From the NCBI RefSeq assembly GCF_000244875.1, contig NC_016791.1, forward strand, positions 1,051,501 through 1,115,500: 64,000 nt of DNA, given 5' to 3'. This stretch comes from Clostridium sp. BNL1100 (GTDB lineage Bacteria > Bacillota > Clostridia > Acetivibrionales > DSM-1351). A program made the position numbers and the translations under genes. This document shows, piece by piece, positions 1-64,000 of this stretch (its first letter is position 1; every line of letters starts with the position of its first letter). The notes under the pieces are model-generated. The model had not been told where the DNA came from. It ran no database searches and worked only from the letters and a program-made list of their open reading frames with translations.

Positions 1-430
1 AGTAGGTACAACAGAAAAAGGTATAAAATTCAAAATTGCCGTTGATAAGGTACCTGCAAGGGCCAAATATGTTGATTGCTACTTCAATTCCAGCTATCCT
101 GACTCCAGAGCGGCAGTAGAAGAGAAGGAAGTGTCAAAGGCGCCAAGCCATGAGGATAATGAGGCTCAGGTAGAAACAGTAGCAGCAACAAAGCCGGGTG
201 ACCTAAAATGGGAAGTACATATAGTAAACGAGGAGAAGCTTTTACACAGAGAATACATGTCCCCATTAATGAAGTGCACAGTTAAGGAGCTTCTGGAGAT
301 ACCCAAATTTGAAAGGGTAAGCAGCAACCCGGCTAAAACTGAGTATGTACCACCAAGAAACCAAGTAGAAGAGGAAATCTGCAAAATATGGCAGATAGTA
401 TTGAATGTAGAGACTGTAGGCATAGACGAT
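1..430 (+). repeat. Intragenic direct repeat, copy 1 (FkbH end, linker and start of PCP)
   Basis: Bases 1-430 recur at 3505-3934 with an exact offset of 3504 bases (1168 codons). The first 330 or so bases look identical, and only a handful of substitutions appear before the copies diverge inside the carrier domain. Copy 1 runs off the window edge, so the repeat unit is longer than shown. Confidence 0.95.
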
Positions 431-3400
431 TCATTTTTTGAATTGGGCGGAAACTCACTAAAGGCTGTATCTGTTATATCTAAAATTCACAACAGGTTCA
501 GCGTTGAAATGTTTTTAAGAGATATATTTAGTGCACCGACTGTAAGAGAAATGGCAGAACTAATCGGGAATCTGGATAAGAGCTTATATACAAATATTCA
601 ACCGGTTGAAGAAAAGGAATACTACTCTCTTTCCTCTGCTCAAAGAAGAATGTACATAATAAATAAAATGGAAGGGGCTACAACAAACTATAATAATCCG
701 GGTGTAAATGTTATTGCGGGTGAACTGGACAAGGTGAGACTGGAAGAAGTGTTTAAAGCATTAATACAAAGACATGAAGCATTCAGAACCTCATTTAAGG
801 TGGTAGATGGCGAACCTGTTCAGATAATTCATAAAGAAGCAGACTTTAAAATAGAACATATTATGGCAGAGGAATCAGACGTGGACAGAGTTATTGAGGA
901 GTTTATACGTCCGTTTGAGTTGGAAAGAGCACCATTGTTGCGGGTAGGTCTGGTTGAATTATCAAGCCAAAAGCATATATTAATATGTGATATGCACCAT
1001 ATTATATCTGACGGAGTCTCAGTAAATATTTTAGTAAATGAGTTCATACAACTGCTTAATGGAAAAAGTTTACCTAAGACTTTGTTACACTACAAGGATT
1101 ACTCCGAATGGCAAAATAAGCTAATAAAATCAGGGAGTATGAGCAAGCAGGAGGAATACTGGCTGAATACCTTCTCAGGACAGATACCTGAACTTGCAAT
1201 GCCTCTTGATTACAAAAGGACAAGGGTTCAGACCTTTAATGGAGACACAATTAACTTTAGTATTTTAAGTGACATAAAAGATAAAATACATGAACTGGTA
1301 AAAGAACAGAATATCACCTTGAATATACTGTTTTTCTCCATGTTTGCCTTACTCATAAACAAATATTCCTCACAAAAGGATATAGTAGTAGGTTCTTCTG
1401 TTGCAGGAAGGCCCTATGAAGAGTTGAACGATATTATCGGAATGTTTGTAAATTCGATTGCCATCAGGATAAATATTGATACTGAAAGTAAAATTCAGGA
1501 GTTTTTAAAGTATTCAAGGGATATAATAGTTGCGGCATATGATAATCAAAGTTATCCCTTTGACAAGCTGGTAGAAAAGCTGTCATCAAAAATAGACCGT
1601 TCTAGAAATCCGTTGTTTGATGCAATGTTGATTTACCATAATGAGTTTGACACAAATACGGAGGATGAACCGGAGGACATAAGGTTTTCCAATTATGAAT
1701 TCAGCAGAAAAACATCAACACTGGATTTTAAAATGGATGTATACCCTCAGAAAGAAGGAGGGTTTAGCTGTGTACTTGAATATAATGTGGACCTGTATAA
1801 AAAGGAAACAATGGATACCTTCATAAAGCATTTCATTATGCTTTTAGAGGATGTCGTAAATAACCCGACTCAGGTCGTATCGGAAATCGATGTGTTTACC
1901 AATGAAGAAAGGCTACTGATAGAGCAGAAGAGGAAGAACAACGGTTCAGAAGGAAGCAACTCCTTGAAGTTAGCTGTAAGCTCCACGTTTACAGCCGAAC
2001 CTATCTTGGACTATATCGCATGGTGGTGTAAAGAGTTCAAGGAGCCTGTGGAGATTGAATTTGCTCCGTACAATCAGGTATTTCAGGAACTTTTAAACGA
2101 ATCCAGTTTGATATCCGGAAATACAGGACTGAACTTACTGCTTGTACGTTTTGAGGACTGGATCAGGGATGATATGTCAGAAGACGGGTCAAAGATTGAA
2201 AAGCTTGAAAGGAACTTTAGGGAACTGGTACAGCTCCTTGAAAACAAGAAAAAATCAATCCCGTACTTTGTTGGTATATTCCCGGTTTCAACCCATCTTT
2301 CCCTTGGTACTGAACTAGTGAATCACCTTGAAGAAATGAACAGAAGATGGAAGGAAAGCTTAAAGAATATCAAAGAGGTTTATACGGTAGACTTTAGCTT
2401 GGCAGAAGAATTATATGATGTCGGAGAGATTTTTGATAAATCCAAAGATAAAGCCGGGCACATACCATTTACCGACGAATACTTCTCTGTAATAGGGACT
2501 ATGGCAGCACGAAAAATATGTGCATGGAAAAAACAAACCTTCAAGGTGATAGTACTTGACTGTGACAATACTCTTTGGAGTGGCATATGCGGTGAGGGAA
2601 CTGAGAGTGAAGTAGATGTGGCTGAACCATATCGTGCACTTCAAAGCTTCATGCTGCAAAAACGCAATGAAGGAATGCTTCTTGCTTTATGCAGTAAGAA
2701 CAATGAAAAGGATGTATGGGAAGTCTTTGATAACAACAAACAAATGATGTTGAAGAAAGAACATTTTGCAGCATATCGGATTAACTGGAACAACAAGTCT
2801 CAGAACATAGCGGAGATGGCAGCTGAGTTAAATCTGGGAATAGACAGCTGTATATTCATTGATGATAATCCGGCAGAGTGTGCCGAAGTAATGACAAACT
2901 GTCCGCAAGTATTGACCCTGCAACTGCCTGAGGATCAAAATCAGATAGAAATGTATCTAAGGCATGTTTGGGCCTTTGACAAATTGAAGGTAACAAAAGA
3001 GGACAGGACAAGAGCCCAAATGTACACTGCTGAAAAGAAAAGGCAGAAGTCACAAAAGGAACTATCCTCACTGGATGATTTCCTTAAAGGACTGGAAATC
3101 AAAATGAGTATGAACATAATGGAGGAACAGGAGACCGACAGGGTTTCTCAATTAACACAAAGAACAAACCAATTCAATCTCAGCACAATACGCAGAACCG
3201 AAAAAGAAATAAATGAAATAACCCTGCTACCCGATAAAAAATGCCATGTAATAAAAGTATCCGACAGATTTGGGGACTACGGACTTGTAGGTGTGGTAAT
3301 AACGGAAGAAAAAGGGAATAGCCTGTTTGTTGAAACACTGCTGTTAAGCTGCAGGGTACTGGGAAAAGAAATAGAGGATTCAATTCTGGTAGGCCTTGCA

Positions 3401-5161
3401 AAGCAATGCAGAGAGCAAGGTATTGACATTATGGAAACGGAATATCTGCTTACGGAAAAGAATAAGCCTGTACTGGAATTCCTTGAGAGAACGGGATGGG
3501 AAAGAGTAGGTACAACAGAAAAAGGTATAAAATTCAAAATTGCCGTTGATAAGGTACCTGCAAGGGCCAAATATGTTGATTGCTACTTCAATTCCAGCTA
3601 TCCTGACTCCAGAGCGGCAGTAGAAGAGAAGGAAGTGTCAAAGGCGCCAAGCCATGAGGATAATGAGGCTCAGGTAGAAACAGTAGCAGCAACAAAGCCG
3701 GGTGACCTAAAATGGGAAGTACATATAGTAAACGAGGAGAAGCTTTTACACAGAGAATACATGTCCCCATTAATGAAGTGCACAGTTAAGGAGCTTCTGG
3801 AGATACCCAAATTTGAAAGGGTAAGCAGCAACCCAGCTAAAACTGAGTATGTACCCCCGAGAAACAAAGTAGAAGAGGAAATCTGCAAAATATGGCAGAT
3901 AGTATTGAATGTAGAAACTGTAGGCATAGACGATACGTTTTTTGATTTGGGCGGAAACTCACTTTTGGCAATAAAGTTGGAAGTTGAGATGGAAAAAGCG
4001 GGCTTAAAGATAGCCAGCTACGATGTATTTAAACTCAAAACGGTAAGGCAGCTTGCATCAGTATTCACCTCCGGTAACGTTGACGAGACAATGATAAAAG
4101 AGGAAGACAACATAAGTATTACCTTGCCGACAGTTTCTGAAGTTGCTTCAGAAGAGATTTCCTCCAATAGAGTTTTGATAGAAGGAATCAAGCCGTTTAA
4201 TGAAATATATTATAAAAACTGTTTCTATAATTCTGCTTTTCCGGTTATAGAGCTATATGGAAGAAGTATAAATACATTCCTGATTAACGATGTTCCGGTA
4301 TTTTCATATGACGAAGATTCAACAGAAATGAAGTTAGACGTGGAATATGTCCAAGTAAAACATATAGAGAAGTTGTTGGAAGAAGAAGGCATAATGGTTG
4401 ATACAAAAAATTCCAGTGAAAATATTGTTAAGGATATAATCAATTCCATAAATAAGAAAAGACCGGTTGTAATTTGGATTGATTGTTTTTACGAATCCAT
4501 TAGGCCGGAGATGTATCAAAAGAGTCATTGGCCGCATACTTTGCTTGTTTATGGATATGACGAAAGTGCAAAAGTATTTAATATAATAGAACATGAACAT
4601 CGTGACAATTTATCCTATAAGCCCTGTACCATTGGTTTTGAGGATATTATAAATTCATACAATGGGTACCTTTCCAATTTTAGAACAAATGATGCTACAT
4701 ATTATGAATTTTATTATAATTCCGCAATGGCTCAAAAGAAAACTGACAAGGATAATAGATATTTATTTTTGTCATATGTAAACGCAAACAAAGATTTAAT
4801 ACAAGAACATCTGGATTACTTAAACAAATTCACCTTGGATCTGGAAAAAATAGTTATGGATAAATCTATTCTGGATGATAGTATTCAATGGCTGTTGAAT
4901 GGAATTAACAATATTGTAAATATAAAACAGGTAGAGAAATATTTAATAACAAACCTATACGGCTCTGAATCAGAATGTTGCACTACTTTTGAAGAGATAT
5001 TCAGTAACTGGATATTTACAAGAGGAGCCCTCGCAAAATATATGTATTCAGGTGTTTATAGGCAGGAAGCCTTTAGGAGCTTAATACAGAGTGTTTCAAA
5101 ATTTTATGAACTGGAATCAAAATACTATACTGTATTGTTTCAAATGGGAAAAGAGCTTTAA
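1..5161 (+). CDS. Multidomain NRPS-like protein, 5' end outside window: (FkbH end)-PCP-C-FkbH-PCP-BtrH/C39-like acyltransferase
   Basis: The frame is open from base 2, so the true start lies upstream; 1719 residues are visible. Counting from base 2: residues 1-45 match the C-terminal end of the FkbH domain found later in the same protein. A peptidyl carrier follows (GGNSLKA, Ser152), then a condensation domain (HHIISDG at 995-1015) spanning about 204-634. An FkbH-type HAD domain spans about 654-1180 (LDCDNTLW, Asp853; FIDDNPAE). A second carrier has GGNSLLA (Ser1320). The C-terminal domain resembles BtrH/papain-like C39 acyltransferases, with candidate Cys1407 (NCFYNS) and His1512 (WPHTLLVYGYDE). 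FkbH proteins load a glyceryl group from 1,3-bisphosphoglycerate onto carrier proteins. BtrH moves an acyl chain from an ACP to an amine. No adenylation domain is visible. Inference: it assembles glycerate-derived acyl units and passes them to an acceptor. Confidence 0.85.
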   Translation, partial: VGTTEKGIKFKIAVDKVPARAKYVDCYFNSSYPDSRAAVEEKEVSKAPSHEDNEAQVETVAATKPGDLKWEVHIVNEEKLLHREYMSPLMKCTVKELLEIPKFERVSSNPAKTEYVPPRNQVEEEICKIWQIVLNVETVGIDDSFFELGGNSLKAVSVISKIHNRFSVEMFLRDIFSAPTVREMAELIGNLDKSLYTNIQPVEEKEYYSLSSAQRRMYIINKMEGATTNYNNPGVNVIAGELDKVRLEEVFKALIQRHEAFRTSFKVVDGEPVQIIHKEADFKIEHIMAEESDVDRVIEEFIRPFELERAPLLRVGLVELSSQKHILICDMHHIISDGVSVNILVNEFIQLLNGKSLPKTLLHYKDYSEWQNKLIKSGSMSKQEEYWLNTFSGQIPELAMPLDYKRTRVQTFNGDTINFSILSDIKDKIHELVKEQNITLNILFFSMFALLINKYSSQKDIVVGSSVAGRPYEELNDIIGMFVNSIAIRINIDTESKIQEFLKYSRDIIVAAYDNQSYPFDKLVEKLSSKIDRSRNPLFDAMLIYHNEFDTNTEDEPEDIRFSNYEFSRKTSTLDFKMDVYPQKEGGFSCVLEYNVDLYKKETMDTFIKHFIMLLEDVVNNPTQVVSEIDVFTNEERLLIEQKRKNNGSEGSNSLKLAVSSTFTAEPILDYIAWWCKEFKEPVEIEFAPYNQVFQELLNESSLISGNTGLNLLLVRFEDWIRDDMSEDGSKIEKLERNFRELVQLLENKKKSIPYFVGIFPVSTHLSLGTELVNHLEEMNRRWKESLKNIKEVYTVDFSLAEELYDVGEIFDKSKDKAGHIPFTDEYFSVIGTMAARKICAWKKQTFKVIVLDCDNTLWSGICGEGTESEVDVAEPYRALQSFMLQKRNEGMLLALCSKNNEKDVWEVFDNNKQMMLKKEHFAAYRINWNNKSQNIAEMAAELNLGIDSCIFIDDNPAECAEVMTNCPQVLTLQLPEDQNQIEMYLRHVWAFDKLKVTKEDRTRAQMYTAEKKRQKSQKELSSLDDFLKGLEIKMSMNIMEEQETDRVSQLTQRTNQFNLSTIRRTEKEINEITLLPDKKCHVIKVSDRFGDYGLVGVVITEEKGNSLFVETLLLSCRVLGKEIEDSILVGLAKQCREQGIDIMETEYLLTEKNKPVLEFLERTGWERVGTTEKGIKFKIAVDKVPARAKYVDCYFNSSYPDSRAAVEEKEVSKAPSHEDNEAQVETVAATKPGDLKWEVHIVNEEKLLHREYMSPLMKCTVKELLEIPKFERVSSNPAKTEYVPPRNKVEEEICKIWQIVLNVETVGIDDTFFDLGGNSLLAIKLEVEMEKAGLKIASYDVFKLKTVRQLASVFTSGNVDETMIKEEDNISITLPTVSEVASEEISSNRVLIEGIKPFNEIYYKNCFYNSAFPVIELYGRSINTFLINDVPVFSYDEDSTEMKLDVEYVQVKHIEKLLEEEGIMVDTKNSSENIVKDIINSINKKRPVVIWIDCFYESIRPEMYQKSHWPHTLLVYGYDESAKVFNIIEHEHRDNLSYKPCTIGFEDIINSYNGYLSNFRTNDATYYEFYYNSAMAQKKTDKDNRYLFLSYVNANKDLIQEHLDYLNKFTLDLEKIVMDKSILDDSIQWLLNGINNIVNIKQVEKYLITNLYGSESECCTTFEEIFSNWIFTRGALAKYMYSGVYRQEAFRSLIQSVSKFYELESKYYTVLFQMGKEL
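3505..3934 (+). repeat. Intragenic direct repeat, copy 2
   Basis: Second copy of the segment at 1-430, in the same frame of the same gene. It joins the end of the complete FkbH domain to the second carrier domain. The near-identity points to recent module duplication or ongoing gene conversion. Confidence 0.95.
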
Positions 5162-5188
5162 TAAAATAAATGTTAAAATGGGGGCCAA

Positions 5189-6268
5189 ATGATGAAAGAC
5201 AGTATAAAAATAGGTATTGCAGGTTGTGGATGGATTGCACAAAATGCACATATTCCTGCTTTTCAAACAATTAAAGGAGTGGATATCATATCGGTTTTTG
5301 ATAACGATATCCACAAAACAAACAGTGTCACAAAAAAATTTAACATTAATAAAGCATATGATAATTATGAGGATTTTCTGGAATCAGAAATCGATGCAGT
5401 AGTAATTTCAACTCCTAATTATACACATGGGGATTTTTCTATAAAAGCACTTCAAAAAGGCAAGCATGTCTTGTGTGAAAAGCCCATCACAATTCATAGC
5501 AAAGATGCGGCAGATATTATACGGGTTGCTCGGGAAAACAAAAGAGTTTTCATGCCTGGTTTTGTGAATAGGTTCCGCGAAGATATAAAAAAGATGGCCG
5601 ACATTATCTCAAAAGGAGAAATAGGAGAAATAAAAAAAATAAAAGCAGGCTGGATTAGAAAATCAGGGGTTCCAAGGCCCGGAACCTGGTTCACAAACAA
5701 AGAACTCTCAGGTGGAGGTGTTTTAATAGACTTAGGCCCACATATACTTGATTTGTGTCTGATGCTGTTAAAAGAAAATCGTGTAAAAGATATTAGGTTC
5801 AAAGCCTCTCGTAATTACAATTCGGATAAAGATAAAGGTGCGTCGTGGTTTGACACGGGAGAGTTTCAGAATTCTGTCATTGATGTGGAAGATGCAATAA
5901 CCTCCAATATAATATTTGAAGACGATACGGTTATAGATTTGAATTTATGCTGGATGTCACCTGTAAAAGGTGACCATACATATTTTGATGTTCAAGGGTC
6001 AAAAGGTACTCTTGAACTTAAAACACTTTTTGGTTTTAGCAATGATAGGCTATGGGACAAGGATTCAATAGCCGTTAGCAGGTTGGATGGTTTTAGAAAT
6101 GAAGTAGTATTTGATAAAAGTACAAATAATGCACTCACAGCTTTTGATGGGCTTACACGTTACTTTATAAGTACAATTAGGGGTGAATTGTCATCCTATT
6201 TAACCCCGGAAGACGGATATAATACTGTAAACTTGATAGAAAGGTTGTATATGACCGAAAATATTTAA
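5189..6268 (+). CDS. Gfo/Idh/MocA-family NAD(P)-dependent oxidoreductase (RifL-like?)
   Basis: 359 residues with an N-terminal Rossmann fold (GIAGCGWIAQNAHIPAF), the family EKP motif in VLCEKPITIH near residue 98, and a C-terminal alpha/beta domain containing GGGVLIDLGPHILD. The start follows a GGGGG-type ribosome site 27 bases after the upstream stop, so it probably belongs to the same operon. The family oxidises or reduces sugars, cyclitols and related polyols with NAD(P). Together with the dehydroquinase-like and HAD genes downstream, it matches the set RifL/RifJ/RifM of 3-amino-5-hydroxybenzoate pathways. That pathway assignment is an inference. An inositol or aminocyclitol dehydrogenase role is the main alternative. 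Confidence 0.85.
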   Translation: MMKDSIKIGIAGCGWIAQNAHIPAFQTIKGVDIISVFDNDIHKTNSVTKKFNINKAYDNYEDFLESEIDAVVISTPNYTHGDFSIKALQKGKHVLCEKPITIHSKDAADIIRVARENKRVFMPGFVNRFREDIKKMADIISKGEIGEIKKIKAGWIRKSGVPRPGTWFTNKELSGGGVLIDLGPHILDLCLMLLKENRVKDIRFKASRNYNSDKDKGASWFDTGEFQNSVIDVEDAITSNIIFEDDTVIDLNLCWMSPVKGDHTYFDVQGSKGTLELKTLFGFSNDRLWDKDSIAVSRLDGFRNEVVFDKSTNNALTAFDGLTRYFISTIRGELSSYLTPEDGYNTVNLIERLYMTENI

Positions 6269-6352
6269 TATAAGAAATTTCTGGAATATGAATATTATGG
6301 TAAAATTTTTTGTAGAAGAATCTGTCAGTCAAATATATACCATAGGAGAAAA

Positions 6353-6799
6353 ATGATGAAAAGAATTATTGGTGTGATAAACGGACCTAACATAAATATG
6401 CTGGGGATAAGAGAACCCGGGTACTATGGAAAAGAAACCTGGGGGGATATTGAAGCACGCTTGGTAAAGCTTTCAGTAGATTTGAATTTTGAGCTTATTT
6501 TCTTTCAGTCAAATCATGAAGGGGATATCGTAGATTTCATTCAGCAAAATATTGAAAAAGTTGAGGGCTTTATTATTAATCCTGCAGCATATACAAAAGG
6601 CGGATATGCTATTCTTGATGCGTTAACTGCAATTGATAAGCCCTTTGTTGAAGTGCATTTATCAAATATTTACTCCAGAGGAGGATGGCATTCGGAATCA
6701 ATTTTTGCTGAAAAGGCTGTCGGTCAAATATCAGGTTTTCAAGGCTACGGTTATGAACTTGGGCTAAGGGCGCTGACCAATCATTTAAAAGTTGTTTAA
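6353..6799 (+). CDS. Type II 3-dehydroquinate dehydratase-like protein (AroQ/RifJ family) with altered active-site segment
   Basis: 148 residues, the usual length for the family. The N-terminal signature GPNINMLGIREPGYYG is present, as are the QSNHEGDIVDFIQ and NPAAYTKGGYAI segments. After the conserved EVHLSNIYSR the usual RExFRH sequence is replaced by RGGWHSES: the first Arg is kept, but the following Glu and second Arg are lost. Normal type II enzymes dehydrate 3-dehydroquinate. In rifamycin-type clusters RifJ acts on the amino analogue. Placement inside a natural-product operon favours a secondary-metabolic substrate over housekeeping shikimate synthesis. The substitutions could mean changed specificity or reduced activity. 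Confidence 0.85.
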   Translation: MMKRIIGVINGPNINMLGIREPGYYGKETWGDIEARLVKLSVDLNFELIFFQSNHEGDIVDFIQQNIEKVEGFIINPAAYTKGGYAILDALTAIDKPFVEVHLSNIYSRGGWHSESIFAEKAVGQISGFQGYGYELGLRALTNHLKVV

Positions 6800-6826
6800 T
6801 CAGATTAGAGCTTATAGGGGGTTTTC

Positions 6827-7960
6827 ATGAATTTAGACAGATTGGGATGGGACAGCTTTTTTGAGAAGTCTTTTGCCGAATATGGCAATAAGGAATTGAT
6901 TCCCGCAAGAATTTTGTCCCAACAGAAAAACAATTATACGGTATGCTTGGAGAATAAGTCTTTTAATGCGAAGCTGTCAGGAAAATTTATTTATACGGCA
7001 AGTAAAAAGAAACACTTTCCTGCGGTTGGAGATTGGACCTTAATAAAACTAACCGAAAATAATAGTCAAGCAATAATTCATCACGTTTTACCAAGAAAAA
7101 CTGCCTTTGTTCGAAAGTTACCCATATCGGGAGGCAGAAAAGTTAAAAACGGGTGTATCGTAGGGGGAACTACGGAGGAACAGATTATTGCAGCAAATGT
7201 AGATACAGTATTTATTGTATGTGGTCTGGATGGAAATTTTAATCTTCAAAGAATCGAAAGGTATATAACACTTGCCTACAACAGCGGTGCTACTCCTGTT
7301 ATCATCTTAAATAAAGTTGATTGCTGTGAATCCATTGAAGATCATGTGGTTAAAGTGAGAAAAATTGCAGCAGGCTTGGACATTTACCCCATTAGTGTAT
7401 TAAAAAATATCGGTATGGACATTTTTGATAAATACCTGCTCCAAGGTAAAACAATAGTTTTTCTAGGTTCTTCGGGAGTTGGAAAATCATCGATAATCAA
7501 TTATTTAATTGGGGAGGAAAAACAAAGAACTAATTTAATAAGTGATTTCAATGGAAAAGGAAAACATACAACAACAAGCGCTCAACTGGTATTTCATAAT
7601 TCAGGATGTATGATAATTGATACTCCGGGTTTAAGGGAATTGCAACTGTGGGGAGAAGAGGATGCTCTGAATCAAAATTTTGATGATATCATCAGTATAG
7701 CAAAGAAATGTAAATATAGGGACTGCCAGCATGATAAAGAGCCCGGATGTGCGGTCAAGCTGTCCATTGAGGAAGGGCTGATAAGCCTTGAAAGGCTTGA
7801 AAACTATAGAAAGCAACATTATGAACTGGTAATGCTGGATGGGAGAATAAAGCAAAATGAAGCGTATTTAAGCAAAGGTGCAAAGCTTCATGCAAAAGTG
7901 CAACAGGATAAGCGAAAAGGTAATTTTCAACGTAATAAGAATATTTTTAAATCATTTTAA
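6827..7960 (+). CDS. RsgA-like circularly permuted GTPase
   Basis: 377 residues. The permuted GTPase motif order is visible: NKVD (G4) near residue 163, then GSSGVGKSS (P-loop, G1) near 214, then DTPGLREL (G3) near 265. A C-terminal zinc-binding segment CKYRDCQHDKEPGC follows near 295-310, and the N-terminus looks OB-fold-like. RsgA proteins act in late maturation of the 30S ribosomal subunit. The gene starts 27 bases after the dehydroquinase-like gene, in the middle of a biosynthetic operon, so it is more likely an accessory paralogue than the only housekeeping copy. Whether it protects the ribosome or has been recruited for something else cannot be told from sequence. Confidence 0.85.
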   Translation: MNLDRLGWDSFFEKSFAEYGNKELIPARILSQQKNNYTVCLENKSFNAKLSGKFIYTASKKKHFPAVGDWTLIKLTENNSQAIIHHVLPRKTAFVRKLPISGGRKVKNGCIVGGTTEEQIIAANVDTVFIVCGLDGNFNLQRIERYITLAYNSGATPVIILNKVDCCESIEDHVVKVRKIAAGLDIYPISVLKNIGMDIFDKYLLQGKTIVFLGSSGVGKSSIINYLIGEEKQRTNLISDFNGKGKHTTTSAQLVFHNSGCMIIDTPGLRELQLWGEEDALNQNFDDIISIAKKCKYRDCQHDKEPGCAVKLSIEEGLISLERLENYRKQHYELVMLDGRIKQNEAYLSKGAKLHAKVQQDKRKGNFQRNKNIFKSF

Positions 7961-8060
7961 GAAGGCAAATTTAAAATACAGATTTGATTTATAAATTTGT
8001 TCACAACAGAGAAACATTGATGTAAATACGATAACATTAAATTAAAAGTAGGTGAGTAGT

Positions 8061-8774
8061 TTGAGAAAAGCAGTAATTTTTGATTTTGACGGAGTTGTTA
8101 TAAATTCTACTGAAGTACAGAGGCAGGCTTTTTTCGAAAGCTATAAGATTGCAGTTGGTGATGGTGGTATACCATCTTTTGAGGAGTTTCTAAGGCATAG
8201 CGGAGATTCACTACCGAATATATTTAAAAAAATGAATCTGCCATTAGAGATGGTGGAGCCATACAGAGAAATAAGCCGTAGAAAGATAACAGAAATAAAA
8301 GTGTATGACGGTATGAGGGAGCTATTGGCTGATTTAAAGGAAAATAAATATATGTGTGGTCTATGTACGGGAAAAGACAGGGCCAGAACAATAGAAATAC
8401 TTGATAATGCGGATTTATTCAACTATTTTGATACTTTGGTTTGCTCGGATGATGTCTGTAACCCAAAGCCTCACCCGGAGAGTTTAGTGTTCTGTCTGGA
8501 AAAGTTAGGTGTTTCAAGAGAAGATTCCGTAATGGTTGGGGATGCCAGAAACGATATTCTGTGTGCAAAATCCGCAGGAGTAAAAAATATTGCTGTTACT
8601 TGGGGTGATACGGATATAGAGGATCTTAAAAAAGAACGTCCTGATTATATAGTAAGAAGTATTGTGGAATTAAAAGGTTGCCTCTTTAATTTATATAACC
8701 CAAGTAATAAAAATGGCATGTTTAAGACCATGAATATTAACAATGTTATGGTAAATACACTAAATGGCAGGTAA
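8061..8774 (+). CDS. HAD-superfamily phosphatase (RifM-like?)
   Basis: About 237 residues. HAD motif I is FDFDGVVINS, motif II/III residues fall around CTGKDR and NPKPHPES, and motif IV is MVGDARNDI. I chose TTG at 8061 because AGGTGA (8050-8055) lies five bases upstream. An in-frame GTG at 8052 would overlap that ribosome site and add three residues. The cap-domain sequence (VGDGGIPSFEEFLRHSG, NLPLEMVEP) resembles the phosphatases of AHBA clusters such as RifM as I recall them; this was not checked by alignment. Other possibilities are a phosphoglycolate or beta-phosphoglucomutase-like phosphatase. Confidence 0.82.
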   Translation: MRKAVIFDFDGVVINSTEVQRQAFFESYKIAVGDGGIPSFEEFLRHSGDSLPNIFKKMNLPLEMVEPYREISRRKITEIKVYDGMRELLADLKENKYMCGLCTGKDRARTIEILDNADLFNYFDTLVCSDDVCNPKPHPESLVFCLEKLGVSREDSVMVGDARNDILCAKSAGVKNIAVTWGDTDIEDLKKERPDYIVRSIVELKGCLFNLYNPSNKNGMFKTMNINNVMVNTLNGR

Positions 8775-8820
8775 AAAATGAAAGAAGTAAGGGTAATTGT
8801 ATAAAAAAGGGGAGAAAAAT

Positions 8821-9090
8821 ATGATACAATCAGGTGATTCATTAATACAGCAAAAAATAAAAAAGATAATTTTAGATAATATTGCTACAGCAACCATAAA
8901 TAATGAGACAGATATAGACTCAAGTTTGATAGATGTTGGCATTAATTCCCTTGAGTTTGTTAAAATTATTGTTGCTATAGAGAGTGAATTTGATTTTGAA
9001 TTTGGTGATGAAGTCTTAGATTATAGGAAATTCCCCACTCTGAGATCTTTGTTTGATTATGTGGAACGTATCTGCAGCAGTAGCATATGA
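8821..9090 (+). CDS. Free-standing acyl carrier protein
   Basis: 89 residues. The phosphopantetheine site is GINSLEFV, with Asn in place of the usual Asp before the serine. Acidic helix II/III sequence and the closing FPTLRSLFDYV are typical of carrier proteins of thiotemplate clusters. ATG at 8821 is preceded by GGGGAG (8810-8815); an upstream in-frame TTG at 8797 lacks a ribosome site. It is the last gene of the left-hand operon and may carry an acyl group for the FkbH, condensation or BtrH-like domains encoded upstream. Confidence 0.88.
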   Translation: MIQSGDSLIQQKIKKIILDNIATATINNETDIDSSLIDVGINSLEFVKIIVAIESEFDFEFGDEVLDYRKFPTLRSLFDYVERICSSSI

Positions 9091-9131
9091 CTGTGACTAG
9101 AACGGTAACATCTGGGTTTCAAAATAAATAA

Positions 9132-9161
9132 GAACCATCCGGCAAAAAATCCAGATGGTTC
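9132..9161. terminator. Bidirectional hairpin terminator between convergent genes
   Basis: The stem GAACCATC/GATGGTTC with two further G-C pairs flanks an A-rich loop. The minus-strand reading is followed by a T-rich run (TTATTTATTTT), fitting termination of the GH51 gene. It lies between the ACP gene and the oppositely oriented GH51 gene. Confidence 0.75.
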
Positions 9162-9180
9162 TCAATAAAAGCTATTAATA

Positions 9181-10713
<1,533 letters not shown>

Positions 10714-10721
10714 TTAAATGC

Positions 10722-10749
10722 AAGTAATTAATAAAAAAATTAATCACTT
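10722..10749. promoter_or_regulatory. Candidate operator in the GH51/ArsR divergent region
   Basis: AAGTAATTAAT and ATTAATCACTT form an 11-base inverted repeat with one mismatch around six A residues. It lies 33 bases upstream of the GH51 start, between the divergent genes. This is the type of site an ArsR-fold dimer would bind. No footprint is known to me; the assignment is by position and symmetry. Confidence 0.5.
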
Positions 10750-10880
10750 AATACTTACCTTAATAACTATATACTATATTCCATTTTTCTATATGTCAAT
10801 ACAAATAATAGACTTAATATTTACAAATTATGATAGGTAATTTATACTTGTATTAATTTGAATCGAGGAGAAAAATATAA

Positions 10881-11783
10881 ATGAAGATAGATATATCTGA
10901 AAAGTGGCTGCCTGTGTATGAAGCTTTAAGCAGCAGCGTACGAATAAAAATAATTAACTTACTCGCAATGGATGCTTTAAATATAAAACAGCTGGCCCAA
11001 GAACTTAGTTTGAGCAGTGCGATAGTAACAATGCATGTTAAAAAGCTTGAGAAAGCTGGCATTGTTCATTCCGAACGAAAAAGTATTAACGGGGCAGTGC
11101 AAAAACTCTGCTTTCTTGACGTAGACTCCTTGGATATCCAATTTCCAAGCAGACAGGTAAAAACAAGAAATTACCACAAATTCTCAATGCCCATAGGTCA
11201 TTACTCGAATTTTACAGTTACCCCCACTTGCGGAATAGCAACACCTGAAAAGGTTATAGGTGAGTTTGATGATCCAAGGTATTTTTTGGAGCCGGACAGA
11301 GTTAATGCCGGAATACTTTGGTTTACGGAAGGTTTTGTAGAATACAAGATTCCCAATTTTCTGCTTTCCGTGCAGCAGCCCGAAGAATTGGAAATATCAA
11401 TGGAGCTTGGTTCTGAAGCTCCGGGGATAAACAGCAATTGGCCGTCGGATATAACTTTTTTTCTTAATGAAAAAAAAGTCGGTCAATGGACCAGTCCCGG
11501 TGATTATGGAAACAGCAGGGGCAGATATACTCCTGATTGGTGGAGTCTGCAGGTTGGTCAATACGGGTTATATAAATCCATACGTATAACACAGGATGGA
11601 TCTTATATAGACGGAATAAAGGTTTCCGATACATCTCTTTCATCTTTGGATATTCGTCAGAAATATTGGACTTTCAGAATAGCAGTACTTCCTGACTCAC
11701 AGAATGTCGGCGGTGTAACAATATTTGGGAAAGGTTTTGGCAATTATAGTCGAGATATATTGTTTAAATTATTTTATAAATAA
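10881..11783 (+). CDS. ArsR-type winged-helix regulator with large C-terminal sensor-like domain
   Basis: 300 residues. Residues 1-90 form an ArsR-like winged helix (VYEALSSSVRIKIINLL, then LAQELSLSSAIVTMHVKKLEKAGI). The remaining 200 residues are rich in Trp, Tyr and beta-strand-like sequence and recall carbohydrate-binding beta-sandwich folds, but I do not recognise the family. ArsR proteins are normally about 100 residues, so the C-terminal domain is probably the effector-binding part. It is divergent from GH51 and upstream of the sugar importer, so arabinose or an arabino-oligosaccharide is a reasonable ligand guess. The ribosome site GAGGAGA lies just upstream of the ATG. Confidence 0.8.
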   Translation: MKIDISEKWLPVYEALSSSVRIKIINLLAMDALNIKQLAQELSLSSAIVTMHVKKLEKAGIVHSERKSINGAVQKLCFLDVDSLDIQFPSRQVKTRNYHKFSMPIGHYSNFTVTPTCGIATPEKVIGEFDDPRYFLEPDRVNAGILWFTEGFVEYKIPNFLLSVQQPEELEISMELGSEAPGINSNWPSDITFFLNEKKVGQWTSPGDYGNSRGRYTPDWWSLQVGQYGLYKSIRITQDGSYIDGIKVSDTSLSSLDIRQKYWTFRIAVLPDSQNVGGVTIFGKGFGNYSRDILFKLFYK

Positions 11784-11895
11784 TTTAGGTTTAACAAATT
11801 ATTCAACATAATTAATAAAAAAATCAACTTTTCAATATCGTTATTTGAATTAAAACTTTACTTAATAAATTATTATAAAAAACTCTTAATATATT

Positions 11896-11915
11896 CTGTT
11901 TAGATAAATAAACAG
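11896..11915. promoter_or_regulatory. Perfect inverted repeat upstream of the sugar-binding-protein gene
   Basis: CTGTTTA and TAAACAG flank six bases. The site lies about 70 bases upstream of the binding-protein start in an AT-rich region that must hold the importer promoter. It may be an operator. No convincing -35/-10 pair could be fixed next to it. Confidence 0.35.
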
Positions 11916-11932
11916 CTTTGCTAAAATAGTCT

Positions 11933-11953
11933 TGTCGGTGGGAAAAGCCGACA
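11933..11953 (+). promoter_or_regulatory. Leader hairpin before the sugar-binding-protein gene
   Basis: TGTCGG and CCGACA pair across a nine-base loop, ending about 17 bases before the ribosome site AGGAGG. There is no T-run, so it is more likely a transcript-stabilising or regulatory leader structure than a terminator. Confidence 0.35.
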
Positions 11954-11981
11954 GTAAAGTTTATTATAGGAGGAATATTTA

Positions 11982-13013
11982 ATGAAAAAAAGGTTAATTG
12001 CATTGCTAATGTGCTTTTCATTGATAATGGCAGCAGGTTGCGGAGCAACCGGTTCGGATTCAAAGGATTCTGAATCGTCTCAGGCTGCCCAATCGTCTAC
12101 AGCTGCTAATGATTCAGACAGCAATAAGTTGATAACTATAGGTTTTTCACAGGTTGGCGCTGAAAGCGACTGGCGTGTAGCTAACACTGCATCCATGAAA
12201 TCTGCATTATCAGAAAAAAACGGCTTTAAATTAATTTTTGCAGATGCACAGCAAAAGCAGGAAAATCAAATTAAAGCGGTAAGAGATTTTATATCACAGG
12301 ATGTTGATGTTATTGCAATAGCACCTGTTACAGAAACCGGATGGGAAACTGTATTGGGTGAAGCAAAGGATGCAGGAATACCTGTAATAATTTGTGATAG
12401 AATGATAAAGGTTTCAGATGACTCACTCTTTAGCTGTTGGGTTGGTTCAGACTTCCAGAAGGAAGGCGTTAATGCAGCTGAATGGTTGGCTAACTACATA
12501 AAAGAAAAAGGCAAGACCGATACACAAAATGTTGTAGTTCTTCAGGGAACAATCGGATCTTCTGCTGAAATAGGCCGTACAAAAGGTTTCGGTGAAACAA
12601 TAAAGAAATACGACAACTTTAAGATATTGGCACAACAGACCGGAGAATTCACACAGGCAAAAGGACAGGAAGTTATGGAGTCCTTTCTCAAACAATATAA
12701 TGACATAGATGTAGTTGTAGCACAGAACGATAATATGGCATTTGGAGCAATTGATGCTTTAAAAGCTGCAGGAAAGGTTCCGGGAAAAGATGTAACAATT
12801 GTATCCTTTGATGCGGTTAAAGCGGCATTCAAGTCCATGATAGCCGGAGATATGAACGTATCAGTAGAATGTAATCCGTTACATGGACCAAGAGTAGCTG
12901 AACTGGCTAAAAAACTTATGAATGAGGAAAAAGTTGAAAAGATCCAGTATGTTGATGAAAAAGTGTACCCTGCTGAAATAGCTGAAAAAGAGCTTCCAAA
13001 TCGTCAATACTAA
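11982..13013 (+). CDS. CUT2-type sugar ABC transporter substrate-binding lipoprotein
   Basis: 343 residues. A lipoprotein signal (KRLIALLMCFSLIMAAGCG) places the lipobox Cys at about residue 20, followed by a Ser/Thr-rich tether. The mature part is a periplasmic-binding-protein type 1 (LacI/RbsB-like) fold, with ITIGFSQVGAESDWR, IAPVTETGW and VVAQNDNMAFGAIDAL segments. It most resembles YtfQ-type galactofuranose/pentose binding proteins, so the ligand is probably a monosaccharide, not a long xylo-oligosaccharide. A strong terminator separates it from the ATPase gene, which should make it the most abundant component. Confidence 0.9.
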   Translation: MKKRLIALLMCFSLIMAAGCGATGSDSKDSESSQAAQSSTAANDSDSNKLITIGFSQVGAESDWRVANTASMKSALSEKNGFKLIFADAQQKQENQIKAVRDFISQDVDVIAIAPVTETGWETVLGEAKDAGIPVIICDRMIKVSDDSLFSCWVGSDFQKEGVNAAEWLANYIKEKGKTDTQNVVVLQGTIGSSAEIGRTKGFGETIKKYDNFKILAQQTGEFTQAKGQEVMESFLKQYNDIDVVVAQNDNMAFGAIDALKAAGKVPGKDVTIVSFDAVKAAFKSMIAGDMNVSVECNPLHGPRVAELAKKLMNEEKVEKIQYVDEKVYPAEIAEKELPNRQY

Positions 13014-13042
13014 TTTAAATCCTTATGTTGTAATTAAATAAA

Positions 13043-13085
13043 AAAACAGGTGTGAAATAGAATACTGTTTCACACCTGTTTTTTT
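13043..13085 (+). terminator. Strong intrinsic terminator between binding protein and ATPase
   Basis: A long stem (AAACAGGTGTGAAA against TTTCACACCTGTTT) is followed by a run of T. The ATPase gene begins only about 46 bases later, so partial read-through is the likely way the rest of the operon is expressed. Confidence 0.88.
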
Positions 13086-13131
13086 AAAAGATTAACTGCA
13101 GCAAGTCATTGGGAAAGGATGGAGAAGATGC

Positions 13132-14664
13132 GTGGGGAATGAAGGTTATGAAGTTCTTAAAATGAGAAACATTTGTAAGACTTTTCCCGGAGTAACAGCG
13201 CTGTCCGATGTAAATTTTACATTGAGGACCGGTGAGATTCATGCTCTTATGGGCGAAAATGGTGCGGGAAAAAGTACGTTGATTAAAGTTTTGACAGGTG
13301 TTGAAGAATTTGAATCAGGTCAAATACTTATAGACGGTTTAAATCATCCGGCTATTAATAAATCTCCCCAGGAAGCACAAGCAAACGGAATCAGTACTGT
13401 ATACCAGGAGATAAATTTATGCCCGAACCTTTCGGTAGCAGAAAACATTTTTATAGGGAGAGAGCTGAAAAAGGCGGGGCGTATTGATTGGAAAGCAATA
13501 AATAAAAGAGCAAAAGAGATTTTACTAAATTTCAATATTGATATTGATGTTACAAAATCTCTGGACAATTATTCGGTAGCTATGCAACAGATGGTCGCTA
13601 TTGCCAGAGCAGTTGACATTACCTCAAAAGTGCTTATATTGGATGAACCTACATCAAGTTTGGATGAATATGAGGTTGAAAAACTTTTTGAGGTAATGAG
13701 AAAATTAAAAGCCCAGGGAACAGGTATCATATTTGTAACACACTTTCTAGAACAGGTATATGCAGTATGTGACAGGATTACGGTGCTACGAAATGGCAGT
13801 CTGGTAGGCGAATATGAGGTTGACAAACTGCCCAGAGTTCAGCTGGTTGCAAAAATGATGGGTAAGGAATTTGACGATCTGGCGCTGATAAAAAAAGCAG
13901 CAAAGGAACAGGAAATTAAAGCAACGAAGGAGAACTTTATCTCTGCAAAAGAATTGGGTCACACCGGAACTATCAAACCTTTTAGCCTGGAAATCAAAAA
14001 AGGTGAAGTAATAGGTCTAGCAGGCCTTTTAGGGTCTGGTCGTTCCGAATTGGCAAGAGTAATATATGGTGCAGATAAGTCAGATTGCGGAGAGCTGGAA
14101 GTCAGTGGGGAAAAATGCAGTTTTAAGGCACCGATAGATTCAATGAAAGCGGGAATGGCTTTTTGTCCTGAAAACAGAAAAGAAGAAGGAATCATAGCAG
14201 ATTTATCTGTAAGAGAAAATATGATACTTGCTCTGCAAGCTAAGAGAGGTATGTTTAAACTTATAAGTAAAAAGGAGCAGGAGGAGCTTACAGATAAGTT
14301 TATCAATATGCTTCAGATAAAAACTGCAAGCCGTGAAACCCCTATAAAACAGCTCAGCGGCGGTAATCAACAAAAAGTTATACTGGGTAGATGGCTTATG
14401 ACGGAGCCAGACTTTTTAATTCTTGATGAACCCACCAGAGGTATTGATGTTGGCACAAAAACGGAGATACAGAAGCTCGTTGTTGATTTTGCGAGTAAAG
14501 GAATGACGGTAATGTTTATTTCTTCCGAAATAGAAGAAATGCTTCGTACCGTTAACAGAATGGCTGTTCTGCGAGACGGCAGAAAAGTGGGGGAACTTGA
14601 CGAAAGTGAATTGTCTCAGGAACTGGTTATGAAGGTTATCGCAGGGGGTGATGCTAATGAATAG
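13132..14664 (+). CDS. CUT2 sugar ABC transporter, double ATPase subunit
   Basis: 510 residues with two fused nucleotide-binding domains. The first has GENGAGKSTLIK (Walker A) and LILDEPTSSLD (Walker B). The second has a degenerate Walker A region (GLLGSGRSELAR), an intact signature LSGGNQQK and LILDEPTRGIDVG. This RbsA/XylG/YtfR arrangement is typical of monosaccharide importers. The GTG start at 13132 follows GGATGGAGA with normal spacing; the nearby ATG at 13128 hits a stop at once. The gene overlaps the first permease. Confidence 0.93.
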   Translation: MGNEGYEVLKMRNICKTFPGVTALSDVNFTLRTGEIHALMGENGAGKSTLIKVLTGVEEFESGQILIDGLNHPAINKSPQEAQANGISTVYQEINLCPNLSVAENIFIGRELKKAGRIDWKAINKRAKEILLNFNIDIDVTKSLDNYSVAMQQMVAIARAVDITSKVLILDEPTSSLDEYEVEKLFEVMRKLKAQGTGIIFVTHFLEQVYAVCDRITVLRNGSLVGEYEVDKLPRVQLVAKMMGKEFDDLALIKKAAKEQEIKATKENFISAKELGHTGTIKPFSLEIKKGEVIGLAGLLGSGRSELARVIYGADKSDCGELEVSGEKCSFKAPIDSMKAGMAFCPENRKEEGIIADLSVRENMILALQAKRGMFKLISKKEQEELTDKFINMLQIKTASRETPIKQLSGGNQQKVILGRWLMTEPDFLILDEPTRGIDVGTKTEIQKLVVDFASKGMTVMFISSEIEEMLRTVNRMAVLRDGRKVGELDESELSQELVMKVIAGGDANE

Positions 14665-15709
14665 TCAAATAATTAAAAAGATAACAAAATACAGGCTATT
14701 CTGGCCATTAGTATGCCTCTTTGCAGTATTGGTTGTGAATCTTATCAGAACTCCTGACTTTTTTAATATTTCCATTAACAGCAAAGGGGTACTTTACGGG
14801 TATCTCATTGATATAATAAACCGTTCAAGCGAATTAATCATCCTTGCAGCAGGTATGACAGTATGTGTGGCATCCTCTGCAGGAACGGATATTTCAGTGG
14901 GGTCGGTAATGGCAGTAACAGGTGCGGTGACATGTTTCTTATTGGGAACTGGGGATGCTTATAATATACCTTATGTCCTTGCAGTATTAGCTGGGATTCT
15001 GGCTGCAACTGCTTGCGGTGCCTGGAACGGATTCCTTGTGGCAAAACTGAAAATCCAACCAATGGTAGCAACGTTGATTCTTTTTACTGCCGGTCGTGGT
15101 ATTGCACAGCTCATTACAGGAGGAAACATACTTTACATAAAAGTTAAAAACTTTAAGTATCTGGGCTCTGTACTGCCGGGGGTACCATTGCCGACACCTA
15201 TTTTTGTAGCAGCAGCAGTAGTAATACTGACTTCAGTTCTTCTACGAAAATCGGCACTTGGAATGTATATTCAAAGTGTGGGTATAAATGCAAAAGCCAG
15301 TAGATTAATCGGCTTGAATTCAACATTAATTATATTTTTAACTTACGCATTCTGTGGCTTGTGTTCAGGAATAGCAGGTACAATAGCCACCTCCAGAATT
15401 TATTCAATTGACGCAAATAATGTGGGACTTAATATGGAAATGGACGCAATTCTTGCAGTTGCACTGGGTGGTAACAGTCTGGCAGGAGGAAAATTCTCGT
15501 TGGCAGGCAGTGTTATAGGTGCTATTACCATACAGGCATTGTCTACTTCACTTTATTCAATGGGAGTATCGGCAGACCAGCTGCCTGTTTATAAAGCAAT
15601 AGTTGTAATTATAATTGTATCCTTGCAATCAAAACAATTAAAAAAGTTCTTCAAAAATTTCAGTCAAAAGCAAAAAATCAGTAAGGCTGGAGAGAAGGTG
15701 ACACAATGA
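14657..15709 (+). CDS. CUT2 sugar ABC transporter permease 1 (RbsC/YtfT-like)
   Basis: 350 residues, hydrophobic throughout, with the RbsC-family segments SSAGTDISVGSVMAVTGAV and ALGGNSLAGGKFSLAGSVIGA. ATG at 14657 is chosen because GGGGG (14643-14647) is about eight bases upstream; in-frame GTG/ATG codons at 14648 and 14651 are too close to it. It overlaps the ATPase gene by eight bases, implying translational coupling. Confidence 0.9.
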   Translation: MNSQIIKKITKYRLFWPLVCLFAVLVVNLIRTPDFFNISINSKGVLYGYLIDIINRSSELIILAAGMTVCVASSAGTDISVGSVMAVTGAVTCFLLGTGDAYNIPYVLAVLAGILAATACGAWNGFLVAKLKIQPMVATLILFTAGRGIAQLITGGNILYIKVKNFKYLGSVLPGVPLPTPIFVAAAVVILTSVLLRKSALGMYIQSVGINAKASRLIGLNSTLIIFLTYAFCGLCSGIAGTIATSRIYSIDANNVGLNMEMDAILAVALGGNSLAGGKFSLAGSVIGAITIQALSTSLYSMGVSADQLPVYKAIVVIIIVSLQSKQLKKFFKNFSQKQKISKAGEKVTQ

Positions 15710-16728
15710 TAAAGAGTTTACGGAGCAAAATAAGCGGCAATAACTTTTTGCTGTTTGTAACTATTGTATTATTTTTTGTGTTATACATTTCCGGCATGGT
15801 GATATTCCAAGACAAAGGTTTTGGAAAGCCGCAGGTTTTTTTAAACCTGTTTATAAGTAACGCCGGACTGATTATTGCAGCTGTGGGTATGACAATAGTA
15901 TTGATTACAGCGGGTATAGACATATCAATCGGCTCGGTAATAGCAATGACATGTATGCTCCTTGCCTGGATGATGGAGAAAAAAGGCATGGATGCCTGGG
16001 TAAGCATTGTAATTGTTCTGTTTGTCGGTGTTGTGTTTGGTCTTGTACAGGGGTTCCTGGTGTCATATCTGAACATTCAGCCCTTTATTGTAACACTTGC
16101 AGGTCTGTTTTTTGCAAGAGGAATGACAGCAATAATCAGTGACGAAATGATAACCATTACAAATAAAGCGTTCCTTGGTATTGCAAACGCCAAGATATAT
16201 ATACCATTTATTTCAACAGTAACAAAGAAGGGAAAAGTAATCCATCCCTATATTTACCCCAGTGTAATTCTTGCGATTGCTGTTTTAATAATTGCTTTCG
16301 TTATTTTAAAATACACAAAGTTTGGCCGATCAATCTACGCCGTTGGTGGAAATGAGCAGTCTGCATTACTGATGGGATTGAACGTCAGAAGAATAAAGCT
16401 GAAAGTATATGCTCTTAATGGTTTTCTTGCAGCTTTAGCAGGTTTTGCCTTTGCTCTTAATTCCTGCGGGGGCTTTGTTGAACAGGCAAGAGGCTTCGAA
16501 ATGGATGCCATTGCTTCGGCTGTAATCGGAGGAACACTTCTCACAGGTGGTGTAGGTAATGTCATAGGCAGTTTGTTCGGCGTAATGATAAAGGGTACAA
16601 TAGAGTCAATTATAACTTTTCAGGGTACGCTGTCTTCATGGTGGACAAAGATTGCAATTGCAGCACTCCTGTGTATATTTATTATATTGCAGAGCATATT
16701 TGCATCAATAAAAAGAAAGAGTAAATAG
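15706..16728 (+). CDS. CUT2 sugar ABC transporter permease 2 (RbsC/YjfF-like)
   Basis: 340 residues, RbsC family (LITAGIDISIGSVIAMTCM, VIGGTLLTGGVGNVIGSLFG). The start overlaps the previous stop in an ATGA junction. Two different permeases with a YtfQ-like binding protein and a double ATPase reproduce the YtfQ-YtfR-YtfT-YjfF layout, so the membrane part is probably a heterodimer. Confidence 0.9.
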   Translation: MIKSLRSKISGNNFLLFVTIVLFFVLYISGMVIFQDKGFGKPQVFLNLFISNAGLIIAAVGMTIVLITAGIDISIGSVIAMTCMLLAWMMEKKGMDAWVSIVIVLFVGVVFGLVQGFLVSYLNIQPFIVTLAGLFFARGMTAIISDEMITITNKAFLGIANAKIYIPFISTVTKKGKVIHPYIYPSVILAIAVLIIAFVILKYTKFGRSIYAVGGNEQSALLMGLNVRRIKLKVYALNGFLAALAGFAFALNSCGGFVEQARGFEMDAIASAVIGGTLLTGGVGNVIGSLFGVMIKGTIESIITFQGTLSSWWTKIAIAALLCIFIILQSIFASIKRKSK

Positions 16729-16747
16729 CATTTAAAAAAGTAAATAG

Positions 16748-16787
16748 AAAGAGACAGTCTTTTATAAAAGTAAGACTGTCTCTTTTG
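16748..16787 (+). terminator. Strong intrinsic terminator between importer and two-component genes
   Basis: AAAGAGACAGTCTT pairs with AAGACTGTCTCTTT and is followed by T residues. Only about 36 bases separate it from the sensor-kinase start, too little for a full separate promoter, so the regulators probably depend on read-through. Confidence 0.88.
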
Positions 16788-16822
16788 GTGCATTCAAGCT
16801 TGGGATACAAATAAGAGGAGAA

Positions 16823-18295
16823 ATGATTATGAAAATTAAAAAATATTTGGGCATTTCATTAAAAACAAAGATGAGAGCTTTGATGTTTATTGCCATTATT
16901 CCGCTTTTGGCATTTGTTTCTTATCTTATTTTCCAAGTGGGCACATATTCGGATTACTACAATGCAATATATAAAAGCATATCCGTTGCCAATGATTTCT
17001 CCCAGAAATTTAAATATGATTATGATTACAGTATGTATCAGATTGTAATAGGGTCAAGCAATTTCAAAAAGGAGGATATCTCAGGAAAACTGGAAGATGC
17101 ATATAACAAAGTAAAATACTTAAGAAAATCCGCTTTAATGCCTGAAAACAAAAGTACTACCAAATATATGAAAGATTATATTGATAGTCTTAAACGCAGT
17201 ACTGAAATTATTAAAGAAAACATGGAAACAGATGGGCCCAAATACGATAAGAATTTAATGATTCTTGATAATGATATCAGAACTACCACAACGATGATTA
17301 CGGATGCCATACAAAAATACGTATATATTGAAACCTTTCAAATGAACAAGGTACATAACAAAATTGAAGCGGAAAGAAAAAGAAATGTTACATTTACAGG
17401 TATAATATTTGCCGTACTATTGCTAGTAACTCTTATTTTGGTAGAATTTATTTCTCACAGTATTACAAAGCCCATAAAAAACCTCTGTATATCAACAAAG
17501 TTGGTTGGAAATGGTGACTTTACCACACGTGTCCCGGATTCTGAAAGTGATGAAATAGCTATGTTAGCAACAAGTTTTAACACAATGATTGAAAAAATAG
17601 GCAGTTTAGTGGAGGACGTGAAGCTGGAACAGATAAATTTAAGAAAGACCGAATTAAAGCTTATGCAGGCCCAAATAAACCCTCATTTCCTTTATAATAC
17701 ATTGGATACCATTATCTGGCTGGCTGAAGGTAATAAAACCAAGGATGTTGTACAGATGGTAAGTGCATTGTCCAGATTTTTCAGGATTGCCTTAAGTAAG
17801 GGGTATGATTATATAAGTATTAAGGAAGAAGAGATGCTTATAAGAAGCTATCTCCAGATTCAACAGTACCGATATCAGGACATTCTGGAATATGAAATAA
17901 ATATTTCAGAACAGCTGGAAAACTGCAGTATTCTAAAGCTTACACTTCAGCCTATAGTTGAAAACGCACTTTATCACGGAATAAAAAACAAGCGGGGAAT
18001 GGGAAAAATAATTATAGAGGGCTACTGTCAAGGTGATATTGTCTTGTTAAAGGTAAAGGATAACGGAATCGGAATGAATCATGAACAAATTGAAAAAATA
18101 AAAAAGCTCTTTATAATGCCCAAAGAAGATGAGGCCCTGGAGCAAAAGGGCTTTGGATTATTTAATGTAAATGAAAGAATTAAGCTGAATTTTGGGGTTG
18201 AATATGGATTGGATGTAAAAAGTGAATACGGTGTCGGAAGTGAATTTACTATTTGTATCCCAAAAATCACCCAAAACCGTCATTATAATATTTAA
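16823..18295 (+). CDS. xydS: YesM-family sensor histidine kinase (XydS-like)
   Basis: 490 residues. One membrane helix lies at about 19-40 and another at about 190-213, framing an extracellular sensing region of about 150 residues. HAMP follows at about 214-266, then a His-kinase domain with QAQINPHFLYNTLD (His288) and an ATPase domain with VENALYHGIKNK, DNGIGM and GFGLFNVNERI. The layout is typical of Gram-positive kinases paired with AraC-type regulators in carbohydrate loci. By position just upstream of CBM6-dockerin genes it corresponds to XydS of R. cellulolyticum, reported to respond to straw. The orthology is inferred from context, so the symbol is tentative. Confidence 0.88.
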   Translation: MIMKIKKYLGISLKTKMRALMFIAIIPLLAFVSYLIFQVGTYSDYYNAIYKSISVANDFSQKFKYDYDYSMYQIVIGSSNFKKEDISGKLEDAYNKVKYLRKSALMPENKSTTKYMKDYIDSLKRSTEIIKENMETDGPKYDKNLMILDNDIRTTTTMITDAIQKYVYIETFQMNKVHNKIEAERKRNVTFTGIIFAVLLLVTLILVEFISHSITKPIKNLCISTKLVGNGDFTTRVPDSESDEIAMLATSFNTMIEKIGSLVEDVKLEQINLRKTELKLMQAQINPHFLYNTLDTIIWLAEGNKTKDVVQMVSALSRFFRIALSKGYDYISIKEEEMLIRSYLQIQQYRYQDILEYEINISEQLENCSILKLTLQPIVENALYHGIKNKRGMGKIIIEGYCQGDIVLLKVKDNGIGMNHEQIEKIKKLFIMPKEDEALEQKGFGLFNVNERIKLNFGVEYGLDVKSEYGVGSEFTICIPKITQNRHYNI

Positions 18296-18366
18296 ACTAT
18301 AAAAAGAAGGTATTGTAAATCTTAAAATGGAATATTGAACTTAGAACGGTTAGAGGGGTGATACAG

Positions 18367-19965
18367 GTGTATAAAATATTTCTTGTGGATGATGAAGTTA
18401 TAGTTCGTCATGGTATCAGGGATTGCATTAAATGGGAACAAACTGATTTTGTATTTTCAGGCGAAGCACCTGACGGTGAATTTGCACTGCCGCTTATTAT
18501 GGAAATAAAGCCGGATATATTAATTACTGATATAAAAATGCCGTTTATGGACGGTTTGGAGTTAAGTCAGGTTGTCAGGAAAAATATGCCTTGGGTTAAG
18601 ATTATTATTTTGAGCGGCCATGACGAGTTTGGTTTTGCAAGGGAGGCAATGCGAATAGGGGTAACAGAATACTTGCTTAAGCCTGTGACTGCTCACGACC
18701 TCCTTGAATCACTGGAAAAAGTAAAAGATTTAATAATATACGAAAAACGAGAAAGAGAAAGTGCTGAGAAAATTAAAAAGCAACTTGCAGAAAATGCTCC
18801 CTTATTCAGGGATAAATTTTTAAGCGAGCTTTTATTAGGTATGGTTCCCCCGGTTGAAGTTATAGATAATTGTGAAAGCTTAAATATAAATATAATTTCG
18901 AAGTTTTATATTGTAGAAATTTTAGAGTTGGAAATGCCCAAAAAAGATGTTTCCGGAGGCGAATTTACTGAAGTATTACAGGCAGAGACTCTGATAGACA
19001 ACATTGTCAGTAAAAACAGTGAAATTATTAAGTTCAGAAGGATGCTTGGAGAAATAATAGTAATAATAAAAGGTGATAATTCCCAGAGTATGGAAGAAAC
19101 TGCTTACAGTCTGGCACAATCCCTAAAATATGAAGTGGAAAGGAAAACATCCTGTATTCTGGGAATCAGTATCGGTGGTGCAAGAGAAAGAATACAGGGA
19201 ATTACGCAATCGTATAAGGAAGCCGATGAAATAAAAAACTACCGCTATATATACGGGAAACGTAAGATTATCGGTATAAACGATATAAAGTCTGATATGG
19301 GTAGTAAAAAGGATTTTATTAAGATTGACATGAATAATACTTACGAATTTTTTAAGTGCGGACTGAAATCTGATGTTGGATGTTTTGTCCATAAGTTCAT
19401 TGATAACCTGAATGAAATTGAGATGAAGTCACCCATGTATATTCATTATCTATTCATGGATGTGGTAATAAGTGCGTCTAGGTTTATTGACGAACTTGGA
19501 GGCGAAATTGAAACTCTGCTACCATGGGTAACAAATTTAGAAAGCTTTGTTGCAAGTATAGATTCTATACAAAAATTCGGAGAATTAACAGAAAATACTT
19601 TAAAAATAATATTGGAATTCAGGGATACAAGGGTAGAGAGAAAGTATGACAGCATTATAAAAAAAGCAAAGGATTATATACACAACAATTTTGCTAATTC
19701 CAATATTTCTCTCATTTCAGTTGCGTCATATGTTAATGTGAGTCCCAGTCATTTTAGTACCATTTTTAGTCAGGAGGCAGGAGAAAATTTTATTGAATAC
19801 CTGACAAAAGTAAGAGTAAAAAAGGCAATGGAGCTTTTAAAAACTACTTCTCTCAAATCGTCTGAAATTGCTTATAATGTCGGGTATAACGATCCTCATT
19901 ATTTCTGCTATATTTTTAAGAAAGCCATAGGAGTTACTCCTAAGGAGTACCGAAGTGAAACGTAG
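18367..19965 (+). CDS. xydR: AraC-type response regulator (XydR-like)
   Basis: 532 residues. The receiver domain (about 1-120) has the phospho-acceptor Asp55 in ILITDIKMPFMDG and the conserved Lys in YLLKPV. A long central region of about 300 residues follows, and the last 100 or so form an AraC-type double helix-turn-helix (ISLISVASYVNVSPSHFSTIF, SSEIAYNVGYNDPHYFCYIFKK). GTG at 18367 is preferred because AGAGGGG lies about eight bases upstream; the GTG at 18358 abuts it. It probably activates the downstream hemicellulase operon, as reported for XydR, but the binding site was not identified here. Confidence 0.88.
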   Translation: MYKIFLVDDEVIVRHGIRDCIKWEQTDFVFSGEAPDGEFALPLIMEIKPDILITDIKMPFMDGLELSQVVRKNMPWVKIIILSGHDEFGFAREAMRIGVTEYLLKPVTAHDLLESLEKVKDLIIYEKRERESAEKIKKQLAENAPLFRDKFLSELLLGMVPPVEVIDNCESLNINIISKFYIVEILELEMPKKDVSGGEFTEVLQAETLIDNIVSKNSEIIKFRRMLGEIIVIIKGDNSQSMEETAYSLAQSLKYEVERKTSCILGISIGGARERIQGITQSYKEADEIKNYRYIYGKRKIIGINDIKSDMGSKKDFIKIDMNNTYEFFKCGLKSDVGCFVHKFIDNLNEIEMKSPMYIHYLFMDVVISASRFIDELGGEIETLLPWVTNLESFVASIDSIQKFGELTENTLKIILEFRDTRVERKYDSIIKKAKDYIHNNFANSNISLISVASYVNVSPSHFSTIFSQEAGENFIEYLTKVRVKKAMELLKTTSLKSSEIAYNVGYNDPHYFCYIFKKAIGVTPKEYRSET

Positions 19966-20097
19966 TAAGAAAAAATTTATTATAACAAAGTTAAAAAAAA
20001 ATATACAAATGCATAGAGCTAAATAATCAATTTACTATTTTTTCATCATATGGTAAAATAATTACAAAATTTTATACCAATAACAAAAAGATTTATA

Positions 20098-20127
20098 TTG
20101 AGATGGAAACCGTTTACATTCTATAAT
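20098..20127 (+). promoter_or_regulatory. Sigma-A-type promoter of the hemicellulase operon
   Basis: TTGAGA (20098-20103) and TATAAT (20122-20127) are separated by 18 bases. It is the best -35/-10 pair in the intergenic region and faces the dockerin genes. No start site has been mapped to my knowledge. Confidence 0.65.
20104..20118. promoter_or_regulatory. LacI/CcpA-type palindrome filling the promoter spacer
   Basis: TGGAAACCGTTTACA is a 15-base palindrome around a central C, with half-sites TGGAAAC and TGTAAAC (one mismatch). It fits exactly between the -35 and -10 boxes, so a bound repressor would block RNA polymerase. It resembles catabolite-response sites but has one more base between half-sites than the usual 14-base consensus. 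Confidence 0.55.
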
Positions 20128-20616
20128 AAATTAACATAGTTAATATGTACTAATCGTTCTTTTTCATTTTACTCCTATTCTTACATTAGCCAAAGAAAGT
20201 CAATACCTTATACACAATATTGGACGGAGAACCTTATTTAGTTATTGGTATTGGCTTATCTTTTGGCCAAGTGCTAAAAGATAATAATTAGACAACAATT
20301 AAGAAGGGGGGGCTCAAATATTCAATAAAGAATAGTCTATTTTTCCTATCAATCGTAAAAACTTTAAGTAGTTGATTCTAACCCAACTTGTATGCAGGAG
20401 CATACATCGTTAATTCGTATTAATATACACTTTTCAAAAGCATTTTAGCAGGTTATCTTATGCTGCCGGAATGACAACCTTGGCTTATCTTGAAGATTTA
20501 ATACTTCAGTAAAAACACTATATTTGCATTGTTTAATGAGATCATTACCAAATTTTCAGTACATGATGGGATGGTTGCGGCTTATGCTGTTCATTTGAAC
20601 AGTACTTTATGCTGCC

Positions 20617-20633
20617 GGTTACCGGGGGTAACC
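20617..20633 (+). promoter_or_regulatory. Leader hairpin just before the first dockerin gene
   Basis: GGTTACC and GGTAACC pair across a GGG loop, about 25 bases upstream of the ribosome site of the GH10 gene. It overlaps the second TTATGCTGCCGG repeat. There is no T-run, so it is not a terminator; it may stabilise the leader or serve as a protein site. Confidence 0.45.
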
Positions 20634-20672
20634 AGATTGGTTCAAATAAAATTTAAACGGAGGTAAATAAGA

Positions 20673-22298
20673 ATGATTAACAAAAGTAAAAACCGTAAGT
20701 TCAGAATTTTCAGTATTCTGTTTTCAGCACTTTTGTGTACTTGCATTATCAACAGTAGTTTACCACTGACAGCAGATGCTGCAATGGCCACAGGAAAGGC
20801 TAAATTTGTTGGAAACATATGGTATGACGGTAATCCACCAAGTAAGTTTGGAGACTATTGGAACCAGATTACACCTGAAAATGCTACCAAGTGGGGTTCA
20901 TGCGAATCACAGCAGGGTGTATACAATTTTAGTCAGGCTAAAGCAATGTACAATTACTGTAAAACAAACAAAATTCCTTTTAAGTTCCATACACTTATAT
21001 GGGGTTCACAGTATCCAAACTGGCTAGGCAATCTTTCCGGTTCAGCAAGAAAAACAGCCATCGAAAACTGGTATAAAGCTGCTGCACAGAATTTTCCGGA
21101 TGCAGAATACATTGATGTTGTAAATGAAGCAATGCCTGGACATGCTCCATTCCCATACAAAAATGATATCGGTGGCGACAATGGCCTCTATGGCACAGGA
21201 TGGGATTGGATTGTATGGTCCTTTGAAATGGCTCGTAAGTATTTCCCAAATTCAAAGCTGTTGATTAATGACTATAATGTTTTGAATGAGTGGTCTTGTC
21301 TTGATCAATACATACCGGTTGTAAAAATATTAAAGGCCAGAAACCTCATTGATGGTGTTGGCTGTCAATCACACAGCCTTGAAAATACAAGTGCTGCAAA
21401 TCTAAAGTCAAGACTGGACAAACTTGCTGCAACAGGTGTACCTATTTACATTTCTGAATTGGATTTAAATATTGCAGATGACAATACACAGAAAAACAAG
21501 ATGCAGGAACTTTTCCCTGTTATGTATGAACATTCTGCAGTAAAAGGTATTACTATCTGGGGTTACTTACAAGGACATACCTGGATTTCAAATTCTCACC
21601 TTATACGCAGTGATGGATCTGAAAGACCTGCAATGACTTGGTTAAAACAATATATGGCAAGTGTTCCGGGTGACAACACACCGGTAGAACCAAGAAGTGC
21701 ATTTACAAAACTTGAAGCAGAGAGCTATAACGATCAATCCGGAATACAGAACGTTACATGTGACGAAGGAACAGAGGCTGTCGGATATACCGAAAACGGT
21801 GATTACACTGTTTACAAAAGCATAGACTTCGGAAGTGGTGCTACAAGCTTCCAAGTCAGAGTATCAAGTGCAACAAGCGGAGGTAATATTGAAATCAGGT
21901 TAGATAGTGCTACCGGAACCTTGGTAGGGACTTGTCCGGTTGCCGGAACAAGCGGTTGGCAGGTATTTACCGATGCCAAGTGCAGCGTTAGCGGTGTAAG
22001 CGGAAAGCATGACCTGTATCTGAAATTCACAGGAGGAAGCGGTTACTTATTTAATCTAAATTGGTTCATGTTTGGAAATACTCCTGCTTCTACAGACAAA
22101 ATAGGTGATTTGAATTCCGATGGACAAATAGATGCACTGGACTTCCAAGTCTTGAAAAAGTGTATTTTAGGCACAGGAACAGTTGAAAATACAAAACTTG
22201 CCGATTTAGATGCCAGCGGCACAATTGATGCACTTGACTTTGTTCTTATGAAACAATATCTACTTGGGCAAATAACAATATTTCCAGCTGACAAATAA
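20673..22298 (+). CDS. GH10 endo-beta-1,4-xylanase with CBM6 and dockerin
   Basis: 541 residues, secreted. Signal peptide about 1-36 (cut near ADAAMA). The GH10 domain at about 38-330 has acid/base Glu152 (VVNEAMP) and nucleophile Glu262 (ISELDLN). CBM6 lies at about 347-463, and a type I dockerin (GDLNSDGQIDALDF, ADLDASGTIDALDF) at about 472-537. The enzyme cuts the xylan backbone, CBM6 binds xylan, and the dockerin docks to a scaffoldin cohesin. It is the first gene of the operon behind the promoter at 20098. The first dockerin repeat carries a Cys (LKKCILG), unlike its neighbours. Confidence 0.95.
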   Translation: MINKSKNRKFRIFSILFSALLCTCIINSSLPLTADAAMATGKAKFVGNIWYDGNPPSKFGDYWNQITPENATKWGSCESQQGVYNFSQAKAMYNYCKTNKIPFKFHTLIWGSQYPNWLGNLSGSARKTAIENWYKAAAQNFPDAEYIDVVNEAMPGHAPFPYKNDIGGDNGLYGTGWDWIVWSFEMARKYFPNSKLLINDYNVLNEWSCLDQYIPVVKILKARNLIDGVGCQSHSLENTSAANLKSRLDKLAATGVPIYISELDLNIADDNTQKNKMQELFPVMYEHSAVKGITIWGYLQGHTWISNSHLIRSDGSERPAMTWLKQYMASVPGDNTPVEPRSAFTKLEAESYNDQSGIQNVTCDEGTEAVGYTENGDYTVYKSIDFGSGATSFQVRVSSATSGGNIEIRLDSATGTLVGTCPVAGTSGWQVFTDAKCSVSGVSGKHDLYLKFTGGSGYLFNLNWFMFGNTPASTDKIGDLNSDGQIDALDFQVLKKCILGTGTVENTKLADLDASGTIDALDFVLMKQYLLGQITIFPADK

Positions 22299-22303
22299 TT
22301 ATT

Positions 22304-22328
22304 AAAAGGGGTATTTAATACCCCTTTT
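22304..22328 (+). terminator. Intercistronic hairpin after the GH10 gene
   Basis: AAAAGGGGTATT and AATACCCCTTTT form a perfect 12-base inverted repeat around one T. The tail is TTTTCT, weaker than a full terminator. It may lower read-through or protect the 3' end of the xylanase message. Confidence 0.6.
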
Positions 22329-22362
22329 CTAAATAAAAATGATTTAAAAAAGAGGTAAAAAA

Positions 22363-23937
22363 ATGAAAAAAGTATGCAAAATTGCAGCTCTCTTGTCAGC
22401 AATTACATTATTTATTCCAACAGTAAGCTATGCAGACAATCCAATAGTGCAGACTTTATATACTGCCGATCCGGCACCTATGGTATATAACGATACTTGC
22501 TACGTTTACACAGGACATGATGAGGATACATTGGTTAATAATTTCTTTACTATGAATGACTGGAGATGCTACTCCTCAACTGATATGGCAAACTGGACAG
22601 ATAATGGTTCGCCACTGTCATACTCTTCGTTCAGTTGGGCAAAAGGGGATGCATGGGCAGGCCAATGTATTCAAAAAAACGGAAAGTTTTATTATTATGT
22701 TCCTTTGACTCCGAAAACCGGAGGGACGGCAATAGGTGTTGCAGTATCGGATAGCCCTACGGGCCCGTTTAAAGATCCTCTTGGGAAACCATTGGTTAGC
22801 ACCGGCAGCGGCGACATTGACCCAACAGTATATATCGATGATGACGGACAGGCTTATCTGTACTGGGGTAATCCAAACCTTTACTATGTAAAGTTGAACC
22901 AGGATATGGTCTCGTACTCAGGGAGTATTGTAAAAGTACCTTTGACTACTGCGAGTTTCGGAACAAGAAGTAAAACCGACAGACCAACTACATACGAAGA
23001 GGGACCATGGTTTTACAAGCGTAATAGTTTATATTATATGGTATTTGCGGGGGGCCCAATATCAGAGCATATAGGTTATTCCACCAGTACCGGGCCTACA
23101 GGGCCTTGGACTTATCGTGAGAAAATCATGCCTACCCAGGGCAGTAGTTTCACCAATCATCCTGGGATAGTTGATTTTAAGGGTAATTCCTATTTTTTCT
23201 ATCACAATGGTGCTTTGCCGGATGGAGGAGGGTATCACCGTTCTGTGTGCGTTGAACAATTTAAGTACAATACCGACGGTACTTTCCCAACAATAAATAT
23301 GACTGCAACCGGCCCTGCCCAAGTCGGCAATCTTAATCCATATGTTAAAACCGAGGCTGAAACAATCTGCTGGGAATCAGGTATTGAAACGGAAATCTGC
23401 AGTGAAGGCGGAATGGATGTAGGCTTTATTGAAAACGGGGACTTCATAAAGGTAAAAGGTGTTGATTTTGGCACAGGTGCAGCATCATTTGTTGCCAGAG
23501 TTTCTTCGGCTACCAGCGGTGGAAATATAGAACTACGACTTGACAGTCCTACAGGTAAACTGGTAGGAACTTGTGCGGTTAACGAAACAGGCGGCTGGCA
23601 GACTTGGGTCGATAAGACCTGTACTGTAAGCGGTGCAGAAGGCATACATGACTTGTACCTGAAATTTACGGGTGGAAGCGGTTATCTGTTCAATTTTAAC
23701 TGGTGGAAGTTCACCAAAGCGGGGAACACCTCTGTTATTGGAGACCTCAACGGAGATAACAGCGTGGATGCAGCAGATTATGCCATGATGAAGAAATATC
23801 TTCTGGGATTAATTGAAGATTTTCCGGCACAAAACGATATTGAAGCCGGAGACTTAAATAAAGACAGCGTTATTGATGCACTTGATTTTGCAGTTTTTAA
23901 AAAATATCTGCTTGGTACAATTCCAAGTTTACCATGA
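22363..23937 (+). CDS. GH43 arabinofuranosidase/xylosidase-family enzyme with CBM6 and dockerin (copy 1)
   Basis: 524 residues. Signal peptide about 1-24. The five-bladed propeller GH43 domain spans about 25-325, with candidate catalytic acids in TADPAPMVY (base), DIDPTVYID (pKa modulator) and YEEGPWFYK (acid). CBM6 follows at about 332-450, and the dockerin at about 457-522 with GDLNGDNSVDAADYAMMKK as repeat 1 and Asp-Ala-Leu-Asp in repeat 2. GH43 members split arabinofuranosyl or xylosyl linkages; the exact linkage cannot be assigned from sequence. It is a clear paralogue of the gene at 29500. Confidence 0.9.
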   Translation: MKKVCKIAALLSAITLFIPTVSYADNPIVQTLYTADPAPMVYNDTCYVYTGHDEDTLVNNFFTMNDWRCYSSTDMANWTDNGSPLSYSSFSWAKGDAWAGQCIQKNGKFYYYVPLTPKTGGTAIGVAVSDSPTGPFKDPLGKPLVSTGSGDIDPTVYIDDDGQAYLYWGNPNLYYVKLNQDMVSYSGSIVKVPLTTASFGTRSKTDRPTTYEEGPWFYKRNSLYYMVFAGGPISEHIGYSTSTGPTGPWTYREKIMPTQGSSFTNHPGIVDFKGNSYFFYHNGALPDGGGYHRSVCVEQFKYNTDGTFPTINMTATGPAQVGNLNPYVKTEAETICWESGIETEICSEGGMDVGFIENGDFIKVKGVDFGTGAASFVARVSSATSGGNIELRLDSPTGKLVGTCAVNETGGWQTWVDKTCTVSGAEGIHDLYLKFTGGSGYLFNFNWWKFTKAGNTSVIGDLNGDNSVDAADYAMMKKYLLGLIEDFPAQNDIEAGDLNKDSVIDALDFAVFKKYLLGTIPSLP

Positions 23938-23968
23938 ATCAATGTTTTAAAAGAAAGGGGTTAAATAA

Positions 23969-25441
<1,473 letters not shown>

Positions 25442-25449
25442 TCTAGGTT

Positions 25450-25482
25450 AGCAGGTAAGTTTTTTAAATTTACCTGCTCTCT
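25450..25482 (+). terminator. Intercistronic hairpin with pyrimidine tail
   Basis: AGCAGGTAA pairs with TTACCTGCT and the tail is CTCTTTT. It is located between the CE1 gene and the next GH43 gene; probably a partial terminator or transcript-stabilising element within the operon. Confidence 0.6.
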
Positions 25483-25512
25483 TTTAAAATAACTAAAAGG
25501 AGGGACCATGTG

Positions 25513-27750
25513 ATGCTGTTTAAAAAAGCCTTCAGTATTATATTGCTGGTATGTCTATTGGCTGCACAGACGACTTTTGTCGGTGCTTGGCAGTCTGATA
25601 ATAACAACGGTACCTACACAAACCCGATTTTGAATGCCGATTATCCTGATATTTCAGCTATCAGGGTTGGAAGTGATTACTATATGGTAAGTTCCACTTT
25701 CGTATCATTTCCGTCAATACCTATCCTTCATTCAAAGGATTTAATCAACTGGGAGATTATAGGATACGTTACTTCAGACCTTAATGGTACAGGGAAATCT
25801 TATGATCTGACAAATACATTTAATGATTACGGACATGGCTGTTGGGCACCTACCATTGCCTACCGTAACGGGACGTATTATGTGGGAATCTATCAGGCAC
25901 AGGGGAAGTTCATCATGTGCACTGCCACAAATCCGGCCGGCCCGTATACAAAAACAGTTTACAATCAGGGCTTCCACGATCCGGGACTCTTTATTGATGA
26001 CGACGGTACGGGATACATTATCTCTGAGGCAAACGACGTAAAGGTTACTAAACTAAGCGCTGATTATAAGTCGGTAGTGAATAGTCAGGTGACAACCCGT
26101 ATCGAAGGTGCAACCGGAAATTATCTGGTTGAAGGCACACATGTTATGAAAAAGAACGGATATTATTATATATTCCGTAACTCCACTCCTCCGGAATCGT
26201 ATACATATTGCCTCAGGTCTAAAAACATATATGGGCCTTACGAAATGAGGATACTGTTAAACGGTCCAAGTATTCCCGGCGGAAGCCAAATCCACCAGGG
26301 GGGACCTATAGATACTACAACAGGTGAATGGTGGTTCTATGTATTTCAGGATGGTCAGGGTCTGGGCCGCAGGGACATTTTGATACCTATGCAGTGGCAG
26401 AATGATTGGCCGGTACTTGGAGACCCTTCCACAGTAAAAAATGTAACCATAGCAGGAAAAACCTATCCTATTGGTTCCGTTCCTGTTACATATAAAAAGC
26501 CGGACGTAGGTGAAACATATCCAATCCTTACAATTCCCAATTCTGATGAATTCAGTTCAACAAAAATGGGAGTACAGTGGCAGTGGAATCATTATCCGGA
26601 CAATACAAAGTGGTCTTTAAGCGAGCGACCGGGCTATCTCAGACTTCATGCAAAAAATGCAAATAATCTATGGAGGGCTACCAATACCCTTACCCAAAGG
26701 GTGGAGGGTCCTGATTGCCAAGGCACTATAGAGCTTGACACCACCAATATGGTAGACGGTGATAATGCAGGACTATGTCTTCTTAATATTCCGTATGGAA
26801 CCATCGGCGTAAGCAAATCAGGCGGAGTGAAAAAAATAGTGGCAAATATCAACGCTAGCAAGGATACGGCAGGAACCATTACAAACGGTCCTACACTTAC
26901 CGGAAATACTGTCTATTTAAGGGCGAAAGCGGACCTTAACAGTAATAAGGCTACTTTTTACTATAGCACTGATAATATAAACTTTACTCAACTTGGGGGA
27001 ACATTAAATATGCCTTTTGACCTTGGATTTTTCCAAGGTGACAAGTTCGGTATATACAATTATACAACTGCTTCCTCGGGAGGTTATGCCGATATTAACT
27101 GGTTCCGTTATTATACTTCTGCCGGACCCAATACCCCGATTCCTGATGTTCCGCTATCAGCTTTTGAAAAAATAGAAGCCGAAAACTTCAGTTCACAATC
27201 AGGAATCCAGAATGTGGATTGTGATGAGGGCGGTCAGGCTGTAGGCTATACAGAAAACGGAGATTACACCGTGTATAAAAATATAGATTTCGGAAGCGGA
27301 GCAAATGGTTTTAAGGCCAGAGCATCCAGCGCAACCAACGGAGGTACCATTGAAATAAGGCTTGACAGCGCAACCGGCACTTTGATCGGTTCTTGCCAAG
27401 TTGCAGGAACAGGAGGCTGGCAAGTCTTTACAGATACAATTTGTGCTATAAGCGGTGTTAGCGGAAAACATGACTTGTATTTGAAATTTAAAGGGGAAAG
27501 CGGATATCTTATTAACCTTAACTGGGTTCAATTCAGTGAAGCCGGCAGTTCTGTCATACTGGGAGATGTTAATTCTGATGGACAGATTGATGCCATTGAC
27601 TTACAGCTCATGAGAAAACATATTCTGGGTCTGGGAGAAATTGAAAACGCAAAGTCCGCTGATCTGGATGGAAACGGCGACGTTAATGCACTAGATTTTT
27701 CTTTAATGAAAAAGTTCTTATTGGGGCTTATTACCGAGTTTCCGGGGTGA
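25513..27750 (+). CDS. GH43 beta-xylosidase-type enzyme with C-terminal beta-sandwich, CBM6 and dockerin
   Basis: 745 residues. ATG at 25513 is chosen because AGGAGGG is about eight bases upstream; the GTG at 25510 is less well placed. Signal peptide about 1-25. The GH43 domain has ADYPDISAI, FHDPGLFID and VEGTHVMK as the likely catalytic segments. It is followed by a beta-sandwich domain (about 335-535) like that of XynB-type GH43 enzymes, then CBM6 (about 550-665) and a dockerin (about 675-745). The longer architecture suggests an exo-acting xylosidase or arabinofuranosidase distinct from the two short GH43 paralogues. Confidence 0.9.
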   Translation: MLFKKAFSIILLVCLLAAQTTFVGAWQSDNNNGTYTNPILNADYPDISAIRVGSDYYMVSSTFVSFPSIPILHSKDLINWEIIGYVTSDLNGTGKSYDLTNTFNDYGHGCWAPTIAYRNGTYYVGIYQAQGKFIMCTATNPAGPYTKTVYNQGFHDPGLFIDDDGTGYIISEANDVKVTKLSADYKSVVNSQVTTRIEGATGNYLVEGTHVMKKNGYYYIFRNSTPPESYTYCLRSKNIYGPYEMRILLNGPSIPGGSQIHQGGPIDTTTGEWWFYVFQDGQGLGRRDILIPMQWQNDWPVLGDPSTVKNVTIAGKTYPIGSVPVTYKKPDVGETYPILTIPNSDEFSSTKMGVQWQWNHYPDNTKWSLSERPGYLRLHAKNANNLWRATNTLTQRVEGPDCQGTIELDTTNMVDGDNAGLCLLNIPYGTIGVSKSGGVKKIVANINASKDTAGTITNGPTLTGNTVYLRAKADLNSNKATFYYSTDNINFTQLGGTLNMPFDLGFFQGDKFGIYNYTTASSGGYADINWFRYYTSAGPNTPIPDVPLSAFEKIEAENFSSQSGIQNVDCDEGGQAVGYTENGDYTVYKNIDFGSGANGFKARASSATNGGTIEIRLDSATGTLIGSCQVAGTGGWQVFTDTICAISGVSGKHDLYLKFKGESGYLINLNWVQFSEAGSSVILGDVNSDGQIDAIDLQLMRKHILGLGEIENAKSADLDGNGDVNALDFSLMKKFLLGLITEFPG

Positions 27751-27759
27751 AACTCGGTA
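27732..27759 (+). terminator. Hairpin straddling the stop codon of the long GH43 gene
   Basis: TACCGAGTTTC and GAAACTCGGTA form a perfect 11-base stem, with the TGA stop at the loop/stem junction. There is no T-run. A structure that ribosomes must melt at the stop codon may act in transcript processing or stability more than in termination. Confidence 0.5.
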
Positions 27760-27821
27760 TAAACCACAGTCTCCATAAAATAAAATTTAACTTAAGTTTA
27801 TAACGAAAGGAAGATAAAAGT

Positions 27822-29441
27822 ATGAGCAAATTAATTAAAAAAGGTTTTGCAATGTGTTTAGGCTTGTTCATGATGGTATCAACATTGGGCACAGTGGTCA
27901 ATGCTGCGGCCAACCCTAATCCATCATGGAACGTTGACGAAAGGGTTATTTTTCACAACCAGTGTAGCCCATATGATTACTATGCAGCTAAAGACCCTAC
28001 TATCGTTTATTATAACGGTAAATACCTTGTTTATTACACAGGTGCAAATAAAAGCGGCGGCTGGCAAATGTGTTTTACATCTGCAAGTACAATTGCAGGA
28101 CTGAAAACAGCTCCACGTACCTATATGAGTAAAATAGGGGAAAGCTATTTCTGTGCGCCGGAATTGTTCTACTATGAACCACAGAAATTATGGTACCTTG
28201 TTTACCAGGATGGTACATATGGGGCAGCTTACGCCACAACAACTACTCCTGATGATCCGAATTCATGGTCAGGGCCGAAATCCTTTGGCATATCCGGCAA
28301 CATGGGTTGGGATTATTACATAATTTGCGACGATCAGTACGCATATATGTACAATACACCAAGTGACGGGTCAGGAAAACTGTATATGAGAAAAACCGCT
28401 CTGGCAAACTTCCCTAATAAGGGCTGGAGCACACCAACTGTTTCATGCTCAAATGTTTTTGAAGCAGCAGCGGTTTACAAAAGTCTTGCCGACAATCAAT
28501 ACTATCTCCTTGTTGAAGCCATGATAGACGGCAGAAGCTACGAGCTGTTCACATCATCAAGTGCAGGAGGACCCTGGACTCTGGTCAACAATAAATGGGC
28601 AACAAGAAGCAATCTTACAAAATACAATTCGGACAAATGGACAACTAACGTATCGCATGGTGAACTTATACGTGCAGGATATAATCAGAAACTGGAAATA
28701 AACGATATAAACAAGGTAGATTTTCTTATTCAGGGTACTACCGATATGAGCCCTGAATATCAGCAAATCATCTGGGATCTCGGTCTAATCAGAAACTACA
28801 CCGGAAGCCCTGATACTCCGGTTACCCCAAGATCAGCATTTGAAAAAATAGAGGCAGAGAGCTGGAATGACCAGTCCGGAATTCAGAATGTAACCTGTGA
28901 TGAAGGAACCGAGGCTGTAGGATACACTGAAAACGCTGATTACAGCGTATACAAGAGCATAGATTTCGGAAGTGGTGCTACCGGCTTCCAAGCAAGAGTA
29001 TCAAGTGCCACCAGCGGAGGCAAGATTGAAATAAGACTTGACAGTGCGACCGGAACTTTGGTTGGAACTTGCGCAGTTAGCGGGACAGGCGGATGGCAGG
29101 TCTTTACAGATGTAAACTGTGCTGTCAGCGGTGTAAGCGGTAAACATGATTTATACCTTAAATATGTTGGAGATAGCGGATATTTAATCAACCTTAATTG
29201 GTTTAAATTCAGTAATACACCTGTTATTACAGGTAAATTAGGTGATATAAACTCCGACGGACAAATAGATGCTATAGACTTACAAGTATTAAAAAAATAT
29301 CTTCTGGGATCAGGAACAATAGAAGACACAAAGCTTGCGGATTTGGATGCTAACGGTGATGTTAACGCACTTGATTTTTCTCTTATGAAACAATACCTTC
29401 TGGGGACAATTACTACTTTTCCGGGCTCAGGTGCAGTATAG
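27822..29441 (+). CDS. GH62 alpha-L-arabinofuranosidase with CBM6 and dockerin
   Basis: 539 residues. Signal peptide about 1-27 (VVNAAAN). GH62 domain at about 30-325, with candidate catalytic acids in AAKDPTIVY, CDDQYAYMY and VFEAAAVYK. CBM6 at about 340-458 and dockerin at about 467-532. GH62 enzymes strip arabinofuranose from single-substituted xylose units of arabinoxylan. From just inside the mature N-terminus to the second dockerin repeat it is almost identical, in DNA and protein, to the GH62 part of the gene at 38992. Confidence 0.93.
   Translation: MSKLIKKGFAMCLGLFMMVSTLGTVVNAAANPNPSWNVDERVIFHNQCSPYDYYAAKDPTIVYYNGKYLVYYTGANKSGGWQMCFTSASTIAGLKTAPRTYMSKIGESYFCAPELFYYEPQKLWYLVYQDGTYGAAYATTTTPDDPNSWSGPKSFGISGNMGWDYYIICDDQYAYMYNTPSDGSGKLYMRKTALANFPNKGWSTPTVSCSNVFEAAAVYKSLADNQYYLLVEAMIDGRSYELFTSSSAGGPWTLVNNKWATRSNLTKYNSDKWTTNVSHGELIRAGYNQKLEINDINKVDFLIQGTTDMSPEYQQIIWDLGLIRNYTGSPDTPVTPRSAFEKIEAESWNDQSGIQNVTCDEGTEAVGYTENADYSVYKSIDFGSGATGFQARVSSATSGGKIEIRLDSATGTLVGTCAVSGTGGWQVFTDVNCAVSGVSGKHDLYLKYVGDSGYLINLNWFKFSNTPVITGKLGDINSDGQIDAIDLQVLKKYLLGSGTIEDTKLADLDANGDVNALDFSLMKQYLLGTITTFPGSGAV
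27901..29356 (+). repeat. Long direct repeat, copy 1 (GH62-CBM6-dockerin)
   Basis: Recurs at 39068-40523 with a constant offset of 11167 bases and no gap. I could spot only about a dozen substitutions, most of them silent; two protein changes were seen (IWDLG to IWNLG, LLGSG to LLGLG). Identity falls away at the signal peptide and in the second dockerin repeat. Confidence 0.93.
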
Positions 29442-29499
29442 ACTGAAAATTATGTTTTAACATATTTTCAAAAATTAAAATAAGGAAAGAGGTATTTTT

Positions 29500-31029
29500 A
29501 TGAAAAAAGTTTGCAAGATATTTGGGCTTTTACTTATTTTTACTACTCTTTTTTCATTCGTATGTTATGCGGATAACCCGATTGTGCAGACATACTATAC
29601 TGCTGATCCGGCATCGATGATTTATAACGACACCTGTTATCTGTACGTTACACATGATGAGGATACGACAGTAAATGACTTTTATACCATGAACGAATGG
29701 AGATGCTATTCAACAACTGATATGGTAAATTGGACAGATTGCGGATCACCACTGTCTTACAAAACCTTCAGCTGGGCAAAGGGAGATGCATGGGCAGCAC
29801 AGTGTATACCTAGAAATGGAAAGTTCTATTTATATGTTACACTAACTAACCAATATGGTGCGAGAACAGTAGGTGTTGCAGTGTCGGACAATCCTAAAGG
29901 GCCTTTTAAAGATGCTCTTGGAAAGCCTTTAATTGCAAATAACGGGGCACAGGATATTGATCCCACCGTGTTTATTGACAGTGACGGGCAAGCCTACTTG
30001 TATTGGGGAAATTCTAATGCATACTATGTGAAATTAAACCAGGATATGATTTCCTACTCCGGAAGCATAACTCAGGTATCTCCAAAGCCGTCAGGGTATA
30101 TAGAGGGTCCATGGCTCTGTAAACGAAACAATTTATACTATTTGGTGTATGCAGGCATGGGATCATCAGGAGAAAATATTCAATATGCTACAAGCAATAG
30201 TCCTACAGGTCCATGGACTTCAAAGGGCGCTATTATGAACTCACAAAACAGTTTTACAATTCATCCTGCCATAACCGACTTTAAGGGAAACTCATACTTC
30301 TTCTACCATACAGGTGATTTGGCAGGAGGAGGAAGCTACCACCGTTCTGTTTGTGTAGAACAATTTAAATACAATTCTGACGGTACGATACCAACTATAC
30401 CTATTACTAAAACCGGGCCTGCTCAGGTTCAATACCTTAATCCATTTGTACAAAACGAGGCTGAAACAATTTGCTGGGAGTCCGGAATTGAAACAGAAAC
30501 ATGCAGTGAAGGCGGAATGGATGTAGGCTTTATCGAAAATGGTGATTATATAAAGGTTAAAGGTGTAGATTTTGGTACGGGAGCAGCATCCTTTGTTGCC
30601 AGAGTTGCGTCAGCAACAAGCGGCGGCAATATAGAACTAAGACTCGACAGCCCTACAGGTAAACTTGTGGGAACTTGCGCAGTTAGCGAAACAGGCGGTT
30701 GGCAGACCTATATTGATAAGTCCTGTACCGTAAGCGGTGCAGAGGGGGTTCATGACCTATACCTGAAGTTCACAGGGGGAAGCGGTTATCTGTTTAATTT
30801 CAATTGGTGGAAATTCGAAAAAAGCGGAACACCTACAGTTGTTGGAGATCTCAATGGAGATGACAGCGTAGATGCAGCAGATTATGCATTAATGAAGAAA
30901 TATATACTGGGATTAATTAATGATTTCCCGGTAGATAACGACATTGAAGCAGGAGATTTAAATAAGGACGGAACTATTGATGCACTAGATTGTGCTGTCT
31001 TCAAAAAACTTCTGTTGGGTATTGTTTAG
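29500..31029 (+). CDS. GH43 enzyme with CBM6 and dockerin (copy 2)
   Basis: 509 residues, with the same architecture and N-terminus (DNPIVQTYYTADPASM) as the gene at 22363. Signal peptide about 1-24, GH43 to about residue 310, CBM6 at about 318-435, dockerin at about 443-509. Likely catalytic acids are in TADPASMIY, DIDPTVFID and YIEGPWLCK. Compared with copy 1 it lacks a short insertion before the EGPW acid segment (residues around FGTRSKTDRPTTY in copy 1), which may change the active-site rim. The second dockerin repeat carries Cys (IDALDCAVFKK). Confidence 0.9.
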   Translation: MKKVCKIFGLLLIFTTLFSFVCYADNPIVQTYYTADPASMIYNDTCYLYVTHDEDTTVNDFYTMNEWRCYSTTDMVNWTDCGSPLSYKTFSWAKGDAWAAQCIPRNGKFYLYVTLTNQYGARTVGVAVSDNPKGPFKDALGKPLIANNGAQDIDPTVFIDSDGQAYLYWGNSNAYYVKLNQDMISYSGSITQVSPKPSGYIEGPWLCKRNNLYYLVYAGMGSSGENIQYATSNSPTGPWTSKGAIMNSQNSFTIHPAITDFKGNSYFFYHTGDLAGGGSYHRSVCVEQFKYNSDGTIPTIPITKTGPAQVQYLNPFVQNEAETICWESGIETETCSEGGMDVGFIENGDYIKVKGVDFGTGAASFVARVASATSGGNIELRLDSPTGKLVGTCAVSETGGWQTYIDKSCTVSGAEGVHDLYLKFTGGSGYLFNFNWWKFEKSGTPTVVGDLNGDDSVDAADYALMKKYILGLINDFPVDNDIEAGDLNKDGTIDALDCAVFKKLLLGIV

Positions 31030-31120
31030 AAACTAACCGATTGGCACTATGATGATTTGGGATTATGACTGGTTGTCAAATTGTTATATCTGGATTTGTA
31101 AAATGATCAAGGAGGCAAAT

Positions 31121-33979
31121 ATGTTTAAAACTAAGAGGATACTTCTACCATGCTTATTGATATTTTCACTCATATTCAGTGTACAAATACCTTTATCAGT
31201 TTCAGCAGCGAGCGTTGAAGCCTTAAAGCAATTCGACATGGAACAGGTAAAAATCACAGATGCTTATTATGTAAATGCATTTAATAAAGAGGTTGCTTAC
31301 CTACGGGCAATTGATCCAAACCGTTTGTTGGTAGGTTTCAAGAAAGCAGCAGGCTTATCAACAACTTATAGCTATTATGGAGGGTGGGAAAACAATACCC
31401 TGATTCAAGGCCATACCATGGGGCATTATATGTCAGCACTTGCCCAGGCTTATAAAAACACCAAGTCCGATGCTACAGTAAATGCAGATCTGAAAAGCCG
31501 TATAGATTTGATTATATCCGAGTTACAGGCTTGCCAGAACAAAAACGGAAATGGATATTTGTTTGCAACTCCGGTTACCCAATTTGATGTTGTTGAAGGA
31601 AAGGCTTCCGGTTCAAGCTGGGTACCGTGGTATACCATGCACAAAATCATGTCAGGTCTTCTCGACGTTTACAAATTTGAAGGCAACCAAACCGCATTGA
31701 CAATAGCAACAAATCTGGGGAATTGGATTTACAAAAGAGTAAACGCTTGGGATTCTGCAACGCAGTCGAAGGTGTTGGGTGTTGAGTATGGAGGTATGAA
31801 TGATTGTCTCTATGAATTGTATAAGCTTACAGGGAACAGCAACCATTTGACAGCAGCACATAAATTCGACGAAACCTCACTATTTAACACAATCGCTGCC
31901 GGTACAAACGTTTTACCCGGAAAACATGCCAATACAACTATTCCCAAATTTATCGGTGCCCTGAACCGCTATCGCACGCTGGGAACCACAGAATCGTCAT
32001 ACTTAACAGCGGCACAACAGTTTTGGAATATAGTATTGAAAGACCATACATATGTAACAGGCGGTAACAGTGAAGATGAGCATTTCAGGGCCGCAGGCAA
32101 ACTGGACGCATACAGGGATAATGTAAATAATGAAACCTGTAATGTCAATAATATGCTGAAGTTGACCCGAGAGTTGTTCAAGGTAACGGGTGACGTTAAA
32201 TATGCAGATTACTATGAGAATGCATTGATAAACGAGATCATGGCTTCTCAAAATCCGGAAACCGGAATGGCTACATACTTCAAGGCGATGGGAACCGGAT
32301 ATTTCAAGGTATTCAGTTCCCAATTCGACCATTTCTGGTGCTGTACGGGAACAGGGATGGAGAATTTCACAAAGTTGAATGACAGTTTGTATTATAATAA
32401 TGGCTCAGACCTGTATGTAAACATGTATCTGAGCTCTATCCTGAACTGGAGCGAAAAGGGTCTCTCACTGACACAACAGGCCAATCTACCATTATCAGAT
32501 AAAGTAACCTTTACTATCAACAGTGCTCCTTCATCAGAAGTAAAAATTAAATTCAGGTCACCATCATGGATTGCAGCAGGACAAACCGCTACAGTTAAGG
32601 TTAACGGCACTTCAATTAATATTGCCAAGGTAAATGGTTATCTTGATGTCAGCAGAGTGTGGCAGGCAGGAGATACAGTTGAGCTAACCCTGCCCACTGA
32701 AGTAAGAGTTTCCAGACTGACTGACAATCCCAATGCGGTGGCCTTTACGTATGGCCCCGTAGTATTGAGCGCAGGTCTTGGAATTGAAAGCATGACAACT
32801 CAATCACATGGGGTTCAGGTTTTAAAAGCAACTAAAAATGTGACTATAAAAGATACTATTAATATCAATACCGCTGCCAGTCCCAGCATTGATAATTGGA
32901 TTGCCAATATAAAGAATAATTTGAATCAAACGCCCGGGAAGCTGGAATTTACACTGAGAAATACCGACGAGGATAACCATTTGGTATTTACACCCCATTA
33001 TCAAAGATACAAGGATAGGTACGGTATCTATTTCAAGCTGGGAACGTATGCGGGCACGCAACCTTCGGACAATTTGCTTGCCAATTCGGATATGGAGTCA
33101 GGAAATACCACAGGCTGGACTGTAAATGGTGCGGGTACAATTGCCTCATCAACAGTGCAAAAGCACTCGGGGAGCTATAGCCTGCTGCATTCAGGCAGGA
33201 CAGGAGCCTGGAACGGGCCTATTCAGAATATTACAACAAAAGTTCAAAATGGTAACACGTATACTTGTTCCGGTTGGGTGAGACTGGACAACACTGATAG
33301 TGCCCCGATAATAATGACTATCAGAAAAACTGATGACAGCGGAACTTCCTATACCAATATTGCCACCGTTACTGGAAGCAACAGCTCCTGGGTCCAATTG
33401 TCAGGTAACTATACGTTAAATGTTACAGGTACACTGACTGATTTGAGCATATATTTCGAAGGGCCTGACAGCGGAACCAATTTATATGTGGATGATGCAT
33501 CAGTAAAGGTTTATGGGAAAACAACCTTCTATCAGGATACTGCTTTTGGCGGTACTGCGGTGTCGCTGAACCCAGGCAGCTATACAACTGCCCAGCTCAC
33601 TGCTGCAGGTATTTCTGACAACTGGACATCATCTATAAAAGTACCTGAAGGCTATACGGTTGAGATTTATGATGATGACAATTTCACCGGTACAAAATGG
33701 TCCTTTTCTGCAGATAATTCAAACTTTATAGAAGCCGGATGCAATGACAGGATGTCTTCCGTGAAAATTTTCCCCACCATTAGTCAGGTGAAGTATGGGG
33801 ATGTAAATAGGGACGGCACTATAGATACAATTGACTTTGCACTATTAAAGAAGTTTCTGCTGGGTGATGAGGTTGCAATTGATTCGGTAGCAGCCGATTT
33901 GGACGGCGATGAAGCCGTGACGGCAATGGATTTTGCAGTCTTGAAGCAGTATCTGCTGGGACAAATAACAGAGCTTTAA
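31121..33979 (+). CDS. GH127/GH146-like (DUF1680) putative beta-L-arabinofuranosidase with CBM22-like, beta/gamma-crystallin-like and dockerin domains
   Basis: 952 residues. ATG at 31121 follows AAGGAGG; an in-frame ATG at 31049 would add 24 residues without a ribosome site. Signal peptide about 1-33. The (alpha/alpha)6 domain of the DUF1680 family occupies about 35-640. It carries the GH127 zinc/cysteine site: Glu-Thr-Cys in NETCNVNN and the Cys pair in HFWCCTGTGMENF, with the second Cys the expected nucleophile. Then come a CBM22/CBM4_9-like sandwich (about 650-795), a beta/gamma-crystallin-like domain (about 800-885) and a dockerin (about 890-952). It is the only member of the hemicellulase series without CBM6. 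Confidence 0.85.
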   Translation: MFKTKRILLPCLLIFSLIFSVQIPLSVSAASVEALKQFDMEQVKITDAYYVNAFNKEVAYLRAIDPNRLLVGFKKAAGLSTTYSYYGGWENNTLIQGHTMGHYMSALAQAYKNTKSDATVNADLKSRIDLIISELQACQNKNGNGYLFATPVTQFDVVEGKASGSSWVPWYTMHKIMSGLLDVYKFEGNQTALTIATNLGNWIYKRVNAWDSATQSKVLGVEYGGMNDCLYELYKLTGNSNHLTAAHKFDETSLFNTIAAGTNVLPGKHANTTIPKFIGALNRYRTLGTTESSYLTAAQQFWNIVLKDHTYVTGGNSEDEHFRAAGKLDAYRDNVNNETCNVNNMLKLTRELFKVTGDVKYADYYENALINEIMASQNPETGMATYFKAMGTGYFKVFSSQFDHFWCCTGTGMENFTKLNDSLYYNNGSDLYVNMYLSSILNWSEKGLSLTQQANLPLSDKVTFTINSAPSSEVKIKFRSPSWIAAGQTATVKVNGTSINIAKVNGYLDVSRVWQAGDTVELTLPTEVRVSRLTDNPNAVAFTYGPVVLSAGLGIESMTTQSHGVQVLKATKNVTIKDTININTAASPSIDNWIANIKNNLNQTPGKLEFTLRNTDEDNHLVFTPHYQRYKDRYGIYFKLGTYAGTQPSDNLLANSDMESGNTTGWTVNGAGTIASSTVQKHSGSYSLLHSGRTGAWNGPIQNITTKVQNGNTYTCSGWVRLDNTDSAPIIMTIRKTDDSGTSYTNIATVTGSNSSWVQLSGNYTLNVTGTLTDLSIYFEGPDSGTNLYVDDASVKVYGKTTFYQDTAFGGTAVSLNPGSYTTAQLTAAGISDNWTSSIKVPEGYTVEIYDDDNFTGTKWSFSADNSNFIEAGCNDRMSSVKIFPTISQVKYGDVNRDGTIDTIDFALLKKFLLGDEVAIDSVAADLDGDEAVTAMDFAVLKQYLLGQITEL

Positions 33980-34009
33980 AACAAAAATAATTAGGGGGGA
34001 TATAATACT

Positions 34010-35821
34010 ATGAAAAAAGTTCGTGCGGTTATTTCACTTGTCCTTTTAGGGCTTACATTTACTATAATAATGGCCCTGAATACCGGGGCATGGGATAACA
34101 ATCTTGCCAAAACGCCACCGATGGGGTGGAACAGTTGGAATATCTTCCATGGAGATATTAATGAAACTAAGATTAAACAGATTGCCGATACAATGGTAAG
34201 TTCAGGAATGAAGGATGTAGGCTATGTGTACCTGAATCTGGATGATAACTGGATGGCAAATCCGGCACGTGATTCCAACGGAAACCTGCGAGCCGACCCT
34301 ACACGTTTTCCAAACGGGATTAAGGCTTTAGCGGATTATGTACATGCAAAGGGCCTTAAACTCGGAATATATGGATGCCGTGGAACCATGACCTGTATGA
34401 ATGTTCCTCAAAGCGGAAGCAAAGGCTATGAGGACAGAGATGCAAAGACATTTGCTTCATGGGGCATTGATTACCTTAAATATGATAACTGCAATATACC
34501 AAACGGTAGTGACATGAAAACCGATTACCAGAAAATGCAGACCGCTCTTGCAAATTGCGGAAGGCCAATCGTATTCAGCATATGTGCATGGGGATATCAG
34601 AGTTGGATGCCTGCAACGGGTAATTTATGGCGTACTACCGGTGATATCGCTGATAAGTGGGATAACGGAACCGAATGGTTCAAAGGTATTATTAATGCAA
34701 TTGATGGTAATGCCCAATACGCAAGTTCAGCTGTTCCCGGAGCATGGAATGATCCTGATATGCTTGAAATCGGAAACGGTGGATGTACAACAGAGGAATA
34801 CCGTACACAGATGAGCATGTGGAGTATGATGGCATCTCCCCTAATTGCAGGAAATGATATAAGGACCATGTCACAGACCACAAAGGATATTTTAATGAAT
34901 AAGGAAGTAATAGCAATAGACCAGGACCCTGCAGGAGTTCAGGGGAAAAGGGTTAAAAGTGCAAATGGTCTGGAGATTTGGGTAAAACCACTGGGTACAA
35001 ATGGGACAACTAAGGCAGTTGCTTTATTGAACAGGAATTCGGCAACATCCAATATTACAGTTAATTGGTCAGACATAGGTGTAAGTGGAAGTGTTACGGT
35101 GAGAGATTTGTGGGCTAAAGCTGACAAAGGCAGTTTTACTGGCTCATATACAGCATCTGTTCCTTCACATGGAACAGTTTTGCTTAAGATTTCCACTGAA
35201 CCACCGGCACCTGTTGATGCTACAAAGCAAATAGAAGCAGAGAGTTACAGCAATCAGTCAGGAATCCAGACAGAAACCTGTTCGGAAGGTGGAGAGGATG
35301 TAGGATATATTGAAAACGGGGACTATACTGTATACAACAATGTAGATTTCGGTAATGGTGTCGGAGGCTTCCAAGCAAGAGTAGCAAGTGCAACCAGTGG
35401 AGGCAACATTGAAATACGGCTTGACAGTGCTACAGGCACTCTGATAGGAACATGTCCTATTGCTGCAAACGGAAATTGGCAGACTTATACTGATGCAAAA
35501 TGCGTAGTCAGCGGGGTAACAGGAAAACATGATGTATACCTTGTATTTACAGGAGGCAGCGGATATTTATTCAACCTTAATTGGTTTACATTTACTCCAG
35601 GCAGTGTCAATACGGGAACATTGGGTGATTTAAATTCTGACGGACAAGTAGACGCAATAGACTTACAGTTATTGAAAAAGTATCTTCTGGGATTAGGAGA
35701 AATTGAAGATACAAAGCTGGCCGATTTGGATGCCAACGGGGATATTAATGCAATAGATTTTTCACTTCTGAAACAATTTATATTGGGCACGATAACCAGT
35801 TTTCCGGGAGAAAAAGTATAA
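34010..35821 (+). CDS. GH27 alpha-galactosidase-type enzyme with CBM6 and dockerin
   Basis: 603 residues. Signal peptide about 1-27. The GH27 barrel begins with KTPPMGWNSWNIF, with nucleophile Asp159 in YLKYDNCN and the acid/base probably in the PGAWNDPDMLEIG segment (about 245-255). A C-terminal beta domain runs to about 395, then CBM6 (about 405-522) and dockerin (about 533-600). GH27 includes alpha-galactosidases and beta-L-arabinopyranosidases. In a xylan cluster either could remove galactose or arabinopyranose from side chains. Confidence 0.9.
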   Translation: MKKVRAVISLVLLGLTFTIIMALNTGAWDNNLAKTPPMGWNSWNIFHGDINETKIKQIADTMVSSGMKDVGYVYLNLDDNWMANPARDSNGNLRADPTRFPNGIKALADYVHAKGLKLGIYGCRGTMTCMNVPQSGSKGYEDRDAKTFASWGIDYLKYDNCNIPNGSDMKTDYQKMQTALANCGRPIVFSICAWGYQSWMPATGNLWRTTGDIADKWDNGTEWFKGIINAIDGNAQYASSAVPGAWNDPDMLEIGNGGCTTEEYRTQMSMWSMMASPLIAGNDIRTMSQTTKDILMNKEVIAIDQDPAGVQGKRVKSANGLEIWVKPLGTNGTTKAVALLNRNSATSNITVNWSDIGVSGSVTVRDLWAKADKGSFTGSYTASVPSHGTVLLKISTEPPAPVDATKQIEAESYSNQSGIQTETCSEGGEDVGYIENGDYTVYNNVDFGNGVGGFQARVASATSGGNIEIRLDSATGTLIGTCPIAANGNWQTYTDAKCVVSGVTGKHDVYLVFTGGSGYLFNLNWFTFTPGSVNTGTLGDLNSDGQVDAIDLQLLKKYLLGLGEIEDTKLADLDANGDINAIDFSLLKQFILGTITSFPGEKV

Positions 35822-35883
35822 AGGTATTGCCGTTTAAGTATGTGTGAGAAACTCAAATTTTAATATGAGGAGGCTTTTTCGGT

Positions 35884-38800
35884 ATGTGGAGAAAGAAAAT
35901 TCTATGTATATTTCTTGTGACTGTATTAATGCTGACAATGATACCAATACCTCAACAGACGGTAATGGCTGATACAGCAGGACTTAAGGAACTTAAAGGA
36001 ACTGATATCTGCAACGGATTAAGAGGACAGAGTTTTAATGAAGGTTGGAAATTTAACAAAGGAGATGTAACCAATGGCCAGAGTATCAGCTTCAATGACG
36101 GTGGCTGGTCGGGGGTTACACTGCCACACGATTGGAGCATATATAATACGTTTAATCAATCTTCTGCTGCTGGTGGCGGAGGTGGATATCTGGACGGAGG
36201 AATCGGATGGTACAGGAAAACCTTTACAATACCATCGGATTATACCGGTAAGAAGGTATTCATTGAGTTCGACGGAGCATATATGAACAGCCAGGTATGG
36301 ATTAACGGTACCTTGCTGGGAACCCGTCCGTATGGGTATTCCTCCTTTGAATATGATTTAACTCCATACCTCAATATAGGAGGCAGCAACGTTATTGCAG
36401 TCAGGCTCAATAACAACCAGCCTACCAGCCGTTGGTACTCCGGAAGCGGTATTTACCGGAATGTTTGGTTGACAGTATTGGACCCAGTCCATGTGGGCTA
36501 CTGCGGAATGTTTGTAACAACACCTGCAGTTAGCAGTAGTTCAGCAACTGCAAACGTAAGCACAAAGATATTGAATCAGGGAAGTACTGCAAAATCGGTA
36601 TCATTAAAAACTACAATTACGGATGCAGAGGGTAATGCCGTAGCCTCAAATACATCATCAGCAAGTAGTATCACTGGTGGTAGCAGCAATACCTTCAGTC
36701 AGAATCTGACAGTAACAAATCCCCATTTATGGTCTCCTGCTTCACCATATCTATATACAGTTCAGACCCAAGTTATTGTAGACGGCAATGTATCAGATAC
36801 ATATAGTTCTACATTGGGAATCAGATATTTCAACTTTAGCTCCACTTCAGGTTTTTCACTTAACGGTGTAAATATGAAGATAAACGGGGTGTGCCTACAT
36901 CATGATTTAGGTGCTCTTGGTGCAGCTGTAAACTATCGTGCCATTGAAAGAGAGCTCCAGATTATGAAGGATATGGGCTGTAATGCAATTCGTACTTCAC
37001 ACAACCCGCCTGATCCTCAGATGCTTGAAATTTGTGACCGATTAGGGTTAATGGTTATGGATGAGGCATTTGACTGCTGGGAAACAGGGAAAACCACCAA
37101 TGACTATCATCTGTACTTTAACAATTGGGCCCAGACTGATCTTCAAGCAATGGTTACAAGGGACCGCAATCATCCTTCAATTATTATGTACGGTATAGGC
37201 AATGAGATTCCTTCACCAACTGTGGCTACAGCCACAAAACTTAAAAATTGGGTAAAGGATATTGATAGCACAAGGCCTGTGACATGGGGCTGTTTCGCCG
37301 CTGACATGGGAGATGCAACACATCAGTCGGTTGCCAGTGCTCTTGATTTGGTTGGCTACAACTATTTTCCATATACGTATGATAGTGGACATAACAGCCA
37401 TCCGGAGTGGAAGATGTTTGGAAGTGAAACAAGTTCTGCGGTCAGAAGCCGTGGGGTTTATAAAACACCTACCAATAAAAACATTTTAACCGACACCGAT
37501 AACCAGTGTTCTTCTTATGATAACAGTGTGGTCAGCTGGGGTAACAGTGCGGAATCATCATATAATGAAATCAATAAACGAAATTACATGGCAGGTGAAT
37601 TTGTATGGACAGGGTTTGACTATATCGGCGAACCTACACCTTACGGATGGCCTGCAAAAAGTTCATATTTTGGAATAGTGGATACATGCGGGTTCCCAAA
37701 AGATATCTACTATTTTTATCAAAGCAAGTGGAGTACCAAGCCGATGGTTCACATATTGCCCCACTGGAACTGGTCTGCAGGTACTAATGTTGAGGTATGG
37801 GCGTACAGCAATTGCGATACGGTAGAATTATTCCTTAATGGAACATCACTGGGCTCAAAAACCGTTGGAACAGCGGGACATCTTTCATGGAGTGTTCCAT
37901 GGTCTTCAGGGACATTGCGGGCAAAAGGCACAAAAGGCGGTACTGTGGTATACGATGAAGTCGTCACGGCAGGTGCTCCTTCAAAAGTCCTGTTAAAGCC
38001 CGACAGAACTTCTGTTAAAGCAGACGGTAAAGATTTGATATATATCGAAACAGACATTGCAGACAGCAAAAATGTGACCGTTCCCACAGCTGACAATGCA
38101 GTGAATTTCTCTATATCAGGCCCCGGGGTAATTGTGGGAGTTGATAATGGAAATTCAATAAGTACGGAATCATATAAAGGCAACAGTCGTAAGGCTTTCA
38201 GTGGTAAGTGCCTTGTAATTGTACAGCCTACCAAAGTCAATGGAACAATTGTGGTAACGGCAAGCTCCAACGGACTAGCGTCTGCAAGCGTATCAATTAA
38301 TTCAACAGGAGGAGCGGAAGCACCTATTTTATCTGCATATAAACAGATTGAGGCTGAAAGCTATGATAACCAATCCGGAATCCAAACTGAATCCTGTTCT
38401 GAAGGCGGACAGGATGTAGGATATATAGAAAATGGAGACTACACTGTTTATAACAATGTGGATTTCGGCAGCGGTGCCGAAGGTTTCGTGGCAAGAGTCG
38501 CAAGTGCCACCAGTGGAGGTAATATTGAGATTAGACTAGACAGTCCAAACGGAACTTTAGTGGGGACCTGTCCCGTTGCCGGTAATGGCGATTGGCAGAC
38601 ATACACTGATGTAAAGTGCAGTGTCAGCGGGGTAAGCGGAAAACATGACTTGTATTTGAAATTCACCGGGGATAGCGGATATTTATTTAACCTTAATTGG
38701 TTCACATTTACTGCAAAGAGCTCAGCAAAATTGGGAGATTTGAATTCAGATGATCAAATAGATGCAATAGATTTCCAGTTGATGAAAAAATACCTTTTAG

Positions 38801-38931
38801 GACAGGGAAATATTGAGAATACAAAATTAGCTGATTTGGATGCAAGTGGTACTATTGATGTTTTAGATTTGATGCTGCTGAAACAGTACTTACTAGGCAC
38901 TATAACTTCTTTTCCGGGGCAGGGTGCCTAA
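35884..38931 (+). CDS. GH2 glycosidase (beta-galactosidase type) with CBM6 and dockerin
   Basis: 1015 residues. Signal peptide about 1-29. The order is a jelly-roll sugar-binding domain (PHDWSIYNTF, about 45-215), an immunoglobulin-like domain (to about 315), a TIM barrel with acid/base Glu441 (GIGNEIP) and nucleophile Glu572 (MAGEFVWTGFDY), a DUF4982-like segment (about 625-690), an invasin-like Ig domain (about 700-805), CBM6 (about 819-937) and a dockerin (about 948-1012). It probably removes terminal beta-galactose from hemicellulose side chains. Other GH2 activities cannot be ruled out. Confidence 0.9.
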   Translation: MWRKKILCIFLVTVLMLTMIPIPQQTVMADTAGLKELKGTDICNGLRGQSFNEGWKFNKGDVTNGQSISFNDGGWSGVTLPHDWSIYNTFNQSSAAGGGGGYLDGGIGWYRKTFTIPSDYTGKKVFIEFDGAYMNSQVWINGTLLGTRPYGYSSFEYDLTPYLNIGGSNVIAVRLNNNQPTSRWYSGSGIYRNVWLTVLDPVHVGYCGMFVTTPAVSSSSATANVSTKILNQGSTAKSVSLKTTITDAEGNAVASNTSSASSITGGSSNTFSQNLTVTNPHLWSPASPYLYTVQTQVIVDGNVSDTYSSTLGIRYFNFSSTSGFSLNGVNMKINGVCLHHDLGALGAAVNYRAIERELQIMKDMGCNAIRTSHNPPDPQMLEICDRLGLMVMDEAFDCWETGKTTNDYHLYFNNWAQTDLQAMVTRDRNHPSIIMYGIGNEIPSPTVATATKLKNWVKDIDSTRPVTWGCFAADMGDATHQSVASALDLVGYNYFPYTYDSGHNSHPEWKMFGSETSSAVRSRGVYKTPTNKNILTDTDNQCSSYDNSVVSWGNSAESSYNEINKRNYMAGEFVWTGFDYIGEPTPYGWPAKSSYFGIVDTCGFPKDIYYFYQSKWSTKPMVHILPHWNWSAGTNVEVWAYSNCDTVELFLNGTSLGSKTVGTAGHLSWSVPWSSGTLRAKGTKGGTVVYDEVVTAGAPSKVLLKPDRTSVKADGKDLIYIETDIADSKNVTVPTADNAVNFSISGPGVIVGVDNGNSISTESYKGNSRKAFSGKCLVIVQPTKVNGTIVVTASSNGLASASVSINSTGGAEAPILSAYKQIEAESYDNQSGIQTESCSEGGQDVGYIENGDYTVYNNVDFGSGAEGFVARVASATSGGNIEIRLDSPNGTLVGTCPVAGNGDWQTYTDVKCSVSGVSGKHDLYLKFTGDSGYLFNLNWFTFTAKSSAKLGDLNSDDQIDAIDFQLMKKYLLGQGNIENTKLADLDASGTIDVLDLMLLKQYLLGTITSFPGQGA

Positions 38932-38942
38932 TTGCCCGGAAA
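38911..38942 (+). terminator. Hairpin straddling the stop codon of the GH2 gene
   Basis: TTTCCGGGGCA pairs with TGCCCGGAAA across the stop codon, with one unpaired G. There is no T-run. It is the same kind of stop-codon structure as at 27732. Confidence 0.5.
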
Positions 38943-38991
38943 GCATGAAATATATAGAACATAAAAATTAATCCGTAAGAGAGGAAAAAAG

Positions 38992-41322
38992 ATGAAACAT
39001 TTATTTAAAAAAGGTTTTTCCATTATTTTTTGCTTGTTTCTAATATTGACAAGTGTTTCGGCGGTTAATGCTGCGGCCAACCCTAATCCCTCATGGAACG
39101 TTGACGAAAGGGTTATTTTTCACAACCAGTGTAGCCCATATGATTACTATGCAGCTAAAGACCCTACTATCGTTTATTATAACGGTAAATACCTTGTTTA
39201 TTACACAGGTGCAAATAAAAGCGGCGGCTGGCAAATGTGCTTCACATCAGCAAGTACAATTGCAGGATTGAAAACAGCTCCACGTACCTATATGAGTAAA
39301 ATAGGAGAAAGCTATTTCTGTGCGCCGGAATTGTTCTACTATGAACCACAGAAATTATGGTACCTTGTTTACCAGGATGGTACATATGGGGCAGCTTACG
39401 CCACAACAACTACTCCTGATGATCCGAATTCATGGTCAGGGCCGAAATCCTTTGGCATATCCGGCAACATGGGTTGGGATTATTACATAATTTGCGACGA
39501 TCAGTACGCATATATGTACAATACACCAAGTGACGGGTCAGGAAAACTGTATATGAGAAAAACCGCTCTGGCAAACTTCCCTAATAAGGGCTGGAGCACA
39601 CCAACTGTTTCATGCTCAAATGTTTTTGAAGCAGCAGCGGTTTACAAAAGTCTTGCCGACAATCAATACTATCTCCTTGTTGAAGCCATGATAGACGGCA
39701 GAAGCTACGAGCTGTTCACATCATCAAGTGCAGGAGGACCCTGGACTCTGGTCAACAATAAATGGGCAACAAGAAGCAATCTTACAAAATACAATTCGGA
39801 CAAATGGACAACTAACGTATCGCATGGTGAACTTATACGTGCAGGATATAATCAGAAACTGGAAATAAACGATATCAACAAGGTGGATTTCCTTATTCAG
39901 GGTACTACCGATATGAGCCCTGAATATCAGCAAATCATCTGGAATCTCGGTCTAATCAGAAACTACACCGGAAGCCCTGATACTCCGGTTACCCCAAGAT
40001 CAGCATTTGAAAAAATAGAGGCAGAGAGCTGGAATGACCAGTCCGGAATTCAGAATGTAACCTGTGATGAAGGAACCGAGGCTGTAGGATACACTGAAAA
40101 CGCTGATTACAGCGTATACAAGAGCATAGATTTCGGAAGTGGTGCTACCGGCTTCCAAGCAAGAGTATCAAGTGCCACCAGCGGAGGAAAGATTGAAATA
40201 AGACTTGACAGTGCTACCGGAACTTTGGTTGGAACTTGCGCAGTTAGCGGGACAGGCGGATGGCAGGTCTTTACAGATGTAAACTGTGCTGTCAGCGGTG
40301 TAAGCGGTAAACATGATTTATACCTTAAATATGTTGGAGATAGCGGATATTTAATCAACCTTAATTGGTTTAAATTCAGTAATACACCTGTTATTACAGG
40401 TAAATTAGGTGATATAAACTCCGACGGACAAATAGATGCTATAGACTTACAAGTATTAAAAAAATATCTTCTGGGATTAGGAACAATAGAAGACACAAAG
40501 CTTGCGGATGTTGATGCTAACGGAGAAGTTAACGCAATTGACTTCTCACTGATGAAGCAATACTTACTGGGTATTATAATTGAATTCCCAGGTGAAGGCA
40601 CTAAAGAACCTAATACTCCTAAATTCCATTGTTTCTTATTGCTAGGTCAGTCCAATATGGTCGGATATGCTGCATCACAGGCCTCCGATAAGGTGGAAGA
40701 CCCTCGTGTACTTGTACTGGGCTTTGATAATAACGCTGCACTGGGCAGGGTAACAGACCAATGGGATGTGGCATGTCCTCCTCTTCATGCCTCTTGGCTG
40801 GATGCCATCGGACCTGGTGATTGGTTCGGAAAGACTATGATACAAAAGGTTCCCTCCGGTGACACCATCGGACTTATACCATGTGCTATAAGCGGTGAAA
40901 AGATTGAGACTTTTATGAAGTCAGGAGGAACCAAATATAGTTGGATTATAAATCGTGCAAAACTTGCTCAGCAAAAAGGCGGAGTAATTGAAGGAATTAT
41001 TTTCCACCAGGGCGAATCAAATAGTGGTGACACCAGCTGGCCGGGAAAGGTAAAAACACTGGTTAATGACCTTAGAACAGATTTGAATCTGGGGAATGTC
41101 CCCTTTATTGCAGGTGAACTGCTTTACAGTGGCCCATGTGCAGGTCACAATACACGGGTAAATCAACTACCTTCCCTGATTACAAATAGCTATGTAGTTT
41201 CTGCCGACGGATTGGTTGTAGATCCTGCAGATACACAATACCGTCTCCACTTCGGGCATGATTCATCAGTTACTTTGGGCAAACGCTATGCAGAAAAAAT
41301 GATTCAGGCACTGAAATGGTAA
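38992..41322 (+). CDS. Bifunctional GH62 arabinofuranosidase - CBM6 - dockerin - CE6 esterase
   Basis: 776 residues. Signal peptide about 1-25. GH62 (about 28-325) and CBM6 (about 338-456) are almost identical to the gene at 27822. The dockerin is internal (about 465-535). After a short linker a CE6/SGNH esterase domain spans about 542-776, with Ser in LLLGQSNMVG, the GIIFHQGESN block and a C-terminal His in YRLHFGHDS. CE6 enzymes deacetylate xylan, so the protein can remove arabinose and acetyl groups from neighbouring positions. An internal dockerin is unusual; the other dockerins here are C-terminal. It looks like a GH62 gene fused to an esterase. Confidence 0.92.
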   Translation: MKHLFKKGFSIIFCLFLILTSVSAVNAAANPNPSWNVDERVIFHNQCSPYDYYAAKDPTIVYYNGKYLVYYTGANKSGGWQMCFTSASTIAGLKTAPRTYMSKIGESYFCAPELFYYEPQKLWYLVYQDGTYGAAYATTTTPDDPNSWSGPKSFGISGNMGWDYYIICDDQYAYMYNTPSDGSGKLYMRKTALANFPNKGWSTPTVSCSNVFEAAAVYKSLADNQYYLLVEAMIDGRSYELFTSSSAGGPWTLVNNKWATRSNLTKYNSDKWTTNVSHGELIRAGYNQKLEINDINKVDFLIQGTTDMSPEYQQIIWNLGLIRNYTGSPDTPVTPRSAFEKIEAESWNDQSGIQNVTCDEGTEAVGYTENADYSVYKSIDFGSGATGFQARVSSATSGGKIEIRLDSATGTLVGTCAVSGTGGWQVFTDVNCAVSGVSGKHDLYLKYVGDSGYLINLNWFKFSNTPVITGKLGDINSDGQIDAIDLQVLKKYLLGLGTIEDTKLADVDANGEVNAIDFSLMKQYLLGIIIEFPGEGTKEPNTPKFHCFLLLGQSNMVGYAASQASDKVEDPRVLVLGFDNNAALGRVTDQWDVACPPLHASWLDAIGPGDWFGKTMIQKVPSGDTIGLIPCAISGEKIETFMKSGGTKYSWIINRAKLAQQKGGVIEGIIFHQGESNSGDTSWPGKVKTLVNDLRTDLNLGNVPFIAGELLYSGPCAGHNTRVNQLPSLITNSYVVSADGLVVDPADTQYRLHFGHDSSVTLGKRYAEKMIQALKW
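39068..40523 (+). repeat. Long direct repeat, copy 2 (GH62-CBM6-dockerin)
   Basis: Second copy of 27901-29356. The left boundary is the signal-peptide end and the right boundary lies in the second dockerin repeat, before the added CE6 domain. Confidence 0.93.
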
Positions 41323-41411
41323 CGGGTAGGGAACTTGGGTATAGGGTGACAAGTACCAGCCGACACCTAAATTATAAAAATAACCCGGAATAGATTCTAA
41401 AATATAAGCAT

Positions 41412-41448
41412 AGGCCGGGACACTTTAAAAACCGGCCTGTGTTTTTTT
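41412..41448 (+). terminator. Intrinsic terminator-like hairpin before the GH95 gene
   Basis: AGGCCGG pairs with CCGGCCT across a 13-base loop, followed by GTG and a run of seven T. It is the most terminator-like hairpin inside the enzyme series and lies in the longest internal gap (143 bases). It may divide the series into two expression levels. Confidence 0.75.
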
Positions 41449-41465
41449 ATTAAGGGGGGAATTTC

Positions 41466-44400
41466 ATGAAGATAAATAAGAAATTTATCAGGAGATTCGG
41501 TGCTACTATCTTGGCAGGGGTATTGATTACAAGTGGAAATTTACCGTTTAGCGGTTACAAATCAATGGCTGCTTCTCAAGACGCCGTTGAAACTGAGGAG
41601 GTTTTTACTCAGGATAATGACTTGAAATTATTGTACAACACCATGGCGGGGAGTAATTTTTCAGGCGACCCGTACGATATTAACGAATCATTTTACAAGG
41701 CATTACCCCTTGGAAACGGTCGTATTGGTGCAATGGTTTACGGGAACTATCCTGATGAAAGGATAGATTTGAACGAAGCTACCTTTTGGAGCAGCGGTCC
41801 CGGCAACAATAATAGAGCCGGAGCTGCAAACTCTTTGAAAACTGCTCAGGATCAATTGTTTGCCGGCCAATACAAAACGGGTAGCACCACCATTGCTAAT
41901 AGTATGATTGGCGGCGGGGAAGCAAAGTACCAATCAATCGGAGACTTAAAACTCTTATTTGGACACAGTTCGGTATCAAATTACTCCAGACAGCTTGATA
42001 TGAATACCGGAGTTGTTTCAAGTGATTATACATATAACGGAAAACAATATCACCGTGAATCTTTTGTAAGCTATCCTGACCAGATAATGGTAACAAAAAT
42101 TACATGTAGTTCACCGGGTTCAATATCACTTACTGCCGGGTACGAATCTTCACTTACCGGTCAGTATACCGTTTCTACCTCGGGTAATGACACCTTAGTA
42201 ATGAATGGACACGGGGATTCCGACAATGGTATTTCATATGCGGTTTGGTTTTCAACACGTTCAAAAATTATTAATTCAAATGGTTCAGTTTCAGCTAACA
42301 ACAACCAAATATCTGTTTCAAATGCAGATTCGGTGGTTATCCTGACCTCTATCCGAACAAATTTTGTAAATTATAAAACCTGTAATGGAGATGAAAAGGG
42401 AAAAGCCACTACGGATATTACAAACGCTTCGGCAAAATCATATGATACCTTATACAACAACCATGTTGCAGACTATCAGAACTTATTCAAGAGGGTGGAC
42501 GTTGATCTGGGGGGCAGCGGAAGCGAAAATAACAAACCTATGGGACAACGTATATCTGAATTTGGCACAACAAATGACCCGAAGTTGGCAAAAGTGCTTT
42601 TCCAATACGGAAGATATTTAATGATTAGTGCTTCCCGTGATTCTCAGTCCATGAACCTTCAGGGAATCTGGAATAAATTCCGCAACCCTGCATGGGGGTG
42701 TAAAATGACCACTAATATAAACTATGAAATGAATTACTGGCCTGCCTTCACTACAAATCTGGCCGAGTGCTTTGAGCCATTTGTAAAAAAGGCAAAAGAA
42801 CTTCAGGCTCCCGGTAATGAAACTGCCCGTGCTCATTACAACATATCAAACGGATGGGTATTACACCATAACACCGACTTATGGAACAGAACAGCTCCTA
42901 TTGACGGTGAATGGGGCTTATGGCCAACCGGTGCCGGTTGGGTTTCCAACATGCTGTATGATGCATACAACTTTAATCAGGACACAGCATATTTGAACGA
43001 AATCTATCCGGTAATAAAGGGAGCGGCGGATTTTTTACAAACCCTGATGCAGTCAAAAAGCATAAACGGACAAAATTATCAGGTTATCTGTCCTAGTACT
43101 TCACCTGAACTTACACCACCCGGTACCAGCGGAGGACAGGGGGCATACAACAGCTACGGTGTAACGATGGACAACGGAATCAGCCGGGAACTTTTCAAAG
43201 ATGTAATTCAGGCTGCTGGGATACTCAATGTTGATCCTGCATTCCGTTCTACCCTCCAATCAAAGGTTTCACAGATTAAACCTAATACAATAGGCAGTTG
43301 GGGACAATTGCAGGAATGGGCTTATGACTGGGACAGCCAGTCAGAAAGAAACCGTCATATTTCCTTTGCTTATGACCTATTCCCGGGGTTGGAGATAAAC
43401 AAACGGAATACACCTTCTATTGCCAATGCAGTAATTAAATCCTTGAATACACGAGGAGATGCCGGAACGGGTTGGTCAGAAGCTTGGAAATTAAATTGCT
43501 GGGCAAGACTGGAGGACGGAGCTCATGCATACAATCTTGTCAAACTGCTTATTTCACCTGTTAATAAAGACGGACGACTCTATGATAACTTATGGGATGC
43601 ACATCCTCCGTTCCAGATAGACGGTAACTTCGGATTTACCTCAGGAATAGCAGAAATGCTTTTGCAAAGTCATAATAATGAAATTCAACTTTTACCGGCC
43701 TTGCCAAGCCAATGGTCAACCGGACATGCCGATGGTCTTTGTGCTCGTGGAAATTTCACTATTACAAAAATGAATTGGGCAAATGGTGTTTTAACCGGTG
43801 CTACTATTAAGTCAAACTCCGGCAATGTTTGTAATGTCCGTTACGGCAACAAAACCATAAGCTTTCCCACAAAGAAAGGATACACCTATCAGTTGGATGG
43901 TTCTTTACAGTTGGTAGAACCCGGTACAGTTCTGACAAATGTGGCCTTGAATAAGACTGCCATTGCTTCAGGGTCAAATTCCGGTGAAGAGGGCGGAAAA
44001 GCTGTCGATGGTTCAACTACTTCCAAATGGTGTCATGATAACGGCATGAGTGGAGAATGGCTGCAAGTCGATCTTGGCGCAAAGTATGATATCAGTCGCT
44101 GGGTTGTGAAACATGCCGGCGTTGCTGAAGCAATTAGATTCAATACCAGGGATTTCACCCTGCAAAAGAGTGATGACGGAACTACATGGACTGATGTAGA
44201 TGCAGTTTACGGAAACCAGCAGAATATTACCGACAGAAATGTTCCGACCTTTAATACAAGATATGTGCGTCTGTATATCAATACAGCCACTCAGGATAAC
44301 TCCGGGGGTGCCAGAATTACTGAACTAGAACTCTGGGGCAAACCCAGCATTGATATTCCGAAATCTGCGTTTTCACAGATAGAAGCCGAAGAGTTCAGCA

Positions 44401-44945
44401 GCCAATACGGAGTACAAGCTGAAACCTGTAGCGAAGGTGGGCAGGATGTCGCATTTGTTGAAAATGAAGATTTTACTGTTTATAGCAATATTGATTTCGG
44501 ACAAGGTGCCCAAAGCTTTCAGGCTAGGGTATCAAGTGCTACCAGTGGAGGAAACATTGAAATCAGGCTTGACAGTATTGACGGCCCCTTGGTAGGAACT
44601 TGCCCCGTTACGGGAACAGGTGATTGGCAGACTTGGGCTGATGTAACCTGTAATGTCAACGGAGCAAGCGGTAAACATGATTTATACCTGAAATTTACCG
44701 GAGGCAGCGGATACTTGTTTAACCTTAACTGGTTCAAATTCTCTAATGCACCCATTGTAACAGGAAAACCGGGTGATATAAATAACGACGGACAAATAGA
44801 TTCAATAGATTTACTGCTGTTAAAAAAATATCTATTGGGATTAGAGACAATAGAAAATACGGAATTGGCTGATCTGGATGCGAATGGTGAGGTAAATGCA
44901 ATTGATTTCTCACTGCTGAAGAAATATCTGCTTGGGACAATATAG
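41466..44945 (+). CDS. GH95 alpha-L-fucosidase/alpha-L-galactosidase-type enzyme with CBM32, CBM6 and dockerin
   Basis: 1159 residues, the largest enzyme in the series. Signal peptide about 1-35. The GH95 domain at about 55-815 shows ALPLGNGRIGAMVYG, NLQGIWNKFRNPAWG, the CPSTSPE acid and IDGNFGFTSG. A CBM32/F5-8C domain follows (about 821-960, NVALNKTAIASGSNSGEEGG), then CBM6 (about 968-1085) and a dockerin (about 1098-1158). GH95 inverting enzymes remove alpha-L-fucose or alpha-L-galactose. The carbohydrate target may be a xylan or xyloglucan side chain. It has two different binding modules where its neighbours have one. Confidence 0.92.
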   Translation: MKINKKFIRRFGATILAGVLITSGNLPFSGYKSMAASQDAVETEEVFTQDNDLKLLYNTMAGSNFSGDPYDINESFYKALPLGNGRIGAMVYGNYPDERIDLNEATFWSSGPGNNNRAGAANSLKTAQDQLFAGQYKTGSTTIANSMIGGGEAKYQSIGDLKLLFGHSSVSNYSRQLDMNTGVVSSDYTYNGKQYHRESFVSYPDQIMVTKITCSSPGSISLTAGYESSLTGQYTVSTSGNDTLVMNGHGDSDNGISYAVWFSTRSKIINSNGSVSANNNQISVSNADSVVILTSIRTNFVNYKTCNGDEKGKATTDITNASAKSYDTLYNNHVADYQNLFKRVDVDLGGSGSENNKPMGQRISEFGTTNDPKLAKVLFQYGRYLMISASRDSQSMNLQGIWNKFRNPAWGCKMTTNINYEMNYWPAFTTNLAECFEPFVKKAKELQAPGNETARAHYNISNGWVLHHNTDLWNRTAPIDGEWGLWPTGAGWVSNMLYDAYNFNQDTAYLNEIYPVIKGAADFLQTLMQSKSINGQNYQVICPSTSPELTPPGTSGGQGAYNSYGVTMDNGISRELFKDVIQAAGILNVDPAFRSTLQSKVSQIKPNTIGSWGQLQEWAYDWDSQSERNRHISFAYDLFPGLEINKRNTPSIANAVIKSLNTRGDAGTGWSEAWKLNCWARLEDGAHAYNLVKLLISPVNKDGRLYDNLWDAHPPFQIDGNFGFTSGIAEMLLQSHNNEIQLLPALPSQWSTGHADGLCARGNFTITKMNWANGVLTGATIKSNSGNVCNVRYGNKTISFPTKKGYTYQLDGSLQLVEPGTVLTNVALNKTAIASGSNSGEEGGKAVDGSTTSKWCHDNGMSGEWLQVDLGAKYDISRWVVKHAGVAEAIRFNTRDFTLQKSDDGTTWTDVDAVYGNQQNITDRNVPTFNTRYVRLYINTATQDNSGGARITELELWGKPSIDIPKSAFSQIEAEEFSSQYGVQAETCSEGGQDVAFVENEDFTVYSNIDFGQGAQSFQARVSSATSGGNIEIRLDSIDGPLVGTCPVTGTGDWQTWADVTCNVNGASGKHDLYLKFTGGSGYLFNLNWFKFSNAPIVTGKPGDINNDGQIDSIDLLLLKKYLLGLETIENTELADLDANGEVNAIDFSLLKKYLLGTI

Positions 44946-45003
44946 CCATTTTAGCCAAGAATCAAATGGGTTAACTGTTAAAATTTATAAGGAGGATAAA
45001 AGT

Positions 45004-46902
45004 ATGAAACCATATTTTAAAAAAATATTAAGTGTACTTTTGATTTGTTTAATTGTTTTTTCGCTTGTATTCACAGTACAGATAACAGAGGTTTTAGCAG
45101 CAAGTGATGTAACTGTTAATCTGTCAGCGGAAAAGCAGGAAATGCGTGGCTTTGGTGGAATGGTTCACACTGGTTGGCAGTCGGATTTAACTGCCGCTCA
45201 AAGAGAAACAGCTTTTGGTAATGGAGATGGGCAGCTGGGTTTTACTATTTTAAGAATCCATGTTGACGAAAACAGTAGTAACTGGTCAAGAGAAGTAGCA
45301 ACTGCTAAAAGTGCTATAGCACACGGCGGTATTGTTTTTGCCTCCCCTTGGAATCCTCCGACAGCAATGCAGGAAAAATTCACTCGTAATGGCACTGCTA
45401 ATCAGACACGTTTGAAATACGACCAATATGATGAATATGCACAGCACCTGAATAATTTTGTAAAATATATGAAAGACAACGGAGCACCACTTTATGCCAT
45501 ATCTGTTCAGAACGAGCCTGATTACGCACATACATGGACATGGTGGACACCGCAGGAAATGCTTAATTTCATGAAAAACAATGCAGGCTCAATTACCGGT
45601 GCAAAGGTAATAGCTCCTGAATCCTTCCAATACTTAAAGAACATGTCAGACCCAATATTGAACGATTCTACAGCTCTTGCAAATATGGATATTCTAGGTG
45701 CGCATTTCTATGGTACAAGTGTCAGCAACATGCCGTATCCCCTTTTCCAACAAAAAGGAGCGGGAAAAGAGCTTTGGATGACAGAAGTATATGTTCCAAA
45801 CAGTGACGCCGACTCGGCAGACCGCTTTCCTGAAGCGTTGGATGTTGCGTATAACATGCACAATGGTATAGTTGAAGGTAATTTCCAGGCATATGTATGG
45901 TGGTACATACGCAGGTCATATGGCCCTATGAAAGAGGACGGGACCATGAGTAAACGTGGTGCCATGATGGCTCAGTACTCCAAATTTGTTCGTCCGGGAT
46001 ACGTAAGAGTTGATGCAACAAAGAACCCGGATACAAACGTATTTATATCCGCTTATAAAGGCGATGGCAAGGCCGTAATTGTTGCCATTAACAAAGGAAC
46101 TTCCGCAGTAAGCCAGAAGATTAATTTGCAGGGAGCGTCAGCAGTATCTAAAGTATCTTCCTGGGTAACCGACGGCAGTAAAAATGTTGCAGCATCAACT
46201 TCATACACCGGAGCATCTTTTACAGCTCAACTTCCGGCTCAGAGTGTTACAACCTTTGTAGCAGACCTTGGAACCATAACTCCTGTAGAAAAAGATGCTT
46301 TTTCGCAATTGGAAGGAGAAGCTTATGATGACCAGTCCGGAACTCAGAACGGAAGCTGCAACGAAGGAGGGGAATGCCTCGGATATATAGAAAACGGTGA
46401 TTATGCAGTTTATAAGAATGTTAATTTCGGAGAAGGTGCACAAAGCTTTAAGGCAAGAGTATCAAGTGCCACCAGCGGAGGAAACATTGAAATCAGGCTT
46501 GACAGCCCTACCGGTACTTTAGTAGGTACCTGTCCGGTTATCGGAACAGGAGCCTGGCAGAATTGGGCTGATGTAATCTGTAATGTCAGCGGAGTAACGG
46601 GGAAACATGACTTATACCTGAAATTTACCGGGGACAGCGGATATTTGTTCAACATCAACTGGTTCAAGTTCAGTAATGCACCGATTGTAACTGAAAAACC
46701 GGGTGACATAAATAATGACGGGCAAATAGATGCGTTAGATTTACTGTTGTTGAAAAAATATATTTTGGGATTAGAGACAATAGAAAATACAAACTTGGCT
46801 GATTTGGATGCAAACGGTGAGGTGAACGCAATTGATTTCTCACTACTCAAGCAATATCTGTTGGGACTAATAACTGTTTTACCTACACAGGGAGCAGTAT
46901 AA
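45004..46902 (+). CDS. GH30 xylanase-type enzyme with CBM6 and dockerin
   Basis: 632 residues. ATG at 45004 follows AAGGAGG; an upstream in-frame start at 44932 would overlap the GH95 gene and lacks a ribosome site. Signal peptide about 1-32. The GH30 barrel plus side beta domain spans about 35-425, with acid/base Glu171 (SVQNEPDY) and nucleophile Glu261 (WMTEVYVP). CBM6 at about 437-555, dockerin at about 565-630. The form resembles GH30 subfamily 8 glucuronoxylanases, which cut near methylglucuronic acid branches; the subfamily was not checked by alignment. Confidence 0.9.
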   Translation: MKPYFKKILSVLLICLIVFSLVFTVQITEVLAASDVTVNLSAEKQEMRGFGGMVHTGWQSDLTAAQRETAFGNGDGQLGFTILRIHVDENSSNWSREVATAKSAIAHGGIVFASPWNPPTAMQEKFTRNGTANQTRLKYDQYDEYAQHLNNFVKYMKDNGAPLYAISVQNEPDYAHTWTWWTPQEMLNFMKNNAGSITGAKVIAPESFQYLKNMSDPILNDSTALANMDILGAHFYGTSVSNMPYPLFQQKGAGKELWMTEVYVPNSDADSADRFPEALDVAYNMHNGIVEGNFQAYVWWYIRRSYGPMKEDGTMSKRGAMMAQYSKFVRPGYVRVDATKNPDTNVFISAYKGDGKAVIVAINKGTSAVSQKINLQGASAVSKVSSWVTDGSKNVAASTSYTGASFTAQLPAQSVTTFVADLGTITPVEKDAFSQLEGEAYDDQSGTQNGSCNEGGECLGYIENGDYAVYKNVNFGEGAQSFKARVSSATSGGNIEIRLDSPTGTLVGTCPVIGTGAWQNWADVICNVSGVTGKHDLYLKFTGDSGYLFNINWFKFSNAPIVTEKPGDINNDGQIDALDLLLLKKYILGLETIENTNLADLDANGEVNAIDFSLLKQYLLGLITVLPTQGAV

Positions 46903-46943
46903 CCACTAAAACTAACCAAAATAATAAGAAAGGAAGAAAAGAG

Positions 46944-48416
46944 ATGATAAAAAAGTTAACTATTACTATCACATTGTGCATGATAATGATTTTAAGCTCT
47001 ACTATGCCTTTGTTTGCAGGTCAAAACAGAACTATTACAGCTGATCCACCGTCAGGTTACCGTGATTACAGGGCTAATATACCACACGGAAGCTATAGTG
47101 CAGTCACATACTACTCAAATTCAGAAAAAAAGAACCGCACTATGGGAGTTTATCTGCCACCGAACTATTCTCAAAGTAAATCATACAACACAATTTACTT
47201 TTTGCATGGAGGCGGTGGTACATATAAGGAAGGTTATGACTATTGCAGACCTGACATTATGATGGACAATCTATTAGCTGATGGGAAAATAGACCCTGTG
47301 ATTGTTGTAATGCCGGATTATAATAGCCCTGCACTTGCAAATGGTTTTGAACAGGAAATGATAAATTCAATTATTCCTTATATGGAAAGTAAATATTCAG
47401 TAGTAAAGAACAAGGATGGCAGAGCACTTTGTGGCTATTCAATGGGAGGCATACATACTGTTGACATTGGTTCAAAGCATTATGACACATTCTCTTACCT
47501 TGGTTGTTTTTCAGGTGCTACAGATACAACATCAGACGGACCCCAGTTCTCAGCCATATATAACAAACCTACTGCTACAAATGAACAGATTAAAACATTG
47601 ATGCTTAGTTGCGGTATAGAAGACTTCTATGGCATTTATGCAAAAACTGTTGCGGTTCATAATGGATTGACTCAGAGGGGAATAAACCATCTTTATCATT
47701 ATTGCAGTGGCAACCATGATGCTACTTTCTGGTCAAAAACCCTCTACCATTTTTCAATCAACATCTTCGGAAGAATAGATGGAAATAGTAACGCAACCCC
47801 AGTCGAAAGAGATGCTTTTACAAAATTGGAAGCTGAGAGTTACAACGACCAATCAGGAGTCCAAACTGAAACCTGCAATGAAGGCGGAAGTGCTATTGGT
47901 TATATCGAAAACGGGGATTATGCTGTTTATAGCAATGTCAATTTTGGTACCGGTGCAACAAGCTTTAAAGCAAGAGTATCAAGTGCCACCAGCGGAGGCA
48001 AGATTGAAATAAGACTTGACAGTCCAACCGGAACCTTGGTTGGGACATGCCCTGTTGCAGGAACCGGTGATTGGCAGACCTTTAGTGATGTAGAGTGTAA
48101 TATAAGCGGGGTAAGTGGAAAACATGACTTATATCTTAAATTTACTGGAGAAAGCGGATACTTATTCAACCTTAACTGGTTCACATTTACTAAAGAGAAT
48201 AATACAGTGAAAATAGGTGATTTAAATGGGGACGGGCAGATAGATGCAATTGATTTTCAAATAATGAAAAAGCACCTGTTGGGCCTGGGTACAATTGAAA
48301 ACACAAAAGTTGCTGATTTGGATGCCAACAGCACAGTGGATGCACTGGATCTTTTACTGCTAAAACAGTACTTACTGGGTACTATAACTGTTTTCCCCGG
48401 ACAAGGTGCAGTATAA
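46944..48416 (+). CDS. CE1 esterase with CBM6 and dockerin (second)
   Basis: 490 residues. Signal peptide about 1-24. The CE1 domain at about 30-280 has nucleophile Ser166 in GYSMGG and a C-terminal His segment CSGNHDATFW. CBM6 at about 288-408, dockerin at about 418-484. It shares the N-terminal DPPSGYRDYRANIPHG block with the CE1 enzyme at 23969 ([15 protein letters not shown]) but differs through the lid region, so the two probably prefer different esters (ferulate or acetate). Last of the thirteen hemicellulase genes. Confidence 0.9.
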   Translation: MIKKLTITITLCMIMILSSTMPLFAGQNRTITADPPSGYRDYRANIPHGSYSAVTYYSNSEKKNRTMGVYLPPNYSQSKSYNTIYFLHGGGGTYKEGYDYCRPDIMMDNLLADGKIDPVIVVMPDYNSPALANGFEQEMINSIIPYMESKYSVVKNKDGRALCGYSMGGIHTVDIGSKHYDTFSYLGCFSGATDTTSDGPQFSAIYNKPTATNEQIKTLMLSCGIEDFYGIYAKTVAVHNGLTQRGINHLYHYCSGNHDATFWSKTLYHFSINIFGRIDGNSNATPVERDAFTKLEAESYNDQSGVQTETCNEGGSAIGYIENGDYAVYSNVNFGTGATSFKARVSSATSGGKIEIRLDSPTGTLVGTCPVAGTGDWQTFSDVECNISGVSGKHDLYLKFTGESGYLFNLNWFTFTKENNTVKIGDLNGDGQIDAIDFQIMKKHLLGLGTIENTKVADLDANSTVDALDLLLLKQYLLGTITVFPGQGAV

Positions 48417-48450
48417 TGCAATAGTTATCTACCGGGATAGCTAAAGTAAT

Positions 48451-48499
48451 ATTCCAGTCAGGTAAATTAGCTTAACAAAGACCGTTACCTGATTGGAAT
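48451..48499 (+). terminator. Long intercistronic stem-loop at the end of the hemicellulase series
   Basis: ATTCCAGTCAGGTAA pairs with TTACCTGATTGGAAT (one mismatch) across a 19-base loop. No T-run follows, so it is more likely a 3'-end stabiliser or processing site than a factor-independent terminator. Confidence 0.55.
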
Positions 48500-48537
48500 C
48501 CACTAATAAAGTACATTTAAATAGGTGGTGGTAGAGT

Positions 48538-49428
48538 GTGAAAAAACATGTTATTCCTGCGGCGCTTGCTATAGTTGTTCTGATAGTAATTTTAACAGCC
48601 TCCTGCTCGGACCGCCGTAAAAGTTTGGAGCTTTTGTCAGGTGATGCAATTCCCTCAAATGCTAAACTATTCAGTGTTTCCGGTGAATCATATAAAATAA
48701 GCGATGTAAAAAATAAATATAAAGTAGTGTTTTACCTTGACAGTACAAATGAAGATTGTATGAAAAGGCTGGCCTGCATTTCAAAAACAATTAGTCTTCT
48801 CAGCTGCAAAGATATCAGGTATTTATTAGTTTGGGAAGACATGATACCTGTAGAGGATATACAAAAAGCAGGAATTGATGAAAGTTATAATTATTCTCTA
48901 AAACAAAAGGTAAGTCTCAGTGAATCAAAGCCAAATGCTTTTCTTGTGGATGAAAACAACAAAATTGTAACGGTAACGGGTTACAGCTACATATCTTTAA
49001 TAAACGAATTGATTAATTTGAGCGGGAAAACAGATTTAAGTGTTAAGGCAGGAGAAATGATTGTAAATAATGTATCCAAGTCAGGTAATTTCCCCGGTAA
49101 TCACAACGGAAAGACCCTTCTTATGTTTATGTCATCAGGCTGCAAGATATGTAGAGTCAGTGAAGATATTGTGAGTAAAAATATTGATTCCATGGGTAAA
49201 AAAATAAATGTAATAACTGTACGTCCGGATTTTGATACAAGACATTCTTATGATAAGAATTTTGAAATTGACCCCCAACAGATATATTTTAATATATTCA
49301 GCCATAAACAGGGTATCCAAGCTTCAAACCGAAAATACCCAATGTTTTTAATAATAAATAAAGACTTTTCTGTTGAAAAGCTATTTACAGATGCCAATGA
49401 GGCAGTTAAATACATATTGGGGTTATAA
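48538..49428 (+). CDS. Thioredoxin-fold lipoprotein
   Basis: 296 residues. The GTG start follows AGGTGGTGG. The signal VIPAALAIVVLIVILTASCSD has a lipobox with Cys near residue 23, so it is probably anchored to the outer face of the membrane. Two thioredoxin-like halves can be suggested: the first has KVVFYLDSTNEDCMKRLAC and no CxxC, the second has LLMFMSSGCKICRVSE with a CKIC redox site. Role unknown; extracytoplasmic thiol exchange is likely. The stop lies 22 bases before the CcdA/DsbD-like gene, so the two probably work together. Confidence 0.75.
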   Translation: MKKHVIPAALAIVVLIVILTASCSDRRKSLELLSGDAIPSNAKLFSVSGESYKISDVKNKYKVVFYLDSTNEDCMKRLACISKTISLLSCKDIRYLLVWEDMIPVEDIQKAGIDESYNYSLKQKVSLSESKPNAFLVDENNKIVTVTGYSYISLINELINLSGKTDLSVKAGEMIVNNVSKSGNFPGNHNGKTLLMFMSSGCKICRVSEDIVSKNIDSMGKKINVITVRPDFDTRHSYDKNFEIDPQQIYFNIFSHKQGIQASNRKYPMFLIINKDFSVEKLFTDANEAVKYILGL

Positions 49429-49450
49429 ACTGGCAGATGGGGAGTATACA

Positions 49451-50587
49451 ATGAGAAAGTTTACGCTTTTCCTTTTAGTATTGTTATTATTGGCACATGG
49501 AAGTGTTTTCAGGTCTTGGGCTGAAAGTGAAAATAAAGTCATGTCAGTATACTTTTACAGCCCTACATGTGCCTCCTGCAGTAGTATGTCGGACTTCCTT
49601 GAAAATTTTAGTGAAAGCCATAAAAACCTTGATTTAAGGAAGTATGATATATCTGATTTGAGAAACAAAAGTCTGCTGGACAAGTATAGTGAAGTATACA
49701 ATGTTTCCCCGGAAGATGAGGGGATTGTTCCGGTTGTATTCATCAGGGACAAATATTACACAGATGAAGAGTTCATTAAAACTAATCTTGAAAAAGTGTT
49801 AAATACCCCCGGGGCCAAAACACTAGAGATTAATAAGCTGGTAGAAACCCATGAAAAAGATATTAGGAGGTTTAAAGGCTTTACGACTCCAAGCGTATTC
49901 CTGGCAGGTGTTATTAATGGTTTAAATCCCTGTTCCTTGTCCATGCTGCTGTTTTTTTTGTCCCTACTAACTGTAAAAAAAGAAAAAATACTGAAAATAG
50001 GAATGTCTTTTATTTCGGGCAAGTTTCTTGCATATGTACTGCTGGGAACAATTCTGTTCCGGTTTTTGTCAATGTTTGATTTCAGGCTATTTAATACATT
50101 TTTTAAGATAATTTTCGCAGTTGTGCTTCTAGTCCTGATTGTTATGTGCATACAGGATTATTTTGCAGCCAAAGCTGAAAGATATGATAAAATACGTCTG
50201 CAACTTCCCGAAGTACTTAGAAGGTTCAACCATGGGGTAATAAAAAAAGTATCGGGATTTGCAAATCTGAAAATAATATTGTTATTTGGCTTCCTGCTTG
50301 GAATGATTATATCCTTGGGGGAGTTTCTGTGTACAGGGCAAATCTATCTTGCTACTATTATTACAATTTTTCAGACAAATTCCCAGTTAAGCCTTCATGC
50401 ATTGACTTCCCTCCTTGTATATAATTCGGGAGTCATTTTGCCTCTTGTCATATTATTATTTCTGGTGTACAAGGGCAAAGAAATTTTTGAGGTGTCAGAG
50501 GCAATAAGGGAACGACTTCATATTATTAAGATGATAAATGCACTAATTTTAGCTTTATTCGTTATAATAATTCTTTTGTTCTTTTAA
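49451..50587 (+). CDS. CcdA/DsbD-like membrane protein with N-terminal thioredoxin-like domain
   Basis: 378 residues. ATG at 49451 follows GGGGAG; a longer in-frame start at 49373 overlaps the upstream gene. Signal peptide or first helix about 1-25. An extracytoplasmic thioredoxin-like domain (about 30-125) contains the CxxC motif FYSPTCASCSSM. A hydrophobic domain of about six helices follows, with INGLNPCSLSM and a second Cys in LGEFLCTGQIY, the paired membrane cysteines expected of DsbD/CcdA electron carriers. It probably passes electrons from cytoplasmic thioredoxin to the outer surface. Confidence 0.8.
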   Translation: MRKFTLFLLVLLLLAHGSVFRSWAESENKVMSVYFYSPTCASCSSMSDFLENFSESHKNLDLRKYDISDLRNKSLLDKYSEVYNVSPEDEGIVPVVFIRDKYYTDEEFIKTNLEKVLNTPGAKTLEINKLVETHEKDIRRFKGFTTPSVFLAGVINGLNPCSLSMLLFFLSLLTVKKEKILKIGMSFISGKFLAYVLLGTILFRFLSMFDFRLFNTFFKIIFAVVLLVLIVMCIQDYFAAKAERYDKIRLQLPEVLRRFNHGVIKKVSGFANLKIILLFGFLLGMIISLGEFLCTGQIYLATIITIFQTNSQLSLHALTSLLVYNSGVILPLVILLFLVYKGKEIFEVSEAIRERLHIIKMINALILALFVIIILLFF

Positions 50588-50612
50588 GCCTTAATTGGAG
50601 GTGTAAAACCAC

Positions 50613-50918
50613 ATGCATCCTAAAAAAATAATGTTTATAGATGAAAAAGACAGCATCAAATATGAATTTAATTTAAATTCACTGCCTTTAAATGACATTA
50701 AAATCATTGAAAAAAGTGTAGAATTATTTAATGATCGTGAGCCATGTATTATTCACAAATCATTTGTAATAAAAAAGCTCATGCTTGAAATAAATGAATA
50801 TTTCGACGAAGTGCTCCCCTTAGGAAAGGGACAAATTGTATTAGAGGAGATACCAAAAAGCATTAGAGGGCTTTTGAACATAAGTTATGATATTGTAAAA
50901 ATTCAACTTAATTCGTAA
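50613..50918 (+). CDS. Unrecognised 101-residue soluble protein
   Basis: I do not recognise this family. It has no signal peptide or membrane segment, is mixed charged, and has a single Cys (REPCIIH). GGAGGT lies upstream of the ATG. It begins 25 bases after the CcdA/DsbD-like gene and ends 14 bases before the PL10 gene, so it is almost certainly in the same transcript. The good ribosome site and tight spacing support a real gene. Confidence 0.65.
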   Translation: MHPKKIMFIDEKDSIKYEFNLNSLPLNDIKIIEKSVELFNDREPCIIHKSFVIKKLMLEINEYFDEVLPLGKGQIVLEEIPKSIRGLLNISYDIVKIQLNS

Positions 50919-50932
50919 GGAGGTATTGGAAA

Positions 50933-52597
50933 ATGAAAAAAAGTATAAAAACTCAAATTCCAAAGGCATTATACATAACAATGCTAGTTTCGGTTTTTTC
51001 TTTAATTTTATTATTTCCCAAACACGCATTTGCTTCAACCCCTGATTGGAGCAGTGTATTTAAAAATTCAGACTCATGGTTTGGCAGTTCAGAAGGAATT
51101 GCACTTGCAGACAGTATAGTTCAGTACCAGCTTGCAGACGGAGGCTGGAGGAAGGACATGACAACAAGCACCAGCGGGTCATGGGGCAAATCTACAATAG
51201 ACAATGATACTACCACTTCTCAGATAAAAGTTTTAGCAAAGACTTACAATCAGACCAAAAACACTAAATATCTGACTGCTTGTCAAAAAGGTATTGACCT
51301 TTTACTGAGCGGACAGTATTCCAACGGTGGATGGCCCCAAGTATTCAACGATGCGGGAACATATCATGCACACATTACCTACAATGATAATGCTATGATT
51401 CATGTTATGAACTTATTAACCGATGTATCAAAAAAGTCAGGGGATTATACCTTTATAGACTCCACCAGAGCATCAAGAGCAAGCAGTGCTATTCAAAAAG
51501 GTATTCAATGCATATTAAATACACAAATAATTGTCAATGGTGTAAAAACCGCATGGTGTCAGCAACACGACGAAGTGACTCTGAAGCCTACAAGTGCAAG
51601 GGCCTATGAATTGCCCTCAATTTGTACCAGCGAGAGTGTAGGTATAGTAAATTATCTCAAAGGAATCAGCAACCCGGGTACAGAAATAACAAATGCTATT
51701 AACTCTGCCGTTAACTGGTTTGCAAAGGTTAAAATACTGGGGATTAAAGTAGTTGACACAGGAGATGACAGAATAGTTGTCAGCGATCCTTCGGCACCGC
51801 CTATATGGGCACGCTTTTATGAAATCGGTACCAATAAGGCAATGTTTGTTGACCGTGACGGCTCAATCCATTATCAGTTATCAGAAATAAGTCAGGAAAG
51901 AAGAGACGGGTATGCTTGGTACGGCGATTGGCCCAAAACCCTTGTTAAAGATATCGTTATACCCACACCTGAACCTATTCCCGATGGTCAATATATCAAA
52001 TCTCTAATTGTAAGGGATACGGATAATGCCACAGATTGGTCTATTCAGACAAATTTACAGGTGGGAGATACAATATATGGAGACAGGGCTTTCAAATTTG
52101 TTCAAATTCCCCAAAGCCTTACAGGTGCTGAATGGGTAAGAACAGCATGTGATTCGAAACTATACACATCAGATGAAGCTACCTTTACTGCAAAATCAAA
52201 TATAACTGTCTATGTGGCTTTGGACACAAGAGTTACCAGCATACCTGCCTGGTTTGGCAGCTGGACCAAAACCGGCGAATCATTAAGTACAGATAATGCC
52301 GTAACATACAATATTTACAAAAAGGATTTTACTGTCGGTTCAAGTGTGGTACTTGGAACTAACGGGGCATCTTCCAGTGTAGTGAATTATACCGTGATCG
52401 TAAAACCTATATCAGCAATTCTGAATGGAGACGTAAACGGAGATGGAACAATAGATGCACTGGATTTTGCACTGATAAAAAGGTATTTACTGACCGGAGT
52501 AACTGACGGCATGAATTTACAGGCAGCAGATGTAAATAATGATAATTCTGTAAATGCAATTGATCTGGCACTCATCAAAAGTTATATTTTGTACTAA
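50933..52597 (+). CDS. PL10 pectate lyase with unnamed module and dockerin
   Basis: 554 residues. Signal peptide about 1-34 (KHAFAS). The PL10 (alpha/alpha) domain spans about 37-340, with the family segments LADGGWRKDM, DNDTTTSQI, GGWPQVF and THLR-like region residues around YHAHITYNDNAM. A module of about 140 residues (about 349-490) is shared with the next two genes, then a dockerin (GDVNGDGTIDALDF, ADVNNDNSVNAIDL). It cleaves de-esterified homogalacturonan by beta-elimination. It opens the pectin part of the cluster; no CBM6. Confidence 0.9.
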   Translation: MKKSIKTQIPKALYITMLVSVFSLILLFPKHAFASTPDWSSVFKNSDSWFGSSEGIALADSIVQYQLADGGWRKDMTTSTSGSWGKSTIDNDTTTSQIKVLAKTYNQTKNTKYLTACQKGIDLLLSGQYSNGGWPQVFNDAGTYHAHITYNDNAMIHVMNLLTDVSKKSGDYTFIDSTRASRASSAIQKGIQCILNTQIIVNGVKTAWCQQHDEVTLKPTSARAYELPSICTSESVGIVNYLKGISNPGTEITNAINSAVNWFAKVKILGIKVVDTGDDRIVVSDPSAPPIWARFYEIGTNKAMFVDRDGSIHYQLSEISQERRDGYAWYGDWPKTLVKDIVIPTPEPIPDGQYIKSLIVRDTDNATDWSIQTNLQVGDTIYGDRAFKFVQIPQSLTGAEWVRTACDSKLYTSDEATFTAKSNITVYVALDTRVTSIPAWFGSWTKTGESLSTDNAVTYNIYKKDFTVGSSVVLGTNGASSSVVNYTVIVKPISAILNGDVNGDGTIDALDFALIKRYLLTGVTDGMNLQAADVNNDNSVNAIDLALIKSYILY

Positions 52598-52622
52598 TAC
52601 ATTTATATAAGGAGGGCGACCG

Positions 52623-54287
52623 ATGAAAAGAGATAGATTTTTTCAGTTAGTTTTGATTCTTATTTTTGTGCTTCAAACTATGGTTAGCTCATTTTTAATG
52701 TGTAAAGTGGGAGCAGTGTCCTATGATATGGTTGTAGCAAAGGACGGAAGCGGTAATTATACTACGGTACAGGCAGCTATAAATAGTGTACCGTCCAATA
52801 GCCAAACCAGAACAACCATATACATTAAAAACGGTACATATAAAGAAAGAATCAATATTCCGTCATCTAAAATTAATGTTTCATTAATTGGACAAAGTAG
52901 AACAGGCACGATTTTAACTTACAACGATGCAGCCAGTACCAAAACTTCTTCCGGCGGAACATTAGGTACGACGGGAAGTGCCAGCGTTACTATTGCAGGA
53001 GCAGGTTTTCAGGCTGAGAACATAACTTTTGAAAATTTATATGATGAGGCAGCCAACGGCAGCAGTCAGGCTGTGGCTGTGCTTGCTAAAGCAGACAAGA
53101 TGATATTCAGAGGATGTTCCTTCAAAGGTAATCAGGACACCCTGTATGCAAACGGGGATGCTTGCAGGCAGTATTACTACAACTGTTATATTGAGGGCGA
53201 TGTGGATTTCATATTTGGCTCGGCAAATGCGGTATTTGACAGCTGTGAAATTTTTTCCCTCAACAGAAGTGGAGGATGTGTTACGGCACCCAGCACCAAG
53301 GCAAGTCAGAAGGGATATCTTATATACAAATGTAAGCTGACAAGCAGTGCGAGTCCCAAAACCATTTATCTCGGAAGACCTTGGATACCCAGTTCTGACA
53401 CTGTTCAGACAACCCCAAAGGTATTGTACCGGGAATGCGAATTAGGCTCACATATTGCTGATGCAGGATGGACTGTCATGTCAGGCAATAATCCTGCAAA
53501 CTTTGAAATGTGGGAGTATCAGAATACCGGTGCAGGTGCAAATACATCCAGAAAGCAGCTGCCTTCCTCAAAGGCAGCAGAGTATACAATGGAGAAATTC
53601 CTTTCAGGGTCGGACGGTTGGAATCCCAATTTAAACGAAAATATACCTGTGCCGATTCCGGACGGACAATACATAAAATCACTGGTTGTAAACGATACCC
53701 TAAATGCCCCAAACTGGTCTGTTCAGTCAAATTTGCAGGTGGGAGACGTAATATACGGTGACAGGGTATATAAATTTACACAGATTCCACAAAGTCTTAT
53801 GGGGTGTGAATGGATTAGGACAGCATGTGATTCAAAAATGTATTCGTCAGATGAAGCCTCCTTTTTAGCAAAATCAGATATAACGGTTTATGTTGGCTTG
53901 GATACCAGAGTAACAAGTATTCCCGTATGGCTAAGCAGTTGGACTGCGACGGTTGAGACCTTGGTAAGTGATAATAATGCGGTTGCTTACAAGCTGTACA
54001 AAAAGGATTTACCAGCAAATTCATTTGTGGCACTGGGAACTAACGGAGCGTCCTCAAGTACCGTAAATTATGCGGTTATTGTAAAGTCTCAAACAGCTGA
54101 TGTCCTTGTAGGTGATGTAAATGATGATGGAACAGTAAGTGCCTTGGATTTTGCGCTACTGAGGAAGTACATATTGACCGGGATATCTGACGGTATAAAT
54201 TTAACAGCTGCAGATGTGAATGCCGACGGTACTGTAAATGCTTTGGATTATGCACTGTTGAAGAGCTATTTATTAAATGGTAATTAA
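52623..54287 (+). CDS. CE8 pectin methylesterase with unnamed module and dockerin
   Basis: 554 residues. Signal peptide about 1-32. The right-handed beta-helix CE8 domain spans about 35-335, with the catalytic aspartates in GNQDTLY and GDVDFIFG and the Arg-Trp segment YLGRPW. The shared module is at about 340-490 and the dockerin at about 497-552 (GDVNDDGTVSALDF, ADVNADGTVNALDY). It removes methyl groups from homogalacturonan, preparing substrate for the PL10 lyase encoded 26 bases upstream. Confidence 0.93.
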   Translation: MKRDRFFQLVLILIFVLQTMVSSFLMCKVGAVSYDMVVAKDGSGNYTTVQAAINSVPSNSQTRTTIYIKNGTYKERINIPSSKINVSLIGQSRTGTILTYNDAASTKTSSGGTLGTTGSASVTIAGAGFQAENITFENLYDEAANGSSQAVAVLAKADKMIFRGCSFKGNQDTLYANGDACRQYYYNCYIEGDVDFIFGSANAVFDSCEIFSLNRSGGCVTAPSTKASQKGYLIYKCKLTSSASPKTIYLGRPWIPSSDTVQTTPKVLYRECELGSHIADAGWTVMSGNNPANFEMWEYQNTGAGANTSRKQLPSSKAAEYTMEKFLSGSDGWNPNLNENIPVPIPDGQYIKSLVVNDTLNAPNWSVQSNLQVGDVIYGDRVYKFTQIPQSLMGCEWIRTACDSKMYSSDEASFLAKSDITVYVGLDTRVTSIPVWLSSWTATVETLVSDNNAVAYKLYKKDLPANSFVALGTNGASSSTVNYAVIVKSQTADVLVGDVNDDGTVSALDFALLRKYILTGISDGINLTAADVNADGTVNALDYALLKSYLLNGN

Positions 54288-54319
54288 AACAAAAATAAAT
54301 TTATAAGGGGGAGTTAAAT

Positions 54320-56806
54320 ATGTTAAGAAAGGTGTTTCTAGGCTTTTTAATTAGTGTAATGCTGTTAACTTGTTGTAGTTTTCAACAAGCAGCATTGGCT
54401 GCAACGGCACGCCAAATGGAAAATTTGGATAGGGGTGTAGTGGCGGTTAAAGTCAGCAATGGTGTTTTTGTAAGTTGGCGCGTGTTGGGAACCGAAACAG
54501 CTGATGTAACCTATAATCTTTACCGGGACTCAGTGAAGTTGACCAACATATCCGGGGCAAGCAACTATATTGACAAGTCAGGGACTGCAAGCTCAAAGTA
54601 CTCTGTAAGTGCCGTAGTAAATAGCAGTGAACAGCAGATATCACCATCGGTAAGTGTATGGGGAAGTAATTATCTGCAGATTCCTCTCCAGATTCCGGAG
54701 GGAGGAACCACACCTGACGGAGTGGCCTATACATATAGTGCCAATGACTGCAGTGTTGGGGATCTGGATGGTGACGGACAATATGAAATTATTTTAAAAT
54801 GGGATCCGTCAAATGCCAAGGACAACTCCCAAAGCGGCTATACCGGGAATGTATACATTGATGCCTATAAATTGAACGGTAAACGTCTATGGAGGATTGA
54901 TCTGGGAAAAAATATCCGTGCAGGTGCCCATTATACACAATTCATGGTATACGATCTGAATGGCGACGGTAAAGCTGAGATGGCATGTAAAACGTCAGAC
55001 GGTACAAAAGACGGTATTGGGAATGTAATAGGCAATGCCGGAGCAGACTATCGTAATTCATCAGGATATGTACTTTCAGGATCTGAGTACCTGACCATAT
55101 TCGATGGAAATACGGGTAAGGCTCTTTACACAGGGGACTATGAACCCGGCAGAGGTACTGTTTCCAGTTGGGGAGATTCTTACGGTAACCGTGTAGACCG
55201 TTTTCTGGCATGCATTGCTTATTTGGATGGTATGCACCCCAGTCTTGTTATGTGCCGGGGATATTATACAAGGGCAGTATTAGTTGCATACGACTGGAAT
55301 GGTTCAACCTTAACTAAACGCTGGACATTTGACAGTAATAGCAGCGGTAATTCCGGTTATGCCGGACAAGGTAACCACAATCTTAGTGTAGCTGATGTGG
55401 ATGATGATGGAAAGGACGAGATAATCTACGGTTCCTGTACCGTTGACGATTCCGGAAAGGGACTGTACACTACAGGTTTGAGGCACGGGGATTCAATGCA
55501 TCTGGGTGATCTTAATCCCAATAGGCCCGGCCTTGAAGTCTGGTCCTGCCATGAGGACGTAGCCGGTAATGGAGGAGTCGGTGCATCCTTCCGTGATGCA
55601 AAGACTGGAAACGTGATTTTTAAGTTTGAGGCGTCCGACGATGTTGGAAGGGCGTGTTCGGCCGATTTGACCGCACAATATCCGGGTGAGGAGGTATGGG
55701 CAGCAGGCTCACCGTTGTATAGCTGTACAGGCCAGAATATCGGTTCTGCACCTTCCCAGAAGAATTTCGCAATATGGTGGGACGGTGATGAACTCCGTGA
55801 GCTTTTAGACGGTACAAGCATCACTAAATATGGCGGAGGAACTTTGCTTTCTGCAGGAGGCTGTTCTTCAAACAACGGCACAAAATCCACTCCCTGCCTT
55901 CAGGCGGACATTCTGGGAGACTGGAGAGAAGAGGCTGTATGGAGAACCTCCGATAACAAATATTTAAATATTTATACTACCACAGATTTGACAAGCAGAC
56001 GTATTTATACATTAATGCACGACCCTGTATACAGACTGGGAATAGCCTGGCAAAACGTAGCATACAACCAGCCTCCACATACCGGCTTTTTCCTGGGAAG
56101 TGGCATGACAGCACCACCGCAGCCTTCCATATATTTAGCAGGAGGTAATCCGATTACTGTTGATGGTAAACTGATAAAGGCTTTAACAGTAAATGATACC
56201 GAAAATTCCGGTGACTGGTCAATCCAACCAAATCTGCAGATTGGCGACTTGGTATATGGCGATAGGACATTCAAATTCACACAAATTCCACAAAGTCTTA
56301 TTGGTTCAGAATGGATAAGGACTGCATGTGATTCAAAAATGTATACGTCAGATGAAGCCTCTTTTACCGCAAAATCCGATATTTCAGTTTATGTAGGTTT
56401 GGATACAAGAGCTACAAGTATTCCAGCATGGCTAAACGGCTGGAATGCAACAGGGGAAATCTTGGTAAGCGATAATAATTCTGTTGAATACAATATTTAT
56501 AAAAAGGATTATGCAGCAAATTCTCTTGTAACCCTTGGCACAAACGGTGCTTCCGCAAGCATAGTAAATTATGTTGTTATTGTAAAGCCACAGACAACTG
56601 ATTTCCTTTTAGGTGATGCAAATGGTGATGGGGAAGTAAATTCTCTTGATTATGCTACCCTCAAGTCATATCTACTGGGAAAGATAAGTTTATCACAGGA
56701 AGCCATGAAGGCGGTAGATTTTAATAATGATAATACAATAGATGCTATTGATTTGGCTTTGTTCAGAAAGAATTTGTTAGGCGGGCCTATATACACTATA
56801 AATTAG
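54320..56806 (+). CDS. PL11 rhamnogalacturonan lyase with unnamed module and dockerin
   Basis: 828 residues. Signal peptide about 1-28. The PL11 eight-bladed propeller (about 30-612) starts with RQMENLDRGVVAVKV and contains several Asp-rich Ca-binding loops (GDLDGDGQYEI, YDLNGDGKAEM, ADVDDDGKDEI). The shared module is at about 614-757 and the dockerin at about 762-825 (GDANGDGEVNSLDY, VDFNNDNTIDAIDL). It cuts the rhamnogalacturonan I backbone. Last dockerin gene before the terminator at 56838. Confidence 0.93.
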   Translation: MLRKVFLGFLISVMLLTCCSFQQAALAATARQMENLDRGVVAVKVSNGVFVSWRVLGTETADVTYNLYRDSVKLTNISGASNYIDKSGTASSKYSVSAVVNSSEQQISPSVSVWGSNYLQIPLQIPEGGTTPDGVAYTYSANDCSVGDLDGDGQYEIILKWDPSNAKDNSQSGYTGNVYIDAYKLNGKRLWRIDLGKNIRAGAHYTQFMVYDLNGDGKAEMACKTSDGTKDGIGNVIGNAGADYRNSSGYVLSGSEYLTIFDGNTGKALYTGDYEPGRGTVSSWGDSYGNRVDRFLACIAYLDGMHPSLVMCRGYYTRAVLVAYDWNGSTLTKRWTFDSNSSGNSGYAGQGNHNLSVADVDDDGKDEIIYGSCTVDDSGKGLYTTGLRHGDSMHLGDLNPNRPGLEVWSCHEDVAGNGGVGASFRDAKTGNVIFKFEASDDVGRACSADLTAQYPGEEVWAAGSPLYSCTGQNIGSAPSQKNFAIWWDGDELRELLDGTSITKYGGGTLLSAGGCSSNNGTKSTPCLQADILGDWREEAVWRTSDNKYLNIYTTTDLTSRRIYTLMHDPVYRLGIAWQNVAYNQPPHTGFFLGSGMTAPPQPSIYLAGGNPITVDGKLIKALTVNDTENSGDWSIQPNLQIGDLVYGDRTFKFTQIPQSLIGSEWIRTACDSKMYTSDEASFTAKSDISVYVGLDTRATSIPAWLNGWNATGEILVSDNNSVEYNIYKKDYAANSLVTLGTNGASASIVNYVVIVKPQTTDFLLGDANGDGEVNSLDYATLKSYLLGKISLSQEAMKAVDFNNDNTIDAIDLALFRKNLLGGPIYTIN

Positions 56807-56837
56807 TAATTACTATTTAATAATAAACCAAATATAG

Positions 56838-56868
56838 AGCCGGGAAGAAAATCTTCCCGGCTTTTTTA
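56838..56868 (+). terminator. Intrinsic terminator after the pectinase genes
   Basis: AGCCGGGAAGA pairs with TCTTCCCGGCT across a three-base loop, followed by TTTTTT. A textbook terminator, marking the end of the dockerin gene series. Confidence 0.92.
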
Positions 56869-57031
56869 TATATTTAACCCTTATTATGTGGTGTTAAATA
56901 CCGTTATAATCAAATATTTACATCACAGTTTTTATTTGCTATATTATATTTTATATGCCTTAGATTGTTTTTATCACTTAATATATGACTTTTATAATAG
57001 TTGTTTATTAATTCTTGTTAGGGGGATTTAT

Positions 57032-58867
57032 TTGGAGAAGAAACCAAAAGAGGTGTCAAATTTAACTTCAATAAAGAATAACATCTTTGCTTTGAAAATA
57101 GCATGGAGTATTACTAAAAGCAATGTAATCCATGCATTGATACTAAATATTTTAGGATATTTTGAATGGGTGTTTTTCAGCACAATTTTTATGAGGTACA
57201 TAATTAATGCATTTGAAAAGAAAATGAGCTTTCACAGTATTTCGGTATTTATATTAATTTGCGGGGCGGCATTTGCATTAATCGGGTTGTACAGGAGCTA
57301 TGTAAACAACGTTGCATTTCCACTAAACATGACTAAAACATACGAAGGACTGTATCTGAGACTGTATCAAAAGGCTGGAAATGTTGAACTAAGCTGCTTC
57401 GAAGATGCGGAATTCTATAATAAATACACCATGGCAGTTGACGGTGCCGGGGATAAAATTGCAAGCGTTGTGAGAAATGTATGGGGTATATTAATAGGTA
57501 TATTTGCAACTGTCGCAGTATTTCTTTCCATGTATGACATTGACAAGGTGGCTGTACTGTTCGTGATTTTCCCTATAATAGGAAACTTTGTTTTCGGTGG
57601 AATTATGAATAAACTGGAATTGAAAAGATATAAGGAAGGCATACCTAGTGAGAGAGTTTTCCAGTATGTAAACAGGGTTATGTATCTGGCTGAATATGCC
57701 AAGGAAATGAGATTATCCAATGTTTACAGCCTGATAAAGGAAAAATATAACGAAGCCATTAAAAAAACTATCAGTATAGCAGATAAATATGCACCTAAAT
57801 TAATCCCAATGGAAGTACTTAAAGTTGTATTTACATTTTCGGTAATTTTTGAGGGTGTCCTGCTTTATGGTGCTTACAGGGCGATTGTTGTAAAGAGTAT
57901 TTCTCTTTCGGAACTTGCAGTGCTTTCAAGTACAATGGTGTCTGCCACATGGATTTTAATCGGGCTGTTTAACAATATAGTGGAGGCTATGAAGAACGGG
58001 CTATTCGTCAATAACCTTCGTACTTTTATCGAATACAAGGAAGTTATTCCAGAAGATTGGGACGGGGACATGCCTGAGCCGATTATTTCATCTATTGAAT
58101 TCCGTAATGTCAGCTTTTCTTACAAAGACGACAAATATGCATTAAAAAATTTAAATTTTTGCATATCAGGAAACAGTGTTGTAGCTGTTGTAGGACATAA
58201 CGGAGCAGGAAAATCCACTATCATCAAGCTGTTGTTCCGTCTTTATGATCCTACTTCCGGCGAAATTCTTGTAAACGGTAGAAACATAAAAGAATATAAT
58301 CTTAGGGCTTACCGGCAATTGTTTGCCGCAGCCTTTCAGGATTATAAGGTACTTGCTCTCTCTGTAAAAGATAATGTTTTGATGGGACATAAAGTTGAAA
58401 ATGAGGATGAAGCCGTTATAGAAGCTTTGAAGAAAGCAGGTGTCTATGAAAAGGTGGAGACTCTGCCAAAAGGAATTAATACGATTTTAACCAAGGAATT
58501 TGATGAGGACGGAGCGGTGCTTTCAGGGGGCCAGTATCAGAAAATAGTGGTTGCAAGAGCCTTTGTTCAAAATACTCCCATAAAGGTTTTTGACGAACCT
58601 TCATCAGCTCTGGACCCAATTGCCGAATATGATTTATATAAAAGCATAATGCGTGAGAGTAAAGATAAAACTATGATATTTATCTCCCATCGCCTTTCAT
58701 CAGTACGAAATGCAGACAGGGTATTCATGTTTGAACATGGAGAACTTATTGAGCAGGGTACTCATGACGAGTTGATGAAACTGGATGGCTCCTATGCGGA
58801 TATGTATACAAAACAGGCTATGAACTATCTGGCAGTGGATAAAATAGAAGAGGGGGTTGCACTATGA
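57032..58867 (+). CDS. ABC exporter half-transporter 1 (membrane and ATPase domains fused)
   Basis: 611 residues from TTG at 57032, chosen because AGGGGGA lies just upstream and because it gives the same length as the partner; an ATG-like start at 56888 would add 48 odd residues without a ribosome site. About six membrane helices are followed by an ATPase domain with GHNGAGKSTI (Walker A), LSGGQYQKIVVARA (signature), VFDEPSSALD (Walker B) and ISHRLSS (H-loop). Substrate unknown. It overlaps its partner by four bases (ATGA). Confidence 0.88.
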   Translation: MEKKPKEVSNLTSIKNNIFALKIAWSITKSNVIHALILNILGYFEWVFFSTIFMRYIINAFEKKMSFHSISVFILICGAAFALIGLYRSYVNNVAFPLNMTKTYEGLYLRLYQKAGNVELSCFEDAEFYNKYTMAVDGAGDKIASVVRNVWGILIGIFATVAVFLSMYDIDKVAVLFVIFPIIGNFVFGGIMNKLELKRYKEGIPSERVFQYVNRVMYLAEYAKEMRLSNVYSLIKEKYNEAIKKTISIADKYAPKLIPMEVLKVVFTFSVIFEGVLLYGAYRAIVVKSISLSELAVLSSTMVSATWILIGLFNNIVEAMKNGLFVNNLRTFIEYKEVIPEDWDGDMPEPIISSIEFRNVSFSYKDDKYALKNLNFCISGNSVVAVVGHNGAGKSTIIKLLFRLYDPTSGEILVNGRNIKEYNLRAYRQLFAAAFQDYKVLALSVKDNVLMGHKVENEDEAVIEALKKAGVYEKVETLPKGINTILTKEFDEDGAVLSGGQYQKIVVARAFVQNTPIKVFDEPSSALDPIAEYDLYKSIMRESKDKTMIFISHRLSSVRNADRVFMFEHGELIEQGTHDELMKLDGSYADMYTKQAMNYLAVDKIEEGVAL

Positions 58868-60678
58868 GTGATATAAATAAGAAACAGCCCTTTAAACAGG
58901 TCTGGGACAATAATTTGTTCATATTGAAGATCTGTTTTTCAGCTTCACCATTATATATTCTTGCATTTATATTTGACATATTAAGAAACCAGATTTTAAT
59001 TTTCCTTGAGCATACCTATGGTATCGGGTATGTACTTGAATCAGTTGAATTTGGACGACCCTTTTATAAAGTAGCAGTATTTATAGTAATCCTGTTTATA
59101 TTGATAGGCTTGGGTATGGTGTATGGTGCTTTTGTGAATCAGCTCATATCAAAAAAGGCATTGCCCAAGATGAAACAAAAGTTTAAGTTTATGCTTTATG
59201 AAAAGGCCCAGGAGCTGGACTTGGAATGTTACGATAATCCTGAATACTATAATGAGTTTGTTCTGGCTGTTTCTGAAGCAGACAATCAGGTAGACAGACT
59301 GCTGGAATTTCTCAACAAGATATTTACTGGACTTACAGTGTTTGTTACTACAGGAACGTATTTTCTTGTAAAAGACTGGTTTTCCATAACATTCGTTCTG
59401 GTCTCCTTTATATTGTCCTTTATGCTCATGCAGGTTTTCAACAAGATTAATTTTAAAATACGTTTGCAAAAAAATCCTGAGGAACGAAAAAGAGCTTATG
59501 TCAATCGTGTTTTTTATCTTAATGATTATGCCAAGGAACTCAGGCTTAACCCGGATGTGTCAGGAAAGCTCTTTGGTAAGTTTAAAGAAGCAAATAAGGC
59601 TATCTATAACATAGACAAGTCAAATGCAAAAAAGAAATTTATTATAAGTTTCCTTAGAGATTATGTATCCAATGACTTTATCAGTGACGTGCTTTACATA
59701 ACTTATCTGGTATATAAGGCCACTGTTTTAAGTGCAATTTCCTATAGCAGTGTTGTTATTTTATTTAACTCTTTCAGCAGACTGAAACAGAGCCTCAGGA
59801 CTATAACGGAAATTTACCCTTATGCCAGTGAAACAAGCTTATACATTGATAAAATCCGCAGCTTCTTAAATTATAAGCCTAAAATTGTAAGTCACAAAAA
59901 GCTTGATGTGCCTAAGACACCAAAATCTTTTAACCTGGATAATGTATCTTTTGCATATAAAGAGGGAGAAAAAAGAGTAATAAATAATATAAATATGACC
60001 ATTAATCCTTATGAAAAAATCGCACTTGTAGGCTACAATGGTGCAGGAAAAACTACGTTAATCAAGCTGCTTATGCGCCTATACGACGTACAGGAAGGTA
60101 CAATTTCTCTGGATGGCATTAATATTAAGGATTACGAAGTTGCCCGGTACCATGACCATGTAGGAACGGTCTTTCAGGACTATATGCTTTATGCCGCTAC
60201 AGTCAAGGAAAATGTATTGATGGATAATGCGGAAGGAGTCCCGGAGAAGCCGATAATGAAGGCCCTGGAACAAAGTGGATTTGCGCAAAGGCTTCAAAGC
60301 TTTAAGCATGGGCTTGAAACTCCACTTACGGCAGAATTTGAGGAGGACGGAGTGAACCTGTCCGGTGGAGAAGCACAAAAAATTGCAATATCCAGAGCTT
60401 TTTACAAAGACTCCAGTCTGATAATACTGGATGAACCCTCTTCTGCACTTGATCCTATTGCCGAATATCAGCTGAACCAATCAATGCTGGAGGCTGCTGC
60501 AAATAAAACAGTGGTGTTTATCTCTCACAGGCTTTCAACTACAAGACTGGCAGATAAAATATTTATGCTTGAAAATGGAAGGATCATTGAGGAGGGGAGC
60601 CACGATGAATTGCTCCGGCTCAATGGAAAGTATGCGGAGATGTGGCGTGTACAGGCCGGTCAATATATACAGGTATAG
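58864..60678 (+). CDS. ABC exporter half-transporter 2 (membrane and ATPase domains fused)
   Basis: 604 residues, paralogous to its upstream neighbour. The ATPase domain has GYNGAGKTTLI, LSGGEAQKIAISRA, ILDEPSSALD and ISHRLSTTRLAD. Both halves keep Walker A, signature and the Walker B Glu, so both sites may be active. Together they probably form a heterodimeric exporter. No precursor peptide, protease or lanthipeptide-type enzyme was found nearby. No clear terminator follows before the IS element. Confidence 0.88.
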   Translation: MSDINKKQPFKQVWDNNLFILKICFSASPLYILAFIFDILRNQILIFLEHTYGIGYVLESVEFGRPFYKVAVFIVILFILIGLGMVYGAFVNQLISKKALPKMKQKFKFMLYEKAQELDLECYDNPEYYNEFVLAVSEADNQVDRLLEFLNKIFTGLTVFVTTGTYFLVKDWFSITFVLVSFILSFMLMQVFNKINFKIRLQKNPEERKRAYVNRVFYLNDYAKELRLNPDVSGKLFGKFKEANKAIYNIDKSNAKKKFIISFLRDYVSNDFISDVLYITYLVYKATVLSAISYSSVVILFNSFSRLKQSLRTITEIYPYASETSLYIDKIRSFLNYKPKIVSHKKLDVPKTPKSFNLDNVSFAYKEGEKRVINNINMTINPYEKIALVGYNGAGKTTLIKLLMRLYDVQEGTISLDGINIKDYEVARYHDHVGTVFQDYMLYAATVKENVLMDNAEGVPEKPIMKALEQSGFAQRLQSFKHGLETPLTAEFEEDGVNLSGGEAQKIAISRAFYKDSSLIILDEPSSALDPIAEYQLNQSMLEAAANKTVVFISHRLSTTRLADKIFMLENGRIIEEGSHDELLRLNGKYAEMWRVQAGQYIQV

Positions 60679-60716
60679 TTACATGGGGTTGTTGCAAGAT
60701 TAATTTTATTTATCTT

Positions 60717-60802
60717 AACCAGTACGTAAGTATAAATTGTATCAATGGAAGCTTGGTTAAAGATATTTGCAGATGTTTATAGGCGAACATGGATATTTTC
60801 CC
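60717..60802 (-). repeat. Degenerate inverted flank, left copy
   Basis: Read on the minus strand, this resembles 62565-62650 on the plus strand: AAAATATCC, CTGCAAATATCTT, ATTGATACAATTT and the GTACTGGT block align in order with small gaps. Neither copy is a complete gene. Confidence 0.6.
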
Positions 60803-60875
60803 GGAAAACCTACATGGTGATATGCTCCCTGTCAAGTAGACAGGGAAAAAATAAATTCTTAAGGACGTCAATCAT

Positions 60876-61817
60876 TTAATTATGGTCGGCGTCCTCTTTA
60901 TGTAAGTTTTCCATAAGATGTTGCCTGTACTCTATTGGAGTCATACCGTCAAGACTCTTCTGGTAGCGGTGGTTATTGTAATAATCTATGTATTCACTAA
61001 CTGCTGCTTCGAGTTCATCGTATGTGTTAAATTTTTTTAGATAATACATTTCGGATTTAAGCATTCCCCAAAATGCTTCCATTGGCCCATTATCAATACA
61101 ACGGGAAATTCTTGACATGCTCTGTATCATGCCTGCCTCATCAAGTTTTTTCTTAAATATCCTTGGTGTATATTGGAATCCTCTATCACTGTGGAAAATT
61201 GGTTTTGCTTTAGAATATTTATTGTGTGCAAAGTCAAATGTATTAAATACCAGTTCATTGTTGTTTGAATGACCAAGTACAAAAGATACAATACTTTTAT
61301 CTCCTAAATCCAGTATAGCACTAAGATAAGCTTTGCTATTTAGACCATACTTCATTTCTGTTATATCAGTAAGCCACTTCTTGCCAAATCCATCCGTGTA
61401 AAATTCTCTATTAAGTACATTTTCTGCAGCAATTTCGGGAGTTGATTTGATATAGATCTTTTTCTTTTTACGGCACACAGATTTTAAGTTAAGTATTCTC
61501 ATAAGTCTGTATATTCTCTTATTGTTTACATGGAAATCGTGCTCACGATTTAACTTGACTGTCATCTGACGATATCCAAGAATACCATTTCTCTCTTCAT
61601 ATACATCTTTTATAATATGAAGTAGTTTTTTATTGAATTGTTCATTGTTACTTTCTTTTCTATTAAGCCATTTGTAATATGAAGAGCGTTGAATTCCTGC
61701 AATATTACATAATTCTGTGATTGGATATGCTATGATATCGTGAAGCTCTTGTATTGCCAGATAAATAGTTTCATATCTTACCTGACTTAGAACCGCCTCC
61801 TTTCTACCTCGTCGAGT
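60876..61817 (-). CDS. IS3-family transposase orfB (DDE catalytic part, read by -1 frameshift)
   Basis: The frame is open from the slippery site at 61817 to the stop at 60876. An internal ATG at 61565 gives only the last 229 residues; the upstream part encodes the helical SSYYKWLNRK region, so the functional protein is the OrfAB fusion. The integrase core has the catalytic acids in WLTDITEMKYG, IFHSDRGFQY and DNGPMEAFWGMLKSE (D, D, E), all present, so the element is potentially active. Confidence 0.85.
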   Translation of the reverse strand, partial: TRRGRKEAVLSQVRYETIYLAIQELHDIIAYPITELCNIAGIQRSSYYKWLNRKESNNEQFNKKLLHIIKDVYEERNGILGYRQMTVKLNREHDFHVNNKRIYRLMRILNLKSVCRKKKKIYIKSTPEIAAENVLNREFYTDGFGKKWLTDITEMKYGLNSKAYLSAILDLGDKSIVSFVLGHSNNNELVFNTFDFAHNKYSKAKPIFHSDRGFQYTPRIFKKKLDEAGMIQSMSRISRCIDNGPMEAFWGMLKSEMYYLKKFNTYDELEAAVSEYIDYYNNHRYQKSLDGMTPIEYRQHLMENLHKEDADHN

Positions 61818-62443
61818 TTTTTTAGAAAATCTATCTCCATTTTTTGTCTGCGGTTCTCAGCTCTCAGTTTTTCTAGCTCAGACCATTCACCCTTATTCTT
61901 TTTCTTTCCACGATTGTCCTGCAAGGCATCTATACCTCCAGATTCATATTTGTGTGTCCAAGAATAAACCTGATGATAAGATACATTAAACTTTTGGGCT
62001 GTTTCAGAATAATTTTTCTGGTGTTCAATACAATACCTAACTATTTCAAATTTTTCGTAATAAGTGACTTCATGGGCATCAGTCATTAAAGATGTTCCTC
62101 CTGCTATTGAATCTTCCATATGACTATTATACTTCAAAATCCAATTACGTAATGTACTTTTAGCAAGTATACTGTATTTTAAGCAGAGAGATTCCTGAGA
62201 ACCAATACCATTAAGATAGTCTTTAACAGCTGTTTCTTTTAGCTCATCGGAATAAATAGGCCTCTTATGAGTGGTGCTTAGAGCGGCGATTCCTAATACT
62301 TTGTAATTTCTAATCCATTCCTTCAATGTAATATGATTGACTCCTATCAAATTTGCAACGTGACGAACCGGCTCTTTTCCCTCAATGCACCTGAAAACGC
62401 ATCTTAATTTCTCATCTGATGTAAATTTACGTATTCTTTTCAC
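61787..62443 (-). CDS. IS3-family transposase orfA (DNA-binding part)
   Basis: 218 residues with two helix-turn-helix regions (RHVANLIGVNHITLKEWIRN, NYSETAQKFNVSYHQVYSWTHKY) and a C-terminal coiled-coil-like ELEKLRAENRRQKMEIDFLKKL. It overlaps orfB by 31 bases. Confidence 0.88.
   Translation of the reverse strand: MKRIRKFTSDEKLRCVFRCIEGKEPVRHVANLIGVNHITLKEWIRNYKVLGIAALSTTHKRPIYSDELKETAVKDYLNGIGSQESLCLKYSILAKSTLRNWILKYNSHMEDSIAGGTSLMTDAHEVTYYEKFEIVRYCIEHQKNYSETAQKFNVSYHQVYSWTHKYESGGIDALQDNRGKKKNKGEWSELEKLRAENRRQKMEIDFLKKLDEVERRRF
61817..61823 (-). other. Programmed -1 frameshift site
   Basis: On the minus strand the orfA codons read CTA AAA AAA CTC. A slip of one base on A AAA AAA joins orfA to orfB. 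An AGGAGG sequence a few codons downstream (about 61801) may also affect ribosome pausing or restart. Confidence 0.7.
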
Positions 62444-62564
62444 AAAAACATGCTCCTCCTTTTGATAAACAGTTTTAATTATTTTATCTGTCTACCACAA
62501 GGGGAGCATATCATCGTATAGGTTTTAGCGACACAATGAATCATGGACGATGAATGTGAGCGAC

Positions 62565-62650
62565 GGTAAAATATCCAAAGATGAGCCGCTAGAAACTCTT
62601 GCAAATATCTTGGAAGCAATTATTGATATAATTTTACGTGAGTACCGGTG
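62565..62650 (+). pseudogene. Degenerate inverted flank, right copy; protein-coding remnant
   Basis: The plus strand reads DGKISKDEPLETLANILEAI and continues to about residue 37 before stopping, without a start codon. This looks like the C-terminal remnant of a protein, perhaps of an older mobile element. A degraded inverted copy lies at 60717-60802, on the other side of the IS. Confidence 0.5.
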
Positions 62651-62691
62651 TCAAAACAGAAAAACGACATACTGCCTTTGCGACTTATCAG

Positions 62692-62720
62692 TTGTATAAT
62701 TATTGCAACAGATGTATAAT
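62692..62720 (+). promoter_or_regulatory. Candidate promoter of the GH9 gene
   Basis: TTGTAT (62692-62697) and TATAAT (62715-62720) are 17 bases apart. A transcript from here would have a leader of about 220 bases. The rest of 62514-62947 shows no gene that I would accept. Confidence 0.55.
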
Positions 62721-62947
62721 TATGGCAGTGACATTTGAATACAGTAATTACAACAATTCAACATTTCTCAATTCGTTATCGGTTCCGATTCAATCATCAT
62801 ATAAAATTTTTAATACCATTTGTCATATCACATTGAAAAGTAAATATGGTGCTCAGGGCATGGGACAAACAGCTTATGCTCCGAACATACACACCTCGAA
62901 AACCTTTGTTATTTCGGGGAATTTATTAATTTCAAGGAGGTAAAAAA

Positions 62948-64000
62948 ATGAAAAAGGTAAGTGTACTGGTTCTGCTTGCTGTTTTACTGGTAAGCATTAT
63001 TCCACCTGCGGTTTCAGCTGAGGAAAACAACTTTAACTATGTTGATGCATTTGCCAAGTCAATTCTTTTCTATGAGGCAAATTGGTGCGGTCCTGATGCA
63101 GGAAATAACAGGATTAAATGGCGCGGCCCTTGCCATTGTGATGACGGAAAGGATGTAGGACTGGACTTGACGGGAGGATTCCATGATTGCGGAGACCATG
63201 TAAAGTTCGGCTTGCCGCAATGTGCTTCTGCTTCAACCCTTGCATGGGCTTACTATGAATTCAAGGATACTTTTATTGCCAAGGGACAGGATGGCTACAT
63301 GCTTAACATTTTGAAGCATTTTTGCGATTACTTTATTAAATGCTTCCCGAACAAAACTACATTTTACTATCAGGTTGGCGACGGTGATGTAGATCACCAA
63401 TATTGGGGGCCGCCTGAACTACAGACATATGACAGGCCTGCTTATTATGTTGCAACACCGTCTAACCCCGGTTCTGATGTAGCGGGTGATGCAGCGGCTG
63501 CACTGGCGCTTATGTATCTGAACTACAAGGATAAGGATTCAACTTATGCAGAAAAATGTCTTACTTATGCAAAAGACCTTTATGACTTCGGCATGACTTA
63601 CAGGGGAAACAGTAAAGGCCAAAGCTATTATCTGCCTAGAACTTATCTGGATGAACTTATGTGGGGATCAATCTGGCTTTATGTTGCTACAAATGATAAT
63701 AAATATATGGATAATGTAGAAAAGCTAATGGTTGAGAAAGGAATCACCGGAGGCAACTCCTTTAATGACAACTGGACCCAGTGCTGGGATTATGTATTAA
63801 CAGGAGTTTTTACAAAGCTTGCAACACTTTCGACTAATCCTTTATACAAGTCAATTGCCGATGACCATATTGATTACTGGCAGAATAGATTAAAAACTAC
63901 TCCTGCAGGATTGAAATACCTTGATAGCTGGGGTGTTTGCAAATACCCCGCAGCAGAGAGTATGGTTCAGCTTGTTTATTATAAATATTTTGGTAATGAG
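62948..64000 (+). CDS. GH9 endoglucanase/cellulase, 3' end outside window
   Basis: 351 residues visible. The ATG follows AAGGAGGT. Signal peptide about 1-25 (VSAEEN). The GH9 (alpha/alpha)6 domain begins with DAFAKSILFYEANWCG, and the catalytic-base region is GGFHDCGDHVKFG with Asp80 and Asp83. The C-terminal acid and any CBM or dockerin lie beyond the window. It probably attacks cellulose or other beta-1,4-glucans. It has its own promoter and is separated from the dockerin series by the ABC exporter and the IS element. Confidence 0.93.
   Translation, partial: MKKVSVLVLLAVLLVSIIPPAVSAEENNFNYVDAFAKSILFYEANWCGPDAGNNRIKWRGPCHCDDGKDVGLDLTGGFHDCGDHVKFGLPQCASASTLAWAYYEFKDTFIAKGQDGYMLNILKHFCDYFIKCFPNKTTFYYQVGDGDVDHQYWGPPELQTYDRPAYYVATPSNPGSDVAGDAAAALALMYLNYKDKDSTYAEKCLTYAKDLYDFGMTYRGNSKGQSYYLPRTYLDELMWGSIWLYVATNDNKYMDNVEKLMVEKGITGGNSFNDNWTQCWDYVLTGVFTKLATLSTNPLYKSIADDHIDYWQNRLKTTPAGLKYLDSWGVCKYPAAESMVQLVYYKYFGNE

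Follow-up and report, generated by a model that had tools for sequence, protein, structure and literature searches.

The window analysed here is a stretch of 64,000 nucleotides (G000:C1:1051501-1115500) from a Ruminiclostridium genome consisting of one contig. Its first ORF is a single open frame that enters from the window edge and belongs to a hybrid PKS/NRPS protein of 4,256 aa (full ORF G000:C1:1043891-1056661; L011:3892-16662), the window starting at residue 2538. About 60 kb of genes upstream encode further NRPS/PKS modules. The following features were defined in the window:

2-5161, + strand: ORF, C-terminal 1,719 aa of the 4,256-aa hybrid PKS/NRPS protein
1-459, + strand: repeat of window 3505-3963 (linker plus start of the PCP) with 98% identity at the DNA level, marking the visible border of a module duplication
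332-556, + strand: PCP carrier in FkbH module 1, with an LGGNSL motif (Ser2689)
605-1915, + strand: condensation (C) domain 2, HHIISDG at 995-1015; predicted donor glyceryl-PCP1, predicted acceptor glyceryl-PCP2
1976-3505, + strand: FkbH domain 2, with an N-terminal extension (1976-2539), a HAD phosphatase part (2540-2980, DCDNTLW) and a GNAT-like part (2981-3505, LSCRVLG), the inner borders being cuts set in this analysis
3836-4060, + strand: PCP carrier in FkbH module 2, with an LGGNSL motif (Ser3857)
4106-5158, + strand: BtrH/C39-like C-terminal domain, Cys3944 (4220-4222) and His4049 (4535-4537)
5189-6268, + strand: Gfo/Idh oxidoreductase, RifL-like candidate, 27 bp 3' of the megasynthase gene
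6353-6799, + strand: type II dehydroquinase, the second in the genome, RifJ-like candidate
6827-7960, + strand: RsgA-like GTPase, with a counterpart in the same position in the sister species
8052-8774, + strand: HAD phosphatase, RifM-like candidate; top NCBIfam hit "AHBA synthesis associated protein" (TIGR01454), 184.7 bits, below the cut-off of 246.65

Local phmmer searches gave the layout KS-DH-KR-PCP-C-FkbH-PCP-C-FkbH-PCP-BtrH-like for the 4,256-aa protein. The Pfam scan identified KS, DH and KR domains, three PP-binding and two Condensation stretches and a C39_2/BtrH_N-like end; none of the 24 families it listed is a thioesterase. The NCBIfam scan identified FkbH (TIGR01686) in two stretches (612 bits in total). 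A preliminary description based on the window had predicted the order FkbH-PCP-C-FkbH-PCP-BtrH for the complete protein. The profile scans and the phmmer layout bore this out: both FkbH-PCP units, the C domain between them and the BtrH-like end were recovered, and the first FkbH domain was found directly 5' of the window. Of the catalytic motifs checked, none was disrupted in the two FkbH copies, the two C domains or the three carriers, and the KS, DH and KR motifs were also present. Judged from these profile matches, the domain scores are far above chance for every part except the BtrH label, which is modest.

Tandem duplication of the C-FkbH-PCP module

The two C-FkbH-PCP modules form a tandem duplication, with DNA 99.4% identical over 2.5 kb. 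In the core of the copies, 12 of 843 codons differ (9 synonymous and 3 nonsynonymous changes), and the upstream module copy gave a 92% match to window positions 603-3000. The preliminary description had recognised a repeat of 45 residues at the window start, taken to be the end of an FkbH domain. The repeat is real and longer than this (1-459 against 3505-3963), but its visible part begins just past the end of the FkbH match (G000:1051498) and not within that match. Tandem Repeats Finder did not detect the module repeat, because its longest period is 500. An assembly artefact was ruled out as the source of the repeat, since the copies differ at scattered sites, their flanks differ and the assembly of a sister species breaks at the same edges.

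This sister species (G007) has the same gene, 92% identical to the window gene outside the repeat, and its contigs break off at the borders of the repeat. The initial 5,309 nt of the gene lie on contig C17, which stops inside C domain 1, and contig C44 starts with the codon from which the two PCP copies diverge; among the G007 contigs, none was found that holds the repeat itself. The doubled state is probably also present in G007, to judge from these sequences, and would therefore be older than the split between the two species, unless it arose twice.

A contig scan with a single FkbH sequence identified no relative, and relatives were obtained instead by an alignment-based contig scan. An independent C-FkbH-PCP-C-FkbH-PCP tandem was found in one (L074) of 80 related FkbH loci. 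Its FkbH copies are 61% identical and its two C domains are mutual sisters (local support 99). A second candidate tandem, in L135, was dropped: the C domains of its two adjacent modules were not sisters in the tree, so that locus has no module duplication.

Predicted glyceryl loading and ester formation

FkbH 1 and FkbH 2 scored 316.7 and 317.1 bits, respectively, against TIGR01686 (curated cut-off 146.65). The motifs DCDNTLW, CSKN, DDNPAE and LSCRVLG were found in both copies, and the DCDNTLW and SCR-LG columns were invariant across 11 aligned FkbH sequences. The conserved cysteine of the GNAT-like part has a catalytic role. Both domains are predicted, by analogy with the named family, to load glyceryl.

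The active-site motifs of the C domains (HHxxxD type) are HHIVFDG in C domain 1 and HHIISDG in C domain 2. The pattern HH....G is missing in 11 of 47 C domains with an FkbH acceptor and in 14 of 71 with an A acceptor. The C-domain tree (FastTree, with local support) included 118 of the 146 distinct C domains (149 found); the other 28, with an acceptor that was not visible or a bare PCP, were left out, as were VioA and all experimentally known ester-forming C domains. C domain 1 of the window gene, cut in L010, received its label from L011. The C domains preceding FkbH (47 of the 118 rows) accounted for 11 changes on the tree, against a mean of 36.7 for shuffled labels, and none of 500 shuffles gave a value as low. 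Both C domains of the window gene branched in a clade (local support 99) in which all 20 rows had FkbH acceptors and the donors were mixed (KS, KR, AT, A, FkbH or unclear); 27 of the 47 FkbH-acceptor C domains lay outside it. A clade with FkbH acceptors and mixed donors is consistent with ester formation as reported for vioprolide, but it may simply reflect the joint inheritance of C-FkbH-PCP as a block.

According to the cited portions of the vioprolide papers, a C-FkbH-T module is present and its C domain forms an ester (PMC8949500, PMC10099666), and the VioA C domain is listed as characterised in vitro (PMC12304814). Together with the C-domain tree, this precedent (PMC8949500, PMC12304814) makes an ester between two glyceryl carriers, as proposed in the preliminary description, the best reading of C domain 2; for both C domains, ester formation is predicted from the named families. 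The ester-forming C domains of VioA, BurF, CrpD and FkbP, as they appear in that part of PMC12304814, combine HHxxxD with a hydroxyl acceptor, as predicted here. However, in our case one C domain would have glyceryl on both the donor and the acceptor carrier.

Vioprolide VioA and corramycin ComK (FAAL-ACP-C-FkbH-T; PMC8949500, PMC10099666) likewise have a glycerate-adding C-FkbH-T module, described in the cited portions as a single one near the start of the line, whereas here two consecutive modules lie at the end and are followed by a BtrH-like domain. The NRPSs of suomilide and dysinosin are described, in the cited portion of PMC8609519, as having an FkbH domain proposed to load glycerate at the chain start, whereas FkbH here would act in elongation. 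The glycerate modules were single in the published systems found, as far as the cited portions go (including PMC8949500, PMC10099666 and PMC8609519), and none of the titles and abstract openings returned by literature searches on FkbH named a doubled glycerate module. Each of the parts is known, and the doubled arrangement seems to be new. From it, a natural product with a glycerate-glycerate ester is expected, and the near-identical copies offer a clean test of product lengthening by module duplication.

It could nevertheless be argued that only one glyceryl unit is added, the duplicate being a young redundant copy that is either skipped or used as an additional site for loading the same unit. 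Megasynthases are known to skip modules, and 99.4% identity over 2.5 kb is expected of a young or converted duplication. However, the reading frame and motifs are preserved in both copies, the doubled state is probably shared with G007 and thus older than the split unless it arose twice, and the FkbH copies of the separate L074 tandem have diverged to 61% identity. We therefore consider the addition of a single unit unlikely. The FkbH domains might also load another three-carbon acid, such as lactyl, so that the chain would end in two lactate-like units, given that the FkbH domain of BryA (bryostatin) loads lactate. This appears very unlikely, since FkbH domains in NRPS lines are assigned glycerate in the cited portions of PMC8949500, PMC10099666 and PMC8609519.

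Predicted chain release and product

The match of the C-terminal domain to BtrH_N (PF14399) was weak, with 29.2 bits in the whole protein and 33.5 bits for the domain alone (Pfam cut-off 29.7), spanning profile positions 54-132 of 134. Of 13 aligned BtrH-like sequences, 12 matched PF14399 at E <= 0.01, and the papain-like Cys-His pair (C41 and H146, corresponding to Cys3944 and His4049) was invariant in all 13. A PDB sequence search with the domain yielded no solved relative (best E 0.4), and a structure model from a two-sequence alignment (window and R. hungatei) had a mean pLDDT of 31.5. Eight NRPS or PKS proteins in four other families within this clostridial order likewise end in PCP-BtrH, and the domain, if confirmed, would add to the known kinds of release domain. 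FkbH and BtrH do not usually occur together: among the 80 FkbH loci, a BtrH-like ORF was seen in L072 only, and it shares 24% identity with the domain of the window gene. BtrH of butirosin is a separate protein that moves an acyl group onto an amine of the aminoglycoside, and its family acts on carrier-bound acyl groups, whereas here a weakly similar domain follows the last PCP within one polypeptide. The cited portion of PMC2922099 lists BtrH as a transacylase-type family with a papain-like fold. Cysteine-based release is predicted by analogy with this family.

We favour, with moderate confidence, the view that the product of this gene forms the final part of a large hybrid NRPS/PKS, in which two D-glyceryl units are added in turn before release by the BtrH-like domain. 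The chain would reach the first carrier of the 4,256-aa protein after one KS-DH-KR extension, as a predicted 2-enoyl thioester. Each FkbH domain would take 1,3-bisphosphoglycerate, remove a phosphate and place D-glyceryl on its own carrier. C domain 1 would then esterify the chain to a hydroxyl (2 or 3) of glyceryl-1, and C domain 2 would transfer chain-glyceryl-1 to a hydroxyl (2 or 3) of glyceryl-2. Finally, the papain-type cysteine domain would move chain-glyceryl-glyceryl from the last carrier to an acceptor. The preliminary description envisaged a glycerate dimer passed to an amine. A free dimer is unlikely, since FkbH 1 is preceded by its own C domain, KS-DH-KR-PCP and the upstream modules, so that the hydroxyl of the first glycerate most likely carries a long acyl chain. 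The modules would cap a hybrid NRPS/PKS chain, and the product is therefore probably acyl-glyceryl-glyceryl-X. An amine is one possible acceptor, and a hydroxyl, water and the chain itself are others.

The last step could instead be an intramolecular ring closure, with the BtrH-like domain forming a macrolactone or macrolactam (using, for example, an aryl amine, like RifF in ansamycins), or hydrolysis, with the domain as a thioesterase substitute, rather than transfer to an external amine. Its location is the usual thioesterase position in a protein with no thioesterase listed, the presence of PCP-BtrH ends on NRPS as well as PKS proteins suits a generic release role, and AHBA-like genes lie directly downstream. 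However, BtrH itself acylates an aminoglycoside amine, and the A domain that is the candidate for an aryl acid occupies an internal position (C-A-PCP), which would leave its amine acylated rather than free. We regard this alternative as possible but somewhat doubtful; it is compatible with the addition of two glycerates. More speculatively, repeated C-FkbH-PCP modules might constitute an undescribed general chemistry that writes oligoglycerate ester tails, with BtrH-like domains as a novel class of release domain, cysteine-based and linked to carriers, that hands chains to amines, R. hungatei having the minimal form (FkbH-PCP and a BtrH-like protein) and the tail here being carried on an N-acyl aminohydroxycinnamoyl unit from AHBA; we attach a low probability to this proposal.

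From their sequences, the downstream genes look like part of the aminohydroxybenzoate (AHBA; 3-amino-5-hydroxybenzoate) pathway. The RifL-, RifJ-, RifM-, RifK- and RifG-like genes are family-level matches only, with the RifK and RifG candidates 2.7 Mb away, and the comparison with a solved AHBA enzyme covered the DegT proteins only. An ansamycin with a free AHBA starter is unsupported, given the internal position of the candidate A domain; the codes of the A domains were assigned by visual inspection of the printed motifs. A plain housekeeping role was ruled out for the dehydroquinase, as a stronger copy is present at G000:2581531. A dehydroquinase of about 200 bits was found in all 11 genomes of the genus, and a second copy in four of them.

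Domain layout and module duplication in the window gene

The window opens within a gene for a hybrid PKS/NRPS protein:

Window 2-5161: first ORF of the window, entering from the window's edge (full ORF, G000:C1:1043891-1056661)

The complete ORF encodes 4,256 aa, in a source genome of 4.61 Mb assembled as one contig. Pfam, NCBIfam and local phmmer gave the same layout, KS-DH-KR-PCP-C-FkbH-PCP-C-FkbH-PCP-BtrH-like, and motifs were found for the KS, DH and KR, the three carriers, the two C domains and both FkbH domains. The upstream FkbH domain predicted in the preliminary description is therefore real, and further domains precede it. In both FkbH domains, which are putative glyceryl-loading domains, an N-terminal extension precedes the HAD phosphatase and GNAT-like parts; a passage of a malleicyprol paper names an extension of this kind NEX and suggests that it may aid glycerate transfer to carriers (PMC12304814). 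The individual parts of the gene are already known, and the arrangement appears, as far as searched, to be new within the open-licence PMC literature on FkbH (including PMC8949500, PMC10099666, PMC12397197, PMC8609519 and PMC12304814).

The two C-FkbH-PCP modules, offset by 3,504 nt, are 99.4% identical across gene nt 5443-7972, with differences in 12 of 843 codons, nine of them synonymous. In 100-nt steps, identity between the copies drops to 55-89% 5' of the duplicated stretch and to chance level just past the PCP serine. In the sister species of the same genus (G007), contig C17 carries the first 5,309 nt of the gene (92% identity) and then ends, and contig C44 starts with the codon that follows the LGGNSL motif, the point at which the two copies diverge; no contig carrying the repeat itself was found in G007. 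These contig ends match the traces of a collapsed repeat, suggesting that the doubled module is most likely common to both species and would have been homogenised in the species of strain BNL1100.

Tandem FkbH modules elsewhere and the C domains ahead of FkbH

A profile search of genome contigs yielded 392 FkbH loci, of which the best 80 were kept. Within these, a C domain lies immediately ahead of FkbH in one ORF at 40 loci, and a tandem inside one protein was found at a single locus (L074, from the clostridial MAG SZUA-474), with the order PCP-C-FkbH-PCP-C-FkbH-PCP-C in a protein truncated where the contig stops. Between the two L074 copies, identity is 61% in FkbH and 48% in C; their C domains are sisters (local support 99), and their FkbH domains are mutually nearest rows, but the smallest starred set containing both has three rows. 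The L074 tandem therefore predates that of the window gene and is a separate one. An Aquimarina locus (L135) has two adjacent ORFs with a single module apiece; its second FkbH has DCDQTLW, and the C domains of the two ORFs do not pair as sisters in the C-domain tree.

FastTree was applied to the 118 C domains whose acceptor could be seen (47 ahead of FkbH and 71 ahead of A). The FkbH-acceptor label changed 11 times on the tree versus a shuffled mean of 36.7, with 0 of 500 shuffles as low, a result to which near-copies contribute. A group of 20 rows, all FkbH-preceding (local support 99), includes both window-gene and both L074 C domains, and its donors are PKS, NRPS or FkbH carriers. Judged from sequence, such a group with mixed donors fits C domains that may be adapted to a glyceryl acceptor. 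The grouping would look similar if C-FkbH-PCP had been inherited as a block, and the 27 of 47 FkbH-preceding C domains that fall outside the group limit the acceptor-adaptation reading. Excerpts on the vioprolide module describe a C domain that esterifies glycerate (PMC8949500, PMC10099666, PMC12397197), and a passage elsewhere counts VioA among the C domains that form esters and have been characterised in vitro (PMC12304814). As described in these excerpts, this C-FkbH-T-type module is a published precedent for an ester-forming C domain ahead of FkbH. Auerbach 2018 is reportedly the primary paper for it.

The BtrH-like terminal domain

All 13 aligned sequences of the last domain share an invariant Cys and His, and 12 of the 13 matched BtrH_N, as 12 did C39_2, at E <= 0.01. 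A C-terminal PCP-BtrH was also found in NRPS-type proteins (L051, L059, L060, L061 and L062) and PKS proteins (L063, L064 and L065), spread over four further families of the order; these account for 8 of 20 loci besides the G007 ortholog, a proportion that is no frequency, since the 20 loci were picked for matching. In Ruminiclostridium hungatei, the nearest FkbH (62% identical) has a free BtrH-like protein encoded directly after it, which shares only 24% identity with the window-gene domain; read by eye, the FkbH protein seems to have a carrier-like end, GINSIS, where the local scan saw no PCP. Among the best 80 of 392 FkbH loci, a BtrH-like ORF was seen only at the R. hungatei locus, which counts against a general FkbH-BtrH partnership. 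One source places BtrH with transacylase-like enzymes and assigns it a papain-like fold (PMC2922099); for the domain considered here, transfer, cyclisation and hydrolysis are all candidate roles.

The R. hungatei pair, a 743-aa FkbH protein and the free BtrH-like protein, shares the stretch L072:8854-15653 with neighbouring genes for glycosyltransferase-like, 551-aa C39-like and SDR-like proteins, these recognised by eye only. This gene group is possibly a minimal glyceryl-transfer system.

Upstream proteins and candidate AHBA-type genes

The region upstream of the window gene (~984-1043 kb) encodes NRPS and PKS proteins, together with:

L160:13900-17013 (G000:C1:988899-992012): single protein that joins a beta-lactamase-family domain to an ABC exporter of the cyclic-peptide type, near the cluster start

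A free FkbH, 3-hydroxyacyl-CoA dehydrogenase, acyl-CoA dehydrogenase, free A domain, AT and GNAT are also encoded there; they resemble an amino- or hydroxymalonyl-ACP set, which we liken to the zwittermicin genes. In the protein directly before the window gene, the A domain has SHAVGI at the place aligned with SFDGSA in an A domain from linear gramicidin synthetase, and thus is without the Asp that binds the alpha-amine, a feature of aryl-acid A domains. A second FkbH assembly line of strain BNL1100, L012 (G000:C1:3165000-3183000), has the order KR-DH-PCP, KS-PCP, C-FkbH-PCP-C-A-PCP-C, AT, A-PCP, with relatives of like order in three compared genomes (G002, G005 and G006).

Downstream of the window gene (window 5189-8774) lie genes for a Gfo/Idh protein, a second type II dehydroquinase, an RsgA-like GTPase and a HAD phosphatase. 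The Gfo/Idh protein, dehydroquinase and HAD are candidate RifL-, RifJ- and RifM-like members of an AHBA (aminohydroxybenzoate) pathway. G007 has all four genes at 88-98% identity, and a ROK kinase besides; in G006 the Gfo/Idh, dehydroquinase and HAD genes adjoin (43, 68 and 48% identical), with a free FkbH ~3 kb away, and G005 has no close Gfo/Idh relative and a dehydroquinase of only 36% identity. Further candidates are located elsewhere in the genome:

G000:C1:3779000-3782500 (3.78 Mb): dehydroquinate synthase and two DegT aminotransferases, distant from the cluster

Among solved structures, both DegT proteins match AHBA synthase 1b9h best, at E 1e-83 and 4e-81. G006 and G007 have the 3.78 Mb genes at 89-97% identity, and a DegT search of four genomes found no high-scoring copies in G005. 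The downstream and distant genes together support an AHBA-type pathway, perhaps feeding the atypical A domain, in which case the glycerates would follow an aminohydroxycinnamoyl unit at the chain end; we propose this tentatively, as somewhat less than an even chance. The HAD score, under the TIGR01454 cut-off, and the scattering of the genes between the cluster and a distant locus count against it. To our knowledge no AHBA route has been described in clostridia, and none was named in a literature search at the level of listings.

A gene group in G006 (L186:15850-19375 and L185:5152-11713; G006:C1:3857-3874 kb) brings the Gfo/dehydroquinase/HAD triplet together with a free FkbH, a B12-radical-SAM protein, a BtrH homolog (42.6 bits) and a DegT aminotransferase, with no ORF >463 aa within the 40 kb covered. 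Another set was observed in strain BNL1100:

L183:6419-18680 (G000:C1:3658-3671 kb, ~3.66 Mb): further Gfo/ROK/HAD set

It adjoins an AMP-ligase, a U32 protein, DUF362 and two B12-radical-SAM proteins, and is a possible additional AHBA-type cluster.
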